Source: Cyanobium sp. NS01 (GTDB lineage Bacteria; Cyanobacteriota; Cyanobacteriia; PCC-6307; Cyanobiaceae). From it: 64,000 nt of DNA. Both the position numbers and the translations under genes were made by a program. Under the pieces are notes generated by a model. The model did no database searches. It saw only the letters and a program-made list of their open reading frames with translations, and was not told where the DNA came from. Of this stretch, positions 1 through 64,000 are shown piece by piece. Position 1 is the first letter of the stretch, and each line of letters opens with the position of its first letter. The DNA lies in assembly GCF_014280235.1 (NCBI RefSeq), contig NZ_CP047940.1, positions 1,736,001 through 1,800,000 of the forward strand, given 5' to 3'.

Positions 1-18
1 GCGGTCGGAGGCCGATTC

Positions 19-1842
19 ATGAGCCTGATCACGCCGGACGAAAGGCGTCTTCGTGTGTCGCAGCGCGTCTCGATGCCGCTCGCCATCACATTTCTGAACC
101 TTGACGGTGGCCCCAGCCTGAGCCTGCTGCACGCACCGACAACCATGGTCGCCACGGTCACGAACCGCAGCGCTCGCCCCCTGATTGCCGACAGCGCCAG
201 TCGCTTCTCGATCAACTTCCGACCGCACACCGTCGTCGGGCTGAGTGCCATTACCTTGGGCGAGGATAGCGCTGTCAGTTGGCGACTGCATCCCCAGGTC
301 GAAGCGACGACAAGTTCGATTTCAATTGATGTCCTCGGCATCGTTCGATCGTCACCGACAGTCCAGACCCTGACGGTCTCACCACGCACCCGGCTGGAAC
401 TCGCTCCAGGCGACTCGTGGCATTTTCGACTGGAAGGTGTCACCGGTGATCCGCTGGGCGGCTCGCGCCAAACGAGGGCTTGCCTCGACTATGCGGCAAT
501 CGGCGTCCTAGGCGACGTTGACGACGCTGCCGCGGCGGCGCTCGTGGTGGAACGAATCAATGGACAGGTCGTTCAGCACCTCTGGCTGCGACGTGCTGAT
601 GATGTTGCCTTGCGCACAGCGCGTGCGATTCGGAGTGGATCGACATCGAGCTTCGGACCCTTCACCGCCGGGTTCACCGAGGCGCCTTCGCTGCTGAACG
701 ATGGCAAAGCGCTGAACCAGCTGACCTTGCGGATCGTCAACACGTCGAATCACCCCATTCGCATGTCCGGCGACAGTGACATCGCCACTCGGTTCGTCAT
801 TGAGTATCGGATTGGTAACGACCCTGGCAAGTGGGGCCTGTTGCGGTCGCGCCACGACCACATCACAGTCACCACAAAGGATCCCGATTGGACCACCGAC
901 GGTGTCACGGTGCGTCGCATTGCCGACGGCGCCTGGACTCGTCAGGCGTTCCTGGACATCGATCTCGAGATCCACACCTCGGCACCCGAGGGCACCACTC
1001 AGATCATCGCGCGCTACGAAAACCTTCCCGACGATGACGATGGTGAACTCATCCTGCTGGCCGACATCGCGCCGAGCGCTCACAACGCGTTCGTCGAGCC
1101 GCTCCAGTTGTGGGGGAATGAGGCATCGCTCGATTTCCACGCAGGCGAATACCTGGCCGTGCCAGGTATTCCTTCGGCGCGCATCAAACTCGACCACGGC
1201 AGAGATTTTGCTGGCCACGATCGGCGCCCACTGCAAATTGAAGCGTCCTCGCTCGACGTACATGGGTCTGCAAGCATCACCGGTGCGCTCACAGTTCAGA
1301 GTTCATTGATGGTCAACGACAAAATCGGCATCAACACGACTGACCCGAAACACCAGCTCGATGTGCATGGGTCTGCGAGCATCACTGGTGCGCTCACAGT
1401 TCAGAGTTCATTGATGGTCAACGAAACCGTCACAGCCAAGAAGCTCCGGCTCACGGAATACTCGACGGATGCCCATGGGAGGGCCCTGGTCATCGGGGAG
1501 ACCGAGAAAACGAACCTGCGGCTCGGAGCCACAAGGACCTACGCATGGATTCAGTCGCACGGTCGTTCCGTACTCGCACTCAATCCGATCATGAACAACG
1601 TCGGCATCAACACGACTGACCCGAAACATGCCCTCGACGTCTCAGGGTCAGGACACTTCACCGGCCAGCTTGAGATTGGCGGTAGTCTTGAGGTTGGCGG
1701 TAGGCTAAAACTTCCGAAGGGATGGGAGATAGCTATTTCAAAGACCCAACTCAAGTTCAAACGCAATGACAAAACTTTGTTTTTAATCTCCACAAATGGT
1801 GGTATAGCCAATATTTCCGGGAAACTGAATAAACTTTCTTGA
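19..1842 (+). CDS. Tail-fibre-like repeat protein (hypothetical)
   Basis: The 607-residue protein has no signal peptide or membrane segment. The first ~400 residues look like beta-rich domains that I do not recognise. The last third carries repeats of the pattern LDVxGSxxxTGxL and GINTTDPKHxLDV, which are typical of trimeric beta-helical shafts in phage tail fibres and related adhesins. No C-terminal peptidase S74 chaperone is visible. Base composition is more balanced than in the neighbouring core genes, especially toward the 3' end, which suggests transfer. A small coiled-coil gene follows 16 bases downstream. A role in a phage tail, contractile injection system or surface fibre is inference only. 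Confidence 0.6.
   Translation: MSLITPDERRLRVSQRVSMPLAITFLNLDGGPSLSLLHAPTTMVATVTNRSARPLIADSASRFSINFRPHTVVGLSAITLGEDSAVSWRLHPQVEATTSSISIDVLGIVRSSPTVQTLTVSPRTRLELAPGDSWHFRLEGVTGDPLGGSRQTRACLDYAAIGVLGDVDDAAAAALVVERINGQVVQHLWLRRADDVALRTARAIRSGSTSSFGPFTAGFTEAPSLLNDGKALNQLTLRIVNTSNHPIRMSGDSDIATRFVIEYRIGNDPGKWGLLRSRHDHITVTTKDPDWTTDGVTVRRIADGAWTRQAFLDIDLEIHTSAPEGTTQIIARYENLPDDDDGELILLADIAPSAHNAFVEPLQLWGNEASLDFHAGEYLAVPGIPSARIKLDHGRDFAGHDRRPLQIEASSLDVHGSASITGALTVQSSLMVNDKIGINTTDPKHQLDVHGSASITGALTVQSSLMVNETVTAKKLRLTEYSTDAHGRALVIGETEKTNLRLGATRTYAWIQSHGRSVLALNPIMNNVGINTTDPKHALDVSGSGHFTGQLEIGGSLEVGGRLKLPKGWEIAISKTQLKFKRNDKTLFLISTNGGIANISGKLNKLS
1261..1424 (+). repeat. Two near-identical 59-bp units, 105-bp period, inside the fibre-like gene
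   Basis: Bases 1261-1319 and 1366-1424 are almost identical and encode HGSASITGALTVQSSLMVN twice, 35 residues apart. A second shared motif, GGCATCAACACGACTGACCC, occurs at 1327 and again at 1603. The very high DNA identity points to recent internal duplication of a fibre-shaft unit. Confidence 0.85.
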
Positions 1843-1858
1843 GGCCAAAGTCGATTTT

Positions 1859-2032
1859 ATGACCAACTCCGAGCGCATCCAACAACGATTGTCGGCGCTT
1901 CGAGAGGAGTACGCCAAGGGTGAAGAGCTGCTAGCCGGCCACGAGCGTGAGGCCAACGAGTTGCGCCAACAATTGTTGCGCATCTCTGGGGCTATTCAGG
2001 TGCTCAAAGAGCTCCAGAACGACGACGGCTAA
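1859..2032 (+). CDS. Small coiled-coil protein, 57 aa
   Basis: It opens 16 bases after the fibre-like gene. The protein starts MTNSERIQQRLSALREEYAK and is almost entirely charged alpha-helix with heptad-like leucine spacing; it is probably a short coiled coil. Its composition matches the upstream gene rather than the host core, so the two probably form one transferred unit. Function is unknown; an assembly chaperone or accessory protein for the fibre-like protein is a guess. Confidence 0.55.
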   Translation: MTNSERIQQRLSALREEYAKGEELLAGHEREANELRQQLLRISGAIQVLKELQNDDG

Positions 2033-2117
2033 GACAATTAAGTTTCAGTAGACCCTTGTTGTGTGGTGGCATTGTAAAAACCGCTCTGGTGAGCCTGTTG
2101 ATGCTGGAGGTGATGAT

Positions 2118-2177
2118 ATGCACAGCACCAGCCGGTCACTCAGTCGCATCGCCTTCGAGGGTCCACCGATCCCCTGA
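2118..2177 (+). CDS. Candidate 19-aa micro-ORF with a very strong Shine-Dalgarno
   Basis: GGAGGTGAT at 2106-2114 is a nine-base match to the 16S anti-SD complement, and GGAGG sits 7 bases before ATG at 2118. The peptide is MHSTSRSLSRIAFEGPPIP. A GC-rich inverted repeat follows near 2187-2210. An overlapping ATG at 2113 opens another frame (MICTAPAGHS...), so the frame that is used is uncertain. No family is recognised. Confidence 0.3.
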   Translation: MHSTSRSLSRIAFEGPPIP

Positions 2178-2239
2178 CCCTGATCCCCCCGGCCACCGGG
2201 GCCCGGTAAAAGTTTGTCCTGAGCTGGGAAGCTGGGCGG

Positions 2240-3673
2240 ATGGCTTCTTCCCAGGCTGAGCTTCGCAACGGAACCCTCGCGGACCCCGTGGATGTGGTGG
2301 TGGTGGGGGCCGGCCTGTCGGGCCTGGTGGCGGCCCGCTGCCTGCAGCAGGCCGCCTGCTCGGTGCGCTTGATCGAGGCTGCTGAGCAGCCCGGTGGCCG
2401 TATGCGGGGAGCGTGGCTGCCGCTCGCTGGCGGAGCTGAGGGCCCCGGCCTCATGCCCTGGATCGACCTCGGCGGCCAGTGGGTGGGCCCCAGCCAGACC
2501 CGCATGCTGGCCCTGCTGGAGCGCCACCGCATCCGCCGCTTCGCGTCGCCCCACAGCGGCGACACCGTGCTGGTGTTCGGAGAGCAACGCTGCCGGTTCA
2601 GCGGTTTCTTCCAGGGCTTCCCCGAGGGCCAGCCCCCCGCCGTGCCCGAGGCCGACTGGGCCGATGCGATGGCGGCCCTGGAGCAGTTCCAGGCCCTGGT
2701 GGCCCAGCTGCCCGAGGGTCACCCCCACCACCATCCCGCCGCAGCGGCGCTGGATCGCCTCAGCTTCCAGGACTGGATTGACGCCCACACTCACACCCCG
2801 TTTGCCGCCTGGTACTTCGCCTATTTCTGCCGGGCCGTGGGCTTTCTGGGCCCAGCCGAGCCGGAGCAGGTGTCGCTGCTGCACGTGCTCTGGGGTCAGC
2901 GCACCGCCCCCCAGGGCGAGCACCCCGAGGAGTGGCTGCTACATGGGGGAGCGGGCCAGCTGCCGGCCCTGCTGGCGGCCGAACTGGGGGAGAGCGTGCT
3001 GCAGCTGGGCGAGCCGGTGCGCGGCGTGGAGCAGAAGGGGCCTCACCCCGTGGTGGTGCGCACGGACCGGGCCCGCTACCCCTGCCGCGCCGTGATCGTG
3101 GCCATGCCGCCGGCCATGGCGGCCCGGCTGCAGTTCACTCCGGAGCTGCCCGGCGACCGGAAGCAACTCCAGGCCGAAATGGCGATGGGAGCCTGCGCCA
3201 AGGTGCTGGTGGCCTATGCCAGCCCCTGGTGGCAGGAGCAGGGGCTGGCGGGGATCGCCATCGGTGATCGCCCCAGCGTGGAACTCTGCGCCGACAGTTC
3301 CGACCCCGAGAGCGGCTGCGGGGTGCTGGCCGCCTTCGTGGCGGGCCACCGCTACCACCGCTGGGCCGCCTTGGCGGAGGCAGAACGGCGCCAGGCGGTG
3401 CTGGCGGATCTGGCGGCCTACCTGGGCCCGCAGGCCCGCGCGCCCCTGGCCTACCGCGAAAAGGACTGGCCGGCCGAGCCCCACGTGGGCGGCGCCTACG
3501 CCGGCTGGATGCCACCCGGCCTGTGGACGTCCTGCGGCGACGCCCTGCGCCGGCCCCATGGGCGGGTGTTCTGGGCCGGCACCGAGGTGGCTGAGCGCTG
3601 GCCGGGCTTCTTCGAAGGGGCGGTGCGCAGCGGCGAGGAGGCGGCCGCCTCAGTGCTGGTGGAGCTCTGTTGA
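2240..3673 (+). CDS. Flavin-containing amine oxidase family protein
   Basis: The 477-residue protein has an N-terminal Rossmann FAD motif, VVVGAGLSGLVAARCL, then the adjoining EAAEQPGGRMRG segment. The C-terminal flavin-binding block is GRVFWAGTEVAERWPGFFEGA. This architecture is that of monoamine oxidase/FAD-dependent amine oxidoreductases, which oxidise primary or secondary amines and release H2O2 and ammonia. The substrate cannot be read from sequence. There is no signal peptide. The gene stands alone ahead of the phosphate cluster. Confidence 0.8.
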   Translation: MASSQAELRNGTLADPVDVVVVGAGLSGLVAARCLQQAACSVRLIEAAEQPGGRMRGAWLPLAGGAEGPGLMPWIDLGGQWVGPSQTRMLALLERHRIRRFASPHSGDTVLVFGEQRCRFSGFFQGFPEGQPPAVPEADWADAMAALEQFQALVAQLPEGHPHHHPAAAALDRLSFQDWIDAHTHTPFAAWYFAYFCRAVGFLGPAEPEQVSLLHVLWGQRTAPQGEHPEEWLLHGGAGQLPALLAAELGESVLQLGEPVRGVEQKGPHPVVVRTDRARYPCRAVIVAMPPAMAARLQFTPELPGDRKQLQAEMAMGACAKVLVAYASPWWQEQGLAGIAIGDRPSVELCADSSDPESGCGVLAAFVAGHRYHRWAALAEAERRQAVLADLAAYLGPQARAPLAYREKDWPAEPHVGGAYAGWMPPGLWTSCGDALRRPHGRVFWAGTEVAERWPGFFEGAVRSGEEAAASVLVELC

Positions 3674-3685
3674 GCAGCACCATTC

Positions 3686-3715
3686 CTTAACCAGCAAGTC
3701 TGGTTGATTCACCAA
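3686..3715 (+). promoter_or_regulatory. Candidate Pho box upstream of the phosphate-binding protein
   Basis: CTTAACCA at 3686-3693 matches the cyanobacterial PyTTAAPyPy(T/A) repeat exactly. Two weaker 8-mers follow with 3-base spacers (3697-3704 and 3708-3715). It lies 31 bases before the sphX/pstS-like start and phoB-phoR is nearby, so PhoB (SphR) control is plausible. Confidence 0.45.
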
Positions 3716-3746
3716 GCTGGAACGGTCCGGGTTCTCCCCTGCTCCC

Positions 3747-4790
3747 ATGACCACCCACCAACGTGGTGCGCTCTACCTGGCCACACCCCTGGCCCTGGCC
3801 GCCCTGCTGGCTGGCTGCGGCCAGGCGCCAACGCCGCAGGCCGGCCCCATTCGCATCACCGGCTCCAGCACGGTGTTTCCGATCCTGAAGCTGGCCGTGG
3901 CCGGCTACGGGGCCACGGCACGGGGCCGCGACGTGACGGTGGAGCTCAGCGAAGTGGGCACCAGTGCGGGCCTGCGAGCCTTCTGCGCGGGGGAGGCCCC
4001 GATCGCCAACGCCTCCCGCCCGATCAGCACCGAGGAGCTCCAGGCCTGCGCCGCCAAGGGGATCACCTTCATCGAGCTGCCCCTGGCCTTCGATGCCATC
4101 AGCGTGGTGGTGAGCGGCGGCAACGACTGGGCCTCCTCGATCAGCACCCAGGAACTGTCCCGCACCTGGTCGGCGCCGGCCCAGGGCACGGTGAAGGCCT
4201 GGAATCAGGTGAACAGTGACTGGCCCGAGCGTCCTCTGCGCCTCTGCAGCCCTGGCAAGGATTCGGGCACCTTCGACTACTTCAACGAGGCGATCAACGG
4301 CAACAAGGCCAACAGCCGCACCGACGTGGAGACCAGCGAGGACGACAACGTGATCGTGGCCTGTGTGGCGGATGACCCCAACGCCATGGGCTACCTGGGC
4401 TTTGGCTACTACAAGGCCAATGCCGAGCAGCTCAAGGCCCTGGCGGTTGACGCGGCCGCTGGCAGGGCTGTCGCCCCCTCGCTGCAGGCGGTCCAGGACG
4501 GCAGCTACCAGCCGCTGTCGCGACCGCTGTTCATTTACGTGAACGACCAGGAGATGCGCGCCAACGACGCGATCCGCAGCTTCGTGGGCTTCACGGTGGG
4601 CAATGGGCTCCGCTTTGTGGAGGAAGCGGGCTCCATCCCCCTGCCGCCGGACACCTACCGACTGGTGGAATCGAAGCTCTACCGCCACATTCTCGGCACC
4701 TCCTTCGGCGGTGACCTGCCGGTGGGCCTGCCGATTGCCGAAGCCCTGAGGCGCAGCTTCGATGACACCCGCAAACCGGAGTACCGCTGA
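3747..4790 (+). CDS. sphX: PstS/SphX-like phosphate-binding lipoprotein
   Basis: The 347-residue protein starts with a lipoprotein signal ending in the lipobox LLAGC, so it should be anchored in the periplasm. The mature part has the periplasmic phosphate-binding signature ITGSSTVFPI near its start, then DSGTFDYF, as in the PstS/SphX family that binds inorganic phosphate. No pstCAB permease genes are adjacent, which is the usual situation for SphX. A Pho box lies just upstream, and an ArsR regulator, a Crp-type regulator and phoBR follow on the same strand. Binding of arsenate or another oxyanion cannot be excluded. The assignment to SphX rather than PstS is tentative. Confidence 0.82.
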   Translation: MTTHQRGALYLATPLALAALLAGCGQAPTPQAGPIRITGSSTVFPILKLAVAGYGATARGRDVTVELSEVGTSAGLRAFCAGEAPIANASRPISTEELQACAAKGITFIELPLAFDAISVVVSGGNDWASSISTQELSRTWSAPAQGTVKAWNQVNSDWPERPLRLCSPGKDSGTFDYFNEAINGNKANSRTDVETSEDDNVIVACVADDPNAMGYLGFGYYKANAEQLKALAVDAAAGRAVAPSLQAVQDGSYQPLSRPLFIYVNDQEMRANDAIRSFVGFTVGNGLRFVEEAGSIPLPPDTYRLVESKLYRHILGTSFGGDLPVGLPIAEALRRSFDDTRKPEYR

Positions 4791-4879
4791 GCAAGCTTGC
4801 CGGCCCCCCGAACAGGCCACAGGCCAGGGAATTCTGATCGTCTGTCACGGGCCCCAGCTCGACCCCTGAGAATGGCCCG

Positions 4880-5269
4880 ATGACCCTGACCAGCCCCCCT
4901 GTTGCGCGGCCCGTCGACACCGCTTCGAGCCTGGCTGACAGCGCTGCGGGCCGCTCTGCGGACAGCCTTGACAACGCCCAGGCCCGTCAGCTGCTCAAGG
5001 CGCTCGGGGATCCCCTGCGGCTGCAGGTGATCGAGGCCCTCGCGGGCGGCGAGCGCTGCGTCTGCGATCTCACCGTGGACCTGGGCCTGGCCCAGTCGAA
5101 GCTCTCCTTTCACCTGCGGGTGCTCAAGGAGGCTGGCCTGCTGGAGGGGCGCGAGCAGGGCCGCTGGATCTACTACCGCCTGCAGCCGGAGGCGATCACC
5201 GCCCTGCAGCAGTGGCTGGGCCGCCTCAATGCCCAGTGCCAGCGGCCCGCCAGCCCCTGTTGCGACTGA
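4880..5269 (+). CDS. arsR: ArsR/SmtB-family metalloregulator
   Basis: The 129-residue protein is a winged-helix ArsR repressor: KALGDPLRLQVIEAL, the metalloid-sensing ERCVCDL motif (type-1 ArsR, CxC in the alpha-3 helix) and recognition helix QSKLSFHLRVLKEAGLL. C-terminal cysteines (QCQRPASPCCD) could add ligands. ArsR represses arsenite-inducible genes. Its position between a phosphate-binding protein and Pho regulators fits the known overlap of phosphate and arsenate handling in picocyanobacteria. No arsenite pump or arsenate reductase lies next to it here. Confidence 0.85.
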   Translation: MTLTSPPVARPVDTASSLADSAAGRSADSLDNAQARQLLKALGDPLRLQVIEALAGGERCVCDLTVDLGLAQSKLSFHLRVLKEAGLLEGREQGRWIYYRLQPEAITALQQWLGRLNAQCQRPASPCCD

Positions 5270-5312
5270 GCCCCCACCAGCGGCCCGTTGCCGGTGGCCA
5301 CAGGCGTGCAGT

Positions 5313-5342
5313 GCTAACCAACTCTTAAACGGCTGACCATCG
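5313..5342 (+). promoter_or_regulatory. Candidate Pho box upstream of the Crp-type regulator
   Basis: Three 8-mers with 3-base spacers are visible: GCTAACCA (5313), CTTAAACG (5324) and GACCATCG (5335). The first two approximate PyTTAAPyPy(T/A). They lie about 60-90 bases before the regulator start. The match is weaker than at 3686. Confidence 0.3.
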
Positions 5343-5404
5343 GGCCTTGACCGAGGGGCGGCCTGGTCCCCATAGGGTTTTGGCACCCTTCGGCCGCAGC
5401 CCCC

Positions 5405-6040
5405 ATGGTGTTCACGCCTTCCCAAGCTGCTGAGCATCGCGACAGCTTCAGGGAGCTGCTGGAGGCCAGCTTTGAGAAACGCAGCCTGGTGCATCTGCCG
5501 GCCGGCAGCCCGATTCCCCTGCTGCGGCGCAACCTCTGGGTGGTGGTGCGCGGCATGGTGAAGCTCGGCGCCATCTCCTACCAGGGCGATGCCCTGCTGC
5601 TGGGGCTGGCCGGGCCCAATGAGCCCTTCGGCGATCCCCTCAGCAACCAGCCCGCCTACGAGGCCACCACGCTGGTGGCGAGCGACCTGCTCTGCCTCAG
5701 CTGCGATGAGATCCACGCCTCTCCCCATCTGGCCATCGGCATCCTGCAGGGCATGGCGTCGCGCTACCGCCAGAGCGAGGCGATGCTGGCCCTGCTCGGC
5801 CTGCGCCGCATCGAAGACCGGGTGAAGGGCTTTCTGGAGCTGCTGGCTGAGGAGTACGGCCAGCCCTGCGACCGCGGCCTGCGGCTGCCGCTGCGGCTCA
5901 CCCACCAGGACCTGGCCAGCGCCCTGAGCACCACCCGGGTGACGATCACCCGGCTGCTGGGCCAGCTGCGCGCCGAGGGCTGGCTCGATCTCGATCTCGA
6001 ACGCCACCTGGTGATCAGCCACCAACCCCTGCGCCGATGA
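5405..6040 (+). CDS. Crp/Fnr-family transcriptional regulator (PtrA-like)
   Basis: The 211-residue protein has an N-terminal cyclic-nucleotide-binding-like beta-roll and a C-terminal Crp helix-turn-helix, LTHQDLASALSTTRVTITRLLGQLR. Size and layout match NtcA/PtrA-type regulators of picocyanobacteria. Context is decisive: it sits directly before phoB-phoR and after sphX-arsR, as does PtrA, a phosphate-linked Crp regulator of marine Synechococcus. Its own promoter carries a possible Pho box. I infer a second-tier phosphate regulator; the effector is unknown. Confidence 0.75.
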   Translation: MVFTPSQAAEHRDSFRELLEASFEKRSLVHLPAGSPIPLLRRNLWVVVRGMVKLGAISYQGDALLLGLAGPNEPFGDPLSNQPAYEATTLVASDLLCLSCDEIHASPHLAIGILQGMASRYRQSEAMLALLGLRRIEDRVKGFLELLAEEYGQPCDRGLRLPLRLTHQDLASALSTTRVTITRLLGQLRAEGWLDLDLERHLVISHQPLRR

Positions 6041-6111
6041 GCCGCCCGGGATCGGTCCTGCGGCCGGTCAACAGCTTCTGGGATCTGGAGGGCGGCGGTC
6101 AGAATGGCGGC

Positions 6112-6804
6112 ATGAGCGCCCGCCTGCTGGTCGTCGAAGACGATGAAACCATCCGCGACACCCTGCAGGAGGCCCTGCAGCTGGAGGGCTTTGCCGTGAC
6201 GGCCTGCGGCAATGGCCGCGATGCCCTCAACCTGCTGCAGCGCAGCACGGAGGAGAACGCCTACGGCCTGGTGGTGCTCGACCTGATGCTGCCGGGCCTC
6301 GGCGGCCTCGATGTCTGCCGCGCCCTGCGGGCGGCCGACATCCTCACCCCGATCCTGGTGGTGAGCGCCCGCGACACGGAGACCGACCGGGTGCTGGGCC
6401 TGGAGGTGGGGGCCGACGACTACCTGGTGAAACCCTTCGGCATGCGCGAGCTGGTGGCGCGCTGCCGGGCCCTGCTGCGCCGCACCACCAGCCAGGCCAA
6501 CCAGGCCAAGGTGCTCGAGCATGCCAACCTCAAGCTCTACCAGGAGGAGTGCCGCGTCACCCGCGACGGCCTGCCCGTGAACCTCTCGCCCAAGGAATAC
6601 CGGCTGCTGGAGCTGTTCATGCAGCATCCGCGCCGGGTCTGGAGCCGCGACAAGCTGCTGGAGCAGGTTTGGGGTGTGGACTACTTCGGCGACAGCAAGA
6701 CCGTGGACGTGCACATCCGTTGGCTGCGCGAAAAGCTGGAGGCGGAGCCCTCGTCCCCCGCCCACCTGATCACGGTGCGGGGCTTCGGTTATCGCTTTGG
6801 CTGA
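6112..6804 (+). CDS. phoB: Phosphate regulon response regulator PhoB
   Basis: This OmpR-type response regulator has 230 residues. The receiver domain has the acidic pair in LLVVEDDE, the phospho-acceptor Asp57 in VVLDLMLPG and Lys in YLVKPFG. The C-terminal winged helix reads SPKEYRLLELF ... DSKTVDVHIRWLREKLE ... LITVRGFGYRFG. I chose the ATG at 6112, where the receiver begins (MSARLLVVED); an upstream in-frame start would add a tail unlike the family. The 3' end overlaps phoR by 8 bases, so the pair is translationally coupled. It should activate Pho-box genes under phosphate stress. Confidence 0.88.
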   Translation: MSARLLVVEDDETIRDTLQEALQLEGFAVTACGNGRDALNLLQRSTEENAYGLVVLDLMLPGLGGLDVCRALRAADILTPILVVSARDTETDRVLGLEVGADDYLVKPFGMRELVARCRALLRRTTSQANQAKVLEHANLKLYQEECRVTRDGLPVNLSPKEYRLLELFMQHPRRVWSRDKLLEQVWGVDYFGDSKTVDVHIRWLREKLEAEPSSPAHLITVRGFGYRFG

Positions 6805-7954
6805 CAGCGGTCGCGGCGGCTGGCCAGGCCCAGGCCGCCCCTGGTGGCGCCGGGGGGCGGTGGCCCTGCCGGAGCCGAGCAGCCGCCAGCTGCTGAGCTG
6901 GATCGACCAGTCAGCGATGGGCTGGGTGCTGCTTGATGGCGACGATCGGATCTGCCACATCAGCCCCCGGGCCGAGCGCGTGCTGCTGGCGGAGCTGGAG
7001 GGCGGCACGGCGGTGGGAAGTGCAGCCGCCAGAGCAGCAGGGGTGCGGTTGCTGGGCACACCCCTGGCCCGGATCTGCAACGATCCCACCCTGCTGAGCG
7101 CCATTGGCCTGGCGCGTCGCCAGGAGCGCGCCCAGCGCCTGGAGTGGCGCTATGGCCTCCTGGACTACGACCTGGCCGTGGTGCCGGGCCGCGACGGCTG
7201 GCTGGCGCTGCAGCTGCAGAGCCGGCGGTCGCTGGAGGCCCAGCTCGATCAACAGGAGCGCTGGGTGAGCGATGTGGCCCATGAGCTGAAAACGCCGCTC
7301 ACCGCCCTGCTGCTGGTGGGGGACAGCCTCGCCGCCCAGGTGACCGATGGCAACGCCCGGCTGGTGGAGCGGCTGCAGCGGGAACTGAGGCGCCTGCAGG
7401 ACATGGTGGTGAATCTGCTGGAGCTCTCCCGCCTGGAGAACGCCATGCCCGGCCAGGGCCTCAGCTTTGAGGCGGTGGAGCTGGAGGGGCTGATGGAGCA
7501 GGTGTGGCAGAACCTGCGCCCCGTGGCCGAGCAGCGGGGCGTGAGCCTGGCGCTGCAGGCGAGCGGGCCGCCCGAGCAGCTGCGGATCCAGGCTGATCAG
7601 GCACGTCTGCACCGGGCCCTGCTCAACCTGCTCGACAATGCGCTGCGCTACAGCCCCAGTGGCGGCGTGGTGGAGGCAAGGATCGGCAGCCGCGGCGGCT
7701 GGTGTCAGCTGAGCATCCGCGACCAGGGGCCGGGGCTGAGCGAGGACGACCTCAACCACATGTTCGAGCGCTTCTACCGGGGTGACAGCTCCCGGGTGCG
7801 CCAGGAGCGCACCGGCAGCGGCCTGGGGCTGGCGATCGTGCAGCAGATCGCAGCCACCCACGGGGGCAGGGTGCAGGCGCGCAACCACGGCGATGGCGGC
7901 GCCATGCTGGAACTGATCCTGCCCCAGGAGCCCGCAGGGCTCAGCGCACGCTGA
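6797..7954 (+). CDS. phoR: Phosphate sensor histidine kinase PhoR (SphS type)
   Basis: The 385-residue kinase starts at TTG inside the end of phoB (a later GTG near 6860 is an alternative). Residues ~30-130 look like a PAS domain. The H box VAHELKTPLTALLL has His162 as autophosphorylation site; the N box is LLNLLDNALRYS, and DQGPGLS and GSGLGLAIV complete the ATP lid. No transmembrane segment is visible, as in cyanobacterial SphS-type sensors. It pairs with PhoB to sense phosphate shortage. The last 14 bases overlap the convergent linker gene. Confidence 0.87.
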   Translation: MADSGRGGWPGPGRPWWRRGAVALPEPSSRQLLSWIDQSAMGWVLLDGDDRICHISPRAERVLLAELEGGTAVGSAAARAAGVRLLGTPLARICNDPTLLSAIGLARRQERAQRLEWRYGLLDYDLAVVPGRDGWLALQLQSRRSLEAQLDQQERWVSDVAHELKTPLTALLLVGDSLAAQVTDGNARLVERLQRELRRLQDMVVNLLELSRLENAMPGQGLSFEAVELEGLMEQVWQNLRPVAEQRGVSLALQASGPPEQLRIQADQARLHRALLNLLDNALRYSPSGGVVEARIGSRGGWCQLSIRDQGPGLSEDDLNHMFERFYRGDSSRVRQERTGSGLGLAIVQQIAATHGGRVQARNHGDGGAMLELILPQEPAGLSAR

Positions 7955-8861
7955 CCTCCACCACCCGGCCACCGAGCCGGTTGACCCGCTGCAGCGCCTG
8001 GTTCATGCGTGTGTAGGGCACCCGGATCACCGTTTCGGCGGTGCGGGAGTAGGCGTTGTTGGCCACGCCGGTCACCACCAGGGTGACCAGACGGCCGCTG
8101 CTGCCATCGGTGCCCCGGGCTCCGGCCATCACCGGCAGGCCGCTGATGCGATCGGTGCGCTCGCTGTTGTAGACGGCCATCGGTGCTTCGCCGTCGCCGC
8201 CGTAGGCGCCTGAGCCCACCGAGGAGCGGAAGTAGGAGGGGCCGGAGCTGGGCGGATTCACCGGCACGGGGCGGTTGCGGTGCACCACGCGGTTGAGGCG
8301 CGACTGCACGCCGCTGCTGTCGCCCTTCACCGAGGCGGCAGCACCGCGGGCCAGCTGGAACACCCAGGAGAACTGGCGCCCCTGCTGGCCAACAGAGTAA
8401 TCCCAGCCGTGGATGTAGGGCACCACATCCTGTCCGAAGCGGCCCTGATACTCGTCGCTGTCGATGTAGGAATCGATTTCAGCGTCGTAGCCGTGCTCCT
8501 GGAGGATGGTGAAGTGATCGAGCATCTCCTGGGCGGTGTTGGGGGCACGGCCCAGCAGATGCTTGTGGTTCAGCTCAATGAAGCGATAGGGGTTGCAGTT
8601 CTCGAAGAACTTCTCCTTGTAGAGGCCACTCTTGGCCACCAGGCGCACGAATTCGCGCACGCTGAGATCACCGTTGCGGAACAGGGATTCGAGCCCATTG
8701 AGCCGCTCGCTCTTCATGATGTACTGATTACCCAGCACCTGCTGATACACCGCACGCACGATTGTCTTGCGGTCGTCTTCTGTGGCGTGGGCCCAGTTTT
8801 CCTTGTTGCGAGCGCCAGCGAAGCGTTCAATCCCCAGTGCGGGGGCTTTGACCAGTGCCAT
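7941..8861 (-). CDS. cpcC: Phycobilisome rod linker polypeptide with C-terminal CpcD domain
   Basis: The 306-residue protein starts at 8861 (MALVKAPALGIERF). Residues ~20-165 form the PBS linker domain (VYQQVLGNQYIM, SVREFVRLVAKSGLYKEKFFE, RFIELNHKHLLGRAP, IDSYIDSDEYQ). The last ~55 residues are a CpcD-like capping domain (RLVTLVVTGVANNAYS ... VNRLGGRVVEVSV). It joins phycobiliprotein discs within antenna rods on the thylakoid surface. No phycobiliprotein genes are adjacent, so assignment to phycocyanin (CpcC) rather than another rod disc is provisional. Confidence 0.85.
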   Translation of the reverse strand: MALVKAPALGIERFAGARNKENWAHATEDDRKTIVRAVYQQVLGNQYIMKSERLNGLESLFRNGDLSVREFVRLVAKSGLYKEKFFENCNPYRFIELNHKHLLGRAPNTAQEMLDHFTILQEHGYDAEIDSYIDSDEYQGRFGQDVVPYIHGWDYSVGQQGRQFSWVFQLARGAAASVKGDSSGVQSRLNRVVHRNRPVPVNPPSSGPSYFRSSVGSGAYGGDGEAPMAVYNSERTDRISGLPVMAGARGTDGSSGRLVTLVVTGVANNAYSRTAETVIRVPYTRMNQALQRVNRLGGRVVEVSVR

Positions 8862-9102
8862 GGGCGGGGAGGCGTAGGGCGAGGATCGGGAAGGGAGTAG
8901 GCAGCATGCCGAGGCACGCGCTGGCACGACGCTAAGCCGATCCCCCGGGCCTGTGATCAAGATTCATTGAACGTTGGGATCGTGTGAAGAGCTGTAAAGA
9001 AGCCCTGGCCTGGGGGCCCTGATTTGTGGCAGCCAGAGCGGGTCGCTAAGGTAAAAACAACACCAAAGATTGATCGGCACCCACCGATCCAGGAGGTTCA
9101 CT

Positions 9103-9393
9103 GTGCTGCATTTCTGGGCCCCTGAGATTGATCCCGCCCACCCGATGGAGTGCACCCAGCCCGAGCGCTACGCCATCCGCCGGCTGGAAGACGGCCTGTT
9201 TCTGGCCGTGCAGGGCACGGACCAGCGGGTGACGCCGGTGGCGGACCCCTACGAGGCCTACCTGTTTCACACCCACGAGGCGGCCCTGCGGGCAGCCCTG
9301 CAGCTCAACAGCTCCGGGCGCGGACCGGTGGATGTGATCAAGATCGAGTGGGAACCGGCTGCACCAGCCGAGCAGGCCAGCCTCACAGGCTGA
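9103..9393 (+). CDS. Conserved small protein of unknown function, 96 aa
   Basis: The start is GTG at 9103, preceded by AGGAGG at 9091-9096 with 6-base spacing, which is far better than any upstream start. The soluble protein begins [19 protein letters not shown] and contains [25 protein letters not shown] recognise no catalytic motif. It lies between the linker and prfC, and its end overlaps convergent prfC by 11 bases. A GC-poor leader upstream (about 8990-9060) probably holds the promoter. Confidence 0.7.
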
Positions 9394-11020
9394 TCGGCTC
9401 GACGCCGCTCACCACCGGCGCCACCACCGCCAGTTCGAGGTCGGGGTGGTCGTCCTGGAGCTGGCGCAGATTCCAGGCGTTCTTGAACAGCAGCACCGGC
9501 CGATCCCAGGCATCGCGCACGGTCTTGCAGTTGAAGATGCGGCCCACGGCCTCGAGGGCGTCCCAGCCGCCGCACACCCAGCGGGCCACGCTGAAGCCCA
9601 TGGGCTCCAGACGGGTCTGCACGCCGTATTCGTGCTCGAGCCGATACTGCACCACCTCCAGCTGCAGCTGACCCACCGCCGCCAGGATCGGGTCACGTTT
9701 GCTCTGGTCGGTGTCGTAGAGGATCTGCACGGCCCCCTCCTCGCGCAGTTCATTCACCCCCTTGCGGAAGCTCTTGAAGGCGGAGGGGTTGGGGTTGCGC
9801 AGCCAGGAAAAGATCTCCGGGGAGAAACAGGGAATGCCCTCGTATTCCACCTTGGCGCCCATGTAGAGGGTGTCGCCGATGGCGAACATGCCGGGGTTGT
9901 TGAGGCCGATCACGTCGCCGGGGAAGGCATCGTCCACCACTTCGCGGTCCTGGCCGAACAGCTTCTGGGGCCGCGACAGGCGGATCGCCTTGCCGGTGCG
10001 GGCGTGCTGCACGGTCATGTCCTTCTCGAAGCGGCCGCTGCAAACGCGCACGAAGGCCACCCGATCGCGGTGGCGGGGGTCCATGTTGGCCTGCAGCTTG
10101 AACACGAAGCCGCTGAACCCGGGCGCCACCGGATCCACCGCCCCGCCGCGGCTCTGGCGCGGCACCGGCTTCTGGGCCAGCTCCAGGAAGGCATCGAGGA
10201 AGGGACGCACGCCGAAGTTGGTCATCGCCGAGCCGAAGAACACCGGGCTCAGCTCGCCGGCCTGCACCAGGGCCAGATCCAGCTCGGCGCCGGCGCCATC
10301 GAGCAGCTCCAGTTCCTCCAGGGCGGTGGCCAGCAGGTCGGGCTCCACCAGATCCGCCAGCTCAGCACTGCCTGCCAGCAGCCGCTTCTCGGTGGCCTGA
10401 CGGCCCCGCTCGGCCCGCTCGAACAGGATCACGTCGCGGCTGCGGCGGTCGATCACGCCGCGGAAGCGGTCGCCACTGCCGATCGGCCAGTTCACCGGCC
10501 AGCAGGTGAGGCCCAGCTCGCTCTCGATCTCATCGATCAGCTCCAGGGGCTCACGCCCCGGCCGGTCCATCTTGTTGATGAAGGTGAAGATCGGCACCCG
10601 CCGCAGCCGGCACACTTCAAAGAGCTTGCGCGTCTGGGGCTCGAGCCCCTTGGCGGCGTCTTCCAGCATCACCGCGTTGTCGGCGGCGGCCAGGGTGCGG
10701 TAGGTGTCTTCCGAGAAGTCCTGGTGGCCGGGGGTGTCCAGCAGGTTCACCGTGGTGCCGGCGTAGTCGAACTGCAGCACGGTGGAGGTGATCGAGATGC
10801 CGCGCTGCTTTTCGAGGTCCATCCAGTCGGAGGTCACCTTGCGCTGCTCCCCCTTGGCCTTCACGGCGCCGGCCTGCTGGATGGCACCGCCATAGAGCAG
10901 CAATTTCTCGGTGAGGGTGGTCTTGCCCGCGTCGGGGTGGGAAATGATCGCGAAGTTGCGGCGCCGCTCCACGGCCTCCGCCAGGGATTCGAGATCGATG
11001 CCGACGGGGCTGCTGGTCAT
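9383..11020 (-). CDS. prfC: Peptide chain release factor 3
   Basis: The 545-residue translational GTPase starts at 11020 ([23 protein letters not shown]); upstream in-frame sequence is low-complexity and rejected. The G1 motif is [17 protein letters not shown]3 is [14 protein letters not shown] and G4 is FINKMDRPG. The C-terminal RF3 domain includes [25 protein letters not shown] (read in parts). RF3 removes RF1 or RF2 from ribosomes after peptide release. It is divergent from nrdJ across about 158 bases. Confidence 0.93.
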
Positions 11021-11178
11021 GGACCCAGCCTGCCAGAGCCAAGGCGGGGCCTGGGTCCTGCCCCGCAGCGGCGCCTGGGGTCGCCCTCCTGGGGGCCACG
11101 CTGGCTGTGGTGGCAACGGCGTCTTGCAGCCACCACTGGTGGCGTTATGGTGCACCCCAACCACCGGATCGCCCTGCC

Positions 11179-13560
11179 GTGACCCTCTCCGCCCAACCCC
11201 TGTCGGATGCGGCCCGCCAGGCCGCCGAACTGGGTTATGCGGCCGCCGATGCGACGCCGGCCGGCCCGCTGGCTGGCGGCGATTTCCCGGCCACGGCGCC
11301 AGCGGCGAACCCGGTGTTTTACCGCACCTATTCGCGCCGCACGCCCCAGGGCCGCGAGAGCTGGCAGCAGGTGGGCGAGCGCAACCTGGAGGGTCTGCGG
11401 CGCCTGGGCCACCTCACCGAGGCGGAAGTGCAGTTGCTGCGGCGCATGCAGCAACACCAGAAGGCCCTGCCCTCCGGCCGCTGGCTGTGGATCGGCGGCA
11501 CGCCCTGGATCGAGCAGAGCGAAAACTTCTCCGGCTCCTACAACTGCACCTCCACCAACCTGGTGGACTGGCAGGCCTTCGCTCTGATGATGGACCTGGC
11601 GATGATGGGCTGCGGCACCGGCGCCATCATCGAGCCGCACCTGATCAGCCGCCTGCCGGTGCTGCGCAACCAGCTGGTGCTGGGCAGCGTCACCGACATC
11701 GGCTCCACCCCGGCGGGCCAGCGCCAGGAGCACACCAGCCACACGATTGAGGCGAACAGGGTTCACATCAAGGTGGGCGACACCCGCCGCGGCTGGGTGG
11801 ACAGCTACCAGCTGCTGCTGGAGCTCAGCAGTGATGAGCGCTTCTGCCAGCACGGCGCCGCGGGCGAGATCCAGGTGAGCGTGGACCTCTCCGATGTGCG
11901 CCCCGTGGGCGAAACCCTCAAGGGCTTCGGGGGGATGGCCAACCCGGTGAAGCTGAAGGACCTCTACGGCCGTGTGGCCCAGATCCTCAACCGCGCCAAC
12001 GGCCGCCAGCTCACCTCGGTGGAGTGCTGCCTGCTGATCGATGAGGCGGCCGTGACGATCGTGGCCGGCAACATCCGCCGCAGCGCCGGCATGCGCCAGT
12101 TCGCCGCAGACGACACCGCCGCCTCCACCGCCAAGGACAACCTCTGGCAGCAGGACAGCGAGGGCAACTGGAGCATCGATCCGGAGCGCGATTCGCTGCG
12201 CATGGCCAACCACACCCGCGTGTTCCACACCAAGCCCAGCCGGGCTGTGGTACTGGAGGCCGTGACCAAACAGTTCCAGAGCGGCGAGGGCGCGATCCAG
12301 TTCGCCCCCGAGGCGATCGCCCGCTCCAATGCCGATCTGCTGCCCACGCCTGAGCTGCGCCAGGAGTTCATCGCCCTCTATTGCGAACAGGGCCGCGAGC
12401 AGGCCGGAGCATGGCTGCAACAGCACCACCCCGGCATCGAGGCCGATGAACTGGAGCACCGCCTCGGCCGCTACGGCCTCAACCCCTGCGGCGAGATCCT
12501 CGGCGCCGACTTCCACTGCAACCTGGCCGAGATCCATCTCAACCAGATCCACCCCACCGATTTCCAGGCCCAGGAAGACGCCTTCCGCGCCGGCGCCATC
12601 TCGGTGGCCTGCCTGCTCAACCATCGCTTCGAGGTGGAGCGCTACCGCCAGAGCCGCGCCTGGGATCCGATTGTGGGGGTGAGCTTCACGGGCCTGTTCG
12701 ACTTCTTCGTGCATGCCTTCGGCACCCCCTGGCTGCGCTGGTGGGAAGCGGGCCGCCCCGACAGCGAGGAGGGCCGCACCTTCCGCGCCCAGGAGGCCGA
12801 TTACCTGGCCCGCTGGAAGCGGATCGTGAATGAGGCGGTGTGGGACTACTGCGACCGCCACGGCCTGCGCCGCCCCAACCGCTGCACCACTGTGCAACCG
12901 GCCGGCACCAAGAGCCTGCTCACCGGCGCCTCCCCCGGCTGGCATCCGCCCAAAGCGCAGCGCTTCATCCGCCGCATCACCTTCCGCAAGAACGATCCGG
13001 TGGCCCTGGCCTGCCTCGACTACGGCTACGCCATCGTGCCCTCCCAGAGCGATAAGGACGAGCAGGGCCGCCTGCTGGATGATCCCTTCGACCCCCGCTG
13101 CACGGAGTGGCTGGTGGAGATCCCCACCGAAGTGAGCTGGGCCAACATCCCGGGTGCCGATGCGGTGGAGATCAACAACTTCTCGGCCCTGGCCCAGTTC
13201 GACTTCTACATGCAGGTGCAGCAGCACTACACGGCCCACAACACCTCCGCCACGGTGGAGTTCCGCGAGAACGAGATCGAGCCGCTGGCCGAGGCCATCC
13301 ACCGGGCGATCGAGGGCGGCCAGGGCTACATCTCAGCCGCCCTGCTGGCCCGCTTCGATGCCAACGCCACCTTCCCGAGGCTGCCGTTCGAGCCGATCGA
13401 CCTGGCCACCTACGAACGCCTGAACAGCGAAGTGGCCGCCCGTCGCCGCACCGTCGACTTCTTCGAGGCCCTGCAGCGCTACGACGGCGGCGAGCTGCAG
13501 GAGGCCGGCCCCGCCGGCTGCGACTCCGACAAGTGCCTGCTGCCTCTCGCCAAGCCCTGA
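11179..13560 (+). CDS. nrdJ: Adenosylcobalamin-dependent (class II) ribonucleotide reductase
   Basis: The GTG start at 11179 gives 793 residues. Class II features are the N-terminal [13 protein letters not shown] cysteine segment, the central active-site block [15 protein letters not shown], the glycyl-free barrel core and a C-terminal thiol pair in [10 protein letters not shown]. The enzyme reduces ribonucleoside triphosphates to deoxyribonucleotides using cobalamin, so this cell needs (pseudo)cobalamin; a CbiX chelatase gene lies at 62.3 kb. No intein interrupts it. Class II RNR is usual in Synechococcus/Prochlorococcus. Confidence 0.93.
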
Positions 13561-13606
13561 GCCTGCCGTGGGAAGATGGTGGCTCCCGGTCCACGGGCCG
13601 GGGATG

Positions 13607-13691
13607 GGAGAGGTGGTCGAGTGGTTGATGGCTCCGGTCTTGAAAACCGGCGAAGGGAAACCTTCCGCGGGTTCGAATCCCGCCCTCTCCG
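13607..13691 (+). tRNA. tRNA-Ser(UGA)
   Basis: The acceptor stem GGAGAGG (13607-13613) pairs with CCTCTCC (13684-13690), followed by discriminator G. The anticodon loop CTTGAAA gives anticodon UGA, a long class-II variable arm follows, and the T arm is GGGTTCGAATCCC. A perfect 7-bp hairpin (GTTGAAA-TGG-TTTCAAC) lies immediately downstream at 13691-13707. The gene marks the left edge of the accessory island. I found no copy of its 3' end at the right edge. Confidence 0.95.
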
Positions 13692-13911
13692 TTGAAATGG
13701 TTTCAACCATTCCAAGACAGTTGAACGTCCTGTGGCCAGGAAGGATGGCGGTTCAGGGCTGCACTTGTTCGGGGCTGCGGAAAACAGAATTGGGAAGCTA
13801 CCTGATGGCGTTCAGGCCGCTTGATGGAGGTGTTTGTGCATCGCTTGGTCTCCCCTTCTGACTATCATTGGCCGTACATAAGTTGAATCGAGTTACAAGA
13901 GTTCGGCTGCA

Positions 13912-14001
13912 TGGCAACGCTGGCCATCACCTGGCCGCAAGGTGTGCTCTGCGGAGAAGTTAGCCTTGCGGAGGCGGCTCAGGTGAATGGGGGAGTTAGA
14001 G
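13912..14001 (+). repeat. Integron attC-like site 1
   Basis: The left arm near 13914 (GCAACGCTGGCCATCACCTG) and the right arm, read on the other strand from 14001, form an imperfect inverted repeat. The paired CCAT/CACCTG/GCCGC blocks are separated by single unpaired bases on one side only, which is typical of attC extrahelical bases. The right end is GTTAGAG, one base off the GTTRRRY core. It shares arm sequence with the site at 22180. Confidence 0.6.
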
Positions 14002-14002
14002 A

Positions 14003-14140
14003 GTGGCAGACGTGTCAGGTTCAACAAGCGGTAAAACCATCGCAGACACCATCGCCGTTATATCTGAGGAAGCCCGTGCGGGCTCTGTGGGAGACTTTCT
14101 GGGAAGTCGCTTCAGTATTCGCCTCGTCAGAGTTTGTTGA
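14003..14140 (+). pseudogene. Possible cassette ORF remnant after attC-like site 1
   Basis: A GTG at 14003, directly after the attC core, opens 45 codons beginning VADVSGSTSGKTIADTIAV and ending RFSIRLVRVC. Coding-like sequence seems to continue in other frames to about 14220, so the gene is probably frameshifted. No family is recognised. The rest of 13692-14433 shows no convincing gene. Confidence 0.25.
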
Positions 14141-14433
14141 AGCAGAGTTCTTCCCACGGATTTGGGAGATCAACCTCGATCTTCGCATCACGAAGTGGAC
14201 TACCTGGTTACGGTGAGGCCCTAGCAGAACGGATTCATTCGGTGACCAGCTTGCGTCTCCTACCTGCCCCACCCGCAGAACGGAGGAGGGGCTCTCGAAA
14301 CCGAAGATCCTGCGATGTCTCAAACGGTTCATTGCCCGCGAGGTGTTCCGAATCCTCATGGGCGGCCCAGGTGTCCGGTTGCAAAAGGCTTAAGCTCTGA
14401 GTGATAGGTCAACCAGGCTCTCACCATCCAACC

Positions 14434-15675
14434 CAGGGCTGATTCAAAGTGTGTCACAGGCGCTCTTGCCGCTCCTGTCAGCATGGGTTGAGGTCGGTGG
14501 AATCGCCTCCCTCTTGTGTCCAAAAGCGCTTCTGCCGCAACCGATCTCGACCTGATCAGCTACCTCAAGGCAATTCCGGACGCGCGCATGCGGCGCGGGG
14601 TGCGGTTTCCGGCCTGGTATCTGCTGCTGGTGGCGGTGCTGGGCATCCTCAGTGGTTGCCAGAGCCTGCGGGACCTGGAGCGTTTTGCCATCCGTCACCA
14701 CAGCGTTCTGACCGAGGCGCTGGGGCTCGAACTGCGCCGTCCGCCCTCGGATTCCTCGTTCCGCTACTTCTTCCTGCAGGTGGACGTGGCCGCCCTCTGC
14801 GCCGCGATCCGCGACTGGACGATCGCCCAGATCCCAGCTGGTGCAGGCGATCTTGATCAGCTGGTCTGCGACGGCAAGACGTTGAGAGGTTCCATCGAGC
14901 CCACTGCCGGCGGGGGATCCGCGTTCATCGCCCAGGTGACGCTCTACTCGGCTGCCTTGGGCGTAGCGATCAGCCAGGCCTGCTATGCCACGGGCGAGAA
15001 TCACGAGCGGGCGGTGCTGCGCCAGCTCCTCGGTGAACTGGATCTTGAGGGCGTGCTCATTCGGGCGGATGCCCTCCACACCCAGCGCCCGTTTTTCGAC
15101 AGCTCCAGGAGCAGGGGGCCGACTTCCTGCTGACCGTCAAAGCGAACCAGAAGACGCTGCACCGCCAGATCCGCAGCCAGTTCCAGGGCAAGCGCAGGAT
15201 CCCTTTTGTGGCAACGGATCACGAGATCAGCCACGGGCGCGACATCACCTGGACCCTGCGCGCGAAACAGGCACCGGAGCACATCCGCGAGAGCTGGGTC
15301 GGGACCAGCTGGATCGTGGAGGTGGCCGCCAACGGCACCCGAGACTCCAAGCCGTTCCAGGCCACGCACCTGTTTCTGAGCAGCCTGCGCACCACCCCAG
15401 AAGCCCTGCTGCAACTGGTGCGAGACCGCTGGAGCATTGAGGGCTGGCACTGGATCCGTGACACCCAGCTCCATGAAGACGCCCACCGCTACCGGGGCAA
15501 TGGCGCTGGGGCCATGGCGACACTGCACACGGCAGCCCTGAACCTGCTGAGGCTGGCGGGTTTTCAGTCGATCCGAGCCGGCATGCAGGCGGTGATGCAC
15601 GACATCACGGCGCTGCTGGCGATGGCGCGGCGCCAACCAGAACCGAACCCCTGTTGAGACTTTGAATCAGCCCTG
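14434..15675 (+). mobile_element. ISAs1-family insertion sequence, copy 1 (1242 bp)
   Basis: The 17-bp terminal inverted repeats match exactly: CAGGGCTGATTCAAAGT at 14434-14450 and its complement at 15659-15675. They are flanked by an exact 10-bp target duplication, CCATCCAACC (14424-14433 and 15676-15685). One transposase occupies the element, split by a -1 frameshift. Intact ends and duplication indicate a fairly recent insertion. Confidence 0.93.
14516..15657 (+). CDS. ISAs1-family transposase, two frames joined by a -1 shift
   Basis: The first frame runs from GTG at 14516 to a stop at 15133. It holds the DDE_Tnp_1-associated N-terminus (LISYLKAIPDARMRRGVR, LLLVAVLGILSGCQSLRDLE) and the first catalytic Asp in LVCDGKTLRGS. 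The second frame, open to 15657, supplies QGADFLLTVKANQKTLH, WIVEVAANG and the final DRWSIEGWHW ... EDAHRY block containing the catalytic Glu. The frames meet at CGTTTTTCG (15090-15098). The later IS copy has the same split at the same motif, so this may be programmed frameshifting rather than a dead gene. Confidence 0.85.
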
Positions 15676-15744
15676 CCATCCAACCCACCCGCAATGGAGG
15701 AACGGGTGGGTTGGATGGTGGATGTACACACGGGTAGTCGCCCC

Positions 15745-15921
15745 TCAGGGGATCGCGCAAAACAGCCTGTTAAGGGGTTGACGATCTATACGAGCATCTT
15801 CTGCGAAGCAATTCCCGACAGCGGCAGCAAGGACATCAAGGGGGACGCCCTCGTCGAGGTGGCGGCGGATCAGCCGCTCCCAACTGAACGGGATCAATCG
15901 TGCCATGGGGAGCCTATGCAT
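15745..15921 (-). CDS. Possible small protein, 58 aa
   Basis: Read from 15921, the ORF starts MHRLPMARLIPFSWERLIRR and is rich in Leu, Arg and Asp with a helical pattern (HLDEGVPLDVLAAAVG). An internal ATG lies at 15906. No family is recognised. It lies just right of the ISAs1 copy 1 target duplication and may be a fragment of the gene that stood there. The stretch 15925-16175 shows nothing I can support. Confidence 0.25.
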   Translation of the reverse strand: MHRLPMARLIPFSWERLIRRHLDEGVPLDVLAAAVGNCFAEDARIDRQPLNRLFCAIP

Positions 15922-16175
15922 TAGAGGAGAGGTCTCGGGACGGGCGGTAACACCCCAAGCCTGGCGACCTCACACCCCTTTGTCAGCTGAACAACCAGGT
16001 GGGTCTACACACATAAGATCGGTGTACGTATGCACAGGTGGATATGGATAATCATCTCCACTATTCAGATGCTGACTCCACCGGCTCGCTGGAGCAGACC
16101 ATCTAAAACTGACCCTTCCTTGATATAGTCCCTTATGAACTGACATAGAAGGAAGGACTCAATGCCCTGCGTTCA

Positions 16176-16397
16176 ATAGATCCTGAAGGTAGAAGTGTTG
16201 TTTCCACCACCTCCTAAGTCGAGACCATTCTGACTAAAAAAAGCACCACGTCCTGAAAATGCCGTAATAATACCTTCCTGAAATGGAATCATAGCTGTAG
16301 CTCTCCATCAGGACTGCTGTAGATATTTCCGCCTGAGAACGCTGTTATAACTCTGTCACGATATTGGATAAGCGCTGTTAGACCCTGGTTCCCGTTA
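16176..16397 (-). pseudogene. Decayed C-terminal repeats of the adjacent secreted protease
   Basis: Downstream of the protease stop, the same strand still encodes two degraded copies of its C-terminal module: QGLTALIQYRDRVITAFSGG ... SSPDGE and AMIPFQEGIITAFSGRGAFF ... LGGGGNNT. The intact copy is AKIISYQRGVVTAFSGKGIY. One extra A near the TAATAA at the protease end explains the first stop: without it the frame reads RAYNGNQGLTALIQ. A TGA and a small deletion separate the last two copies. Confidence 0.7.
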
Positions 16398-17756
16398 TTA
16401 GGCTCTCGTCGTTAGACCACCCCCACCTATGCTTCTGCCGTCAGGGCTTAAATAGATCCCTTTCCCGCTAAATGCTGTTACAACACCTCTCTGATAAGAT
16501 ATTATCTTGGCAACTGTCTGGGTTCCATGCGTGGAGTCTCCTATTGCGTTCCAGAATGCTGCACTACGAAAACTTGTTCCTGCGTTACGGCCTCCTCTCG
16601 TACCGCAACCGCCACTAAAATGAACGCCAATTGATGTATTAGTTGCTTGTTGAAGAATCGGACTCCCTGAGTTGGCAGGCTGCGTATCAGTCCTGTATTC
16701 AATTCGTATATTGTTTGGATAATTAGCAGGCCCCGTGCCGGTTTGTTGCGTTTGACTATCAGCATTCCGGGGCCCAGAAGAGCCAAAATTCGGCGATGGG
16801 CCATCTACGCCATAGCCTGTGATTGTTACATTATTAGGCTGTGATCTTCTGGATAAAGGAATCAATGTTCCCTGTGCCTCTGCTGGAAATAAGCCCGTAA
16901 TCTGATTAGGCCTGACTCGAAAGACTGCCCAGTCATTGTCGGTTGTTTCCTGCGAAACAAAAGAGTCTGGAACGACGAAGTATTGGTCATCCACAGCTGC
17001 TGGCTGGGTTGTTCCAGTGGTATCTGATGGGGGAACATTAAATTCAACAAGAGTTGCCCCAGGACGATCACAGTGACCAGCAGTTATCATCCGATCCCCC
17101 CACACAATATATGCAGTGCACCCAATATCCATTAATCGACCTACCCCTCGGTTGGAAGAGGTAACACGATTATCAGATGCATCACATATAGATTCTGGAT
17201 TAATCCGTGGATTGAGTTTCTGACCTTGAGGCAGCAACTTACTGCTATCTGGACCAAGCATCTTCTGGAGTCCTTTCGGCAGCACGCCGTCGGATAGGCT
17301 TGAAGAACCAATGCCAATGATAATCTTACGGATTGCAATTGACCCTGTCGATAAATCCTCTTCAGGTGATGATAATGTGATATTTAGCACTGAACCTTTG
17401 AAACGCGGTGTGTGCCCATCCCATGACTCGATCTGAGAATCCGATAACCTAATGATTTCTCCAGTCGAATCTTCGATCTGCAAATAATCATCAACGCCAA
17501 GCTGTGGCTTTGAAAACTGCAACTGAATCCAAGTGGCACCTGGTAGTGAAATCTGTTTCCTATTACCGCTTTGCATGGCTGAGAAAAGTTGCGATAAGGA
17601 AGCTGGTGCAAACTCACTGGTAATCTCTAGTCTTGGTGTTGGAACAACTTCATCTGCAAAAGCCAACGAACCACGAGAAACAATCAATGGTGGTAGTCCT
17701 GCCGCTAGCAGTAGGCACACGCCAGTGGAAAATGAATTTCTCATGAAGTGGTGCAT
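16398..17756 (-). CDS. Secreted trypsin-like serine protease, C-terminally truncated
   Basis: The 452-residue protein has a signal peptide (hydrophobic TGVCLLLAAGLPPLIV, likely cleavage after AFA), an extra N-terminal region to ~residue 195 and an S1-type domain. The catalytic triad reads His228 in MITAGHCD, Asp275 in NDWAVFRV and Ser363 in ANSGSPIL. A C-terminal module (RGVVTAFSGKGIYLSPDGRS then a Gly run) belongs to a repeat that originally occurred at least three times; the rest lies out of frame downstream. GC is clearly lower than in core genes, indicating transfer. Substrate is unknown. Confidence 0.8.
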   Translation of the reverse strand: MHHFMRNSFSTGVCLLLAAGLPPLIVSRGSLAFADEVVPTPRLEITSEFAPASLSQLFSAMQSGNRKQISLPGATWIQLQFSKPQLGVDDYLQIEDSTGEIIRLSDSQIESWDGHTPRFKGSVLNITLSSPEEDLSTGSIAIRKIIIGIGSSSLSDGVLPKGLQKMLGPDSSKLLPQGQKLNPRINPESICDASDNRVTSSNRGVGRLMDIGCTAYIVWGDRMITAGHCDRPGATLVEFNVPPSDTTGTTQPAAVDDQYFVVPDSFVSQETTDNDWAVFRVRPNQITGLFPAEAQGTLIPLSRRSQPNNVTITGYGVDGPSPNFGSSGPRNADSQTQQTGTGPANYPNNIRIEYRTDTQPANSGSPILQQATNTSIGVHFSGGCGTRGGRNAGTSFRSAAFWNAIGDSTHGTQTVAKIISYQRGVVTAFSGKGIYLSPDGRSIGGGGLTTRA

Positions 17757-17859
17757 TCATTCTTTAGTCAACATACATAGGAAAATTCTGAAGCGATCAA
17801 TGGCTGACATGATTATTAACAAGAAGTGATATCGACCATACTTGCTTCGATTCGTCTGT

Positions 17860-18170
17860 TTAGCTCGTTCCTAAGAAAACCCAAGTGTGCTCCGGCTGGA
17901 TGAACCTCACTTTTCTCAATCGCCAGTCAAGGCTCTTCAACTGATGCGACCGGAACAACTCCACTGACTGCATATCCATCAGGGAGCTCCACCTCGCAGG
18001 GATATCCCTTGATCTTGGAGGTTACAGGACAGAACAAGGCCAGACCGACTTTTCCGTTGTGGGACTTTGGAGACAGGACAAGTGCTGGCCTTCTTCCACG
18101 CTGCTCACTTCTGGCTTGTGGTGTGAACTCCAGCCAAGCTAAATCACCACGATCGTACATAGGTCGACAT
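17860..18170 (-). pseudogene. mazF/pemK-type toxin remnant
   Basis: The readable part (17927-18160, 77 aa) begins MYDRGDLAWLEFTPQ and includes GRRPALVLSPKSHNGKVGLALFCPVTSKIKGYP and SGVVPV (shown in parts), which are the MazF/PemK endoribonuclease core. It then hits a stop. In the next frame the expected C-terminus continues as QLKSLDWRLRKVRFI, so a single-base indel broke the gene. The original ATG probably overlapped the mazE stop at 18170 but now runs out of frame. The toxin should be inactive. Confidence 0.75.
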
Positions 18171-19088
18171 CAGAATGCTTCGGCGCCTTCTGCATTCCCT
18201 GTATCAACTGACGCGTGGATGTTCTATGGCGTGACCCCCGCAAGAAGATCCGCAAGCCTGAGCCGGCTTGGCACCAGGGCCGCCTAAAAGTGTGTCCTGG
18301 TACTCCTTGGCGTGGCCGTCAGCATTGGGTTCGCTCGGCGGGTCTCAGTGCCCCCAATGCCCGAAAACCTCTCTGCTGCAGTCGAACAGCCCGCACCGAA
18401 TGATCTGATCAGCTTCCTCAAGGCCATCCCGGACGGCCGCTACCGCCGTGGGGTCCGCTACCCGCAGTGGTTCCTGCTGCTGGTGGCGGTGCTTGGGATC
18501 CTGAGTGGCTGTCGGAGTTCCCGGGATCTCGAGACGTTTGCCAGGCGGCACCGAGAGGCGCTGAACCGGGCGCTCGGCCTGGGCTTCAAGCGCTGGCCCT
18601 CCGATGCCACGTTTCTCTACCTGTTCAATAAGGCCCACCTCCAGGAATTCGGCCAGGTGCTCCAAGCCTGGATGATCAGCCAGATCCCAGGCGGGGCGCA
18701 CGGTCTCGACCAGTTGGTGTGTGACGGCAAGACCCTGCGCGGCTCGGCCATCGAGACTGACGACGGCAGCCACCGTTTTGTGGCCCAGGTCACGGTGTAC
18801 GCCCGCGCCCTTGGTGTCGCCCTCGCCCAGAAGACCTACGACACGCATGAATCCAGTGAGCGTGCGGCGCTGAAAGAGCTGCTGAGCACCCTCGAGCTCG
18901 ATGGCGTGCTGATCCAGGCGGATTGTCAAGCGACATCCGCTTTTGGTCCTCTGGCGACACGAAAACTGGTCCACCTGATGGCCTGCTGATGGGGGCCTTA
19001 CGGCGGCCCTTGGATCGGTGTTTCATCGGTGGGTGTCGTGTCGTTGTTGTTGGTTTGCGGCATCGGTGCCACTTGATCCGGGTTCCCC

Positions 19089-19952
19089 TCAGGCCTCCTC
19101 ACCGGGCGGCGGTGGCCGTAGGCCAGCGCTGTCCGGTGAGGAGGAACCGCCCGCCTGCGGGCGGATCAGGCCGCTGCGACGCTTCTCCCTCAGCCGGTAG
19201 CTGTCGCCCCGGATCGTCAGCACGTGGCTGTGGTGCAGCAGGCGATCGAGGATCGCCGTGGCGACCACCTGATCGCCAAACACCTCGCCCCACTCCATGA
19301 CGGGGCGGTTGGAGGTGATCAGCACGCTGCCGCGCTGATAGCAGCGGGAGATCAGCTGGAAGAACAGGTAGGCCGCGTTCGGCTCCAGCGGCAGGTAGCC
19401 CAGCTCATCAATGATCAGCAGCCGAGTTTTGGCGTACTGCGTCAGCCGGGCCTCCAGGACATGCTGCGCCTGGGCCTTGGCCAACGCGCTGATCAGCTCC
19501 ATGGCGCCGACGTACTGGACGCTGTGACCGAGCCGCACCGCCTCCCGGCCCAGCGCCACCGCCAGGTGGGTCTTGCCCACTCCCGGCGGGCCGAGCAGCA
19601 GCAGGGTGTCGCCGTTGGCCACCCAGCGACAGGTCGCCAGCTCTCGGATCTGAGCCGGATCAAGCGACGGCTGGGCCTCGAAATCGAACGCTTCCAGCGT
19701 GCGCACATACGGAAAGCGCGCCAGCCGCAGTGCCATCTCCATCCGCAGCTGGTCCTTGCGGGCCACCTCGGCTGCACACAGCCAGGCCAAGGCCTCGCGC
19801 AGGTTCATCTCCCGCCTGGCCGCCTCCTCCAGCAGCGCATCCAGGCGATCGCGGATCGCTGGCAGCCGCAGGCGGGTGAGCATCGCTTCCAGCTCCTCGG
19901 TCGGCACCGGTGGGGTGACCGGCGTAGATCGCTGGCGTGGGTTGGTGCTCAT
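19089..19952 (-). CDS. istB: IS21-family helper ATPase IstB
   Basis: The 287-residue AAA+ ATPase has Walker A LLLLGPPGVGKTHLAVALG and Walker B LLIIDELGYLPL, followed by SVLITSNRPVMEWGEVF. The N-terminal leucine-rich segment (LTRLRLPAIRDRLDALL) is typical of IstB. It starts 4 bases inside the end of istA (ATGA overlap). IstB assists target capture and activates IstA. The tail is proline- and glycine-rich. No damage is visible. Confidence 0.92.
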   Translation of the reverse strand: MSTNPRQRSTPVTPPVPTEELEAMLTRLRLPAIRDRLDALLEEAARREMNLREALAWLCAAEVARKDQLRMEMALRLARFPYVRTLEAFDFEAQPSLDPAQIRELATCRWVANGDTLLLLGPPGVGKTHLAVALGREAVRLGHSVQYVGAMELISALAKAQAQHVLEARLTQYAKTRLLIIDELGYLPLEPNAAYLFFQLISRCYQRGSVLITSNRPVMEWGEVFGDQVVATAILDRLLHHSHVLTIRGDSYRLREKRRSGLIRPQAGGSSSPDSAGLRPPPPGEEA

Positions 19953-21244
19953 GCCGCCACCTCCCCGATCAGCTCGGCATAGACGGCCAGAGGCCGTGCC
20001 AGTTCAGAGCTGCGGACCATGCGCTGCTCCTGATCACGACTTGCGTTGCCATCCCGCAGCGATCGCTCCGCCTCGCGCTGCTGCCGCTGCGGCACCAGGC
20101 CATCCCAATGACCGTCGATCACCTGGCGGCTGCGGCTACCGGGCCGCTGGCGCCTGTGCTCAGCGACGATCCGGCCGCCATAGCGGATCAGCACCTGCTG
20201 GTCCCGCACCAGCACGCTCACCCGCTGACGGATCAGCGCCTGCGGCGCCGAGTACCAGTTCGCCTCCACCTCCACGCAGCAGTCGCTGTGCACGATCCGC
20301 ACCAGCTCCCTCTCCGCCAGGAACGACGGCTTGGCCTCCAGTGGCTGCAACGCCTGGGATTCTGCGCGCACAAACCGCTCCAGCGGCGCCTCGCCGGTGG
20401 TGCCATGCACCCGCAGGTCGGCCACCTCGCGGCTCCAGCGCACCAGATGGGCCTCCAACTCCGCCCAGCTGCTGAACTCCCGCCCAGCGATGGCGTTCCT
20501 CTTGACGTACGCCACCCCGCGCTCGTCCTTGCCTTTGGTTCTGGCCCGGTACGGGCGACAGGCCCGCGGCTTGAACCCCCAGTAGCTGGCGAACTCCCCC
20601 AGCCGCTGGGCGAACACCACGATGTGGCGCTCGGGATCGTGCTGACTTACCAGCGCCCGGGCGTTGTCCACCAGCACCTCCTGCGGTACCCCGCCCCAGT
20701 GGCGGAAACCCTCCTCCAGGGCCTCGAGCCAGTGGTCCTGCTTCTCGCTGCGGAAGGCCCGCACCAGCAGCCGGCGCGAGTACCCCAAGGTGAGCACCGC
20801 CAGGTGCACCCGCACCCGCTCGCCGCCAATGCTCACCAGGCACTGGCCAAAGTCAGCCTGGAGCTGCCGGCCCGGCGGGGTCTCAAACCGCACCGTCGCC
20901 AGGGCCGCGTTGCGCAGCTCCCGCCGCCACGGCTCCACGGCACGCTCCACCGTGCGCAGGCTGACCTCGATTCCCTTCTCACTGGCCAGCTCCTGCCGCA
21001 CCACATCGGCATTGCCGCGGTGGGCCAGAAACCGCTGCCGCAGCCACTCTCGCTGGCCGTCGAGAACCGCGTTGCGGCAGGGCTTGCCGTAGGGCTGCCA
21101 GCCACCCTGCCGCAGGTACTTGCGCACCGTCTCGGGCGAGCAGCCCAGTTCCCTGGCAATGCGCCGCCGGCCCCAGCCTGCTGCCGAAAGCCGCTGCATG
21201 GCCTCCACATCCTGAGGGGTCTGCACCGCCGTCTCCACAGCCAT
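19949..21244 (-). CDS. istA: IS21-family transposase IstA
   Basis: With the ATG at 21244 the protein has 431 residues (MAVETAVQTPQDVEAMQRL). The N-terminal helix-turn-helix is GWGRRRIARELGCSPETVRKYL. The DDE integrase core includes QLQADFGQCLV (first Asp), EVLVDNARALV (second Asp) and ARTKGKDERGVAYVKRN (Glu). A C-terminal Mu-type beta domain follows. An upstream in-frame extension would run out of the element and is rejected. It forms the istAB operon and appears intact. Confidence 0.92.
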   Translation of the reverse strand: MAVETAVQTPQDVEAMQRLSAAGWGRRRIARELGCSPETVRKYLRQGGWQPYGKPCRNAVLDGQREWLRQRFLAHRGNADVVRQELASEKGIEVSLRTVERAVEPWRRELRNAALATVRFETPPGRQLQADFGQCLVSIGGERVRVHLAVLTLGYSRRLLVRAFRSEKQDHWLEALEEGFRHWGGVPQEVLVDNARALVSQHDPERHIVVFAQRLGEFASYWGFKPRACRPYRARTKGKDERGVAYVKRNAIAGREFSSWAELEAHLVRWSREVADLRVHGTTGEAPLERFVRAESQALQPLEAKPSFLAERELVRIVHSDCCVEVEANWYSAPQALIRQRVSVLVRDQQVLIRYGGRIVAEHRRQRPGSRSRQVIDGHWDGLVPQRQQREAERSLRDGNASRDQEQRMVRSSELARPLAVYAELIGEVAA

Positions 21245-22179
21245 CGGCTCCAGAGATGGCTCCCCTCCGCTGGCCTTGTCGTCCTGCCTGGCTCGCTCCA
21301 CGGGGTGGACCAGTTTTCGTGTCGCCTCCGGACCAGTTTTCGCTGTCGCCTGACACGGATGCGCTCCACACCACCCAGTCGTTTTTCGCTGGTGCCTCGC
21401 CCAGGGGGCCGACGTGCTCCTGAGCGTCAAGTCCAACCAGAAGAGCCTCTACCGTCAGATCGGTTGCCAGTTCCAGGGAAAGCGTCACATCCCTTTCACT
21501 GCAACGGATCACGAGAAGCGCCATGGGCGCGACACCGTCTGGGAACTACGGGCCCGGGAGGCGCCGGAGCACATCAAGGCCAACTGGCCCGGTAGCGCCT
21601 GGATCGTGGAGGTGATCACCGACACGCTGAGCCGCAAAGGGAAGCGCAGCGTGCGGCGGCACCTGTTTCTCACCAGCGTGCGCACCACGCCACCAGCCCT
21701 GCTGCGCCTGATCCGGCAGCGCTGGAGCATTGAGAACGAGTGGCACTGGGCCCGCGACGCCCAGCTGGGTGAGGACGCTCATCGCTACGCCAACCGGATC
21801 GGGGCCCCGGTGTTCGCCGTCCTGCGCACCATCGTGATGAACTTGCTGCGGCGAGGCGGCTACCGCTCGATCCGGCAGGGGCTCCGGGAGTTGGCCTACG
21901 ACATCCAAGGGATGCTGGCGCTTGGCGGCGTGGCCGCTCGAGCGAGCTCGGCTTGATCGTACTTTTAGGCAGCCCTGGGCTTGGCACAGAGGGCCTCAAG
22001 ACCAGTTCACCGACCTTCGCGGTGAGGCTGACCTCGGTGCAGGCCCTCATCCCCACCTCCTCAGCCAAGCCGCGTGGAATCCTCACGCCAAGGCTGTTCC
22101 CCCACTTCTGAACCTCCGTCTACATGCCCAGCTGTGGCTGACTACACCACTCTTTGCCTCGTTGGCCTTTGTCCCATCT

Positions 22180-22269
22180 CTCCAACGCTTGCCATCACCT
22201 GGCCGCAACAACCAACGGGGATATACAAGGTGCGCTTGGTGGCGGCTCAGGTGCATGGCATTGTTAGAC
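22180..22269 (+). repeat. Integron attC-like site 2
   Basis: It begins CTCCAACGCTTGCCATCACC and ends with the core GTTAGAC (22263-22269), a full GTTRRRY match. The right arm read on the other strand is GTCTAACAATGCCATGCACC. Pairing is good except for single extra bases on one strand, exactly the attC arrangement. Arms closely resemble attC-like site 1. The hsdM-like gene starts 143 bases later. Confidence 0.7.
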
Positions 22270-22411
22270 CTTTGAGCCAAAGCATCAGGATAATTGACTA
22301 GAACATCTTGTCCTTAATCCCAATATCATTATCAACGCCAACAGATTCAATGATACTGCTAGCACAATCAGTACGCTAAGATTTGCAAACCCAGAACCAG
22401 GTGCGCCTCAA

Positions 22412-23698
22412 GTGAAGTACAGTTGTACTACCCGAGAAGTCCTTGTGAACCTGGTTGATTCAGCGTGGAATGATCTTTGGTCGGCTGGCATTACCAATCC
22501 AATCGATATATCCCGAATCTTTTCCGAGATTGCCACTAGCAGATCTCGCACTAATAGCACCACTCTTATAGATCAACTGAAAGTTGACCAAGGGCTTTCA
22601 CGAGCCATTGAAAGGGCGTCTACTACATTTGCTCACTTGCTAAATGATAGCTCATCGGGAGATCACCTAGGAGATATCTACGAGTATATCCTCTCACATC
22701 TCTCAACGGCTGGCCACTTTGGCCAGTTCCGTACACCCACTCATCTAATTAACTTTATTTATGATGTCTTTCCCCCGCTTTCCCAGGGAACGATTTTAGA
22801 CCCAGCATGTGGTACTGGCGGCTTTTTGATTGAAGCCAATAAGAGGCAAGCGGATAGTCACTTTATTGGGTGCGAAATTGATAGGTCTGTTTTTGAACTG
22901 GCTGTTGCCAACGGCAAGCTTCATGGAATTGAAAGGCTAAATGTTATGCGCCAATCTGGAATTGGCCTAGCCGATCTAAAGCCTGATTTAATCGCCACAA
23001 ATCCTCCTTTCTCTGGAACCTTTGATGAGCCCTATTTCTCGGATATTGCGGGCTTAACAACAAGCAAGACCGAGCTCGCATTTTTATGCAAATGCCTTGA
23101 GTTGCTAGAAGAAAGTGGTCGATGCGCGATTGTGCTTCCTCTCGGTGTGGCCTCGAATACCAGTAAAGAGTTTGTACAAGTTCGCAAAGCTCTTCTGAGG
23201 AATGCTTCCATCAAGGCGATTGTTGAACTTCCTAGAGGAAGCTTCTTGCCGTACACTGATGCCAAGACTGTAATCATCTTTTTTGAGAAAGACAGAAGAG
23301 GAACATCTGAGTTTATATCTGCTGTCTGCACCGATGATGGCTTTACTCTAGATGATGCCAGAAAACCAACAGGAACATCTACTCTGCCTATTATTGCAAG
23401 GTGTATTGACCTTGGAATCTTCTCGCCAGGGAGTAGTTTCTGCAGGGAATCATCAATACAAGAGCTTGATGACTACCTCAGACTAGTTCCATCAAGAATT
23501 AATAGCTTAGCATCAAGCGCAATTAGCTTTCAAAGAAAGAAGCGATCGCTTAAGGACGAATGTCGTGCTGAGATTGATGAGCTTTTCGTCGCGGTGAATA
23601 AGCTACAGTCTGTTATGTTAAGACTGTCTACCTTTGCCAAGAGTTCAACACAGTGCCCTACGAAAATGAAGGAGGATGCAGTCGATGTTGCTCTGTGA
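22412..23698 (+). CDS. Type I-like N6-adenine DNA methyltransferase (HsdM family)
   Basis: The 428-residue protein (GTG start) has the HsdM-type entry GQFRTPTHLI (104-113), SAM-binding motif I LDPACGTGGFLIEA (129-142) and catalytic motif IV TNPPF (196-200), followed by the ELPRGSFLPYTDAKTVIIFF block. It should methylate adenine in a sequence set by the specificity protein. It overlaps the downstream specificity gene by 23 bases. Compared with usual HsdM (~500 aa) the N-terminal helical domain is short. GC is well below the host core. There is no hsdR helicase nuclease; a smaller nuclease candidate lies beyond. Confidence 0.85.
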   Translation: MKYSCTTREVLVNLVDSAWNDLWSAGITNPIDISRIFSEIATSRSRTNSTTLIDQLKVDQGLSRAIERASTTFAHLLNDSSSGDHLGDIYEYILSHLSTAGHFGQFRTPTHLINFIYDVFPPLSQGTILDPACGTGGFLIEANKRQADSHFIGCEIDRSVFELAVANGKLHGIERLNVMRQSGIGLADLKPDLIATNPPFSGTFDEPYFSDIAGLTTSKTELAFLCKCLELLEESGRCAIVLPLGVASNTSKEFVQVRKALLRNASIKAIVELPRGSFLPYTDAKTVIIFFEKDRRGTSEFISAVCTDDGFTLDDARKPTGTSTLPIIARCIDLGIFSPGSSFCRESSIQELDDYLRLVPSRINSLASSAISFQRKKRSLKDECRAEIDELFVAVNKLQSVMLRLSTFAKSSTQCPTKMKEDAVDVAL

Positions 23699-24218
23699 TC
23701 TTGTTTCACCATTGCGCATCAGAGTGTCTCCAGGCGAGTTTGGTTTACACAAGTACTATGTTGGCCTCGAACATATTGAAAAGAATACTGGAGTCGTCAA
23801 GCCATCTTTAACCTCTGATGAGAAGCCTTCATCTGCAAAGACATTCTTTCCAAATGGGGCATTATTGTTTGGCAAGATACGCCCCGAACTCCGCAAGGTC
23901 GGCGTTAGTTCATGCGAGGGAATCTGCTCAACTGATATCTCAGTCTTTATTCCAGTAGACGAGGCCCAAGCTAATGCAATAGCACTCGTACTGCGAAGTG
24001 ATAGAGCGGCCGATTATTTTAGTTCTTTACGAACCGGAACGAGTCTTCCTCGAGTTCGAGAGGATGACATTCTAAGATTTAACATGAATTGGTGTTCAGG
24101 TTATCTTCTGAAGGAACTTCAAGAGTTATCTACTCTATTGGCAACATTTAGGCTTAGCGCTCTTGATGTAGAGGCAAAGTGCCGGCACTTAGAGGCCAGA
24201 ATCTCTTCTTTGTTGTAG
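23676..24218 (+). CDS. Half-size type I specificity subunit (HsdS-like, one TRD)
   Basis: The 180-residue protein carries one target-recognition domain (YVGLEHIEKNTGV ... GALLFGKIRPELRKVGV ... TDISVFIPVD ... LRTGTSLPRVREDDIL, given in parts) and one C-terminal coiled coil (ELQELSTLLATFRLSALDVE). Normal HsdS has two TRDs; a half subunit would have to dimerise and would be expected to recognise a symmetric bipartite site. It overlaps hsdM, so the two are co-translated. It ends 2 bases before the convergent nuclease candidate. Confidence 0.78.
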   Translation: MQSMLLCDLVSPLRIRVSPGEFGLHKYYVGLEHIEKNTGVVKPSLTSDEKPSSAKTFFPNGALLFGKIRPELRKVGVSSCEGICSTDISVFIPVDEAQANAIALVLRSDRAADYFSSLRTGTSLPRVREDDILRFNMNWCSGYLLKELQELSTLLATFRLSALDVEAKCRHLEARISSLL

Positions 24219-24220
24219 GC

Positions 24221-25006
24221 TTATGCTTGTCCTCGGCGTACAGTCTTGAGCCGTTCAACAAACTCCAAATATCTCTTCATCTCTGGATCTGCTGATGCCA
24301 GCTCAGCTCTTTTATCCTTGGCTGCTAATGACCTTGTAGCAACCATTCGTACTAGTCCCCCAAAGTTTTGCGCATATGATACATTGGAGCCTCTTAGGCT
24401 AATTGGCCCTGTCCTTCTCTCTCTTACATTGCTTGCATTAACTGGTTCTCCGTGGTGAACGCAACGCGAGGGATCGCATCCATCTGGACACGAACCCCTG
24501 TCAACAAATGATCCACCGCGTTCAATGTGAAGTAAGTCCCTTAGACTGGCAATTGATCTAGATCGAAACAATCCTATCTCATCTATTCGTGGGTACACAT
24601 GGATTCCACCAGTCTCTGCCCATCCCCATGTAATAACCACAAGAAGATCGTCCTCGCCAATCTCGCTGATTAATGAGTCAAAGTGCGCCTTGGACTCGTC
24701 TGCGTTAATGACCATAGATTTAACTTCGATTCTGAAGAGTTCACCAGTCTTAGTCTCAGGTCCCCATGGAGTTACATCCGATATACATGCAAAGTCATTG
24801 AATTCATGATTGGGGATCCAAGCCAGTGATACATCCATAGTGCGGAGATGTTGACTTGCGTAGAATCCCCACAACGATTCCATTACAAGCCCAAGCCCAC
24901 TGCCAATCCGACCGCCTCTCATGCAGAAGTGCTCTAGGGTAAAAAGATTAATCTGATCTTTGACTAAAACAGCGCATTGGATCAATGCTTCGCTTGAGGT
25001 TGCCAA
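24221..25006 (-). CDS. Candidate PD-(D/E)XK restriction nuclease
   Basis: The 261-residue protein (TTG start at 25006) has a plausible PD-(D/E)XK core: Glu43 in VMESLWGFY, Asp71 in HEFNDFACISD and Glu94-x-Lys96 in LFRIEVKSM. It also has a possible metal cluster, CPDGCDPSRCVHHGEP, and a C-terminal NFGGLVRMVATRSLA segment. I do not recognise a named enzyme. It is tail-to-tail with the hsdM-hsdS pair, 2 bases apart, and lies in the same attC-bounded segment, so a restriction partner is the natural inference. Alternatives are a nicking or repair nuclease. Confidence 0.6.
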   Translation of the reverse strand: MATSSEALIQCAVLVKDQINLFTLEHFCMRGGRIGSGLGLVMESLWGFYASQHLRTMDVSLAWIPNHEFNDFACISDVTPWGPETKTGELFRIEVKSMVINADESKAHFDSLISEIGEDDLLVVITWGWAETGGIHVYPRIDEIGLFRSRSIASLRDLLHIERGGSFVDRGSCPDGCDPSRCVHHGEPVNASNVRERRTGPISLRGSNVSYAQNFGGLVRMVATRSLAAKDKRAELASADPEMKRYLEFVERLKTVRRGQA

Positions 25007-25174
25007 AGCCTATGGCCTCTAATCCGATCCAGTGTATATCATAAGACCTTAGTATTGGCGTACTACTTTGGTGGGCGTTGAGAATCTGCCTCACCTGTCA
25101 AGATGCTATTAGGCTTAAATGAAGATCATTGACATTGGCGATTGGGTATAACTCTGGATGCTTGAATCGAAAAG

Positions 25175-25262
25175 GTCTAACGCTCAAGATCAGCGGCGGG
25201 CAAGAAGCCGAACACAAAGAAAGGGAATTATTGGACCCGACCGCTGCATCTTGATGTTAGCT
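25175..25262 (+). repeat. Integron attC-like site 3
   Basis: The left end GTCTAAC (25175-25181) is a perfect RYYYAAC core. The right end is GTTAGCT (25256-25262), one base off GTTRRRY. The left arm CTAACGCTCAAGATCAGCGG pairs with the other-strand right arm CTAACATCAAGATGCAGCGG, with extra G and T bases on one side only. Arm sequence differs from sites 1 and 2 but geometry is the same. Nothing else is visible in 25007-25364. Confidence 0.72.
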
Positions 25263-25364
25263 TGGTTGCCGACATATTCATGGCTCACTTCAAGGAGCTT
25301 ACTTGCCTACCACTAACGCGGAATTAGCCTGCATACTGTCCTAGACGCATCACGCCGCCCATAG

Positions 25365-26243
25365 TCACTTACCCACTAAACCAGGATTCGTCAAATCAGA
25401 TAGAGGATCAATGATCTGGCATGAGCATTGCTGGTATTCCCTGATTGCCGGATAAATTGCAAAGAAAGGATAGAATCTACAGATATTATCGCCAGCTGAG
25501 ATGGCAATGCCAGCGAGCTTCGTGTCAGAGGCTTCTGGCATGAGGTTAACAATAGGGCCACCACTCATGCCATTTAGACAATCATGATTTACCTCGGACT
25601 CGGAGACATCAAAGGAAATCAGCATTTCATGGTTATCCTCAATGAGAAGAACGCCGGTAACAAGACTTTTGTGAACGGTGGTCATATGAGTGAACCCTTT
25701 CCTGGTATCATCATGCGCGAATTCATTAAGACGGAAGGGATACCCGCAAACAGTTAAGAATTGACCCTCGAAGAACTGATCCTGATTAAGGCAGGGAGGC
25801 GTTTCACCGTCAAGGTCGATAAAGCAGTCGGGAGCAGATCCTGGAAAGGGATCAAATAGCTCGATTAAGCAAATATCTTCGTGATCTACAAGTGGTATTT
25901 CGTGCCTGATTCGTTCACTAATATTCCACAGCCTCCTTGGATACATAAAGTCTAGGAGAGAGTCCCATCGTGGACGGGAGTGCATTGAAACCCAGAACGG
26001 AGACTCATTCAGGAAGCCCTCGGGCATATTGTTGGTCAGAACATGTTTAGCGGTCAACAAGAAGAAGACCCCACCAAACCTAAGTAATACTGAGCTCCCA
26101 GCCCCATACATCCAGTCCACATGAAAGTAGCCACGCTCAGCCAAAGACTGTTCTAATGACGTAAAAAAGAGTCTTCGTGCAGATTTTGCCGCATTCGACA
26201 AAGGCGTCTGCTGTAGAAGGATTGCAGGGTCAATCTGGGTCAT
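25365..26243 (-). CDS. Trypsin-like serine protease domain protein, cytoplasmic
   Basis: The 292-residue protein has no signal peptide. A chymotrypsin-fold triad is readable: His67 in FLLTAKHVLT, Asp123 in VDHEDICLIEL and Ser227 in LNGMSGGPIVN. The N-terminal ~45 residues are unassigned. Low GC and odd codon use match the hsdM cassette. It lies 103 bases beyond attC-like site 3 in antisense orientation. Intracellular trypsin-like proteins occur in some bacterial conflict systems, but no partner gene is adjacent here, so a defence role is speculative. Confidence 0.72.
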   Translation of the reverse strand: MTQIDPAILLQQTPLSNAAKSARRLFFTSLEQSLAERGYFHVDWMYGAGSSVLLRFGGVFFLLTAKHVLTNNMPEGFLNESPFWVSMHSRPRWDSLLDFMYPRRLWNISERIRHEIPLVDHEDICLIELFDPFPGSAPDCFIDLDGETPPCLNQDQFFEGQFLTVCGYPFRLNEFAHDDTRKGFTHMTTVHKSLVTGVLLIEDNHEMLISFDVSESEVNHDCLNGMSGGPIVNLMPEASDTKLAGIAISAGDNICRFYPFFAIYPAIREYQQCSCQIIDPLSDLTNPGLVGK

Positions 26244-26543
26244 TGCTGCTTGGCTAAAAGCTTGTTCAAGCTAACTAGTCATTGGATGGTTCCGTGAACC
26301 ACAGCCGCCCGGCCTCCCCCCTTCCGATAACCACTCCCAGCAGTCCTCGCCCGCTTCTGGAAATCCCTGGCTCAGCATAGGATTTGAGCATTGCTTCACC
26401 AAGCTTAAATGTGGTTCAAGGGTCCGCAAACCACTTGTTCGATTGGCTACAAAATGTCCACTGGTTGAAGGCCCTCAGCGCGCCAGGTTGAGCAAAGGGG
26501 TATGGCTCATGCAGCACCTCAGATCTCGTGAGGGTTTCTTCCA
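26244..26543 (+). other. Gene-free right edge of the accessory island
   Basis: No ORF with coding character, no RNA gene and no copy of the tRNA-Ser 3' end is visible. Composition changes from the AT-richer island to host-like GC across this stretch. A short palindromic AGCTTGTTCAAGCT lies near 26259. Confidence 0.5.
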
Positions 26544-28181
26544 CTACTGCTGCAGCTCCCACCAACTCTCCTCCACCCACACCGACACCGAGCCTCCCTG
26601 GCAGTGCCACTCGGCCCAGCCGTGGGCGTTGGTGCTGATCACGGCGGGGTGGTGGCCAGTGAGGTCGCGGAAGCGGGTGTGGGGTTTGCCCACTTCCATC
26701 CACTTCGATCCGGCGGGGCCATCGCTCATCAGCACCGCCAGCGCCAGGGGATGGCCAGGGCTGCCGAGGCGGGTCCAGCCAATCGTGTTGAAGTGGTCGA
26801 GGTAGTCGTACTGGGGGCCATAGGCGCACTGGGTGCGGGCCAGCAGGAAGCGATCGATCAGGCCGCGGTGGGAGGCCATCGACACGCTGTAGCTCTGGCC
26901 GTTCTTGCTGTCGCTGTAGGTGGCCCCGTAGTAATCGGCATGGAAGATGCAGGGATAGCCCTCATCGCGCAACAGGATGAAGGCGTAGGCCAGCGGCTTG
27001 AACCAGTCCTGCACCGGTGATTCCAGGGCCTGCAGCGGCTGGGTGTCGTGGTTGTCCACCAGGGTCACGGCCAGCAGCGGCGCTTCCTTCATCAAGGTGC
27101 CATCCAGCAGCCGGCGCATGTCGTACTGGCCGCCGCCGAGGCTGGCCTGATGGAAATTGAGATGCAACGGCGCATCGAAGAGGCTCATGGCGCCGCCGGT
27201 GTTGGCCAGATACCACTGGAGGCTGGCCAGGTCGTAGGTCCAGTACTCGCCCACCACGAACAGATCGCGCTGCACGTGCTGCTCCAGGTGGTCGACCCAG
27301 TCCACGAAGAAATCACTGGCGATGTGCTTGATCGCATCGAGGCGGAAGCCATCCACCCCAAAGCTGTCCAGCATCCAGCGGCCCCAGTGCTTGAGTTCGC
27401 CGCGCACCTCGGGGTGGTTGAGGTTCAGGTCGGCGCCCATCAGGAAGTCGTAGTTGCCTTTTTCGAGGGCCACGTTGTGCTCCCGCAGCGCCCCCTTCAC
27501 CTGCCACACCGCCTGGTAGTCGCGCTCGAAGCCGTTGTAGTCCACAGCGTCGAAGTGATACCAGTGCCACTGCATCTCTGAATACCGCCCGCCGCGGCCA
27601 TCGAAGCGGTAGTGGGTCCAGGCGCGGATGGTGCGTTCATCGCCGAGCTTGCGGGTGCGGTCCTGCGGATCGAAGGGGGTGGCCTGGAACTCCTCTTCCG
27701 CATCGGCAAACAGCTTGTGGTTGAACACCACATCGGCATACACCTGAATGCCGTGCTCACGGCAGGCCTGCAGGGCCGCCTCGTAGTCCGCTCTGGTGCC
27801 GTACTTGGTACGCACCGTGCCCTTCTGGTCGAATTCGCCCAGATCAAACAGGTCGTAGGTGCCGTAGCCCACGTCGTACCCACTGCCCCCCTTGGTGGCG
27901 GGCGGCAGCCACAGGGCCGTGATCCCGGCGGAGGCCAGGGCTGGGGCTTCGGCGGCGAGGCGGCGCCAGTGGCCACCATCCGCCTCGCTGTACCAGTGGA
28001 ACCACTGCATCAAGGTGCCGTTGAATTCCGTGGGCTCGGCGCTGCGGCGTGCTGCCGTGGCCGGCCCCTCCCGCTGCAGCCAGCTGCGCAGCAGGGTCGC
28101 CACCCCGGAGGCGGTGTCCTGGGCGGGGTCGCGGAACACCTCCAGGGCCTGGGTCTTGAGCTGCCGGGCGACGGGCGACAT
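26544..28181 (-). CDS. amyA: GH13 alpha-amylase
   Basis: The 545-residue protein starts at 28181 (MSPVARQLKTQALEVF). The (beta/alpha)8 glycosidase motifs are in order: VYADVVFNHK (region I), DGFRLDAIKHI with the nucleophile Asp (II), FVVGEYW with the acid/base Glu (III) and TLVDNHDTQP (IV). The QWFHWYSEADGGHWRRL opening resembles intracellular GH13_5 alpha-amylases. No signal peptide, so it probably trims glycogen or maltodextrin in the cytoplasm. It follows the small zinc-finger gene by 8 bases. Confidence 0.92.
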   Translation of the reverse strand: MSPVARQLKTQALEVFRDPAQDTASGVATLLRSWLQREGPATAARRSAEPTEFNGTLMQWFHWYSEADGGHWRRLAAEAPALASAGITALWLPPATKGGSGYDVGYGTYDLFDLGEFDQKGTVRTKYGTRADYEAALQACREHGIQVYADVVFNHKLFADAEEEFQATPFDPQDRTRKLGDERTIRAWTHYRFDGRGGRYSEMQWHWYHFDAVDYNGFERDYQAVWQVKGALREHNVALEKGNYDFLMGADLNLNHPEVRGELKHWGRWMLDSFGVDGFRLDAIKHIASDFFVDWVDHLEQHVQRDLFVVGEYWTYDLASLQWYLANTGGAMSLFDAPLHLNFHQASLGGGQYDMRRLLDGTLMKEAPLLAVTLVDNHDTQPLQALESPVQDWFKPLAYAFILLRDEGYPCIFHADYYGATYSDSKNGQSYSVSMASHRGLIDRFLLARTQCAYGPQYDYLDHFNTIGWTRLGSPGHPLALAVLMSDGPAGSKWMEVGKPHTRFRDLTGHHPAVISTNAHGWAEWHCQGGSVSVWVEESWWELQQ

Positions 28182-28189
28182 GCGGCTGT

Positions 28190-28543
28190 TCAGGAGGCAG
28201 GGGGTGAGGCCTGCGGCGGCGGCGTCTGGGGCCCCGGGCCGGCGGTTCGGCGCTCCAGCCGAGGGGCCTCGCCAGCCTGGACGGGCGGATGCTGGGCGCT
28301 CTGCCGATTCAGCTCCCGCTCCAGCATCAGGATCCGCATCTCGCGCAGGCAGTACTTGCAACCGCCGGTGGTTTGCAGATGTTTTTCAGGGGTGATGCAG
28401 ATCTGCTTCACCGGATGCATCGTGCAGCGAATCTTGATGGGCGACTTATAGCTTTTATAGATGATTTCGCTGTAGTCATAGCGATCGCCAAAGCGCGAAC
28501 GGGCCCGCTCCAGAAATAAGTCCCGGCTGATCGGATTGCCCAT
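28190..28543 (-). CDS. Small zinc-finger-like protein, 117 aa
   Basis: The start at 28543 gives MGNPISRDLFLERARSRFGD. The core FGDRYDYSEI ... SPIKIRCTMHPVKQI ... TTGGCKYCLRE resembles the treble-clef domain found beside some homing endonucleases (Cys-x-x-His ... Cys-x-x-Cys). The C-terminus is disordered and proline-rich. The core is more AT-rich than its flanks, so it may be an acquired domain. It lies 8 bases upstream of the amylase start and may be co-transcribed. Function unknown. Confidence 0.6.
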   Translation of the reverse strand: MGNPISRDLFLERARSRFGDRYDYSEIIYKSYKSPIKIRCTMHPVKQICITPEKHLQTTGGCKYCLREMRILMLERELNRQSAQHPPVQAGEAPRLERRTAGPGPQTPPPQASPPAS

Positions 28544-28645
28544 GGCACAGAGATTAGGCACCTGGCCAGCTTCAGAGCCAAACAGACAAGGAACGACACA
28601 GCCGCTCAGATGGCAGGCTGAGAGCATCCCTTGCCCGCCACTCCC

Positions 28646-28759
28646 ATGGCCCAGGAGCCCCCCCAGCGCCCCGCCTGGCTCAACTGGCTGTTTCTGGCCG
28701 CCTTTCTGTGGTCGAGCTGGCAGCTGGCCGGCCTCTGGTTTTCGCGTCTGCACGGCTGA
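28646..28759 (+). CDS. Single-span small membrane protein, 37 aa
   Basis: The peptide starts MAQEPPQRPAWLNWLFLAAF, continues with a Trp-rich hydrophobic helix (LWSSWQLAGLWF) and ends SRLHG. It has one transmembrane segment and a short polar N-terminus. A purine-poor leader gives no strong ribosome site. It resembles small thylakoid-associated peptides only in general character. Confidence 0.5.
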   Translation: MAQEPPQRPAWLNWLFLAAFLWSSWQLAGLWFSRLHG

Positions 28760-28781
28760 ACCGGGGCCTCGCCGCCGGGGT

Positions 28782-29138
28782 TCAGGAGCGGCGCGGCAGG
28801 CAGGCCCGCACGAGCCGCACCACACCCCCCACCACCAGCACCAGCGCCCCCAGGGTCACCACCACCAGCAGCACCACGGCGAGCAGCTGCACAAACCCCA
28901 GCAGGAAGGTGCTCACGCCCTCGATCAGGTGGACCGTGGCCTCGCTGAGCAGCAGAAACGCATCCAGCCGGGTGGGGATCTGCAGCAGCCCCGCCAGCAA
29001 GCCACAGCCCAGGGCGCCCAGCAGCAGCCCGGAGCCGAACTGCCGCAGCCGCGTCGGCCGGTTCCTGCGCCGGAACACCTTGCGCGGACCACCCGGTTTC
29101 TGGGGGAGCTGCAGCAGGGGGCGGCGGGAGGAGGTCAT
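28782..29138 (-). CDS. Two- to three-span membrane protein, 118 aa
   Basis: A basic N-terminus (GGPRKVFRRRNRPTRLR) is followed by hydrophobic stretches SGLLLGALGCGLLAGLL and a long VSTFLLGFVQLLAVVLLVVVT region. The ATG overlaps the end of the upstream 82-aa gene by 4 bases (ATGA), so the two are coupled. No family recognised; probably a conserved picocyanobacterial inner-membrane protein. Confidence 0.6.
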   Translation of the reverse strand: MTSSRRPLLQLPQKPGGPRKVFRRRNRPTRLRQFGSGLLLGALGCGLLAGLLQIPTRLDAFLLLSEATVHLIEGVSTFLLGFVQLLAVVLLVVVTLGALVLVVGGVVRLVRACLPRRS

Positions 29139-29383
29139 GCCTCAAGGGGGTGGCCGGCGCCACGCATCCAGCGCTCGAATTCCATCAGCACCAGCTCGTT
29201 GGGGCAGTCGATCAGATGCAGACCGCCCACGGAGCAGTCGCCCTGGCCACCGTGATGGAGGGTGAGCCGAAACGTCTCGCCGCTGAGGCCACAGACCTCG
29301 GGGTCGCTGCGCACCACCACATCCAGCGTGGCTCCCAGGCGCGCCACCCGGATCCGCAACTCAGACCAGCTCAGTGTCGTCAT
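29135..29383 (-). CDS. Conserved hypothetical protein, 82 aa
   Basis: The start at 29383 gives MTTLSWSELRIRVARLGATL; the upstream extension is rejected as low-complexity. It is soluble with beta-strand character (DVVVRSDPEVCGLSGETFRLTL) and has a C-terminal LMEFERWMRGAG helix. Coupled to the following membrane-protein gene by a 4-base overlap. Function unknown. Confidence 0.6.
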   Translation of the reverse strand: MTTLSWSELRIRVARLGATLDVVVRSDPEVCGLSGETFRLTLHHGGQGDCSVGGLHLIDCPNELVLMEFERWMRGAGHPLEA

Positions 29384-29488
29384 CGGCGGGCAGAGCAAGC
29401 GGAGAGAACAGGACGAAAGACCGCGCCCTGAGGCCGAGCCCACCTGAATCCTGGCCTCAGTGTGACCAGCCAGGCGCCGGCGTCAAGC

Positions 29489-30109
29489 TCAGGGGCTGGG
29501 ACGGGGCTCAGGCGAGGGGTCTGGCTCAGCGGCCGGGGCCTGTGGGGCAGCCGTGGGCTGGGGACGGGGTTCGGGGAGCAACAGGCTCACTCCCGCCGCG
29601 AAGGCCAGGGCCACGGCACCGCCCAACGGAGCCGCCAGGCGCTGGCGCCGCGGCAACCGCCCCTGCACCTCCCGGGGCTTCAGGGGCTGGGGCGCGGGCA
29701 GATCCAGGGGCATCTGCAGGCGCGGGTCGAGGCGCAGCTGGTCGAGCACCCGCACCAGATCCGCCAGCTCGGCGTCATCCAGTCCGATCGTGAGAGGCGG
29801 GGTGTCGGGCTGGCTGCTGCGCAGCAACAGGGTGTGGGTCGCCCCTGCGGGGCCAATTTCCACCGGCAGGGGCGGGCCGCCGAAGCGGCGGCGCACGCCG
29901 CTGATCAGGTGGCGGGCATAGGGCAACACCACCTGCATCAGAGCCAGCAGGTGCTCCTTGCGCCCCTCCAGCTCCGGCCGGCCGGCCCAGCGCAGGCTCC
30001 AGCCGGTGATGATCCCGATCGCCTCGCCCCGCTGCCCGACCGACACGTCGGGCAGACCCTCCACCTGCAAGCGGCAGCTGAGTTGTTCAAAGCGCAGGGT
30101 CTGTTTCAT
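29489..30109 (-). CDS. DUF4335-family protein
   Basis: The 206-residue protein begins MKQTLRFEQLSCRLQVEGLP and contains ILSI-like beta segments then HLLALMQVVLPYARHLISGV, matching cyanobacterial DUF4335. A C-terminal hydrophobic helix (LGGAVALAFAAGVSLLL) suggests membrane anchoring, followed by a proline-rich tail. It lies 7 bases after a DUF3038 gene, the usual pairing in cyanobacteria. Function of the pair is unknown. Confidence 0.78.
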   Translation of the reverse strand: MKQTLRFEQLSCRLQVEGLPDVSVGQRGEAIGIITGWSLRWAGRPELEGRKEHLLALMQVVLPYARHLISGVRRRFGGPPLPVEIGPAGATHTLLLRSSQPDTPPLTIGLDDAELADLVRVLDQLRLDPRLQMPLDLPAPQPLKPREVQGRLPRRQRLAAPLGGAVALAFAAGVSLLLPEPRPQPTAAPQAPAAEPDPSPEPRPSP

Positions 30110-30116
30110 GGTGGGC

Positions 30117-30677
30117 TCAGCCGCCGGGGTCCATCAGGCTGGCGCGCACCCGCTCGAAGCCGCCGATGCCGCCGCCCAGGGCCAGGGTCTGCACCAGCTG
30201 ATACCGCTGGGGGGCCCCCAGCACGGGATCCAGCAGCCGCTGCACCCCCACCCGGCGGGGATTCATGCGTTCGTTGAGCAGGGCCGCGAGGCGTCCCTGG
30301 AACAGCTGCCAGCGCTGCTCGCGCACCTGGGGCGATTCGGACTCCGACAGCAACGCCCGCAGCAGGGGGTAGAGGCGGTCGGCCAGGGCGCAGAGGATGC
30401 GGATCAGGGCGTCTGTCTCGGCCGGATCGAGCTCGCCGCGGCGGGTGGTGCGGCGCAGGGGGTTGTAGCAGCGCCGTTTCCAGAGCTCCACCCGGTTGGG
30501 GAACAGGCCGGTGAAGCCCATCTCTTCGCTCATCCACACCATCGCCTCGCCGCCGTTGAGGTCGAGGGCCTCCACGCTCAGCAGCAGCAGGTCGAGCCGC
30601 TCCAGTCCCCGCCGGGGCAGCCTGGTCTGCTCAGCGGGCCGGGGCGGGGCTGGCGGTGCTGCAGCAGGGTCGCTCAT
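30117..30677 (-). CDS. DUF3038-family protein
   Basis: The 186-residue protein has a proline-rich lead then LERLDLLLLSVEALDLNGGEAM and MGFTGLFPNRVELWKRR (in parts), characteristic of DUF3038. It is soluble and alpha-helical. It is first in a DUF3038-DUF4335 pair and divergent from apt with 41 bases between, so the promoters share that gap. Confidence 0.8.
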   Translation of the reverse strand: MSDPAAAPPAPPRPAEQTRLPRRGLERLDLLLLSVEALDLNGGEAMVWMSEEMGFTGLFPNRVELWKRRCYNPLRRTTRRGELDPAETDALIRILCALADRLYPLLRALLSESESPQVREQRWQLFQGRLAALLNERMNPRRVGVQRLLDPVLGAPQRYQLVQTLALGGGIGGFERVRASLMDPGG

Positions 30678-30718
30678 GGCTGCGATGATGCCAGCTCCCG
30701 CCCCCCTTCGTCACGCCG

Positions 30719-31243
30719 ATGGCCGTTGATCTGCGCCGGTTCGTGCGCGACGTGCCCGACTTCCCCAAGCCCGGCATCCTGTTCCGCGATCTCACGCCGC
30801 TGATGCGCGATCCCCAGGGCTGGCAGGAGGTGATCCGCCAGCTGGAGCTGGCCGCCACGGCGCTGCAGCCGGATCTGATCGTGGGCATCGAATCGCGGGG
30901 CTTCATCGTGGGCATGGCCCTGGCCACCCGCCTGGAGCTGGGCTTCGTGCCGGTGCGCAAGCCCGGCAAGCTGCCCGGCGCCGTGACCGGGGTGGACTAC
31001 GCCCTCGAATACGGCAGCGACCGGCTCGAAATCTGCAGCGATGCCCTCCAGGGCAGCCCCAGGGTGCTGGTGGTGGACGATCTGCTCGCCACCGGTGGCA
31101 CCGCCGCCGCCTGCGCCGAACTGGTGAGCAGTGCCGGGGGCGAGCTGTGCGGCTTCAGCTTCGTGGCCGAACTGGCTGGTCTGGCCGGCCGCAGCCGCCT
31201 GCCCGAGGCCCAGTCGATCACCTCGTTGATCATTTACGACTGA
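30719..31243 (+). CDS. apt: Adenine phosphoribosyltransferase
   Basis: The 174-residue enzyme has the APRT N-terminus [20 protein letters not shown], the flexible-loop region [12 protein letters not shown] and the PRPP-binding motif [14 protein letters not shown]. It converts adenine and PRPP to AMP in purine salvage. Size and motifs are complete. Confidence 0.95.
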
Positions 31244-31257
31244 GATCAGAGCCTGGC

Positions 31258-31470
31258 CTAGAGGTTGCTGTCCTGCCAGCTCCACACCTGCTCGAGCTGC
31301 TCCAGGCTGATCAGGCCGTAGCGCCACAGCACCGCCGGCAGGGGCGCCTGCTCCAGCTGGGACTGCTTGATGCCGAGCGCCAGGGCGCTCTCGCTCAGGC
31401 CCAGCTGGTTGCGCAGATAGCGCAGCAGGGCCTGGGGAGGCGGCGACTGGGGGCTGGAGCTGATGACCAT
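31258..31470 (-). CDS. DUF2949-family protein, 70 aa
   Basis: The core LLRYLRNQLGLSESALALG ... LPAVLWRYGLISLEQLEQV matches the small cyanobacterial DUF2949 family. All-helical and soluble. Convergent with apt (14-base gap). Function unknown. Confidence 0.8.
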   Translation of the reverse strand: MVISSSPQSPPPQALLRYLRNQLGLSESALALGIKQSQLEQAPLPAVLWRYGLISLEQLEQVWSWQDSNL

Positions 31471-31495
31471 GGTCAGGGCGTCATCAGCAGAGACC

Positions 31496-32671
31496 TCACC
31501 ATGGCTGGCAGGGGCCGTGGGTCATGGCCCCCAGGCTGAGCCGGCGCAATGGAGCCAGTGAGGCCAGCCCCGCCAGGCCCAGCCGCCGCAACGGCAGCAG
31601 CAGCCTGGCACGGTTGGAGAACAGGCGCATCAGCAGATCGGTGGCCGCCAGGGTGAGCAGCAGGTCGGGCCAGCGGCGGCGGCCATAGGCCGCCGGCAGC
31701 CGTTCGGGCCGTAGCCGCCCGGCGGTGGCCCGCCGGGCCAGGCGGTGCAGCACGGCCACATCGCGCCAGCAGAGATTGAGCCCCTGGCCACCCACGGGAT
31801 GGCAGCGGTGGGCGCTCTCCCCCACCAGCAGCGTGGTGCCGGAGCTCAGCCGGCGGGCCAGCAGCAGACCCACAGGAAAGGCCCTCGGCTGATCCAGCAG
31901 TGCATCGGGCTGCAGGTTGCCCGGGAGGCTGGCGGCCAGCACATCCAGAAAGGCATTGGAGCCCAGGCTCTCCAGCCGGCGACAGCGGCCACTGGCCGCG
32001 CTCCACACCATCTGGGCCTGGCCGGCCGCCAGCGGCAGCACGGCGAAAGGTCCCTCAGGCCGGAACAGCTCCCAGGCCTCATCGGCGGCGGCGCCGCGCA
32101 GGGCCACCTGGGCCGTGAGGCAGCTCTGGCGGTAGGTGTGCTGCCACACGCCGATGCCCAGGGCCTCGCGGTGGGGGGAGTGCGGACCATCGGCGGCCAC
32201 CACCAGATCGGGGGCCTCGCGGCCCGCCTCGGCCTCCAGGCAGGCAGCGGGCTCCAACACACTCCCCAGCTGCAGGGACACCGCCGGGTGGGCCTGCAGC
32301 CGCGCCAGCAGCAGTTCCATCAGGGGCCGGTGCAAGCCCACCCAGCCCACGGCGGCTCCGGCACCACGGCGCAGGGCCGGGGCCAGATCGCCCAGCCCGA
32401 ACGGCACCGCCGCCCCCACCGCCTGATCACAGAGCAGCAGGCGCCGAAACGGCACCATCACCTGCTGCAGGGCCCCCCAGAGGTCGAGCTGCTCCAGCAG
32501 GCGCCGGCTGGCGTGGCTGAAGGCGTAGGCCCGCTGGCGGCTGCAGAGCTGCTCGGCGTCCAGGGGGTCAGTCAGGGTCACCTGCCAGCCAGCCTCGGCC
32601 AGGGCCAGGGCACTGAGGGAGCCGGTGGGGCCGGCCCCGTGCACCAGGGCCCGATAGGGGGTGTTCGCCAT
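31496..32671 (-). CDS. UbiH/COQ6-type FAD-dependent hydroxylase
   Basis: With the ATG at 32671 the protein has 391 residues (MANTPYRALVHGAGPTGSLS). It has the FAD Rossmann motif HGAGPTGSLSALALAEAGW, the middle DG motif VVAADGPHSPHREALGI and the C-terminal GESAHRCHPVGGQGLNLCWRD block (GD-type FAD motif; here Glu-Ser replaces the common Gly-Asp). UbiH-like enzymes hydroxylate aromatic rings in quinone synthesis; in a cyanobacterium plastoquinone-related or other aromatic hydroxylation is possible. An earlier ATG at 32686 would overlap the hli terminator T-run. Confidence 0.78.
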   Translation of the reverse strand: MANTPYRALVHGAGPTGSLSALALAEAGWQVTLTDPLDAEQLCSRQRAYAFSHASRRLLEQLDLWGALQQVMVPFRRLLLCDQAVGAAVPFGLGDLAPALRRGAGAAVGWVGLHRPLMELLLARLQAHPAVSLQLGSVLEPAACLEAEAGREAPDLVVAADGPHSPHREALGIGVWQHTYRQSCLTAQVALRGAAADEAWELFRPEGPFAVLPLAAGQAQMVWSAASGRCRRLESLGSNAFLDVLAASLPGNLQPDALLDQPRAFPVGLLLARRLSSGTTLLVGESAHRCHPVGGQGLNLCWRDVAVLHRLARRATAGRLRPERLPAAYGRRRWPDLLLTLAATDLLMRLFSNRARLLLPLRRLGLAGLASLAPLRRLSLGAMTHGPCQPW

Positions 32672-32687
32672 CGCGGAGCCGGCCATG

Positions 32688-32714
32688 AAAAAAGCCGCAG
32701 AACAGTCTGCGGCT
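32688..32714 (-). terminator. Rho-independent terminator of the hli transcript
   Basis: On the minus strand AGCCGCAGA (32714-32706) pairs with TCTGCGGCT (32701-32693) around a 4-base loop and is followed by a T-run (32693-32688). It lies downstream of the hli gene and just before the hydroxylase start, so the two genes are separate transcripts. Confidence 0.9.
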
Positions 32715-32782
32715 CAGGGAGAAAGGATGCTCAGAGAGCCGCGCTCAGAAAGGCGCCCTCAGAGCAGCGCCAGCAGATGGGA

Positions 32783-33028
32783 TCAGCCGATGCCCAGCAG
32801 GCCACGGGTGAACGCTTCGCCGCCCAGGGCCAGCTCGGTGGCGAGCAGGGCAATGAAGCCCAGCATGGCCATGCGGCCGTTCAGCTTTTCGGCACGCTCA
32901 TGGAAACCCCAGCCGCTCTCGGGGCTCACCACTTCCATGCGGGGCTCGCTGGCGAAGGCGTTGAGGCGGCCACCGTCTTCGGTGGTCACGGTGGCGCCGC
33001 GGATGATGGCGGGATTGGCTTGGGTCAT
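32783..33028 (-). CDS. hli: High-light-inducible protein (HLIP/ELIP family)
   Basis: The start at 33028 gives 81 residues (MTQANPAIIRGATVTTEDGG). The chlorophyll-binding helix is HERAEKLNGRMAMLGFIALL with the ExxNGRxAM signature, followed by ATELALGGEAFTRGLLGIG. It is a one-helix thylakoid protein that protects photosystems and pigment synthesis under excess light. A terminator follows. Confidence 0.92.
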   Translation of the reverse strand: MTQANPAIIRGATVTTEDGGRLNAFASEPRMEVVSPESGWGFHERAEKLNGRMAMLGFIALLATELALGGEAFTRGLLGIG

Positions 33029-33140
33029 GCGGGAACGTCGTTCACTGCATGAAATGTAACACATTGTTGCGCTGTGTGACGAGCTGTTGCTCCGGGGCTG
33101 GCTGATCTGGCGGCCCTGGGCCGTCCTGGTCGGCTCGCCC

Positions 33141-33788
33141 CTACCTCAGGCGCCGCAAGCACAGCTCCTCAAAGGCCGGCTTGAGCAGGAAGGGATACTC
33201 GCCCACCCACAGCTTCAACTGGGGCAGCCAGGCGTCGGTGATGGCGCCGATGCGGGAGAAGTCGCGTCGCTCGCTCAGCACCAGCAGCCGCACCACCTGG
33301 CCGCGCCGGATCAGCTGATGCTTCTTGTCCATCGGAAAGCGCAGCTTGCCCAGGTAGCCCTCTTCGTCTTCCAGCTCCAGCGTCAGCCAGGTGCGGCGGT
33401 TCTCCACCAGCTCCAGCCGCCCCCCCTTGTCGGCCTGTTCGCGCCGGTTCTCCACCACCTCGGTGGTGTAGAAGTCGCCCACCTGGCCCTCGAAGATCGC
33501 CGCGGCGGGGTATTTGCGCAGGATGGCGTTGCGGCGGCCGGCCTCCAGGATCGGCCCCCACAGCATGTAGAGCAGGAACACGAAGCCCGTCACCAGCATG
33601 ATCGGGCCGGCCTGGCTGGAGAACAGCAGGGTCTGGCTCACCAGCAGGCTGATCACGCCCCCGATCACCGAGATGAAGAAGCGCTGCAGCAGCTTGCGGG
33701 GCGAGCCGCTGCAGGCGTTGAACTGGGGGCCGGTGGCCACCGCCGGAATCAGCCTGGTCAGCTCCCCCGGCTTCAACGGAATCAGCAT
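33141..33788 (-). CDS. Conserved cyanobacterial membrane protein, 215 aa
   Basis: The start at 33788 gives MLIPLKPGELTRLIPAVATG. Two adjacent transmembrane helices (FFISVIGGVISLLVSQTLLF and PIMLVTGFVFLLYMLWGPI) are followed by a soluble beta-rich domain (FEGQVGDFYTTEVVENR ... LVLSERRDFSRIGAITDAW). The family is widespread in cyanobacteria; I cannot assign a function. It lies 34 bases downstream of dapB on the same strand. Confidence 0.72.
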   Translation of the reverse strand: MLIPLKPGELTRLIPAVATGPQFNACSGSPRKLLQRFFISVIGGVISLLVSQTLLFSSQAGPIMLVTGFVFLLYMLWGPILEAGRRNAILRKYPAAAIFEGQVGDFYTTEVVENRREQADKGGRLELVENRRTWLTLELEDEEGYLGKLRFPMDKKHQLIRRGQVVRLLVLSERRDFSRIGAITDAWLPQLKLWVGEYPFLLKPAFEELCLRRLR

Positions 33789-33822
33789 CGCCCCACCCTG
33801 CCGGGCCTGAACCTGGCGCCCA

Positions 33823-34704
33823 TCACAGCAGGCGCTCCAGGCCATACACCAGGCCCGGCAGCGACCGCACCCGCCGCACCGCCAGCAGCACCCCCGGCAT
33901 GTAGGCGGCCCGCTCGATCGTGTCGTGGCGGAGCGTGTAGGTTTCGCCCGGCGCGCCGAACATCACCTGCTGGTGGGCCACCAGCCCGGGCAGGCGCACC
34001 GCATGCAGGCGCAGACCGCTCTCGCGCTGGCCACCGCGGCAGCCGGCCAGGCTTTCGTGCTCCTCCACCTGCAGGGGATTGAAGCGTTTGCCCAGCTCCT
34101 CCATCAGCTCGGCCGTCTTGATGCAGGTGCCGCTGGGGGCATCGGCCTTGCGGTTGTGGTGCAGTTCGGTGAGCTCGGCGAAGTCGTAGAAGCGGGCGGC
34201 GGCGGCGGCGGCCTGCTGCAGCAGCACCATGCCCACCGAGAAGTTGGGAATCACGGCGCCGCCGATCGAGGCCTTGCCCGCAAACACCGCCAGATCGTTG
34301 AGCTGCTCCGGGCTCAGCCCCGTGGTGCCGATCACCGGGTGCACGCCATAGGCGATGGCGCCGCGGGTGTGCTCATACACCACCTTCGGATGGGTGAAGT
34401 CCACCAGCACCGCCCCCTGGCCGGGGCCGTCCTGGCGCACCAGCTGGCTGGCCTGGCAGAGGCAGCCCTCGAAGTCAGCCGTCACGGCCACCTCCAGCTC
34501 GCCCAGGCCCAGCTCCAGACCCACATCGGCACCCTCCTTGCCGGGGGTGGTGTCGATCGCCCCCACCAGGCGGCAGTCGGGCGAAGCCAGCAGGGCCCGG
34601 ATCACCTCGGCGCCCATGCGGCCGAGGGCGCCGGCCACCACCACCGCGATCGAGGCGGGGCTGCTGGACGCTGCGGTGGGGGCACTGGCGGCGGTGCTGG
34701 TCAT
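33823..34704 (-). CDS. dapB: 4-hydroxy-tetrahydrodipicolinate reductase
   Basis: The 293-residue enzyme has an Ala/Ser-rich start, the NAD(P)H motif [18 protein letters not shown] and the substrate signature [19 protein letters not shown]. The C-terminus keeps [18 protein letters not shown]. It performs the reduction to tetrahydrodipicolinate in lysine/diaminopimelate synthesis. It is divergent from chlH with ~100 bases between. Confidence 0.95.
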
Positions 34705-34807
34705 GGCCTCGAAACCGTTCTCATCAACGCTTGCTGCAGAGCCTATGGGGCAGCCACCGCCCCAGGGAGAGGGTTCGTAAACTCAGCCCACCCACTTTCA
34801 CGCCCGC

Positions 34808-37800
34808 ATGTTCACGCAGGTCCGCTCCGCCAACCGTCGGGTCAGCCCTGCCGCCTCCCATTGCGGTGCGGTGATGAAGGCCGTCTACGTTGTGCTGGAG
34901 CCCCAGTACCAGAACGCCCTCACCCAGGCAGCCACGGCGCTCAACGACCAGAACGGTCCCCTGGCGATCGAGCTGAGCGGCTATCTGATCGAGGAGCTGC
35001 GCGATCCCACCAACTACGCCGACTTCTGCGCCGATGTGGCGGCGGCGGATGTGTTCATCGCCTCGCTGATCTTCATCGAGGATCTGGCCCAGAAGGTGGT
35101 GGAGGCCGTGGCCCCCCACCGCGACAAGCTCAAGGCGGCCGTGGTGTTTCCCTCCATGCCGGAGGTGATGCGGCTCAACAAGCTGGGCACCTTCTCGATG
35201 GCCCAGCTGGGCCAGAGCAAGAGCGCCATCGCCGGCTTCATGAAGAAGCGGAAGGAGGCCGGCGGCGCCGGTTTCCAGGACGCGATGCTCAAGCTGCTCA
35301 ACACCCTGCCCACGGTTCTCAAGTACCTACCGGTGGAGAAGGCCCAGGACGCCCGCTCCTTCATGCTCAGCTTCCAGTACTGGCTGGGCGGCACGCCGGA
35401 CAACCTGCGCAACTTCCTGTTGATGCTGGCGGACAAGTACGTGTTCCCCCGCGGCAGCGGCAGTGAGCGGGCGGCGGTGGCGGTGGCCGAACCGGTGGTG
35501 TTCCCCGACCTGGGCATCTGGCACCCCCTGGCGCCGTCGATGTTCGAGGACCTCAAGGAATACCTCAACTGGAGCGCCAGCCGCACTGATCTGAGCGAGA
35601 AGGCCCGCAGCGGCCCGGTGATCGGCCTGGTGCTGCAGCGCAGCCACATCGTCACCGGCGACGAGGCCCACTACGTGGCCGTGATCCAGGAACTCGAATA
35701 CCGCGGCGCCACCGTGATTCCGGTGTTCTGCGGCGGCCTCGACTTCACCCGTCCGGTGAACGCCTTCTTCTACGACCCGCTCAAGCCAGGCAGCCCCCTG
35801 GTCGATGGGGTGGTGTCGCTCACCGGCTTCGCCCTGGTGGGTGGTCCGGCCCGCCAGGACCACCCCAAGGCGATCGAGGTGCTCAAGAGCCTCAACCGCC
35901 CCTACATGGTGGCCCTGCCACTGGTGTTCCAGACCACCCAGGAATGGGAGGAGAGCGACCTGGGCCTGCACCCGGTGCAGGTGGCCCTGCAGATCGCCAT
36001 CCCCGAGCTCGATGGCGCCATCGAGCCGATCGTGCTCAGTGGCCGCGATGACGCCACCGGCAAGGCCCACACCCTGCAAGACCGGGTGGAGGCGATCGCC
36101 GAGCGCTCGATCCGCTGGGCCTCCCTGCGCATCAAGCCCCGGGCCACCAAGAAGCTGGCAATCACTGTGTTCAGCTTCCCGCCCGACAAGGGCAATGTGG
36201 GCACCGCCGCCTACCTCGATGTGTTCGGCTCCATCCACCGGGTGATGGAGGAGATGGCAGCCCAGGGCTACGACCTCGGCAGCCTGCCCCGCACGCCGAA
36301 AGAGCTGATGGAGTCGGTGCTGCAGGACCCCGAAGCCCTGGAGGGTGCCCCCGAACTGGCCATCGCCCACCGCATGAGCGTGGCGGAGTACGAGCAGCTC
36401 ACCCCCTACTCCGAGCGGCTGGAGGAGAACTGGGGCAAGCCCCCCGGCAACCTCAACTCCGACGGCACCAACCTGCTGATCTACGGCCGCCACTTCGGCA
36501 ACGTGTTCGTGGGGGTGCAGCCCACCTTCGGCTACGAGGGCGATCCGATGCGGCTGCTCTATTCGCGCAGCGCCAGCCCCCACCACGGTTTTGCCGCCTA
36601 CTACACCTACCTGGAGAAGGTGTGGGGCGCCGACGCCGTGCTGCACTTCGGCACCCACGGCTCGCTGGAGTTCATGCCCGGCAAGCAGATGGGCATGAGC
36701 GACACCTGCTACCCCGATTCCCTGATCGGCGCCCTGCCAAACCTCTATTACTACGCCGCCAACAACCCCTCAGAAGCCACGATCGCCAAGCGGCGCGGCT
36801 ACGCCGAAACGATCAGCTATCTCACGCCACCGGCCGAAAATGCCGGCCTCTACCGCGGCCTCAAGGAGCTGGGTGAGCTGGTGGGCTCCTACCAGCAGCT
36901 GCGCGAGAGCAGCCGCGGCGTGCAGATCGTCAACGCGGCGGTCGAAACCGCCCGCCAGTGCAACCTCGACAAGGACGTGGCCCTGCCCGATGGCGATGCC
37001 GCCGAGCTCGACCTGGCCGCGCGCGACGCGGTGATCGGCCAGATCTACCGCCAGCTGATGGAGATCGAGAGCCGCCTGCTGCCCTGCGGGCTGCACACCA
37101 TCGGCAAGCCCCCCACCGCCGAGGAGGCCATCGCCACCCTGGTGAACATCGCCGCCCTCGAGCGCGAGGAGGACGGCCTGCGCTCCCTGCCAGCCCTGCT
37201 GGCCGAGAGCCGCGGCCGCACGATTGCCGAGGTCTACAAGGGCAACGACGACGGCGTGCTCGCCGACGTGGAGCTCAATCGGGAGATCACCGAAACCTGC
37301 CGCGCCGCCGTGGGGGCGATGGTAAAGGCCGTCACCGGCAGCGATGGCCGCGTCACCCTGCGCCGCAACTTCGCCTGGTTCTTCAACCTGCTGGAGCGCT
37401 TCGGCTTCAAGCTGCCCAGCCCCTGGCTGGGTGCCTGCTGCTCGGCCGGCTTCGCCCAGGTGAACCAGGCCGACCTCGATCAGCTGTTCGGCTACCTGCA
37501 GTTCTGCCTGGAGCAGATCTGCGCCGACTTCGAGATGCAGAGCCTGCTGCGGGCCCTCGATGGCGAATACGTGCTGCCGGGCCCCGGCGGTGATCCGATC
37601 CGCAACCCCGGCGTGCTGCCCAGCGGCAAGAACATCCACGCCCTCGATCCCCAGGCGATCCCCACCAAGGCCGCCATCGCCGCCGCCAAGGTGGTGGTGG
37701 ACCGGCTGATCGAGCGCCAGAAGGCCGAACAGGGCACCTGGCCGGAAACGATCGCCTGCGTGCTCTGGGGCACCGACAACATCAAGACCTACGGCGAGTC

Positions 37801-38815
37801 GCTGGCCCAGATCCTCTGGTTCATCGGCGTGCGCCCGGTGGCCGATTCCCTGGGCCGCGTCAACAAGCTGGAGCTGCTCTCGCTCGAAGAGCTGGGCCGG
37901 CCCCGCATCGACGTGGTGGTGAACTGCAGCGGCGTGTTCCGCGACCTGTTCATCAACCAGATGGGCCTGATCGACCAGGGCGTGAAGATGGCCGCCGAGG
38001 CCGATGAGCCGCTGGCGCTGAACTTCGTGCGCAAGCACGCCCAGGAGCAGGCCGAGCAGGAGGGCATCTCCCTGCGCGATGCCGCCACCCGGGTGTTCTC
38101 CAATGCCAGCGGCAGCTACAGCTCGAACGTGAACCTGGCGGTGGAGAACAGCACCTGGGAGGAGGAGGATGAACTGCAGGAGATGTACCTCTCCCGCAAG
38201 ACCTTCGCCTTCAACGCCGACAACCCCGGCGAGATGAACCAGAAGCGGGGCGTGTTCGAGTCGGCGATGAAAACCGCCGACGTGACCTTCCAGAACCTGG
38301 ATTCCGCCGAGATCTCGCTCACCGATGTGAGCCACTACTTCGACTCCGACCCCACCAAGCTGATCGCCGGCCTGCGCGACGACGGCAAGGCCCCCACCAG
38401 CTACATCGCTGACACCACCACCGCCAACGCCCAGGTGCGCTCCCTGAGCGAAACGATCCGCCTGGATTCGCGCACCAAGCTGCTCAACCCCAAGTGGTAT
38501 GAGGGCATGCTCAACTCCGGCTACGAGGGCGTACGGGAGGTGGCCAAACGGCTCAACTTCACCCTCGGCTGGAGCGCCACCAGCGGCGCCGTGGACAACT
38601 TCGTCTACGAAGACGCCAACGACACCTTCATCAACGATCCGGAGATGCGCCAGCGGCTGATGGAGCTCAACCCCCACAGCTTCCGCCGCATCGTGGGCAC
38701 CCTGCTGGAAGTGAACGGCCGCGGCTACTGGGAGACCTCAGACGAGAACATCCAGCAGCTCCAGGAGATCTACCAGGAGATCGAAGACCGGATCGAGGGG
38801 GTCACGGCCCCCTGA
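34808..38815 (+). CDS. chlH: Magnesium chelatase subunit H
   Basis: The 1335-residue protein has the BchH/CobN-like N-terminus ([19 protein letters not shown] after a 22-residue lead) and characteristic blocks [33 protein letters not shown] and [19 protein letters not shown]. ChlH binds protoporphyrin IX and, with ChlI and ChlD, inserts Mg2+ as the first committed step to chlorophyll. Length is normal. chlI and chlD are not in this window. Confidence 0.97.
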
Positions 38816-38840
38816 GGTCCTGCCATCGGATCCCGCCACC

Positions 38841-39611
38841 ATGAAGGCTTTTCGACTGGATGGCCAACGCGCCCTGATCTCAGGCGGCTCCAAGGGCCTG
38901 GGGGCGGCCATCGCCAGCAGCTTCGCCGAGGCCGGTGCTGACATCGGCCTGATCGGCAGGGACACCGACGGCCTGAACAGGGTCAAGGCCGTTGTCGAGA
39001 GCTACGGGCGCCACTGCTGCCTGATCGAAGCCGATCTCGGCTCGGTGGAGGGTGCCAGGCGCGCCGGGGAAACAGCCCTGGAGTTCTTTCCGCAATGGAA
39101 TGTGCTGGTCAACAACGCCGGCATCGCCAGGCCCGCTCCGATCCTGGAGATCAGCGAAGCCGATTGGCAGCACACCTTCGCGGTGAACCTGCACTCGGCC
39201 CTGATTCTCTCCCAACACATCGTTCCCCAGATGATCAGCAGAGGCCGCGGCAAGGTGCTGAACATCTCGTCGTTGGGTGCCTTTCTTGGCACCCCTGGAT
39301 TAGGCGCCTATGCCGCCTCCAAGGCCGCCATCAACCAGCTGACCCGAACCATGGCCGTGGAATGGGGGCCGGCCAATGTTCAGGTGAATGCCCTTTGTCC
39401 CACCGTGATCCTCACCGAGCTGGGCCATGAGCTCTGGGACAGCCCTGCCATGCAGGCAGCCAGACAAGCCAAGGAAAGCAGGATTCCGTTGCACCGCTTT
39501 GCAGAACCCGAGGAGGTGGCCCGGGTGGCCCTGTTCCTGGCCAGTGCCGCTGCTGATTTCATCCAGGGCGTGTGCCTGCCCCTGGATGGGGGCCTGCTGA
39601 TCGCCCCCTAG
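38841..39611 (+). CDS. Short-chain dehydrogenase/reductase
   Basis: The 256-residue classical SDR has cofactor motif ISGGSKGLGAAIASSFAEAG, NNAGIARP, catalytic Ser in LNISSLGAF and YAASKAAINQ (Tyr/Lys), and C-terminal FIQGVCLPLDGGLLIAP. It starts 25 bases after chlH and may be co-transcribed. Substrate cannot be read; FabG-like or sugar-acid dehydrogenase activities share this shape. Codon use is slightly less GC-biased than chlH. Its end overlaps convergent folP by 4 bases. Confidence 0.88.
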   Translation: MKAFRLDGQRALISGGSKGLGAAIASSFAEAGADIGLIGRDTDGLNRVKAVVESYGRHCCLIEADLGSVEGARRAGETALEFFPQWNVLVNNAGIARPAPILEISEADWQHTFAVNLHSALILSQHIVPQMISRGRGKVLNISSLGAFLGTPGLGAYAASKAAINQLTRTMAVEWGPANVQVNALCPTVILTELGHELWDSPAMQAARQAKESRIPLHRFAEPEEVARVALFLASAAADFIQGVCLPLDGGLLIAP

Positions 39612-40450
39612 GGCTCAACCCGCACGATCGCATCCACCATGCGGGCGGTCTGCACGATCGGCCCCACGTCGTGCACCCGCAGCACATCGGCGCCGGCGCT
39701 GATCGCCTGGGCGCAGACCGCCGCGGTGCCCCAGAGCCTGGCCCGGGGTCGGGGCTCCTCCAGCACTGCGCCGATGAAGCGCTTGCGGGAGGGGCCCAGC
39801 AGCAGGGGGAAGCCCTCCTGCCGCAGCGCCGCCAGCCCCCGCAGCAGGGAGAGGTTGTGCTCGGTGGTCTTGGCAAAGCCCAGGCCCGGATCCCAGATCA
39901 GCTGATCCGCCCGCACCCCCGCCGCCAGAGCGGCGTCGGTGGCCCGCAGCAACTCCTGGCGCACCTCCGCCACCACGTCGGTGTAGAGGGCCAGCCCATC
40001 CATGCTGCGGCTGTCGCCGCGGCTGTGCATCAGCACCAGCGGGCAGCCCGCCGCCGCCACCACCTGCAGCAGGGCGGGATCGCGTCGGCCGCCGCTCACG
40101 TCGTTGATCCAGTCGGCCCCGGCCTGCAGGGCGGCTTCCGCCACCGCGGCGCGGAAGGTGTCGATCGAGAGCAGCGGCCGGTTCGCCGGCAGCCGGCCCT
40201 CAAGCAGGGCGCGCAGCACCGGCAGCACCCTGGCGGCTTCCTCGGCAGCACCCACCTCGCTGGCGCCAGGACGGGTGCTCTGGCCGCCGAGATCGAGCAC
40301 GTGCGCACCCTCGCGGCTCATGCGGACCGCCTGAGCCACGGCCGGCTCCAGATCCAGGTAGCGGCCGCCATCGCTGAAGGAGTCGGGGGTGAGGTTGAGC
40401 ACCCCCATCACCAGCGTGCGCTCACCCCAGCGCGGCGGCTGGCTGGCCAT
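39608..40450 (-). CDS. folP: Dihydropteroate synthase
   Basis: The 280-residue TIM barrel has signature 1 VMGVLNLTPDSFSDGGRY, signature 2 VLDLGGQSTRPGA and later DPGLGFAKTTEHNL and PLLLGPSRKRFIG. It joins p-aminobenzoate to pterin pyrophosphate in folate synthesis. It lies 3 bases after tpiA on the same strand and is probably in one operon with it. Confidence 0.95.
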   Translation of the reverse strand: MASQPPRWGERTLVMGVLNLTPDSFSDGGRYLDLEPAVAQAVRMSREGAHVLDLGGQSTRPGASEVGAAEEAARVLPVLRALLEGRLPANRPLLSIDTFRAAVAEAALQAGADWINDVSGGRRDPALLQVVAAAGCPLVLMHSRGDSRSMDGLALYTDVVAEVRQELLRATDAALAAGVRADQLIWDPGLGFAKTTEHNLSLLRGLAALRQEGFPLLLGPSRKRFIGAVLEEPRPRARLWGTAAVCAQAISAGADVLRVHDVGPIVQTARMVDAIVRVEP

Positions 40451-40453
40451 GGC

Positions 40454-41194
40454 TCACACCGCCGCCGACACCCGGAAGTTGGCGATGCGCGCAAAGCTCT
40501 CGGGATCGAGCGAGGCGCCACCCACCAGCACGCCATCGATGTCGCTCTGGGCCATCAGATCGTCGATGGTGGCGGGGTTCACCGAGCCGCCGTACTGCAC
40601 CGTGACCTCGGGGTTGCCCACCCAGCCGCGGATCAGGCCACAGATGCGGTTGGCCTCCTCGGCGGGGCAGGTCTTGCCGGTGCCGATCGCCCAGATCGGC
40701 TCGTAGGCCACGATCAGCCGCGACGGATCCACCGCCTCCAGCCCCTGCTCGATCTGGCGGTGGATCACCCGTTCGGTTTCCGCCGTCTCGCGCTGGTCGA
40801 GGCTCTCGCCCACACACAGGATCGGCACCAGCCCGTGCTTCTGGGCCGTGCGGGCCCGCAGGTTGATCTGCTCGTCGGATTCGCTGAAGTACTTGCGCGG
40901 CTCGCTGTGGCCCACGATCGCGTGGGTCACGGCATGCTCCACCAGCATCGGCGCCGACACCATACCGGTGTAGGCCCCCTGCTCCTCCCAGTGCACGTTC
41001 TGGGCGGCGATCGCCACGCCGGCGCCCTCCAGGTGGCGGCTCAGGGTGGGGATCGCCGTGAACGGCGGCGCGATCACCACCTGGCGGTCCCCCGGCAGGT
41101 CGGCGATCAGGGGCCGGAAGGCGGCAGCGAACTCCCGCGCCTGGGCGCAGGTCATGTGCATCTTCCAGTTACCTGCGATGACAGCCTTGGCCAA
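40454..41194 (-). CDS. tpiA: Triosephosphate isomerase
   Basis: I chose TTG at 41194 ([18 protein letters not shown]), which matches the family start and has GGGAGAGGA just upstream; an earlier TTG at 41221 would add nine odd residues. The enzyme has substrate Lys in GNWKMH, catalytic His in [12 protein letters not shown] and catalytic Glu in [13 protein letters not shown]. It interconverts DHAP and GAP in glycolysis and the Calvin cycle. Length is about 246 residues, normal. Confidence 0.95.
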
Positions 41195-41239
41195 GGGTCC
41201 TCTCCCAGCGACGTGCTGCAAAAGCTAATGGGCCGCCTG

Positions 41240-41449
41240 TCAGCGGCCGTTGGCCGTGGGCGTGACGATCAGCTCGCGGCCGTCCACGCTCACCGCATCG
41301 CCGAGGGCCAGCTGGCGGCCCCGGCGGGTTTCGATCAGGCCGTTGACGCGCACATCACCGCGCTGGATGCGCAGCTTGGCTTCGCCGCCGGTGGCTGCCA
41401 GCCCCTGATATTTGAGGAATTGGTCGAGCTTCACGGCGAATCTGGCCAT
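41240..41449 (-). CDS. S4-domain RNA-binding protein, 69 aa
   Basis: It starts MARFAVKLDQFLKYQGLAAT and contains the S4 core GGEAKLRIQRGDVRVNGLIE ... RRGRQLALGDAV, as in YbcJ/YaaA-type small S4 proteins that bind structured RNA. It lies 45 bases upstream of tpiA on the same strand and probably heads that operon. Confidence 0.85.
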   Translation of the reverse strand: MARFAVKLDQFLKYQGLAATGGEAKLRIQRGDVRVNGLIETRRGRQLALGDAVSVDGRELIVTPTANGR

Positions 41450-41473
41450 GGGGACGGGCGATAGCGTGCCTTG

Positions 41474-43258
41474 ATGCCCGCACCGCCTCCGGACAGCCTG
41501 CCCCAGCTGCAGCGGACCTCTGCCCCCAGCCTGGCCGGCACGGTGCGACGGCTGTGGCCCCTGCTCAGACCCCACCGCCGGCGCCTGCTGGCCGGCGGCG
41601 CCTGCATCCTGGTGTTCGTGCTCTGCTGGCCTGTGCTGGCCTGGCTGGCGGGGCGGCTGATTCCGGCGATCGGCGCCGGTGATGTGGGGCTCACCCTGCA
41701 GTCGATCCTGGCCGCCCTGGCGGTGTTCATGGTGCAGAAGGCGGCCCAGTACGGCCAGGACACGCTGCTGGCCAACCCGGCCCTGCGGGTCAGCCAGGCC
41801 CTGCGCCAGCAGCTGTTCGCGCGGCTGCAGCAGCTCGACTTCAACGCCCTGGAGAAACTCTCCGCCGGCGACCTCACCTACCGCCTCACCGAGGATGCCG
41901 ACCGGGTGGGCGAGGTGATCTACAAGACCATCCAGGACACCACCCCCAGTGCCCTGCAGCTGGTGGCGGTGCTGGGTTACATGGTGTGGCTCGACTGGCC
42001 CCTGGCCCTGGCCACCCTGCTGCTGGCCCCCCTGGTGGCCCTGCTGGTGAGCGGCTTCGGGGCGCGGGTGATGGGGGCCGCCGAGCGCAGCCAGGAGCAG
42101 GTGAGCGAGCTGGCCAGCCTGCTGGGCGAGGCCATCTCCGGGCTGCCGCTGGTGCGGGCCTTCGCCGCCGAGCCCTGGCTGCAGCGGCGCTTTGACCAGG
42201 AGATCGACCTGCACCGCCGGGCCCGCTACCGCACCCTGCGGCTGCTGGCCCTGCAGCATCCGGTGGTGGGATTCCTCGAGGCCGCCGGGATCCTGGCCGT
42301 GCTCTGGATCGGCGCCTGGCGGATCCAGTCGGGGCAGCTCGACAGCCAGGGCTTCAGCAGCTACGTGGCCGCCCTGCTGATGCTGATCGATCCGATCGCC
42401 CACCTCACCACCAACTTCAACGAATTCCAGCAGGGCCAGGCCTCCCTGCAGCGGCTGCGGGCGATCGAGAACGAGCCCGTCGAAACCCCCGACAGTCCCC
42501 AGGCGCAACCCCTGGGTCCGGTGCGCGGCGCCCTCCAGCTCGAGCAGGTGTGGTTCGCCTACGGCGACGGCGAGCCGGTGCTGCGCCAGGTGAGCCTGGA
42601 GGTGAAGCCCGGCCAGGTGGTGGCCCTGGTCGGCCCCTCCGGAGCCGGCAAGAGCACCCTGTTCTCGCTGCTGCTGCGCTTCAACAACTGCCAGCGGGGC
42701 CGGGTGCTGCTGGATGGCCACGACCTGGCCGACCTGCGCGCCCGGGAGCTGCGCCAGGCCGTGGCCCTGGTGCCCCAGCAGAGCAGCGTGTTCTCGGGCA
42801 CGGTGGCCGAGGCGATCGCCTTCGGGCGGCCGGCCACCGCCGAGGCGATCCGCCAGGCGGCCCGCCTGGCCAACGCCGATGGCTTCATCAGCCAGCTGCC
42901 CCACGGCTATCAGAGCCGGCTGGAGGAACGGGGCCGCAACGTGTCCGGCGGCCAGCTGCAGCGGCTGGCGATCGCCCGCGCCGTGCTGGGCAATCCCGCC
43001 GTGCTGTTGCTCGATGAGGCCACCAGTGCCCTCGACGCCGAGGCCGAGGAGGCCGTGCAGGCCGGCCTGCAGACCGCCATGGCCGGCCGCAGCGTGCTGG
43101 TGATTGCCCACCGCCTCTCCACCGTGCAGAAGGCGGATCGCATCGTGGTGCTGGAGGCGGGCCGGATCGTGCAGCAGGGCAGCCACAATCAGCTGATGGC
43201 TCAGGACGGTCGCTACCGGCAGCTGTGCCGCCGCCAGTTCATCCACCTCGAACCATGA
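41474..43258 (+). CDS. ABC exporter half-transporter (membrane domain fused to ATPase)
   Basis: The 594-residue protein has six predicted membrane helices over ~1-310, then an ATPase with Walker A VALVGPSGAGKSTLFSLL, signature NVSGGQLQRLAIARA, Walker B VLLLDEATSALD and H-loop VIAHRLSTV. It belongs to the MsbA/multidrug ABCB-type exporters and should work as a dimer. Substrate unknown (lipid, drug or peptide). The stop overlaps the next ATG by 4 bases, so a small soluble protein is coupled. Confidence 0.92.
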   Translation: MPAPPPDSLPQLQRTSAPSLAGTVRRLWPLLRPHRRRLLAGGACILVFVLCWPVLAWLAGRLIPAIGAGDVGLTLQSILAALAVFMVQKAAQYGQDTLLANPALRVSQALRQQLFARLQQLDFNALEKLSAGDLTYRLTEDADRVGEVIYKTIQDTTPSALQLVAVLGYMVWLDWPLALATLLLAPLVALLVSGFGARVMGAAERSQEQVSELASLLGEAISGLPLVRAFAAEPWLQRRFDQEIDLHRRARYRTLRLLALQHPVVGFLEAAGILAVLWIGAWRIQSGQLDSQGFSSYVAALLMLIDPIAHLTTNFNEFQQGQASLQRLRAIENEPVETPDSPQAQPLGPVRGALQLEQVWFAYGDGEPVLRQVSLEVKPGQVVALVGPSGAGKSTLFSLLLRFNNCQRGRVLLDGHDLADLRARELRQAVALVPQQSSVFSGTVAEAIAFGRPATAEAIRQAARLANADGFISQLPHGYQSRLEERGRNVSGGQLQRLAIARAVLGNPAVLLLDEATSALDAEAEEAVQAGLQTAMAGRSVLVIAHRLSTVQKADRIVVLEAGRIVQQGSHNQLMAQDGRYRQLCRRQFIHLEP

Positions 43259-43617
43259 CCGGCAGCCCCATCGGCTCGGCATTCGGCTGGGAATACCGCG
43301 TGATCCACATCGATGTGGAGAGCGGCAACCCGCCGGAGCCGCCCTCGCCCCAGAGCGACAGCGAGCGGCTGGGCGGCGCCCTCAGCCCTGAGTTCCTGGA
43401 GCGGGAGTTCCCCCAGCAGTACAGCCCCCTCAACAGCACCCCCCGGCACCCCGCCGAGCAGCTGCAGTTCTTCCTCAATGCCCTGGGCCGGGAGCACTGG
43501 GAGATGGTGGAGGCCGCCCAGGTGGGGCCGTTGCTGATGTTCGTGTTCAAGCGGCCCCTGGCAAGCGCAGGAGGGTCCCTTCGCGCTGATCCCGGGGCAG
43601 GTCCGTCCGTAACCTGA
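43255..43617 (+). CDS. DUF4177-like small protein, 120 aa
   Basis: The start at 43255 overlaps the ABC exporter stop (ATGA). The core WEYRVIHIDVE ... FFLNALGREHWEMVEAAQVG ... LLMFVFKRPL resembles DUF4177, a small alpha/beta fold, with an inserted Pro/Ser-rich loop. Translational coupling suggests it acts with the exporter, but this is inference. Confidence 0.65.
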   Translation: MTGSPIGSAFGWEYRVIHIDVESGNPPEPPSPQSDSERLGGALSPEFLEREFPQQYSPLNSTPRHPAEQLQFFLNALGREHWEMVEAAQVGPLLMFVFKRPLASAGGSLRADPGAGPSVT

Positions 43618-43630
43618 GGGCACCTCAGCG

Positions 43631-43861
43631 TTGCGCATCTTGACCTCCACCCCCCAGCAGCCTCCCGTCCTCACCTTCGAGGGCAAGCGCTACGACCTCA
43701 ACAGCCTGCCCAGTGAGCTCAAGGAACTGGTGAAGGGCATGCAGGTGGCCGATGCCCAGTTGCGCATGCACGAGGACACCCTCAAGGTGCTGGCCGTGGG
43801 CCGTCAGGCCATGGCCAGCCAGCTGAACGACAAGCTCAAGGCGATTGCACCCCTGCCCTGA
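43631..43861 (+). CDS. DUF6447-like small protein, 76 aa
   Basis: Start is TTG at 43631 or 43640; neither has a clear ribosome site. The core LTFEGKRYDLNSLPSELKEL ... VADAQLRMHEDTLKVLAVGRQAM matches small cyanobacterial proteins of the DUF6447 kind. It is soluble with a helical second half. It lies 13 bases after the previous gene. Confidence 0.65.
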   Translation: MRILTSTPQQPPVLTFEGKRYDLNSLPSELKELVKGMQVADAQLRMHEDTLKVLAVGRQAMASQLNDKLKAIAPLP

Positions 43862-43892
43862 GCCCCTGCCCCGATCCAGCGGTGGCCCGCCC

Positions 43893-45302
43893 TCAGCTGC
43901 GGGCCTCCCCATCGAAGCGGTAGGCCCGGGTGAGCCGGAACACGGTGCCGGAGAGCAGCAGCAGACCGATCAGGTTGGGGATCGCCATCAGGCCATTGAG
44001 GGTATCGGCCACGGCCCAGACGGCGCCGCGGTCGCCGGCCACCGAGCCGATCACCACCACCGCCACCCACACCAGCCGGAAGGGCAGGATCGCCTTCACC
44101 CCGAAGAGATATTCGGTGCAGCGCTCGCCGTAGAAACTCCAGCCCAGCACCGTGGTGAAGGCGAAGACCACAAGCCCCACGGTGACCATCCAACCGCTGC
44201 CGGCGATGCCGATGTTGAAGGCACTGATCGAAAGATTGGCGCCGGATTCACCACTTTCATAGGCACCGGTGATGATGATCACCAGCGCGGTCATGCTGCA
44301 GATGATGATCGTGTCAATGAAGGTGCCGAGCATCGCCACCGTGCCCTGGCGCACAGGATCGCGGGTGCTGGCGGCGGCGTGGGCGATGGGCGCGCTGCCG
44401 AGGCCCGCCTCGTTGGAAAAGATGCCCCGCTTGAAGCCCATCAGGATCACCTGGGCCAGGGTGCCACTTGCCGCGGCCTTGCCGGTGAAGGCGTTGGAGA
44501 AAATCGTGCCGAAGGCGGCAGGGATCTCGGAAGCATTCGCCAGGATGATCAGGAGGCAGGCCACCACGTAGAGAATGGCCATGGTCGGCACCACAGCGGA
44601 TGCGGCCTGGGCGATCCGGCTGATGCCGCCGATGATCACACCGAACACCAGCGCGCCCAGCACCACCCCCGTGACCAGACGCGGGATCCCCACGGTCTGC
44701 AGAGCACTCGAAACCTCAAAGCACTGCACACCGTTGCCGATTCCAAAGCCGGCAAGCATGCCGAACAGGGCAAAGAGGCCACCGAGCCAGGCCCAGCCAG
44801 GGCCAAGACCGTTGCGGATGTAATACATCGGCCCGCCCACATGGTTGCCGAGGGGATCCAACTCGCGGAAGTGCACGGCCAGCACGGCCTCCGCATACTT
44901 GGTGGCGATGCCGAAGATGGCGATCAGCCACATCCAGAAGACCGCCCCAGGTCCGCCAACGGCGATGGCACCGGCGACACCGGCGATGTTGCCGGTGCCG
45001 ATCGTGGCCGAGAGCGAGGTCATCAGGGCCTGGAACGGCGAGATCTCACCGTCCTTGGCGGAGCCGGCGTGGCCCAATGTCATGCGCACGCCATAGGGGA
45101 GCCGCCGCAGTGGCATGAACCCCAGCCCCACCATCATCACCAGGCCGGTGAGGGCAATCAGGGTCACCGTGGGCCAGCCCCAGGCGAAGTTGTTGATCGG
45201 GGCGTTGATGGCCCTGATCGTGTCTTCAAGGCCGACGGGAAGTTGCCCCAGTGGCAGGGGGTTGCCAACAGGGGCGGTGGGAATACCCAAGGCGGAGCGC
45301 AC
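43893..45302 (-). CDS. Sodium:alanine symporter family (AGCS) transporter
   Basis: The 469-residue protein has about ten membrane helices and AGCS signatures GHAGSAKDGEISPFQALMTS, SATIGTGNIAGVAGAIAVGG, GPMYYIRNGLG and FKRGIFSNEAGLGSAPIAHA (in parts). It imports alanine or glycine with Na+. It is a single gene ahead of a DUF3386 gene on the same strand. Confidence 0.93.
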   Translation of the reverse strand: MRSALGIPTAPVGNPLPLGQLPVGLEDTIRAINAPINNFAWGWPTVTLIALTGLVMMVGLGFMPLRRLPYGVRMTLGHAGSAKDGEISPFQALMTSLSATIGTGNIAGVAGAIAVGGPGAVFWMWLIAIFGIATKYAEAVLAVHFRELDPLGNHVGGPMYYIRNGLGPGWAWLGGLFALFGMLAGFGIGNGVQCFEVSSALQTVGIPRLVTGVVLGALVFGVIIGGISRIAQAASAVVPTMAILYVVACLLIILANASEIPAAFGTIFSNAFTGKAAASGTLAQVILMGFKRGIFSNEAGLGSAPIAHAAASTRDPVRQGTVAMLGTFIDTIIICSMTALVIIITGAYESGESGANLSISAFNIGIAGSGWMVTVGLVVFAFTTVLGWSFYGERCTEYLFGVKAILPFRLVWVAVVVIGSVAGDRGAVWAVADTLNGLMAIPNLIGLLLLSGTVFRLTRAYRFDGEARS

Positions 45303-45354
45303 GGTGGTGCGTGGATGGTGTCACAGGCAACGCCTTCGGGCAACGCAGCCGTGC

Positions 45355-46071
45355 TCAGCAGGCCTGAAGATCCAGAAACCTGAACAGCTGGCGGCTGGCC
45401 GGAGTCTCGCCATGGGCCTCGGTGGCCACCTCCCGCTCGCTCAGCACCCAGGGGCCCCCGTCGCAGAGGGGCACGAAGGTGTCGGTGAAGCGGCTGAGGC
45501 CGCCGCGGGCGGCGCCGGTGGCCGGATCGGCGTACTGGCTGGTGTAGGAGCGGCTCAGATAGCCAGCACCGGTGTGGGTCACCGACTCGGTGAAGATCGT
45601 CACCACCGTGCCGTGGATATGGCGGTGCACCATCGTCACCACGTCGTCCTTGATGCGGTAGCGGTCACCGCTGTTCTTGCCGCCCACGATCACCTCGGTG
45701 CCCACGGCATCGGTGCTGCCAGCCGTGAAGGTGTTGGCGCCGTGGGTCTGCTCAAAGCTGCGGCGCACCCGGTGGATCGCCACCTCCCAGAGCTGGGAGG
45801 CCATCGCCTTGTGGATCTCCTCGTCGGCGATGCCCTCCACCTGGGCCTTGAGGTCGGCGCCCACGCTGAAATGGCCCTCGGCGCGGCGATCAGCCTGCTC
45901 CCAGGAGCAGCGGCCCTTGTAGCCCGCGAAGCCGGGATCCCAGGTGTAGCGGTTCTCGTAGGCGGCGCGGAAGGCGGCGGTGCAGTCGCTGCCTTCTGGA
46001 ATGGCGGCAACAGTCGTGCTGGCCGTCGTGGCGGCAGTGCTGGCGGAGCTGGTGGTGGCGGTCACGGGCAT
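45355..46071 (-). CDS. DUF3386-family protein
   Basis: The 238-residue protein starts with a Thr/Ala-rich lead, then AFRAAYENRYTWDPGFAGYKG, the hallmark of DUF3386, and continues beta-rich (GDRYRIKDDVVTMVHRHIHG). No signal peptide is clear. The family is found across cyanobacteria and plants; function unknown. An ATG choice a few residues later is possible. Confidence 0.82.
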   Translation of the reverse strand: MPVTATTSSASTAATTASTTVAAIPEGSDCTAAFRAAYENRYTWDPGFAGYKGRCSWEQADRRAEGHFSVGADLKAQVEGIADEEIHKAMASQLWEVAIHRVRRSFEQTHGANTFTAGSTDAVGTEVIVGGKNSGDRYRIKDDVVTMVHRHIHGTVVTIFTESVTHTGAGYLSRSYTSQYADPATGAARGGLSRFTDTFVPLCDGGPWVLSEREVATEAHGETPASRQLFRFLDLQAC

Positions 46072-46115
46072 GGGCGCAGGGCCCCAACGCTACCCAGGTG
46101 AACGGCGGAGCTGGC

Positions 46116-49436
<3,321 letters not shown>

Positions 49437-49561
49437 GGGCGTGGTCGGCGGCCAAACCCGATCAGGCTCTCATGCTCTGGTGGCCCCTGACGTTCAGCGC
49501 CAACCGAGCCAGGCCGCCATGGTGGCTAGGCTGCATGTTCTCCAGATGACCATTCCTGTCG

Positions 49562-50197
49562 ATGAGCGAACTCCAGCGCCTCAAGGGGCTGCTGCCTCCG
49601 GAAATGCAGAGCTGGGTGTTCGTGGAAGCCGCAGCTTCGGTTGAACCTCCCCTGATCACCATCGAGGAGATCGGTCGCGATGAGATCGAGATCCAGGTGG
49701 ACCTCGAAACCTGGGATGGCCTCGCCCTCGACCACCGCAACCTGCTGTTCTGGCACGAGGTGGGCCGGGTTCAGAACGACGCCGTGCCCCGGGACGGCTG
49801 GGAGATGGCGGCGCTGGCGATCGGCCTGGGCGGCGCCATCGGTGAGCTCTGGGTTCAGGATGGTCTGCTGCTGCTGATGGCCCTGGGCCTGTCGGGCTTC
49901 GCGGGCTACCGGCTCTACCTCAAGAACAACTCCGAAAAGCGGCTGCAGGATGCGATCAGCGCCGATGAGCGGGCGATCGATCTGGCCTGCCGCTTCGGCT
50001 ACACCCTGCCCAACGCCTACAAGAGCCTCGGCGGTGCCCTCAAGGAGCTGGCCGAGCAGACCCGCAAGAAGAAGAAGCGCACCTTCTACGAAGACCGCCT
50101 CGAAGCCCTGCGCAAGAGCGCCGGCAAGGCCCGGGCCGAGATGGCCCAGCAACAGGGATCACGGCAGTCGGTCACGAGTGAAAACGTCTATGGCTGA
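49562..50197 (+). CDS. DUF3318-family membrane protein
   Basis: The 211-residue protein begins MSELQRLKGLLPPEMQSWVF and has a beta-rich segment (IEEIGRDEIEIQVDLETWDG), a membrane helix pair (LAIGLGGAIGE, LLLLMALGLSGFAGYRLYL) and a basic C-terminal helix. It matches cyanobacterial DUF3318. Its end overlaps the rsfS start by 8 bases, so the genes are coupled. Confidence 0.82.
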   Translation: MSELQRLKGLLPPEMQSWVFVEAAASVEPPLITIEEIGRDEIEIQVDLETWDGLALDHRNLLFWHEVGRVQNDAVPRDGWEMAALAIGLGGAIGELWVQDGLLLLMALGLSGFAGYRLYLKNNSEKRLQDAISADERAIDLACRFGYTLPNAYKSLGGALKELAEQTRKKKKRTFYEDRLEALRKSAGKARAEMAQQQGSRQSVTSENVYG

Positions 50198-50648
50198 GCC
50201 GATCAACGCCGCCCCATGGCCTCCGGCCGCGCCAGTGCCCGCGGCCCAGGCCACCGCCCCGCTCCACTCCCCCCGCGACCCCCAGACCGAAGCCCTGGCC
50301 CGGCTGGTGGCTGACGCCTGCGACGACCGCAAGGCCGTGGACATCCGCCTGATCCGGGTGGATGAGGTGTCGTCCCTGGCCGACTGGTTCGTGATCTGCA
50401 GCGGCCTCTCCGACGTGCAGGTACGGGCCATCGCCCGCTCCGTGGAAGACAGGCTCGAGGAGGTGGAGGGGCGCCTGCCCCTGCGCCGCGAGGGCCAGGC
50501 CGAGGGCCGCTGGGTGCTGCTCGACTACGGCGAGGTGATCGTGCACGTGCTCACCCCGGCAGAACGCAGCTACTACGACCTGGAGTCGTTCTGGGGCCAC
50601 GGCGAACAGGTGCCCTTCGTAGGCTCAGCTGCAGATCTCAACGCCTGA
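50190..50648 (+). CDS. rsfS: Ribosomal silencing factor RsfS
   Basis: The 152-residue protein starts at 50190 (MAEPINAAPWPPAAPVPA), overlapping the DUF3318 stop. After a disordered Pro/Ala lead comes the RsfS fold: ACDDRKAVDIRLIRVDEVSS, LADWFVICSGLSDVQVRAIA and GRWVLLDYGEVIVHVL with the ESFWG end. RsfS binds uL14 and blocks subunit joining in starvation. Confidence 0.92.
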   Translation: MAEPINAAPWPPAAPVPAAQATAPLHSPRDPQTEALARLVADACDDRKAVDIRLIRVDEVSSLADWFVICSGLSDVQVRAIARSVEDRLEEVEGRLPLRREGQAEGRWVLLDYGEVIVHVLTPAERSYYDLESFWGHGEQVPFVGSAADLNA

Positions 50649-50650
50649 GC

Positions 50651-51151
50651 GTGACCATGGAGCTGCTCGGGCCCTGCCCGGTACCGCCGGACCAGCGCCC
50701 GCTCAGGCAGTACGAAGAGCTGCGCGGCTCCTGGTTCTTCGCCTGGCCTGCTGAAAGCCTCGATGGCCTGATGCGTCCCCTGCTGATCAGCTGGCTGCTG
50801 GTGGCCCCGCTGAGCGTGCTGGTGGCCAGCGGCAGCTGGGTGCTGCGTCACGATCCGGCCCGCATGGTGGTGGCAGGGGCGGCCGCCGCCATCGCCCTGC
50901 CCACCCTGCTGCTGGTGCGCCAGTGGCTGGGCTGGAGCACGATCCACAGGCGCCTGGTGAGCGAGCGGGTGGACTACGAGGAGTCCGGCTGGTACGACGG
51001 CCAGGTCTGGGAGAAGCCCCTGTCCTGGCGGCAGCAGGATCTGCTCGTGGCCCAGCACCAGGTGCGGCCGATCCTGGCCCGGCTGCAGCAGGCCATCGGC
51101 CTGGCGGCCACCTTGATGTTGCTGGGGGCGAGCCTCTGTCAGGCTCTCTGA
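50651..51151 (+). CDS. CGLD27-family membrane protein
   Basis: The 166-residue protein (GTG 50651, or ATG 50657) starts with PCPVPPDQRPLRQYEELRGSWF, diagnostic for CGLD27, a family conserved in the green lineage. Two membrane helices (LISWLLVAPLSVLVASGSWV and IALPTLLLVRQWLGW) and a C-terminal one follow; DYEESGWYDGQVWEKP is conserved. It follows rsfS by 2 bases. Function unknown; in plants linked to iron or chloroplast stress. Confidence 0.85.
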   Translation: MTMELLGPCPVPPDQRPLRQYEELRGSWFFAWPAESLDGLMRPLLISWLLVAPLSVLVASGSWVLRHDPARMVVAGAAAAIALPTLLLVRQWLGWSTIHRRLVSERVDYEESGWYDGQVWEKPLSWRQQDLLVAQHQVRPILARLQQAIGLAATLMLLGASLCQAL

Positions 51152-51178
51152 GCACGGCCAGATCGACCGCCTCCCCGT

Positions 51179-52150
51179 ATGTCCCTGCCCCCCAGCTTCG
51201 GCGGATCGGCCCGCAGCTCCATCCCGCCCCTGGAAGTGAGGCTGCTGCGCAACGGCATTGCCGAATCCCGCCACCGGGTGCATGCGGTGGTGTGCGACGG
51301 CCGGGGCCGCGTGCTGATGCGGGCCGGCGATCCCCAGCAGCTGAGCTTCGTGCGCTCGGCCCTGAAGCCGTTTCAGGCCTCGGTGTTCGTGGCCAGCGGC
51401 ACCGCCGACCAGATCAACTGCGGCGAGCGGGGCCTGGCCATCGCCTGCGCCTCCCATGCCGGCACCTCCAGCCATGCCCGCGAGGCCTTCCGGCTGCTGT
51501 GGGGCGCCGAGGTGGAGGCCGAGCAGCTGCAGAGCCCGGTGCCCGAGCACGGCAGCAGCCCCCTGGAGCACAACTGCTCCGGCAAGCACGCCGCTTTCCT
51601 GGCCACCTGCCGGCGCATGGGCTGGGCCCTGGAGGGCTACCTGCAACCGGAGCATCCCCTGCAGCAGGAGGTGCTCAAGCGGGTGGCCGAACTGCTCGGC
51701 CTGCCCGCCGCTGAGCTGATCACCGCCCGCGACGACTGCGGCGCCCCCACCCTGCAACTGCAGCTGGCCCAGATGGCCCTGCTCTACGCCCACCTGGGAG
51801 CCGGGGCCCAGCCCGACCTGGAGCGGCTCAGCCGGGCGATGCTCAGCCACCCGGAGCTGGTGGCGGGCGAGGGCCGCTTCGACACCGAGCTCATGCGCCT
51901 GGGCCATGGCCAGGTGCTCAGCAAGGGCGGAGCCGAGGGGATCCAGTGCCTGACCAGGGTGGGCGAGGGGATGGGGGTGGCGATCAAGGTGGAGGACGGC
52001 GCCGGGCGGGCCAAGCACGCCGTGGCCCTGCACCTGCTCGAGCAGCTCGACTGGCTGACGCCGATGACCCTGGAGGAGCTGCGCCGCTCCTTCCTGGAGC
52101 CGGCACCCCATCTGAAGCTGGACGTGCGCGGCGAACTGCGCTTCGACTGA
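51179..52150 (+). CDS. Asparaginase (PF06089 type)
   Basis: The 323-residue protein has VRSALKPFQASVFVASG, ACASHAGTSSHAREAF, HNCSGKHAAFLATCRRM and ITARDDCGAPTLQLQL (signature blocks of the thermolabile asparaginase family related to R. etli enzyme). It should hydrolyse asparagine to aspartate and ammonia. It follows CGLD27 by 27 bases. Its closeness to the amide-synthase cluster may be functional. Confidence 0.82.
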   Translation: MSLPPSFGGSARSSIPPLEVRLLRNGIAESRHRVHAVVCDGRGRVLMRAGDPQQLSFVRSALKPFQASVFVASGTADQINCGERGLAIACASHAGTSSHAREAFRLLWGAEVEAEQLQSPVPEHGSSPLEHNCSGKHAAFLATCRRMGWALEGYLQPEHPLQQEVLKRVAELLGLPAAELITARDDCGAPTLQLQLAQMALLYAHLGAGAQPDLERLSRAMLSHPELVAGEGRFDTELMRLGHGQVLSKGGAEGIQCLTRVGEGMGVAIKVEDGAGRAKHAVALHLLEQLDWLTPMTLEELRRSFLEPAPHLKLDVRGELRFD

Positions 52151-52196
52151 GCTCAGCCTGTAGCGCAGGACACCGGCTGGTACACTCCTCTGGTGC

Positions 52197-52270
<74 letters not shown>

Positions 52271-52292
52271 CCACTTGTTTGCTCTCCAACAG

Positions 52293-52317
52293 GCCCCGGT
52301 TTTCCGGGGCTTTTTTT
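52293..52317 (+). terminator. Rho-independent terminator after tRNA-fMet
   Basis: The stem GCCCCGG (52293-52299) and CCGGGGC (52304-52310) surround a TTTT loop, followed by seven T (52311-52317). Confidence 0.95.
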
Positions 52318-52351
52318 GTGTTCAGGCTGTGTTGCGTTGGAGGCTGGCGCC

Positions 52352-52480
52352 ATGACCGAGCTGCAACGGGCCCTGCTGATCTTCTTGCTCGGCGGCCTGG
52401 TGACCCTGGCCACGGTGGTGATGGTGCTGCGGGGCCACCGGCGCTGGCACCAGCGCGATCCCTTCGATGACCCCGGTTGA
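52352..52480 (+). CDS. Single-span small membrane protein, 42 aa
   Basis: The ATG at 52352 opens MTELQRALLIFLLGGLVTLA, continuing TVVMVLRGHRRWHQRD and ending DPFDDPG. TTGGAGG sits upstream at 52337-52343. It has one transmembrane helix and a basic juxtamembrane turn. It is 12 bases before the Na+/solute symporter, so it may be an accessory subunit of it, as small peptides are for some SSS transporters. Confidence 0.6.
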   Translation: MTELQRALLIFLLGGLVTLATVVMVLRGHRRWHQRDPFDDPG

Positions 52481-52492
52481 TGCCCTCCGCCC

Positions 52493-53926
52493 ATGACAAC
52501 TGACGCGATGCTGGCGCCGGGCACCGCCTGGCTGCTCCTGGTGGGCTTCTCCGTGCTCTGGATCGCCCTGGGCATCTGGTGGGGCAGGCGCGGCAGTGGC
52601 GACGCCGACGACTACCTGCTGGCCGGCCGCAACATCGGCCTGGCCCTGAGCACGGCCACCCTGATGGCCAGCTGGGTCACCGGCAACACCACCCTGGCGG
52701 CGCCGGAAGTGGGTTACACCCTCGGCCTCTGGGGCATGTTCGGCTACGCCCTCGCCGGCCTGGGGCTGTTCCTGTTCGCCCCCCTGGCGGTGCGGATCAA
52801 GCGGCTGATGCCCCGGGCCCGCACCAGCGGCGACTTCGTGCGGCTGCGCTACGGGCGGCTCTGCTGGGCCCTGTTCCTGCTGATCACCATGGCCTACACC
52901 CTGGGCTTTCTGATCACCCAGGGGATGGGAGCCGGCCTGCTGCTGCAGTCGCTCTCGGGCTTCGACTACCGCCTCGGCATGGTGTGCGTGATCGGTGTGT
53001 CCACCACCTACACCCTGTTCGGCGGCATGCGGGCGGTGGTCGGCACCGACTTCATCCAGTCGCTGCTGATCATGGCGCTGCTGGTGCTGGTGGCCGTGCT
53101 CGGCTTCAGCCGCTTCGGCACCGATCAGGTGTACACGGCTCTGGCCAGCGAGCATCCCGGCCGCCTGAATCTGCTGCTGCCGGCAGGGCTGCTGTTTGCC
53201 TGGAACACCGGGCTGTTCAGCATGGGCGAGGTGTTCCACAACAACATCTGGTGGTCGCGGGTGTTCGCCAGCCGCCCCTCGGTGGTGTTCCGCTCCTTCG
53301 TGCTCGGCGGCTTCGCCTGGGTCACGGTGCCGATCGTGACGGGCGCCATCGCCCTGATGGCCCTGGCCCAGAACCTCGAGATCCCCCAGGTGAACATGGT
53401 GTTCCCGATCGTCACGGCCCAGCTGCTCGGCAGCGGCGGCGCCGCGGTGGTGTTCGTGATCATCTTCGCCTCGCTCACCTCCACCCTCGACTCCCTGCTC
53501 GCCGCCACGGCCGATCTGATCGCTGAGGATGTGATCGCCCACTGGTTGCGACCCGAGTCCACCGACCAGCAGATCCGCCAGGCCGCCCGCCGGGTGGTGG
53601 TGGCCCTGGGACTGCTGACCATGCTGCTCTCCTGGCAGTACGTGACCTCGATGTACCAGCTGCTGCTGTTCACTGGCGCCCTGGTGGCCTCCACGATCTG
53701 GCCGATCGCCATGGGGCTCTACTGGCGCCAGGCCAACCGCCAGGCGGCCAGCGCCGCCATGCTGCTCGGCTCGATCAGCGGCCTGCTGGCCTACTGGCTG
53801 ATCGCCCCCTACTGCGCCGCCCTGGTGTCCGCCGCCGTCTCGGCCCTGGTGATGGGCCTGGGCAGCCACTACTGGCCCGAGCAGTACGACTGGCGCCAGC
53901 TGGCCGGCGAACCCGAGAGTCCCTGA
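52493..53926 (+). CDS. Sodium:solute symporter (SSS family)
   Basis: The 477-residue protein has about 12-13 membrane helices. SSS signatures are DDYLLAGRNIGLALSTATLM, ASWVTGNTTLAAPEVGYTLG, FGGMRAVVGTDFIQSLLIM and FIIFASLTSTLDSLLAATAD-type Na+ site (read near VIIFASLTSTLDS). Relatives import urea, proline, pantothenate and similar solutes. Flanked by two tiny membrane proteins and followed by the carbamoyl/amide gene cluster, so a ureido or amide nitrogen compound is a reasonable substrate guess. Confidence 0.85.
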   Translation: MTTDAMLAPGTAWLLLVGFSVLWIALGIWWGRRGSGDADDYLLAGRNIGLALSTATLMASWVTGNTTLAAPEVGYTLGLWGMFGYALAGLGLFLFAPLAVRIKRLMPRARTSGDFVRLRYGRLCWALFLLITMAYTLGFLITQGMGAGLLLQSLSGFDYRLGMVCVIGVSTTYTLFGGMRAVVGTDFIQSLLIMALLVLVAVLGFSRFGTDQVYTALASEHPGRLNLLLPAGLLFAWNTGLFSMGEVFHNNIWWSRVFASRPSVVFRSFVLGGFAWVTVPIVTGAIALMALAQNLEIPQVNMVFPIVTAQLLGSGGAAVVFVIIFASLTSTLDSLLAATADLIAEDVIAHWLRPESTDQQIRQAARRVVVALGLLTMLLSWQYVTSMYQLLLFTGALVASTIWPIAMGLYWRQANRQAASAAMLLGSISGLLAYWLIAPYCAALVSAAVSALVMGLGSHYWPEQYDWRQLAGEPESP

Positions 53927-53929
53927 GTC

Positions 53930-54121
53930 GTGTCCATCCCCCAAGCCATGGCCCTGTTTCCCTCCCTGCTGCTCAGCACCAGCGCCCCGGCCGGCTCGTG
54001 GCTGATCTCCGGCTGGTGGTTCGGCCTGGTGGTGTACGGCAGCATCGCCGGCCTGGTGCTGGCCGTGCTGGTGATCCTGGGCATCTGGTTTGTGGAGTGG
54101 CGCAATGGCCGGGTCTGGTAG
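53930..54121 (+). CDS. Small membrane protein, 63 aa
   Basis: Starts at GTG 53930 or ATG 53948. The hydrophobic helix WWFGLVVYGSIAGLVLAVLV is followed by ILGIWFVEWRNGRVW. It lies 3 bases after the symporter stop and is probably co-expressed. Unknown family; like the 42-aa protein before the symporter it could be an accessory peptide. Confidence 0.6.
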   Translation: MSIPQAMALFPSLLLSTSAPAGSWLISGWWFGLVVYGSIAGLVLAVLVILGIWFVEWRNGRVW

Positions 54122-54163
54122 CGACGCAGCGGGCTGGCCGTCAGCGCGAGCTCCTCGGAAACG

Positions 54164-54177
54164 GTAAATACCGCTAC
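54164..54177 (+). promoter_or_regulatory. NtcA-type site GTA-N8-TAC
   Basis: GTA (54164-54166), eight bases, TAC (54175-54177) is a perfect palindromic NtcA consensus. It lies 68 bases before the carbamoyltransferase-like start at 54245, in the only sizeable gap of the cluster. No clear TAN3T box sits at the usual distance, so the case is good but not complete. Confidence 0.5.
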
Positions 54178-54244
54178 TTTCTGCCGCTTCCGATGTTGCA
54201 GAAAACACAAGATTTTCCAGTCAGTCACCCGATCGAGGCGGAAG

Positions 54245-55390
54245 ATGGAGCCTTCCACCCCGTTCGACCACAACATCCCCAGCCCCCCGGGATCACCTTT
54301 GACGATGCACTCTCCCCACTTCAATCGGCTCGGTCCTGATGTCTATGGGAACGCCCACCCACAGGCCCTGCTCGAGCAGATCCGCGAGCACGGCGGGGCG
54401 CTGAGCGATCTGATGAACCAGCATGTGATCTCCACGCTGCAGTACAGCGCCAACTCGCTGCTGCAGGTGTTTCGGCTGGCGGCGAAGTTCGAGAGCAACC
54501 CCGAGCGCTACATCCGCTTCAACAGCCCGCTGCAGCGCAAGATCCTGATCAACGCCTTCTACGAGCCCAGCACCCGCACCCGGCTCTCCTTCGACAGCGC
54601 CTGGCACCGGCTGGGCGGCGACACGATCACGATCACGGATCGCAGCACCACCGGCATCGCCAAGGGGGAATCGCTGCGGGATGTGGCGGAGATGTTCAAC
54701 AACTATGGCGACTGTGTGGTGTTACGGGATACCAACGCTGAGGCCATCTACCAGATGACCGAATCGCTGCGGATTCCGATCATCAATGCCGGCAATGGCA
54801 TCGATGAGCACCCCACTCAGGCCATGGCCGACCTCTACACCATCTTCAAGTGGCGTCCCCAGCTGGTGGAGAAGGATGTGCCCACCGATCAACGCATCCG
54901 CATCGGCATCGTGGGCATCCCGAAGCGCATGCGCACGGTGCGATCACTGCTGCGCATCCTCACCAAGTTCCCTCAGATGATCGATGAGCTGGTGCTCTTT
55001 CACGAGCCGGGAATCGACCCCGGCGAAGCTGAGAGCTACTTTGATCCAGGCCAGCGGGAGGAGCTTGAGCAGGCCGGCATCAAGGTGCTCACCAGCGACG
55101 ATCTCAGCGCCGCCGTTCCAGACCTCGATGTGATCTACATCAATGCGATCGCCTGGGTGGGGGACAACTACGAGGTGCACGGCCGCAGCTTCCACCTCAC
55201 CGCCGATCTGTCCTACCGGCCTGAGGCGATCATCCTCCACCCCCTGGCAAGGGGAGCGGAGCTGGGCACCTGTCTCGATGGCACCCCCCACAACTGGTAC
55301 TTCTCCCAGGCGCGCGGTGCCGTGTTCATCCGCATGGCCCTGCTCACCTGCATGGTGGAGCGCACAGACCAGGTGATGGACATCATCTGA
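54245..55390 (+). CDS. Aspartate/ornithine carbamoyltransferase superfamily protein of unknown substrate
   Basis: The 381-residue protein (ATG 54245; a later ATG at 54305 also fits) has the carbamoyl-phosphate site FYEPSTRTRLSFDSAWHRLG (Ser109-Thr-Arg-Thr-Arg) and EHPTQAMADLYTIF (189-192). The second-substrate half differs from true PyrB and ArgF: GIPKRMRTVRSLLR and INAIAWVGDNYEVHG replace the usual aspartate or ornithine motifs. I infer carbamoylation of another amine. It follows an NtcA site and precedes an amide synthase, a carbamoyl hydrolase and a symporter lies upstream. Confidence 0.8.
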   Translation: MEPSTPFDHNIPSPPGSPLTMHSPHFNRLGPDVYGNAHPQALLEQIREHGGALSDLMNQHVISTLQYSANSLLQVFRLAAKFESNPERYIRFNSPLQRKILINAFYEPSTRTRLSFDSAWHRLGGDTITITDRSTTGIAKGESLRDVAEMFNNYGDCVVLRDTNAEAIYQMTESLRIPIINAGNGIDEHPTQAMADLYTIFKWRPQLVEKDVPTDQRIRIGIVGIPKRMRTVRSLLRILTKFPQMIDELVLFHEPGIDPGEAESYFDPGQREELEQAGIKVLTSDDLSAAVPDLDVIYINAIAWVGDNYEVHGRSFHLTADLSYRPEAIILHPLARGAELGTCLDGTPHNWYFSQARGAVFIRMALLTCMVERTDQVMDII

Positions 55391-55463
55391 GGTCCAGCGG
55401 GTGCGCCGTTCAGGCCGATCCCCTCACGTTCAGCATTTCGAGATTTCATCCAGGAGACAGTCT

Positions 55464-57530
55464 ATGTGTGGCATCGGGGGAGTGTTCCAACTCCAGCCCC
55501 AGCAGCCGATCGACGAGCAGGTGCTCGTCAACATGGCGGCGATCCAGGTGCATCGCGGCCCTGATGGCTTCGGGGTGAGGGGCCTGCCGGATCAGGGCGT
55601 GGGCTTCTGCCATGCCCGCCTCTCGATCATCGACCTCGATGCCAACCGCGGCCGCCAGCCGTTTGTGTCTGAGGACGGCCAGCTGTTGATGGCCCACAAC
55701 GGTGAGTTCTACGACTTCCAGGCGATCCGGGCCTCACTCACGGCCCAGGGCCATCACTTCAGCAGCAAGAGTGATTCCGAGATCCTGCTGCGGCTCTACC
55801 AGCAGCGGGGCCTGGAAGCCAGCCTGCCGCTGCTGCGCGGAGAGTTCGCCTTCGCCCTGTTCGACAGCCGCCTCGACACGCTTTACCTGGTGCGCGACCG
55901 CTTCGGCGTCAAGCCCCAGTACTGGACCCTCACCGAGGAGGGCCTGGTGTTCGGCTCCGAGCTGAAGGTGCTGTTCGCCCATCCCGGTGTGCAACGGCGC
56001 TTCAGCTCCGAAGGCCTGTTTCACCAGCTGATGCAGACCATGGTGCCGGGCACCACGGCCTTCGAGGGGGTGCACCAGCTCAAACCCGGCCACGTGCTCA
56101 CGGTGCGCCGCCGCGACGGCCGCTTCAGCATCGAGGATCAGCCCTACTGGGACGTGGATTTCCCCCGCAGCGGCGAGCGCGATGCCGGCCGCAGCGAGTC
56201 CGACCACATCGCCGCGGTGCGCCAGGCCCTGCTGGAAGCGGTGGAGGTGCGGATGGTGGCCGATGTGCCCGTGGGCTGCTACCTCTCCGGCGGTATCGAC
56301 TCCTGCTCGATCCTGGGCCTGGCCGCCGCGGTGAGCCAGAACCCGGTGAAGGCGTTCACGATCGGCTTCGACGACAGCCGCTACGACGAAACCCCGATCG
56401 CCACCTCGATGGCCGAGGCCACCGGCGCCGATCAGCTGGTGATGCGGCTTTCCGGCAACGAGCTCTATGGCCATCTGGAGGCCACGATCTGGCACACCGA
56501 GCGCACGATCTACAACACCCTGGCGGTGGCCAAGTTCCTGATGAGCCGCGAGGTGAACCGCTCCCACTACAAGGTGGTGATGACCGGCGAGGGCTCCGAT
56601 GAGCTGTTCGGGGGCTATCCCGCCTTCCGCCGCGACATGTTTCTGCATGGGCTGCAGGACCTGCCGGAGGCGGATCGCCAGGAATGGGAGCAGCTGCTGC
56701 AGGAGGCCAATCAGCTGGTGCAGGGGGCGATGCTGGCCGAGGAGCAGGTGCACGATCCAGCCCTGGAGGCTGTGGTGGGCTTCACGCCCAGCTGCCTGCA
56801 GCCCTGGCTGGCCTGCGCCCCCCTGGTGCCCGATCTGCTGGCACCGCAGCACCGCCAGGCCTGCACGGGCTACCAGCCCGGGGCCGCCATCGCCGCCACC
56901 CTCGATGCCTCCCAGCTGGAGGGCCGCCATGCCCTCGACCGGGCCCAGTACGTGTGGATCAAGACGATGCTGGAGGGGCAGATCCTCACCTGGGGCGGCG
57001 ACCGGGTGGACATGGCCCACGCCATGGAGGCGCGCCCCGCCTTCCTCGATCACCATCTGGCCGCTGTGGCGGTGCAGGTGCCCCCGGAGCTGCGCATCAA
57101 GGGCAAAACGGAGAAGTACGTGCTGCGGGAGGCCATGCGCGGCCTGCTGCCCGAGCAGCTCTACCGCCGCGAGAAGTTCGCCTTCATGGCCCCACCGGCC
57201 CACGCCGACCCCGAGAAGCGCGCCGCCATGCAGGTGCTGGCCGACCGCCACCTCAGCCCTGAGGCCATCGAGCAGGCGGGGCTGCTGGATCCAGCCGGGG
57301 TGGCGGCACTGTTCGCCCGCCACGACGATCCCGCCACCAGCCCGGCAACGCGGGTGCAGCTCGACGCCGTGATCAATCACCTGATCGGCGTGCAGATCAT
57401 GCACCAGCTGTTCGTGGCCGCCGATGTGCCGGCCCAGGCCCGGGAACTGGCCGACCGGCTGGGTTGGCGACCGGGCGCCGCCGATCAGGCGGAGCCGGCC
57501 TATGCGCTGATCGGCATGTCGGGTGGCTGA
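55464..57530 (+). CDS. Asparagine synthase-like glutamine-dependent amide synthase
   Basis: The 688-residue protein starts MCGIGGVFQLQ at 55464 with CAGGAGA upstream; Cys2 is the glutaminase nucleophile. The N-terminal class-II amidotransferase has HRGPDGFG, RLSIIDL and HNGEFYDF; the synthetase half has the ATP loop CYLSGGIDSCSILGLA and GEGSDELFGGYPAFRR. It adenylates a carboxylate and amidates it with glutamine nitrogen. Context (carbamoyltransferase relative before, N-carbamoyl hydrolase after) suggests a substrate other than aspartate. The tail overlaps the convergent DUF1028 gene by 31 bases. Confidence 0.88.
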   Translation: MCGIGGVFQLQPQQPIDEQVLVNMAAIQVHRGPDGFGVRGLPDQGVGFCHARLSIIDLDANRGRQPFVSEDGQLLMAHNGEFYDFQAIRASLTAQGHHFSSKSDSEILLRLYQQRGLEASLPLLRGEFAFALFDSRLDTLYLVRDRFGVKPQYWTLTEEGLVFGSELKVLFAHPGVQRRFSSEGLFHQLMQTMVPGTTAFEGVHQLKPGHVLTVRRRDGRFSIEDQPYWDVDFPRSGERDAGRSESDHIAAVRQALLEAVEVRMVADVPVGCYLSGGIDSCSILGLAAAVSQNPVKAFTIGFDDSRYDETPIATSMAEATGADQLVMRLSGNELYGHLEATIWHTERTIYNTLAVAKFLMSREVNRSHYKVVMTGEGSDELFGGYPAFRRDMFLHGLQDLPEADRQEWEQLLQEANQLVQGAMLAEEQVHDPALEAVVGFTPSCLQPWLACAPLVPDLLAPQHRQACTGYQPGAAIAATLDASQLEGRHALDRAQYVWIKTMLEGQILTWGGDRVDMAHAMEARPAFLDHHLAAVAVQVPPELRIKGKTEKYVLREAMRGLLPEQLYRREKFAFMAPPAHADPEKRAAMQVLADRHLSPEAIEQAGLLDPAGVAALFARHDDPATSPATRVQLDAVINHLIGVQIMHQLFVAADVPAQARELADRLGWRPGAADQAEPAYALIGMSGG

Positions 57531-58252
57531 GCCGTATCCACGGCTGCCGCCGCCGCCGGAAGCTCGGCGGTCTGGGCCACCCCCAGGGTGGTGGGCAGGG
57601 TGGCGCGGAAGCCGCTGTAATAGGTCTCGCTGGTTTCGGCCAGGATCTCGCGCAGGGCCAGCAGCGGCTCGGGGTGATGGTCCACCCGGAAGTCGATGTG
57701 GGGGTAGCTCTCCTGGTGCATCACCAGCAGGGCCGCCGACTGACGGCCGCGGTAGTCGCCGCCGTGGGCTTCAGCGGCCTCCAGGGCCGCCATCAGGCGC
57801 TCCTCCAGGGCGAGGCCGTGGCGCTCAGCAGCCATGTAGGCCTCGGCCATCGCCAGCAGCACCAGCTCGGAGGCCAGGTAATTGCCCGCCACCGAAAAGC
57901 CCGGGTAGCAGCGATGGGCCGCCAGGCCGGCGCAGTCAGGGCCCGTCCAGGCGGCGGTGCGGCCCTGGCTGTCCACCAGGTGCACCTGGCGGCCGTCGCG
58001 ACCCGGATCGTCCTGCAGCAGCGACTCCAGCACCGCTTCGGCGCCCAGCTCACCGCCGCTCTGCAGCTGAAGCTGCTCCAGCCGGTCAAGCCCCCAGGGA
58101 CCGAAGTAGGGGTTGGTGCTGGCCTGGGTGGCCACAGCTCCCACGCCTGATCGGGCATGGGGTACGAGGGAACCCACGGCCAGGTGGCGGGTGGCAACGC
58201 CCACCCCGGTCATCCCGGTGGGGCGATCCCAGGCAACGATCGAGTAGGTCAT
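57500..58252 (-). CDS. DUF1028-family (Ntn-hydrolase-like) protein
   Basis: The start at 58252 gives 250 residues (MTYSIVAWDRPTGMTGVGVA). SxVARDPxTG-like opening, HARSGVGAVATQASTNPYFG and FSVAGNYLASELVLLAMAEA match DUF1028, a family with Ntn-hydrolase fold often found near amino-acid and peptide catabolism genes. It is antisense within the cluster. Substrate unknown; amide or ureide hydrolysis would fit. Confidence 0.85.
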   Translation of the reverse strand: MTYSIVAWDRPTGMTGVGVATRHLAVGSLVPHARSGVGAVATQASTNPYFGPWGLDRLEQLQLQSGGELGAEAVLESLLQDDPGRDGRQVHLVDSQGRTAAWTGPDCAGLAAHRCYPGFSVAGNYLASELVLLAMAEAYMAAERHGLALEERLMAALEAAEAHGGDYRGRQSAALLVMHQESYPHIDFRVDHHPEPLLALREILAETSETYYSGFRATLPTTLGVAQTAELPAAAAAVDTAQPPDMPISA

Positions 58253-58459
58253 CGCGGGTGGGTGGGTAGGACGTGATGGGAGCCATGGAGGCCCACCACG
58301 CATGGTGCGGAGAATTAGGTTCTGGTGATGATTGACGATCCTGGTCCGTGAGTTTGTGCCTAACGGCACCTTTGATCAGACCCGCCCCCGGCCGAGTCGA
58401 TCAACGGGATCGTCCGCACCCTGATCAGCCGATTCTCCTCAGCCGATACGGTCCCTTCC

Positions 58460-59791
58460 ATGACTCAGCTTAGCGCCGCTCCCCTGGGCTCAGGCTCTCT
58501 CAGCAACGGCCATCTCGGCAGCGACACCGCCTCCCTGGCGGCGGTCAGCTCGCTGCTGGCGCTGCGGGCCGACGGGGAGCGCCTGGCCCTCAACCTCGAA
58601 GCCCTGGCCACGATCGGCCGGGTGCCCTCCGGGGCCGTGCGGCGGCTGGCCTTCAGCGATGAAGACCGCGCCGCCCGCGCCCTGGTGCAGGGCTGGATGG
58701 AGCAGGCGGGCATGGCGGTGCGGATCGACACCGCCGGCAACATGATCGGCCGCTACGAGGGCCTCCAGCCCACGGCCCCAGTGCTGGCCACCGGCTCCCA
58801 CATCGACACGGTGCCAGAGGGGGGCCACTACGACGGAGCCCTCGGGGTGCTCGCCGGGCTGGAGGTGGTGCAGGTGCTCGCGGAGCACAACCAGCGCCTG
58901 CAGCACCCGCTCGAGCTGATCGTGTTCGCCGATGAGGAGAGCACCATGGTGGGCTGCAAGAACCTGGTGGGCCGCGCCTCCGACGACCCCAGCGCCTACA
59001 CCACAGCCCTGGGGGTGCCGATTCAGGAGGGCCTGGCCAGCATCGGCGGCTCCTGGGAGCACCGCGCCAGCGCCCGCCGGGCGCCCGGCGAGATCGCCGC
59101 CTTCGTGGAGCTGCATGTGGAGCAGGGGGGGGTACTGGAGGCCGTGGGCAAGGACATCGGCGTGGTGGAGGGCGTTGTGGGCCAGCAGCGCTACACGATC
59201 AGCGTGACCGGCCAGGCCAACCACGCCGGCACCACGCCGATGGGCATGCGGCGCGATGCCCTCACCACAGCAGCCCAGATCATCCTGGCGGTGGAGGACA
59301 TGGCCCTCCACTTCCCCGGCGATCCGGTGGCCACGGTGGGCAAGCTGCAGGTGTGGCCCAATGCCGCCAACATCGTGCCGGGACGGGTGGAGTTCACCCT
59401 CGACATGCGCGACCTCTCCCACAGCGTGATCGACCACATGCGCGCCCACCTGGAGCGCAAGATCGAGAACATCGCCGTGGCCAGCCGCACCCGGATCGCG
59501 ATGACGCCCCAGTTCGTGGTGGATCCCAGCCCCGCCGATCCGATGGTGCAGGCGTTGATCACCGAGAGCTGCCAGCAGCTGGGGCTGAGCCACACCCACC
59601 TGCCCAGCCGCGCCAGCCACGACTCCCAGGAGCTGGGCCGCCTCACCGCCATGGGCATGATCTTCGTGCCCAGCCGCGACGGCGTGTCCCACTCGGCCGA
59701 CGAGTACACCACGCCGGAGCAGTGCGAACAGGGCGTGAATGTGCTGCTGCAGAGCCTGATCCGTCTGGATGCCAGCCTCTCCGGCAGCTGA
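58460..59791 (+). CDS. M20-family N-carbamoyl amino acid hydrolase / allantoate amidohydrolase-like
   Basis: The 443-residue enzyme has the metal-binding series GSHIDTVPEGGHYDGALGV (His, Asp) and FADEESTMVGCKNLVG (Glu pair), the dimerisation-domain segment GQANHAGTTPMGMRRDALT and RASHDSQELGRL near the end. Such Zn- or Mn-enzymes remove the carbamoyl group from N-carbamoyl amino acids or open allantoate. With a carbamoyltransferase relative in the same cluster, a recycling or regulatory counter-reaction is likely. It starts after a 207-base gap containing the cluster's second promoter region. Confidence 0.88.
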   Translation: MTQLSAAPLGSGSLSNGHLGSDTASLAAVSSLLALRADGERLALNLEALATIGRVPSGAVRRLAFSDEDRAARALVQGWMEQAGMAVRIDTAGNMIGRYEGLQPTAPVLATGSHIDTVPEGGHYDGALGVLAGLEVVQVLAEHNQRLQHPLELIVFADEESTMVGCKNLVGRASDDPSAYTTALGVPIQEGLASIGGSWEHRASARRAPGEIAAFVELHVEQGGVLEAVGKDIGVVEGVVGQQRYTISVTGQANHAGTTPMGMRRDALTTAAQIILAVEDMALHFPGDPVATVGKLQVWPNAANIVPGRVEFTLDMRDLSHSVIDHMRAHLERKIENIAVASRTRIAMTPQFVVDPSPADPMVQALITESCQQLGLSHTHLPSRASHDSQELGRLTAMGMIFVPSRDGVSHSADEYTTPEQCEQGVNVLLQSLIRLDASLSGS

Positions 59792-59801
59792 ACCCGGGCC
59801 G

Positions 59802-61436
59802 ATGACCGAGCGCCCTGACGCCATCGTGGTGGGATCGGGCGCCACCGGGGGGGTGGCCGCCATGGTGCTGGCGGAGGCCGGACTTCGGGTGCTGGTGCTC
59901 GAGGCCGGGGCGGAACTGGGCGCCGCCCGTGCCCGTGGCGCCGAGCCGCTCAACAGCCTGCGGCGGCTCGCCCACCTCGCCAGCGGTCGGCAGCGCCTGC
60001 AGGCCCACCACCCCGGCTACTGGAAGCACAACCCCGAACTGTTCGCCGACGAGCGCCTCAACCCCTATTCCACCCCGCCCGACCGCCCCTTTCTCTGGAC
60101 CCGCGGCCGCCAGCTGGGCGGCAAGAGCCTCACCTGGGGGGGCATCACCCTGCGGCTGAGCCGCTACGAATTCAAGGCCGGTGAACGCGATGGCCAAGGG
60201 CCCAGCTGGCCGATCGACGAGCCGGATCTGGCGCCCTACTACGACCGCCTGGAGCGGTTGCTGGGGGTGCATGGCCGGGCCGACGGCCTGCCCCAGCTCC
60301 CCGACGGCCAGTTCCTCGATCCCCTGCCCCTCACCCCGGGCGAACAGCACCTGCGCCAGGCGATCGGCCGCGAGCTGGGTCTGCCCCTGATCCACTCCCG
60401 GGGCTTCAACCTTCACCGCGGCCCCGGCTGGTGCCGCTCATCGAGCCCCGGCAGCACCCTGGCCCGGGCCGTGGCCACTGGCCGCACCGTGGTGCGCAGC
60501 GGCACCCTGGTGAGCCACCTCGTGATGGAGCCGGGCCAGGAGCGAGCCCGCGGGGTCGTGGTGGTCGACAGTCACAGCGGCGAGCGGCAGGAGCTGCAGG
60601 CGCCGCTGGTGGTGCTGTGCGCCTCCACGATCGAGACGCTGCGGATCCTGCTGCACTCCGGCGAGGCCTGCAGGCGCGGCGGGCTGATCGATCCCTCCGG
60701 CAGCCTGGGGCACTATCTGATGGACCACGTGTCCAGCAGCCGCTTCTTCTCGGTGCCCGGCCTGGCCCCGCCCCCTGAACCCGCCGAGCTCTCCGGCGCC
60801 GGCAGCTGCTTCATCCCCAACACCGTGAACCTGGATGGGGCCAGCCAGGAGGGCTTCCAGCGCGGCTACGGCCTCTGGGCGGCGGTGCAGCGCTTCGATC
60901 CGCCCAGCCTGCTGCAGCGACGCCGCGGTGAGGCCGTTGGCTTCCTGATCGGCCATGGCGAGGTGCTGCCCCGGACTGACAACCGGGTCAGCCTGAACGG
61001 CGATCAGGTGGATGCCTGGGGGCTGCCGACGCCGCACATCTCCATGGGCTGGGGGCCGAATGAAGGCGCGATGGTGGCCCATATGCAGCAGCGCATGGAG
61101 GCCGTGGTGGCCGCGGCCGGGGGCGCGATCCGTCCGCTGGAGGATCTGTTCGTGCTGCCGCTGCTGGAGCCCTGGATCCGCTCCAGCCACGCCACCGGCC
61201 AGGGCGCCGCGCCCCCCGGCTACTACATCCATGAACTGGGCGGCGCCCGCATGGCCGCCAGGGAGGAGGAGGGGGTGGTGAATGCCTTCAACCAGTGCTG
61301 GCGCGCCCCCAATGTGCTGGTGGTGGATGGGGCCTGCTGGCCTGGCGCCGGCTGGCAGAGCCCCACCCTCACGGCCATGGCGATCACCTGGCGGGCCTGC
61401 GAGGCCGCCACCAGGCGACTGCGCCGGGGGGACTGA
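59802..61436 (+). CDS. GMC-family FAD oxidoreductase
   Basis: The 544-residue protein starts at 59802 (MTERPDAIVVGSGATGGVAA). It has the FAD motif VVGSGATGGVAAMVLAEAGL, GRQLGGKSLTWGGITLRLS and the C-terminal LVVDGACWPGAGWQSPTLT block with HELGGARMA, as in GMC/pyranose-2-oxidase-like enzymes that oxidise alcohols. It begins 10 bases after the M20 gene, so it belongs to the same transcript. Substrate unknown. Confidence 0.88.
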   Translation: MTERPDAIVVGSGATGGVAAMVLAEAGLRVLVLEAGAELGAARARGAEPLNSLRRLAHLASGRQRLQAHHPGYWKHNPELFADERLNPYSTPPDRPFLWTRGRQLGGKSLTWGGITLRLSRYEFKAGERDGQGPSWPIDEPDLAPYYDRLERLLGVHGRADGLPQLPDGQFLDPLPLTPGEQHLRQAIGRELGLPLIHSRGFNLHRGPGWCRSSSPGSTLARAVATGRTVVRSGTLVSHLVMEPGQERARGVVVVDSHSGERQELQAPLVVLCASTIETLRILLHSGEACRRGGLIDPSGSLGHYLMDHVSSSRFFSVPGLAPPPEPAELSGAGSCFIPNTVNLDGASQEGFQRGYGLWAAVQRFDPPSLLQRRRGEAVGFLIGHGEVLPRTDNRVSLNGDQVDAWGLPTPHISMGWGPNEGAMVAHMQQRMEAVVAAAGGAIRPLEDLFVLPLLEPWIRSSHATGQGAAPPGYYIHELGGARMAAREEEGVVNAFNQCWRAPNVLVVDGACWPGAGWQSPTLTAMAITWRACEAATRRLRRGD

Positions 61437-61583
61437 CCCCGGTGCCGGGGGGAACATCTGAAGCCCCTGCGTCAGGAGTCAGCCACAGCAGAGCAGATCC
61501 TGTGTCTGTTGGCACAACCGCTGAGGCCACTGGTCCGCACAATGGCGGGGCGACCTTTAACCGGGTCGGGCAAGGGAGAACGA

Positions 61584-61614
61584 GAGCGAAGGTTGGCGCC
61601 TTCGCTCTTTTTTT
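61584..61614 (+). terminator. Rho-independent terminator of the nitrogen cluster
   Basis: GAGCGAAGG (61584-61592) pairs with CCTTCGCTC (61599-61607) around a 6-base loop, followed by seven T. It ends the transcript about 150 bases after the GMC gene; the intervening 61437-61583 shows no ORF or clear RNA. Confidence 0.93.
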
Positions 61615-61686
61615 ATGGGCGATTGCTGCTTCGCTCGGCGCGGCTGGCTCGGAGTGGACGCTCTGAGTGGGCGTCGTGTTTGCGTC

Positions 61687-61941
61687 TCAGAGCAGGAACA
61701 AACTGTTCAGGTAGTGCTGTTGCACGCAGGCATCGGTGCAACCGTTCTGGAACAGAAATGTGGCCAGGGCCGAAGTTGTGAGGCCATGCTGATTCCAGCC
61801 CGGGTGGGTGGCGAGAAAGCGCTGCAGCGCGCTGAACACCACATCCGCCACCTCGCTCTCCAGCACCGTCGCGGACTCTCCCCTGGCGCCATCACCAGCC
61901 TCAGGCTCCTGGGCAGGGGGAGGGGTCAAGTCCATCGGCAT
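61687..61941 (-). CDS. DUF2811-family protein, 84 aa
   Basis: Start at 61941 (MPMDLTPPPAQEP) or 61935. The core VADVVFSALQRFLATHPGWN ... LATFLFQNGCTDACVQQHYL matches cyanobacterial DUF2811, a small helical protein. Function unknown. It is convergent with the cluster terminator. Confidence 0.78.
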   Translation of the reverse strand: MPMDLTPPPAQEPEAGDGARGESATVLESEVADVVFSALQRFLATHPGWNQHGLTTSALATFLFQNGCTDACVQQHYLNSLFLL

Positions 61942-62179
61942 CAGCGCTGCGGCAGTGGGGCTCAGTACGCCACATCCCCGAGCCTTCGTCAAAGCCGGGG
62001 CGCCCTGACCACGGCAGGGCGTTCAAGGCTGAGACTTGCTGCCGCGCAGCAGCTGTTGATCAGCTGAACCAACAGCCGGCGACCCGGGAGCGCCCCAGCG
62101 CCACGGTGTCAAGACGACGCTGAACAGATCGCCGAAATCCCCAGCACCCCCGCCGCAACGGTCATCGGGAGCACCGTTC

Positions 62180-62229
62180 TGGGGAAAACCCCCTGCGGAT
62201 CTGGGGAAAAGCCCCGAAACATGGGGAAA
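62180..62229 (+). repeat. Three TGGGGAAA repeats forming small hairpins
   Basis: TGGGGAAA recurs at 62180, 62202 and 62222. The first two units form GGGGAAAACCCC and GGGGAAAAGCCCC hairpins. They lie in the 370-base gap downstream of cbiX (minus strand) with no other feature; possible mRNA 3' structure for cbiX. Confidence 0.6.
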
Positions 62230-62311
62230 GGCTTCAATGATCAGCCTTGCTGATCTGGGGGCCTGGAGCCGCGAAGCTCCCACGCGAGACAACTGCGCCA
62301 GGTGCGGCTGG

Positions 62312-63418
62312 CTACGCCGTCGCGCCACCGGAGCGCAGGGTGCGGGGGCCCAGGGGGTGGTCGGCGTGGGGGTAGACGGGGTGGTGGTGGTGGCCATGGC
62401 CATGGCCGTGCTCGCTGGCCGCGGCCCCCAAGGGGATGGGAACCCCATCGGGCTGACAGGCTCCGGTGCATTCGCGCTCGCACAGGTCACAGCCATCCGT
62501 GAGCCCTTCCACATGGTGGTGGTGGCTGTGCTGCGGCGCCCCCACATCCGTTTCAAAGCCGAGCACCTGGGCCCGGTATTTGCAGAGGGAGCAGTTCATC
62601 GCGGTGTCGCCCCGCACCACATCCATCACCCGCTCCTCGAAGGTGTCGAGCACATGGGGATGGTCACCTAAATAGGCGGCCTGAATGAATTGCAGCTCGG
62701 GATGATCGGCCGCCACGCGCTCGGTGTGCTGCACGATCCGGCTCACCAACACCCCTGAAAAAAGGAAGTAGGGAAACACCACCACCCGGCGGTAGCCCAG
62801 TCGCACCGCCTGGCGCAGGCCTGGCTCCACCAAGGGAAAAGTGACGCCTGAGTACACCGTTTCGCCCCAGCCGAAACCAAAGCCCTCCACCAGCATGCGG
62901 GTGACCTTGGCCACGTTGGAGTTGGCATCGGGGTCGGACGACCCGCGCCCCACCACCACCAGCAGGGTGTCCTGCAGGGGCACAGAGCCGGTGGCCCTGG
63001 CGAGGGCCTCCCGGATCCGGGCCCCGGCGGCCTGGATCATGCGGCGATCCACCCCGAGCTCCCGGCCGTAGTCGATGCGCAGTCCGGTTTCTGCAGCGTA
63101 GGTGTTGAGCACCGAAGGGATGTCGTTCTTGGCGTGGCCCGCCGCAAACAGCATCGCCGGCACCGCCAGGATGTGCTCCGCACCGCGGCGGCGCAGGGCC
63201 TCCAGACCGTCGCGCAGGATCGGCCGGGCGAACTCCAGGTAGCCGTATTCCAGGGGCAGCGGCCGCAGCCGCTGCTGCAGCTGCTCGGCCAGGGCGGCAA
63301 ACTCGGCCACCGCCAGGCGGTTGCGGCTGCCATGGCCACACACCAGCACCCCGAGGGAACGGCCCCCGGCCGTGAGGGTGGCATCGGCCAGAAACGAAGC
63401 GGAAGCCTGTGAACTCAT
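62312..63418 (-). CDS. cbiX: Long-form sirohydrochlorin chelatase (CbiX type) with His-rich tail
   Basis: The 368-residue protein holds two chelatase repeats: VLVCGHGSRNRLAVAEFAAL then PAMLFAAGHAKNDIPSVL in the first, VVVGRGSSDPDANSNVAKV and VVVFPYFLFSGVLVSRIVQH in the second. It ends with a cysteine motif (MNCSLCKYR ... CDLCERECTGAC) and His clusters (HSHHHHVEG, HGHGHGHHHH). Long CbiX inserts cobalt into sirohydrochlorin for cobalamin; the cysteine region carries an Fe-S cluster in known long forms. Iron insertion for siroheme is also possible. It supplies the cofactor needed by NrdJ at 11-13 kb. Confidence 0.9.
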   Translation of the reverse strand: MSSQASASFLADATLTAGGRSLGVLVCGHGSRNRLAVAEFAALAEQLQQRLRPLPLEYGYLEFARPILRDGLEALRRRGAEHILAVPAMLFAAGHAKNDIPSVLNTYAAETGLRIDYGRELGVDRRMIQAAGARIREALARATGSVPLQDTLLVVVGRGSSDPDANSNVAKVTRMLVEGFGFGWGETVYSGVTFPLVEPGLRQAVRLGYRRVVVFPYFLFSGVLVSRIVQHTERVAADHPELQFIQAAYLGDHPHVLDTFEERVMDVVRGDTAMNCSLCKYRAQVLGFETDVGAPQHSHHHHVEGLTDGCDLCERECTGACQPDGVPIPLGAAASEHGHGHGHHHHPVYPHADHPLGPRTLRSGGATA

Positions 63419-63611
63419 GGCAACGGAAGCCTGTCACGACCCTATCGCCGCCTCAGCCGGGCCCTGCTGGGCCTCCGAGCTGAGCGGCAGGACGCAGGAG
63501 GGGCGGGCCCGGGGCGAACCGATCAGCGCTGCTAAGGCCAAAAATAAGCAGATCAAAACCCATTAGTGGTCAAGATCCTGCATTGATTCGTAACATTGGC
63601 CCATCGTTGCC

Positions 63612-63827
63612 ATGGCTCCCATGACGTCCTCCTCCCCCCAAGCCGACGAGCGCTGGTTCCTGAACGCCGCCGCTGCCCAGATCCATGCCGAGCAGCTGCA
63701 GCGGGCCGAGCGCTTCAACGGCCGCGCCGCCATGCTCGGCTTTGTGATCGGCGTGCTCACCGAAGCCATCACCGGCCAGGGCATCCTGCACCAGATCGGC
63801 CTCGGCACCCTGTTGAGCCAGGGCTGA
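63612..63827 (+). CDS. HLIP-like chlorophyll-binding protein, 71 aa
   Basis: Starts at ATG 63612 (or 63621). After a Ser-rich lead and RWFLNAAAAQIHAEQLQ, the helix AERFNGRAAMLGFVIGVLTE carries the ExxNGRxAM signature, followed by AITGQGILHQIGLG. It is a one-helix light-stress protein related to, but distinct from, the hli at 32.8 kb (longer pre-helix region). Confidence 0.85.
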   Translation: MAPMTSSSPQADERWFLNAAAAQIHAEQLQRAERFNGRAAMLGFVIGVLTEAITGQGILHQIGLGTLLSQG

Positions 63828-63902
63828 GGCCCTTCCGGCGCCACAGGATGGTCACGGCGGCTTTCCAGGCGAGGATGGCACTGATCCGGTCCGTCCTCGC
63901 CG

Positions 63903-64000
63903 ATGGCGCTGCGCCTTCCCCCCTATCAGCAGCTGCCCCCACCCCGGCCGGACACACCCCTGATCGAGCTGCCTGTGGCCAGCCTGCGGCCCACCCAGCT
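63903..64000 (+). CDS. Truncated ORF at window edge, possibly ParB/sulfiredoxin-type
   Basis: From ATG 63903 the frame reads MALRLPPYQQLPPPRPDTPL and then IELPVASLRPTQ to the window end. The LPVASLRPTQ stretch resembles the first strand of ParB-like nuclease/sulfiredoxin domains, but 32 residues are too few to decide. Confidence 0.35.
   Translation, partial: MALRLPPYQQLPPPRPDTPLIELPVASLRPTQ

What the first reader, a model, noticed from the sequence alone, without database searches (positions are those of the whole stretch)
22270..25262. A compact modification-restriction system bounded by attC-like sites
Between attC-like sites 2 and 3 lie an N6-adenine methylase (DPACGTGG, NPPF), a one-TRD specificity subunit overlapping it by 23 bases, and 2 bases away tail-to-tail a PD-(D/E)XK candidate (D71, E94-V-K96) with a Cys/His cluster. 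There is no HsdR helicase. A methylase plus half-S plus stand-alone nuclease is not a standard type I layout. It could be a distinct restriction system carried as one 2.9-kb cassette.
Basis: partly seen in the sequence, partly recalled or inferred. Interest (0 to 1): 0.78.

Follow-up and report, generated by a model that had tools for sequence, protein, structure and literature searches.

The report
AhdI-like restriction system as gene cassette
A small DNA-cutting and DNA-marking defence set sits in a mobile gene cassette of a bacterial chromosome; its layout is a known in-between type of restriction system (like AhdI), but its marking enzyme looks as if it came from a different line, and some marine viruses carry a lone copy of the cutter while their own genomes lack the site it probably cuts.

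Summary
In detail: M (22412-23698), half-S (23676-24218) and a convergent 261-aa nuclease R (24221-25006) lie between attC sites at 22180-22269 and 25175-25262. R is a Type II restriction enzyme: PADLOC REase_II PDLC03408 (E 1.2e-67), EcoRV/SwaI/HincII-like predicted fold, invariant E43, D71, E94, K96. The layout is not new. Of 13 cellular relatives found, the 12 with readable flanks keep S tail-to-tail with R. One has M of 59.6 kDa, S of 25.4 kDa and a C.AhdI-like neighbour, so this is the AhdI kind (Type IIH, 'Type 1 1/2'). Different here: the window's M and S score better as Type I than as AhdI-type subunits, M lacks about 60-90 residues near its N-terminus and S about 35. It looks like an AhdI-family nuclease joined to a Type I-derived half-S methylase, carried as one cassette; the M tree does not prove the swap (AU p 0.4). 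Cyanophage records with a lone R homologue have no GACN5GTC and no GACN6GTC (4 of 4); 8 of 8 relatives without it have GACN6GTC and 7 of 8 GACN5GTC. Predicted site: GACN5-6GTC. Activity is untested.

The parts
22180..22269 (+). attC site bounding the cassette on the left (native integron type; recombination point at 22263/22264 by the G^TT rule, recalled)
   Evidence: left arm has 6 copies in the genome; right arm
22412..23698 (+). M: gamma-type N6-adenine DNA methyltransferase subunit, 428 aa, short N-terminal region
23676..24218 (+). S: single-TRD (half) specificity subunit, 180 aa
24221..25006 (-). R: AhdI-family Type II restriction endonuclease, PD-(D/E)XK, with Cys/His cluster, 261 aa
25175..25262 (+). 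attC site at the right end, probably the cassette's own (recombination point at 25256/25257 by the same rule); strand not settled by the scan

Best explanation
A Type II restriction-modification system of the AhdI kind (Type IIH, 'Type 1 1/2') carried as one roughly 3-kb integron cassette. Inferred working: two M and two half-S subunits form an M2S2 methyltransferase that puts N6-methyladenine on both halves of an interrupted palindrome; a dimer of the separate nuclease R cuts the same palindrome when unmethylated, as on incoming phage DNA. No ATP-driven HsdR motor is involved. Shown here: gene set, families, catalytic residues, predicted fold class, conserved tail-to-tail layout, cassette ends. 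Inferred: activity, M2S2 assembly, that M/S and R share a site, and the site itself, most likely GACN5GTC and/or GACN6GTC. M and S look derived from a Type I lineage and have probably replaced the M and S that normally travel with this R.
For: R: PDLC03408 E 1.2e-67; E43, D71, E94, K96 invariant in 14 of 14; model pLDDT 82.6, best re-aligned solved matches SwaI Z 9.7, EcoRV 9.6, HincII 9.3. Layout: 12 cellular R homologues among 29 pattern loci plus one more, L103; of these 13, S is tail-to-tail with R in 12 and M precedes S in 11; the misses (L021 for both, L016 for M) are cut by contig ends. AhdI link: L103 has M 532 aa/59.6 kDa, S 227 aa/25.4 kDa, R 314 aa and, next to R, a gene matching C.AhdI (1y7y, E 2.6e-33); M.AhdI has 60- and 25-kDa subunits, is M2S2 and methylates GACN5GTC (PMC2878638 introduction). 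Lineage of M/S: window M 199.8 bits to MTase_I PDLC03021 against 77.8 to MTase_II PDLC03218, whereas the three R-linked M tested (of ten) give 445-802 to PDLC03218 and 167-191 to their best Type I model; window S 62.8 (Specificity_I) against 47.3 (Specificity_II), three R-linked S 81-89 against 111-261. Site.
Against: No activity data. M and S are shorter than relatives, so the methylase could be weak or dead; the host keeps many GACN5/6GTC sites (58 and 116 in 884 kb; N5 slightly low, p 0.023, rank 115 of 849 tests), so an active R of that specificity needs a working M/S. The swap of M/S is not proven by tree: holding window M with the R-linked M is not rejected (AU p 0.4), and window M has a long branch. 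Phage R is only 35-39% identical to window R, so its site may differ. One phage without R (S-H25) also has no GACN5GTC.
Confidence: 0.82

Rival explanations
1. A decaying remnant: R came from an AhdI-type system, and M and S are trimmed, partly inactive pieces, so the cassette no longer restricts or modifies.
For: M is 428 aa against 514-625 aa in five of six closed R-linked ORFs (the sixth, L032, is called at 331 aa) and 489-512 aa in eight of the nine nearest Type I-like ones (the ninth, L059, is split in two frames). S is 180 aa against 221-239 aa in ten closed R-linked S. No site avoidance in the host.
Against: All three ORFs are open with intact catalytic motifs; the 23-base overlap and 2-base gap are tight; R keeps every column that is invariant in the alignment, which by definition includes it, and lacks no active-site residue.
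Confidence: 0.13
2. A Type I system that lost HsdR, in which R is an unrelated nuclease that happens to be a neighbour.
For: M and S score best against Type I profiles.
Against: Homologues of this R sit tail-to-tail with a half-S in 12 of 12 readable cellular loci from seven phyla, so the neighbourhood is not chance; S has one TRD, not two.
Confidence: 0.04
3. A new restriction mechanism distinct from Type II.
For: No Pfam or NCBIfam model matches R.
Against: R has a PADLOC Type II model, an EcoRV/SwaI-like predicted fold and AhdI-type neighbours in relatives.
Confidence: 0.01

Closest known systems
AhdI restriction-modification system (Type IIH, 'Type 1 1/2')
   Same: Separate gamma M, single-TRD S and Type IIP-like REase; R of the same family by way of L103; in relatives the same M-S order with R tail-to-tail
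   Different: Window M and S score as Type I lineage and are shorter, no C controller gene, and the set is an integron cassette
Type I restriction-modification systems (HsdM/HsdS)
   Same: M catalytic domain, the LW..GITNP N-terminal motif shared with Type I-like M and the TRD fold (PacII S subunit is the top Foldseek match)
   Different: One TRD instead of two, no HsdR in the cassette, N-terminal region of M cut down
EcoRV / SwaI / HincII (Type IIP REases)
   Same: Predicted fold of R and PD-(D/E)XK site
   Different: About 10% identity; extra Cys/His cluster; expected site is an interrupted palindrome
DrdI (GACN6GTC)
   Same: Its site is one of the two missing from phages with the lone R homologue
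   Different: M.DrdI is one fused M~S chain (PMC3874165 table passage); its R was not compared here

Membership tests
Type IIH / 'Type 1 1/2' R-M | gamma N6-adenine MTase subunit M with motif I and NPPF | tested here: met
Type IIH / 'Type 1 1/2' R-M | separate S subunit with one TRD | tested here: met
   180 aa, model with one TRD and one long helix, aligns to half of PacII S
Type IIH / 'Type 1 1/2' R-M | separate Type IIP-like REase, no HsdR | tested here: met
   only the cassette was checked for HsdR, not the genome
Type IIH / 'Type 1 1/2' R-M | M2S2 assembly | not testable with these tools
   needs biochemistry
Type IIH / 'Type 1 1/2' R-M | symmetric bipartite recognition shared by M/S and R | tested here: inconclusive
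   only indirect, from phage site loss for the R family
AhdI system proper | R of the AhdI-type family | tested here: met
   44% identity to R of L103, whose neighbours match AhdI in size (M, S) and sequence (C); the sequence of R.AhdI itself was not compared
AhdI system proper | M of the clade that travels with this R, with its N-terminal domain | tested here: not met
   profile scores reversed, domain absent; tree placement itself open
AhdI system proper | C controller gene before R | tested here: not met
   168 bases between R start and attC; no tblastn match in the window. With the same query only 4 of 13 cellular relatives show one before R (L103, L017, L007, L031; L021 has a weak match at E 0.09), so its lack does not set the window apart
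Type I R-M | two-TRD S, and HsdR in the locus | tested here: not met
Integron gene cassette | attC at both ends, integrase in the genome, foreign base composition | tested here: met
   mobility itself not tested

The most novel reading that the evidence does not exclude
One restriction nuclease family has been re-partnered twice: in this chromosome an AhdI-type nuclease works with a trimmed Type I-derived half-S methylase as a mobile cassette, and in cyanomyoviruses the same family acts alone, without its own M and S, as a weapon against host or rival DNA; the phages protect themselves by having lost every GACN5GTC and GACN6GTC site.
Probability: 0.45. Interest if true: 0.7.

Novelty: new variant of a known kind. 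Interest (0 to 1): 0.46.

Why it matters
'Type 1 1/2' systems are described as a Type IIP nuclease with a Type I-like methylase (PMC6158711, passages) and as natural intermediates between the types (PMC3874165, passages). This one would be a case where the methylase core appears to have been exchanged while the nuclease stayed, in a form small enough to move as one cassette. The phage counterpart gives a concrete predicted site for a nuclease family that had no match among solved structures by sequence, so both cutting and protection can be tested directly.

Tried and rejected
Sequence searches of R against Pfam, NCBIfam, PHROGs and the PDB gave nothing useful. Plasmid records hold no relative of window R or L014 R at E 1e-5. 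Scans of viral and genome contigs with window R or a four-sequence alignment confirmed no relative; a scan with the phage R found one. A degenerate DNA pattern for NFGGLVRM worked, so the 12 loci are biased to those keeping that motif; the other 17 of its 29 loci do not encode R. R is rare: 1 of 197 relatives and 1 of 386 phylum genomes, the window's own each time (the samples overlap), and 2 of 398 genomes of the phylum of L014, one being the L014 genome itself.

I expected the M tree to show a partner swap. All 10 R-linked M used (at least two are fragments) form one branch at 100/100 and window M falls outside, but forcing window M with them costs only 0.58 log-likelihood units, p-AU 0.4; the swap claim rests on profiles and domain make-up. 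The R tree places window R with phage R at 68/87, not firm.

Other sites depleted in phages were set aside because they are missing with and without R: GACN3GTC and CCAN5TGG. Ungapped 6-base palindromes are also strongly depleted in WH25-B; for the other phages I printed only the GAC and CCA ones. GACN5GTC is weaker evidence than GACN6GTC because S-H25, without R, also lacks it. Host avoidance of either site: none worth claiming (4 GACN5GTC in 103 kb; 58 in 884 kb). Promoter and terminator scans found no more than shuffles. The BFVD fold search gave no clear match, best E 5e-3.

Papers: only listings were seen in the searches. Cyanophage with DrdI and phage S-M1 gave no paper. None of the titles and abstract starts listed reports this cassette or the phage nuclease, but searches listed 12 of 16, 12 of 52 and 10 of 125 papers, and the library is open-licence only. 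That integrons carry defence genes is already in print (PMC12409362, listing only).

Full report
What is there. The window is G000:C1:1736001-1800000 of a 2.75-Mb one-contig genome whose name is not given. The stretch has about 45% G+C in a genome of about 68% (884 kb sampled).

Cassette. Both attC sites have the expected end boxes with one mismatch each and long pairing arms. The first scan alone is not specific, with 5 other hits in the window; the stricter one keeps only these two places there, but cannot tell the strand of the second and misses a third native site. The left arm of the first is a native repeat: 6 places in the genome within 2 mismatches, all on one strand, 0 for the reversed control. 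One is about 2.5 kb from the full integron integrase at 995.6-996.5 kb, three are within about 2 kb of a partial integrase match at 305 kb, and one more is in the window at 13916. The second attC differs in its arms, as expected for a site that came with the cassette. The recombination points (rule recalled) give a cassette of 22264-25256, 2993 bases.

R is a Type II restriction enzyme. PADLOC REase_II PDLC03408 matches residues 7-252 at E 1.2e-67. From an NFGGLVRM pattern scan of the genome collection, 29 loci matched and 12 encode relatives of 41-50% identity. In an alignment of 14, E43, D71, E94 and K96 never vary. The AlphaFold2 model (pLDDT 82.6) is closest to SwaI, EcoRV and HincII, Z 9.7, 9.6 and 9.3 by VIA-align among Foldseek's candidates; Foldseek's own best E was 2.2e-3, so the match is to the fold class, not to one enzyme.

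The layout is a known one. Of the 12 loci plus one later find (L103), 12 of 13 show a half-S tail-to-tail with R, from a 15-base overlap to a 51-base gap, and 11 of 13 show M before S (in four of these the stretch cuts M); L021 (both) and L016 (M) are cut by contig ends. In L103 the set is M 59.6 kDa, S 25.4 kDa, R 35.5 kDa and, next to R, a gene matching C.AhdI (1y7y, E 2.6e-33). A C-like gene precedes R in 4 of the 13. M.AhdI has 60- and 25-kDa subunits, M2S2, and the site GACN5GTC (PMC2878638, introduction read); reviews name this layout 'Type 1 1/2' or Type IIH (PMC3874165 and PMC4081073, passages seen).

What is different. Against PADLOC, the three R-linked M proteins tested (L014, L010, L007, of ten) score 445-802 bits to MTase_II PDLC03218, 150-175 to MTase_I PDLC03021 and 167-191 to their best Type I model; window M gives 77.8 and 199.8. 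For S the same three loci give 111-261 (Specificity_II PDLC03590) against 81-89 for the best Type I model; window S gives 47.3 and 62.8. Window M carries the LW..GITNP motif of Type I-like M and a C-terminal helical-looking part, but lacks about 60-90 residues that follow the motif in its nearest Type I-like relatives; R-linked M have another N-terminal region and end shortly after the catalytic domain. Window S lacks about 35 N-terminal residues. The M tree puts all 10 R-linked M on one 100/100 branch with window M outside, but the AU test does not reject joining them (p 0.4). So the partner exchange is probable, not shown.

Site. tblastn found the R homologue in 3 of 50,697 phage records (two further records of one phage matched weakly, E about 2) and, with the phage protein, in one IMG/VR contig. 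In the three named records it lies directly after psbD with no M or S within 6 kb; in two relatives without it, S-H25 and S-RS29, psbD is followed directly by the next gene. In the contig L034 no M or S homologue was found in the 10 kb held. Whole-record counts: GACN6GTC is 0 in 4 of 4 records with R (three of 172-173 kb, one 105-kb contig) and 18-32 in 8 of 8 relatives without. GACN5GTC is 0 in 4 of 4 with R, 14-19 in 7 of 8 without, and 0 in S-H25. WH25-B would be expected to hold 26.1 of each. This points to GACN6GTC, and probably GACN5GTC, as what the phage enzyme cuts. The records are not four independent events: QB2 and S-M1 give identical control counts and look like near copies, and WH25-B and S-M1 share a near-identical R although their capsid genes differ by about 11%, which suggests recent transfer. 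WH25-B also carries two annotated DNA methyltransferases elsewhere, which I did not test.

Limits. Nothing here shows activity. The site for window R is extrapolated from a 35-39% identical phage protein and from the AhdI link. The host has plenty of both sites (58 GACN5GTC and 116 GACN6GTC in 884 kb), so if R is active on them M/S must protect them.

Noticed in passing
L002:5995-6696, L003:5995-6696, L004:5995-6696, L034:3358-4110: Cyanophages WH25-B, QB2 and S-M1 carry a lone homologue of R right after psbD, annotated hypothetical, and an IMG/VR contig carries one too (its neighbours were not examined beyond M and S); all four records have no GACN5GTC and no GACN6GTC site.
   Followed up: yes
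phage record MT162468.2 (L093, L097): S-H25 has no R homologue but also no GACN5GTC site while keeping 22 GACN6GTC; some other enzyme or host may select against the first.
   Followed up: partly
L080-L091: All five cyanophages checked are strongly depleted in GACN3GTC and CCAN5TGG, and WH25-B in many ungapped 6-base palindromes.
   Followed up: no
25365-26243 and 16401-17756, minus strand: Two low-G+C genes for trypsin-like proteins near the attC sites; the first is below Pfam's cut-off and has a weak PADLOC LmuA match (E 8.7e-8).
   Followed up: no
13916-13991: A third attC-like site of the native type in the window (left arm 1 mismatch, right arm 1 mismatch; the right-arm search alone is expected to hit 0.25 times by chance).
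   Followed up: partly
19092-21436 minus; 21414-21956 and 14516-15133 plus: IS21-type IstB/IstA pair and fragments of DDE transposases to the left of the cassette.
   Followed up: no
G000:C1:303004-305358: Three native attC left arms beside a partial integrase match (60.7 bits, below cut-off), perhaps a second, broken integron platform.
   Followed up: no
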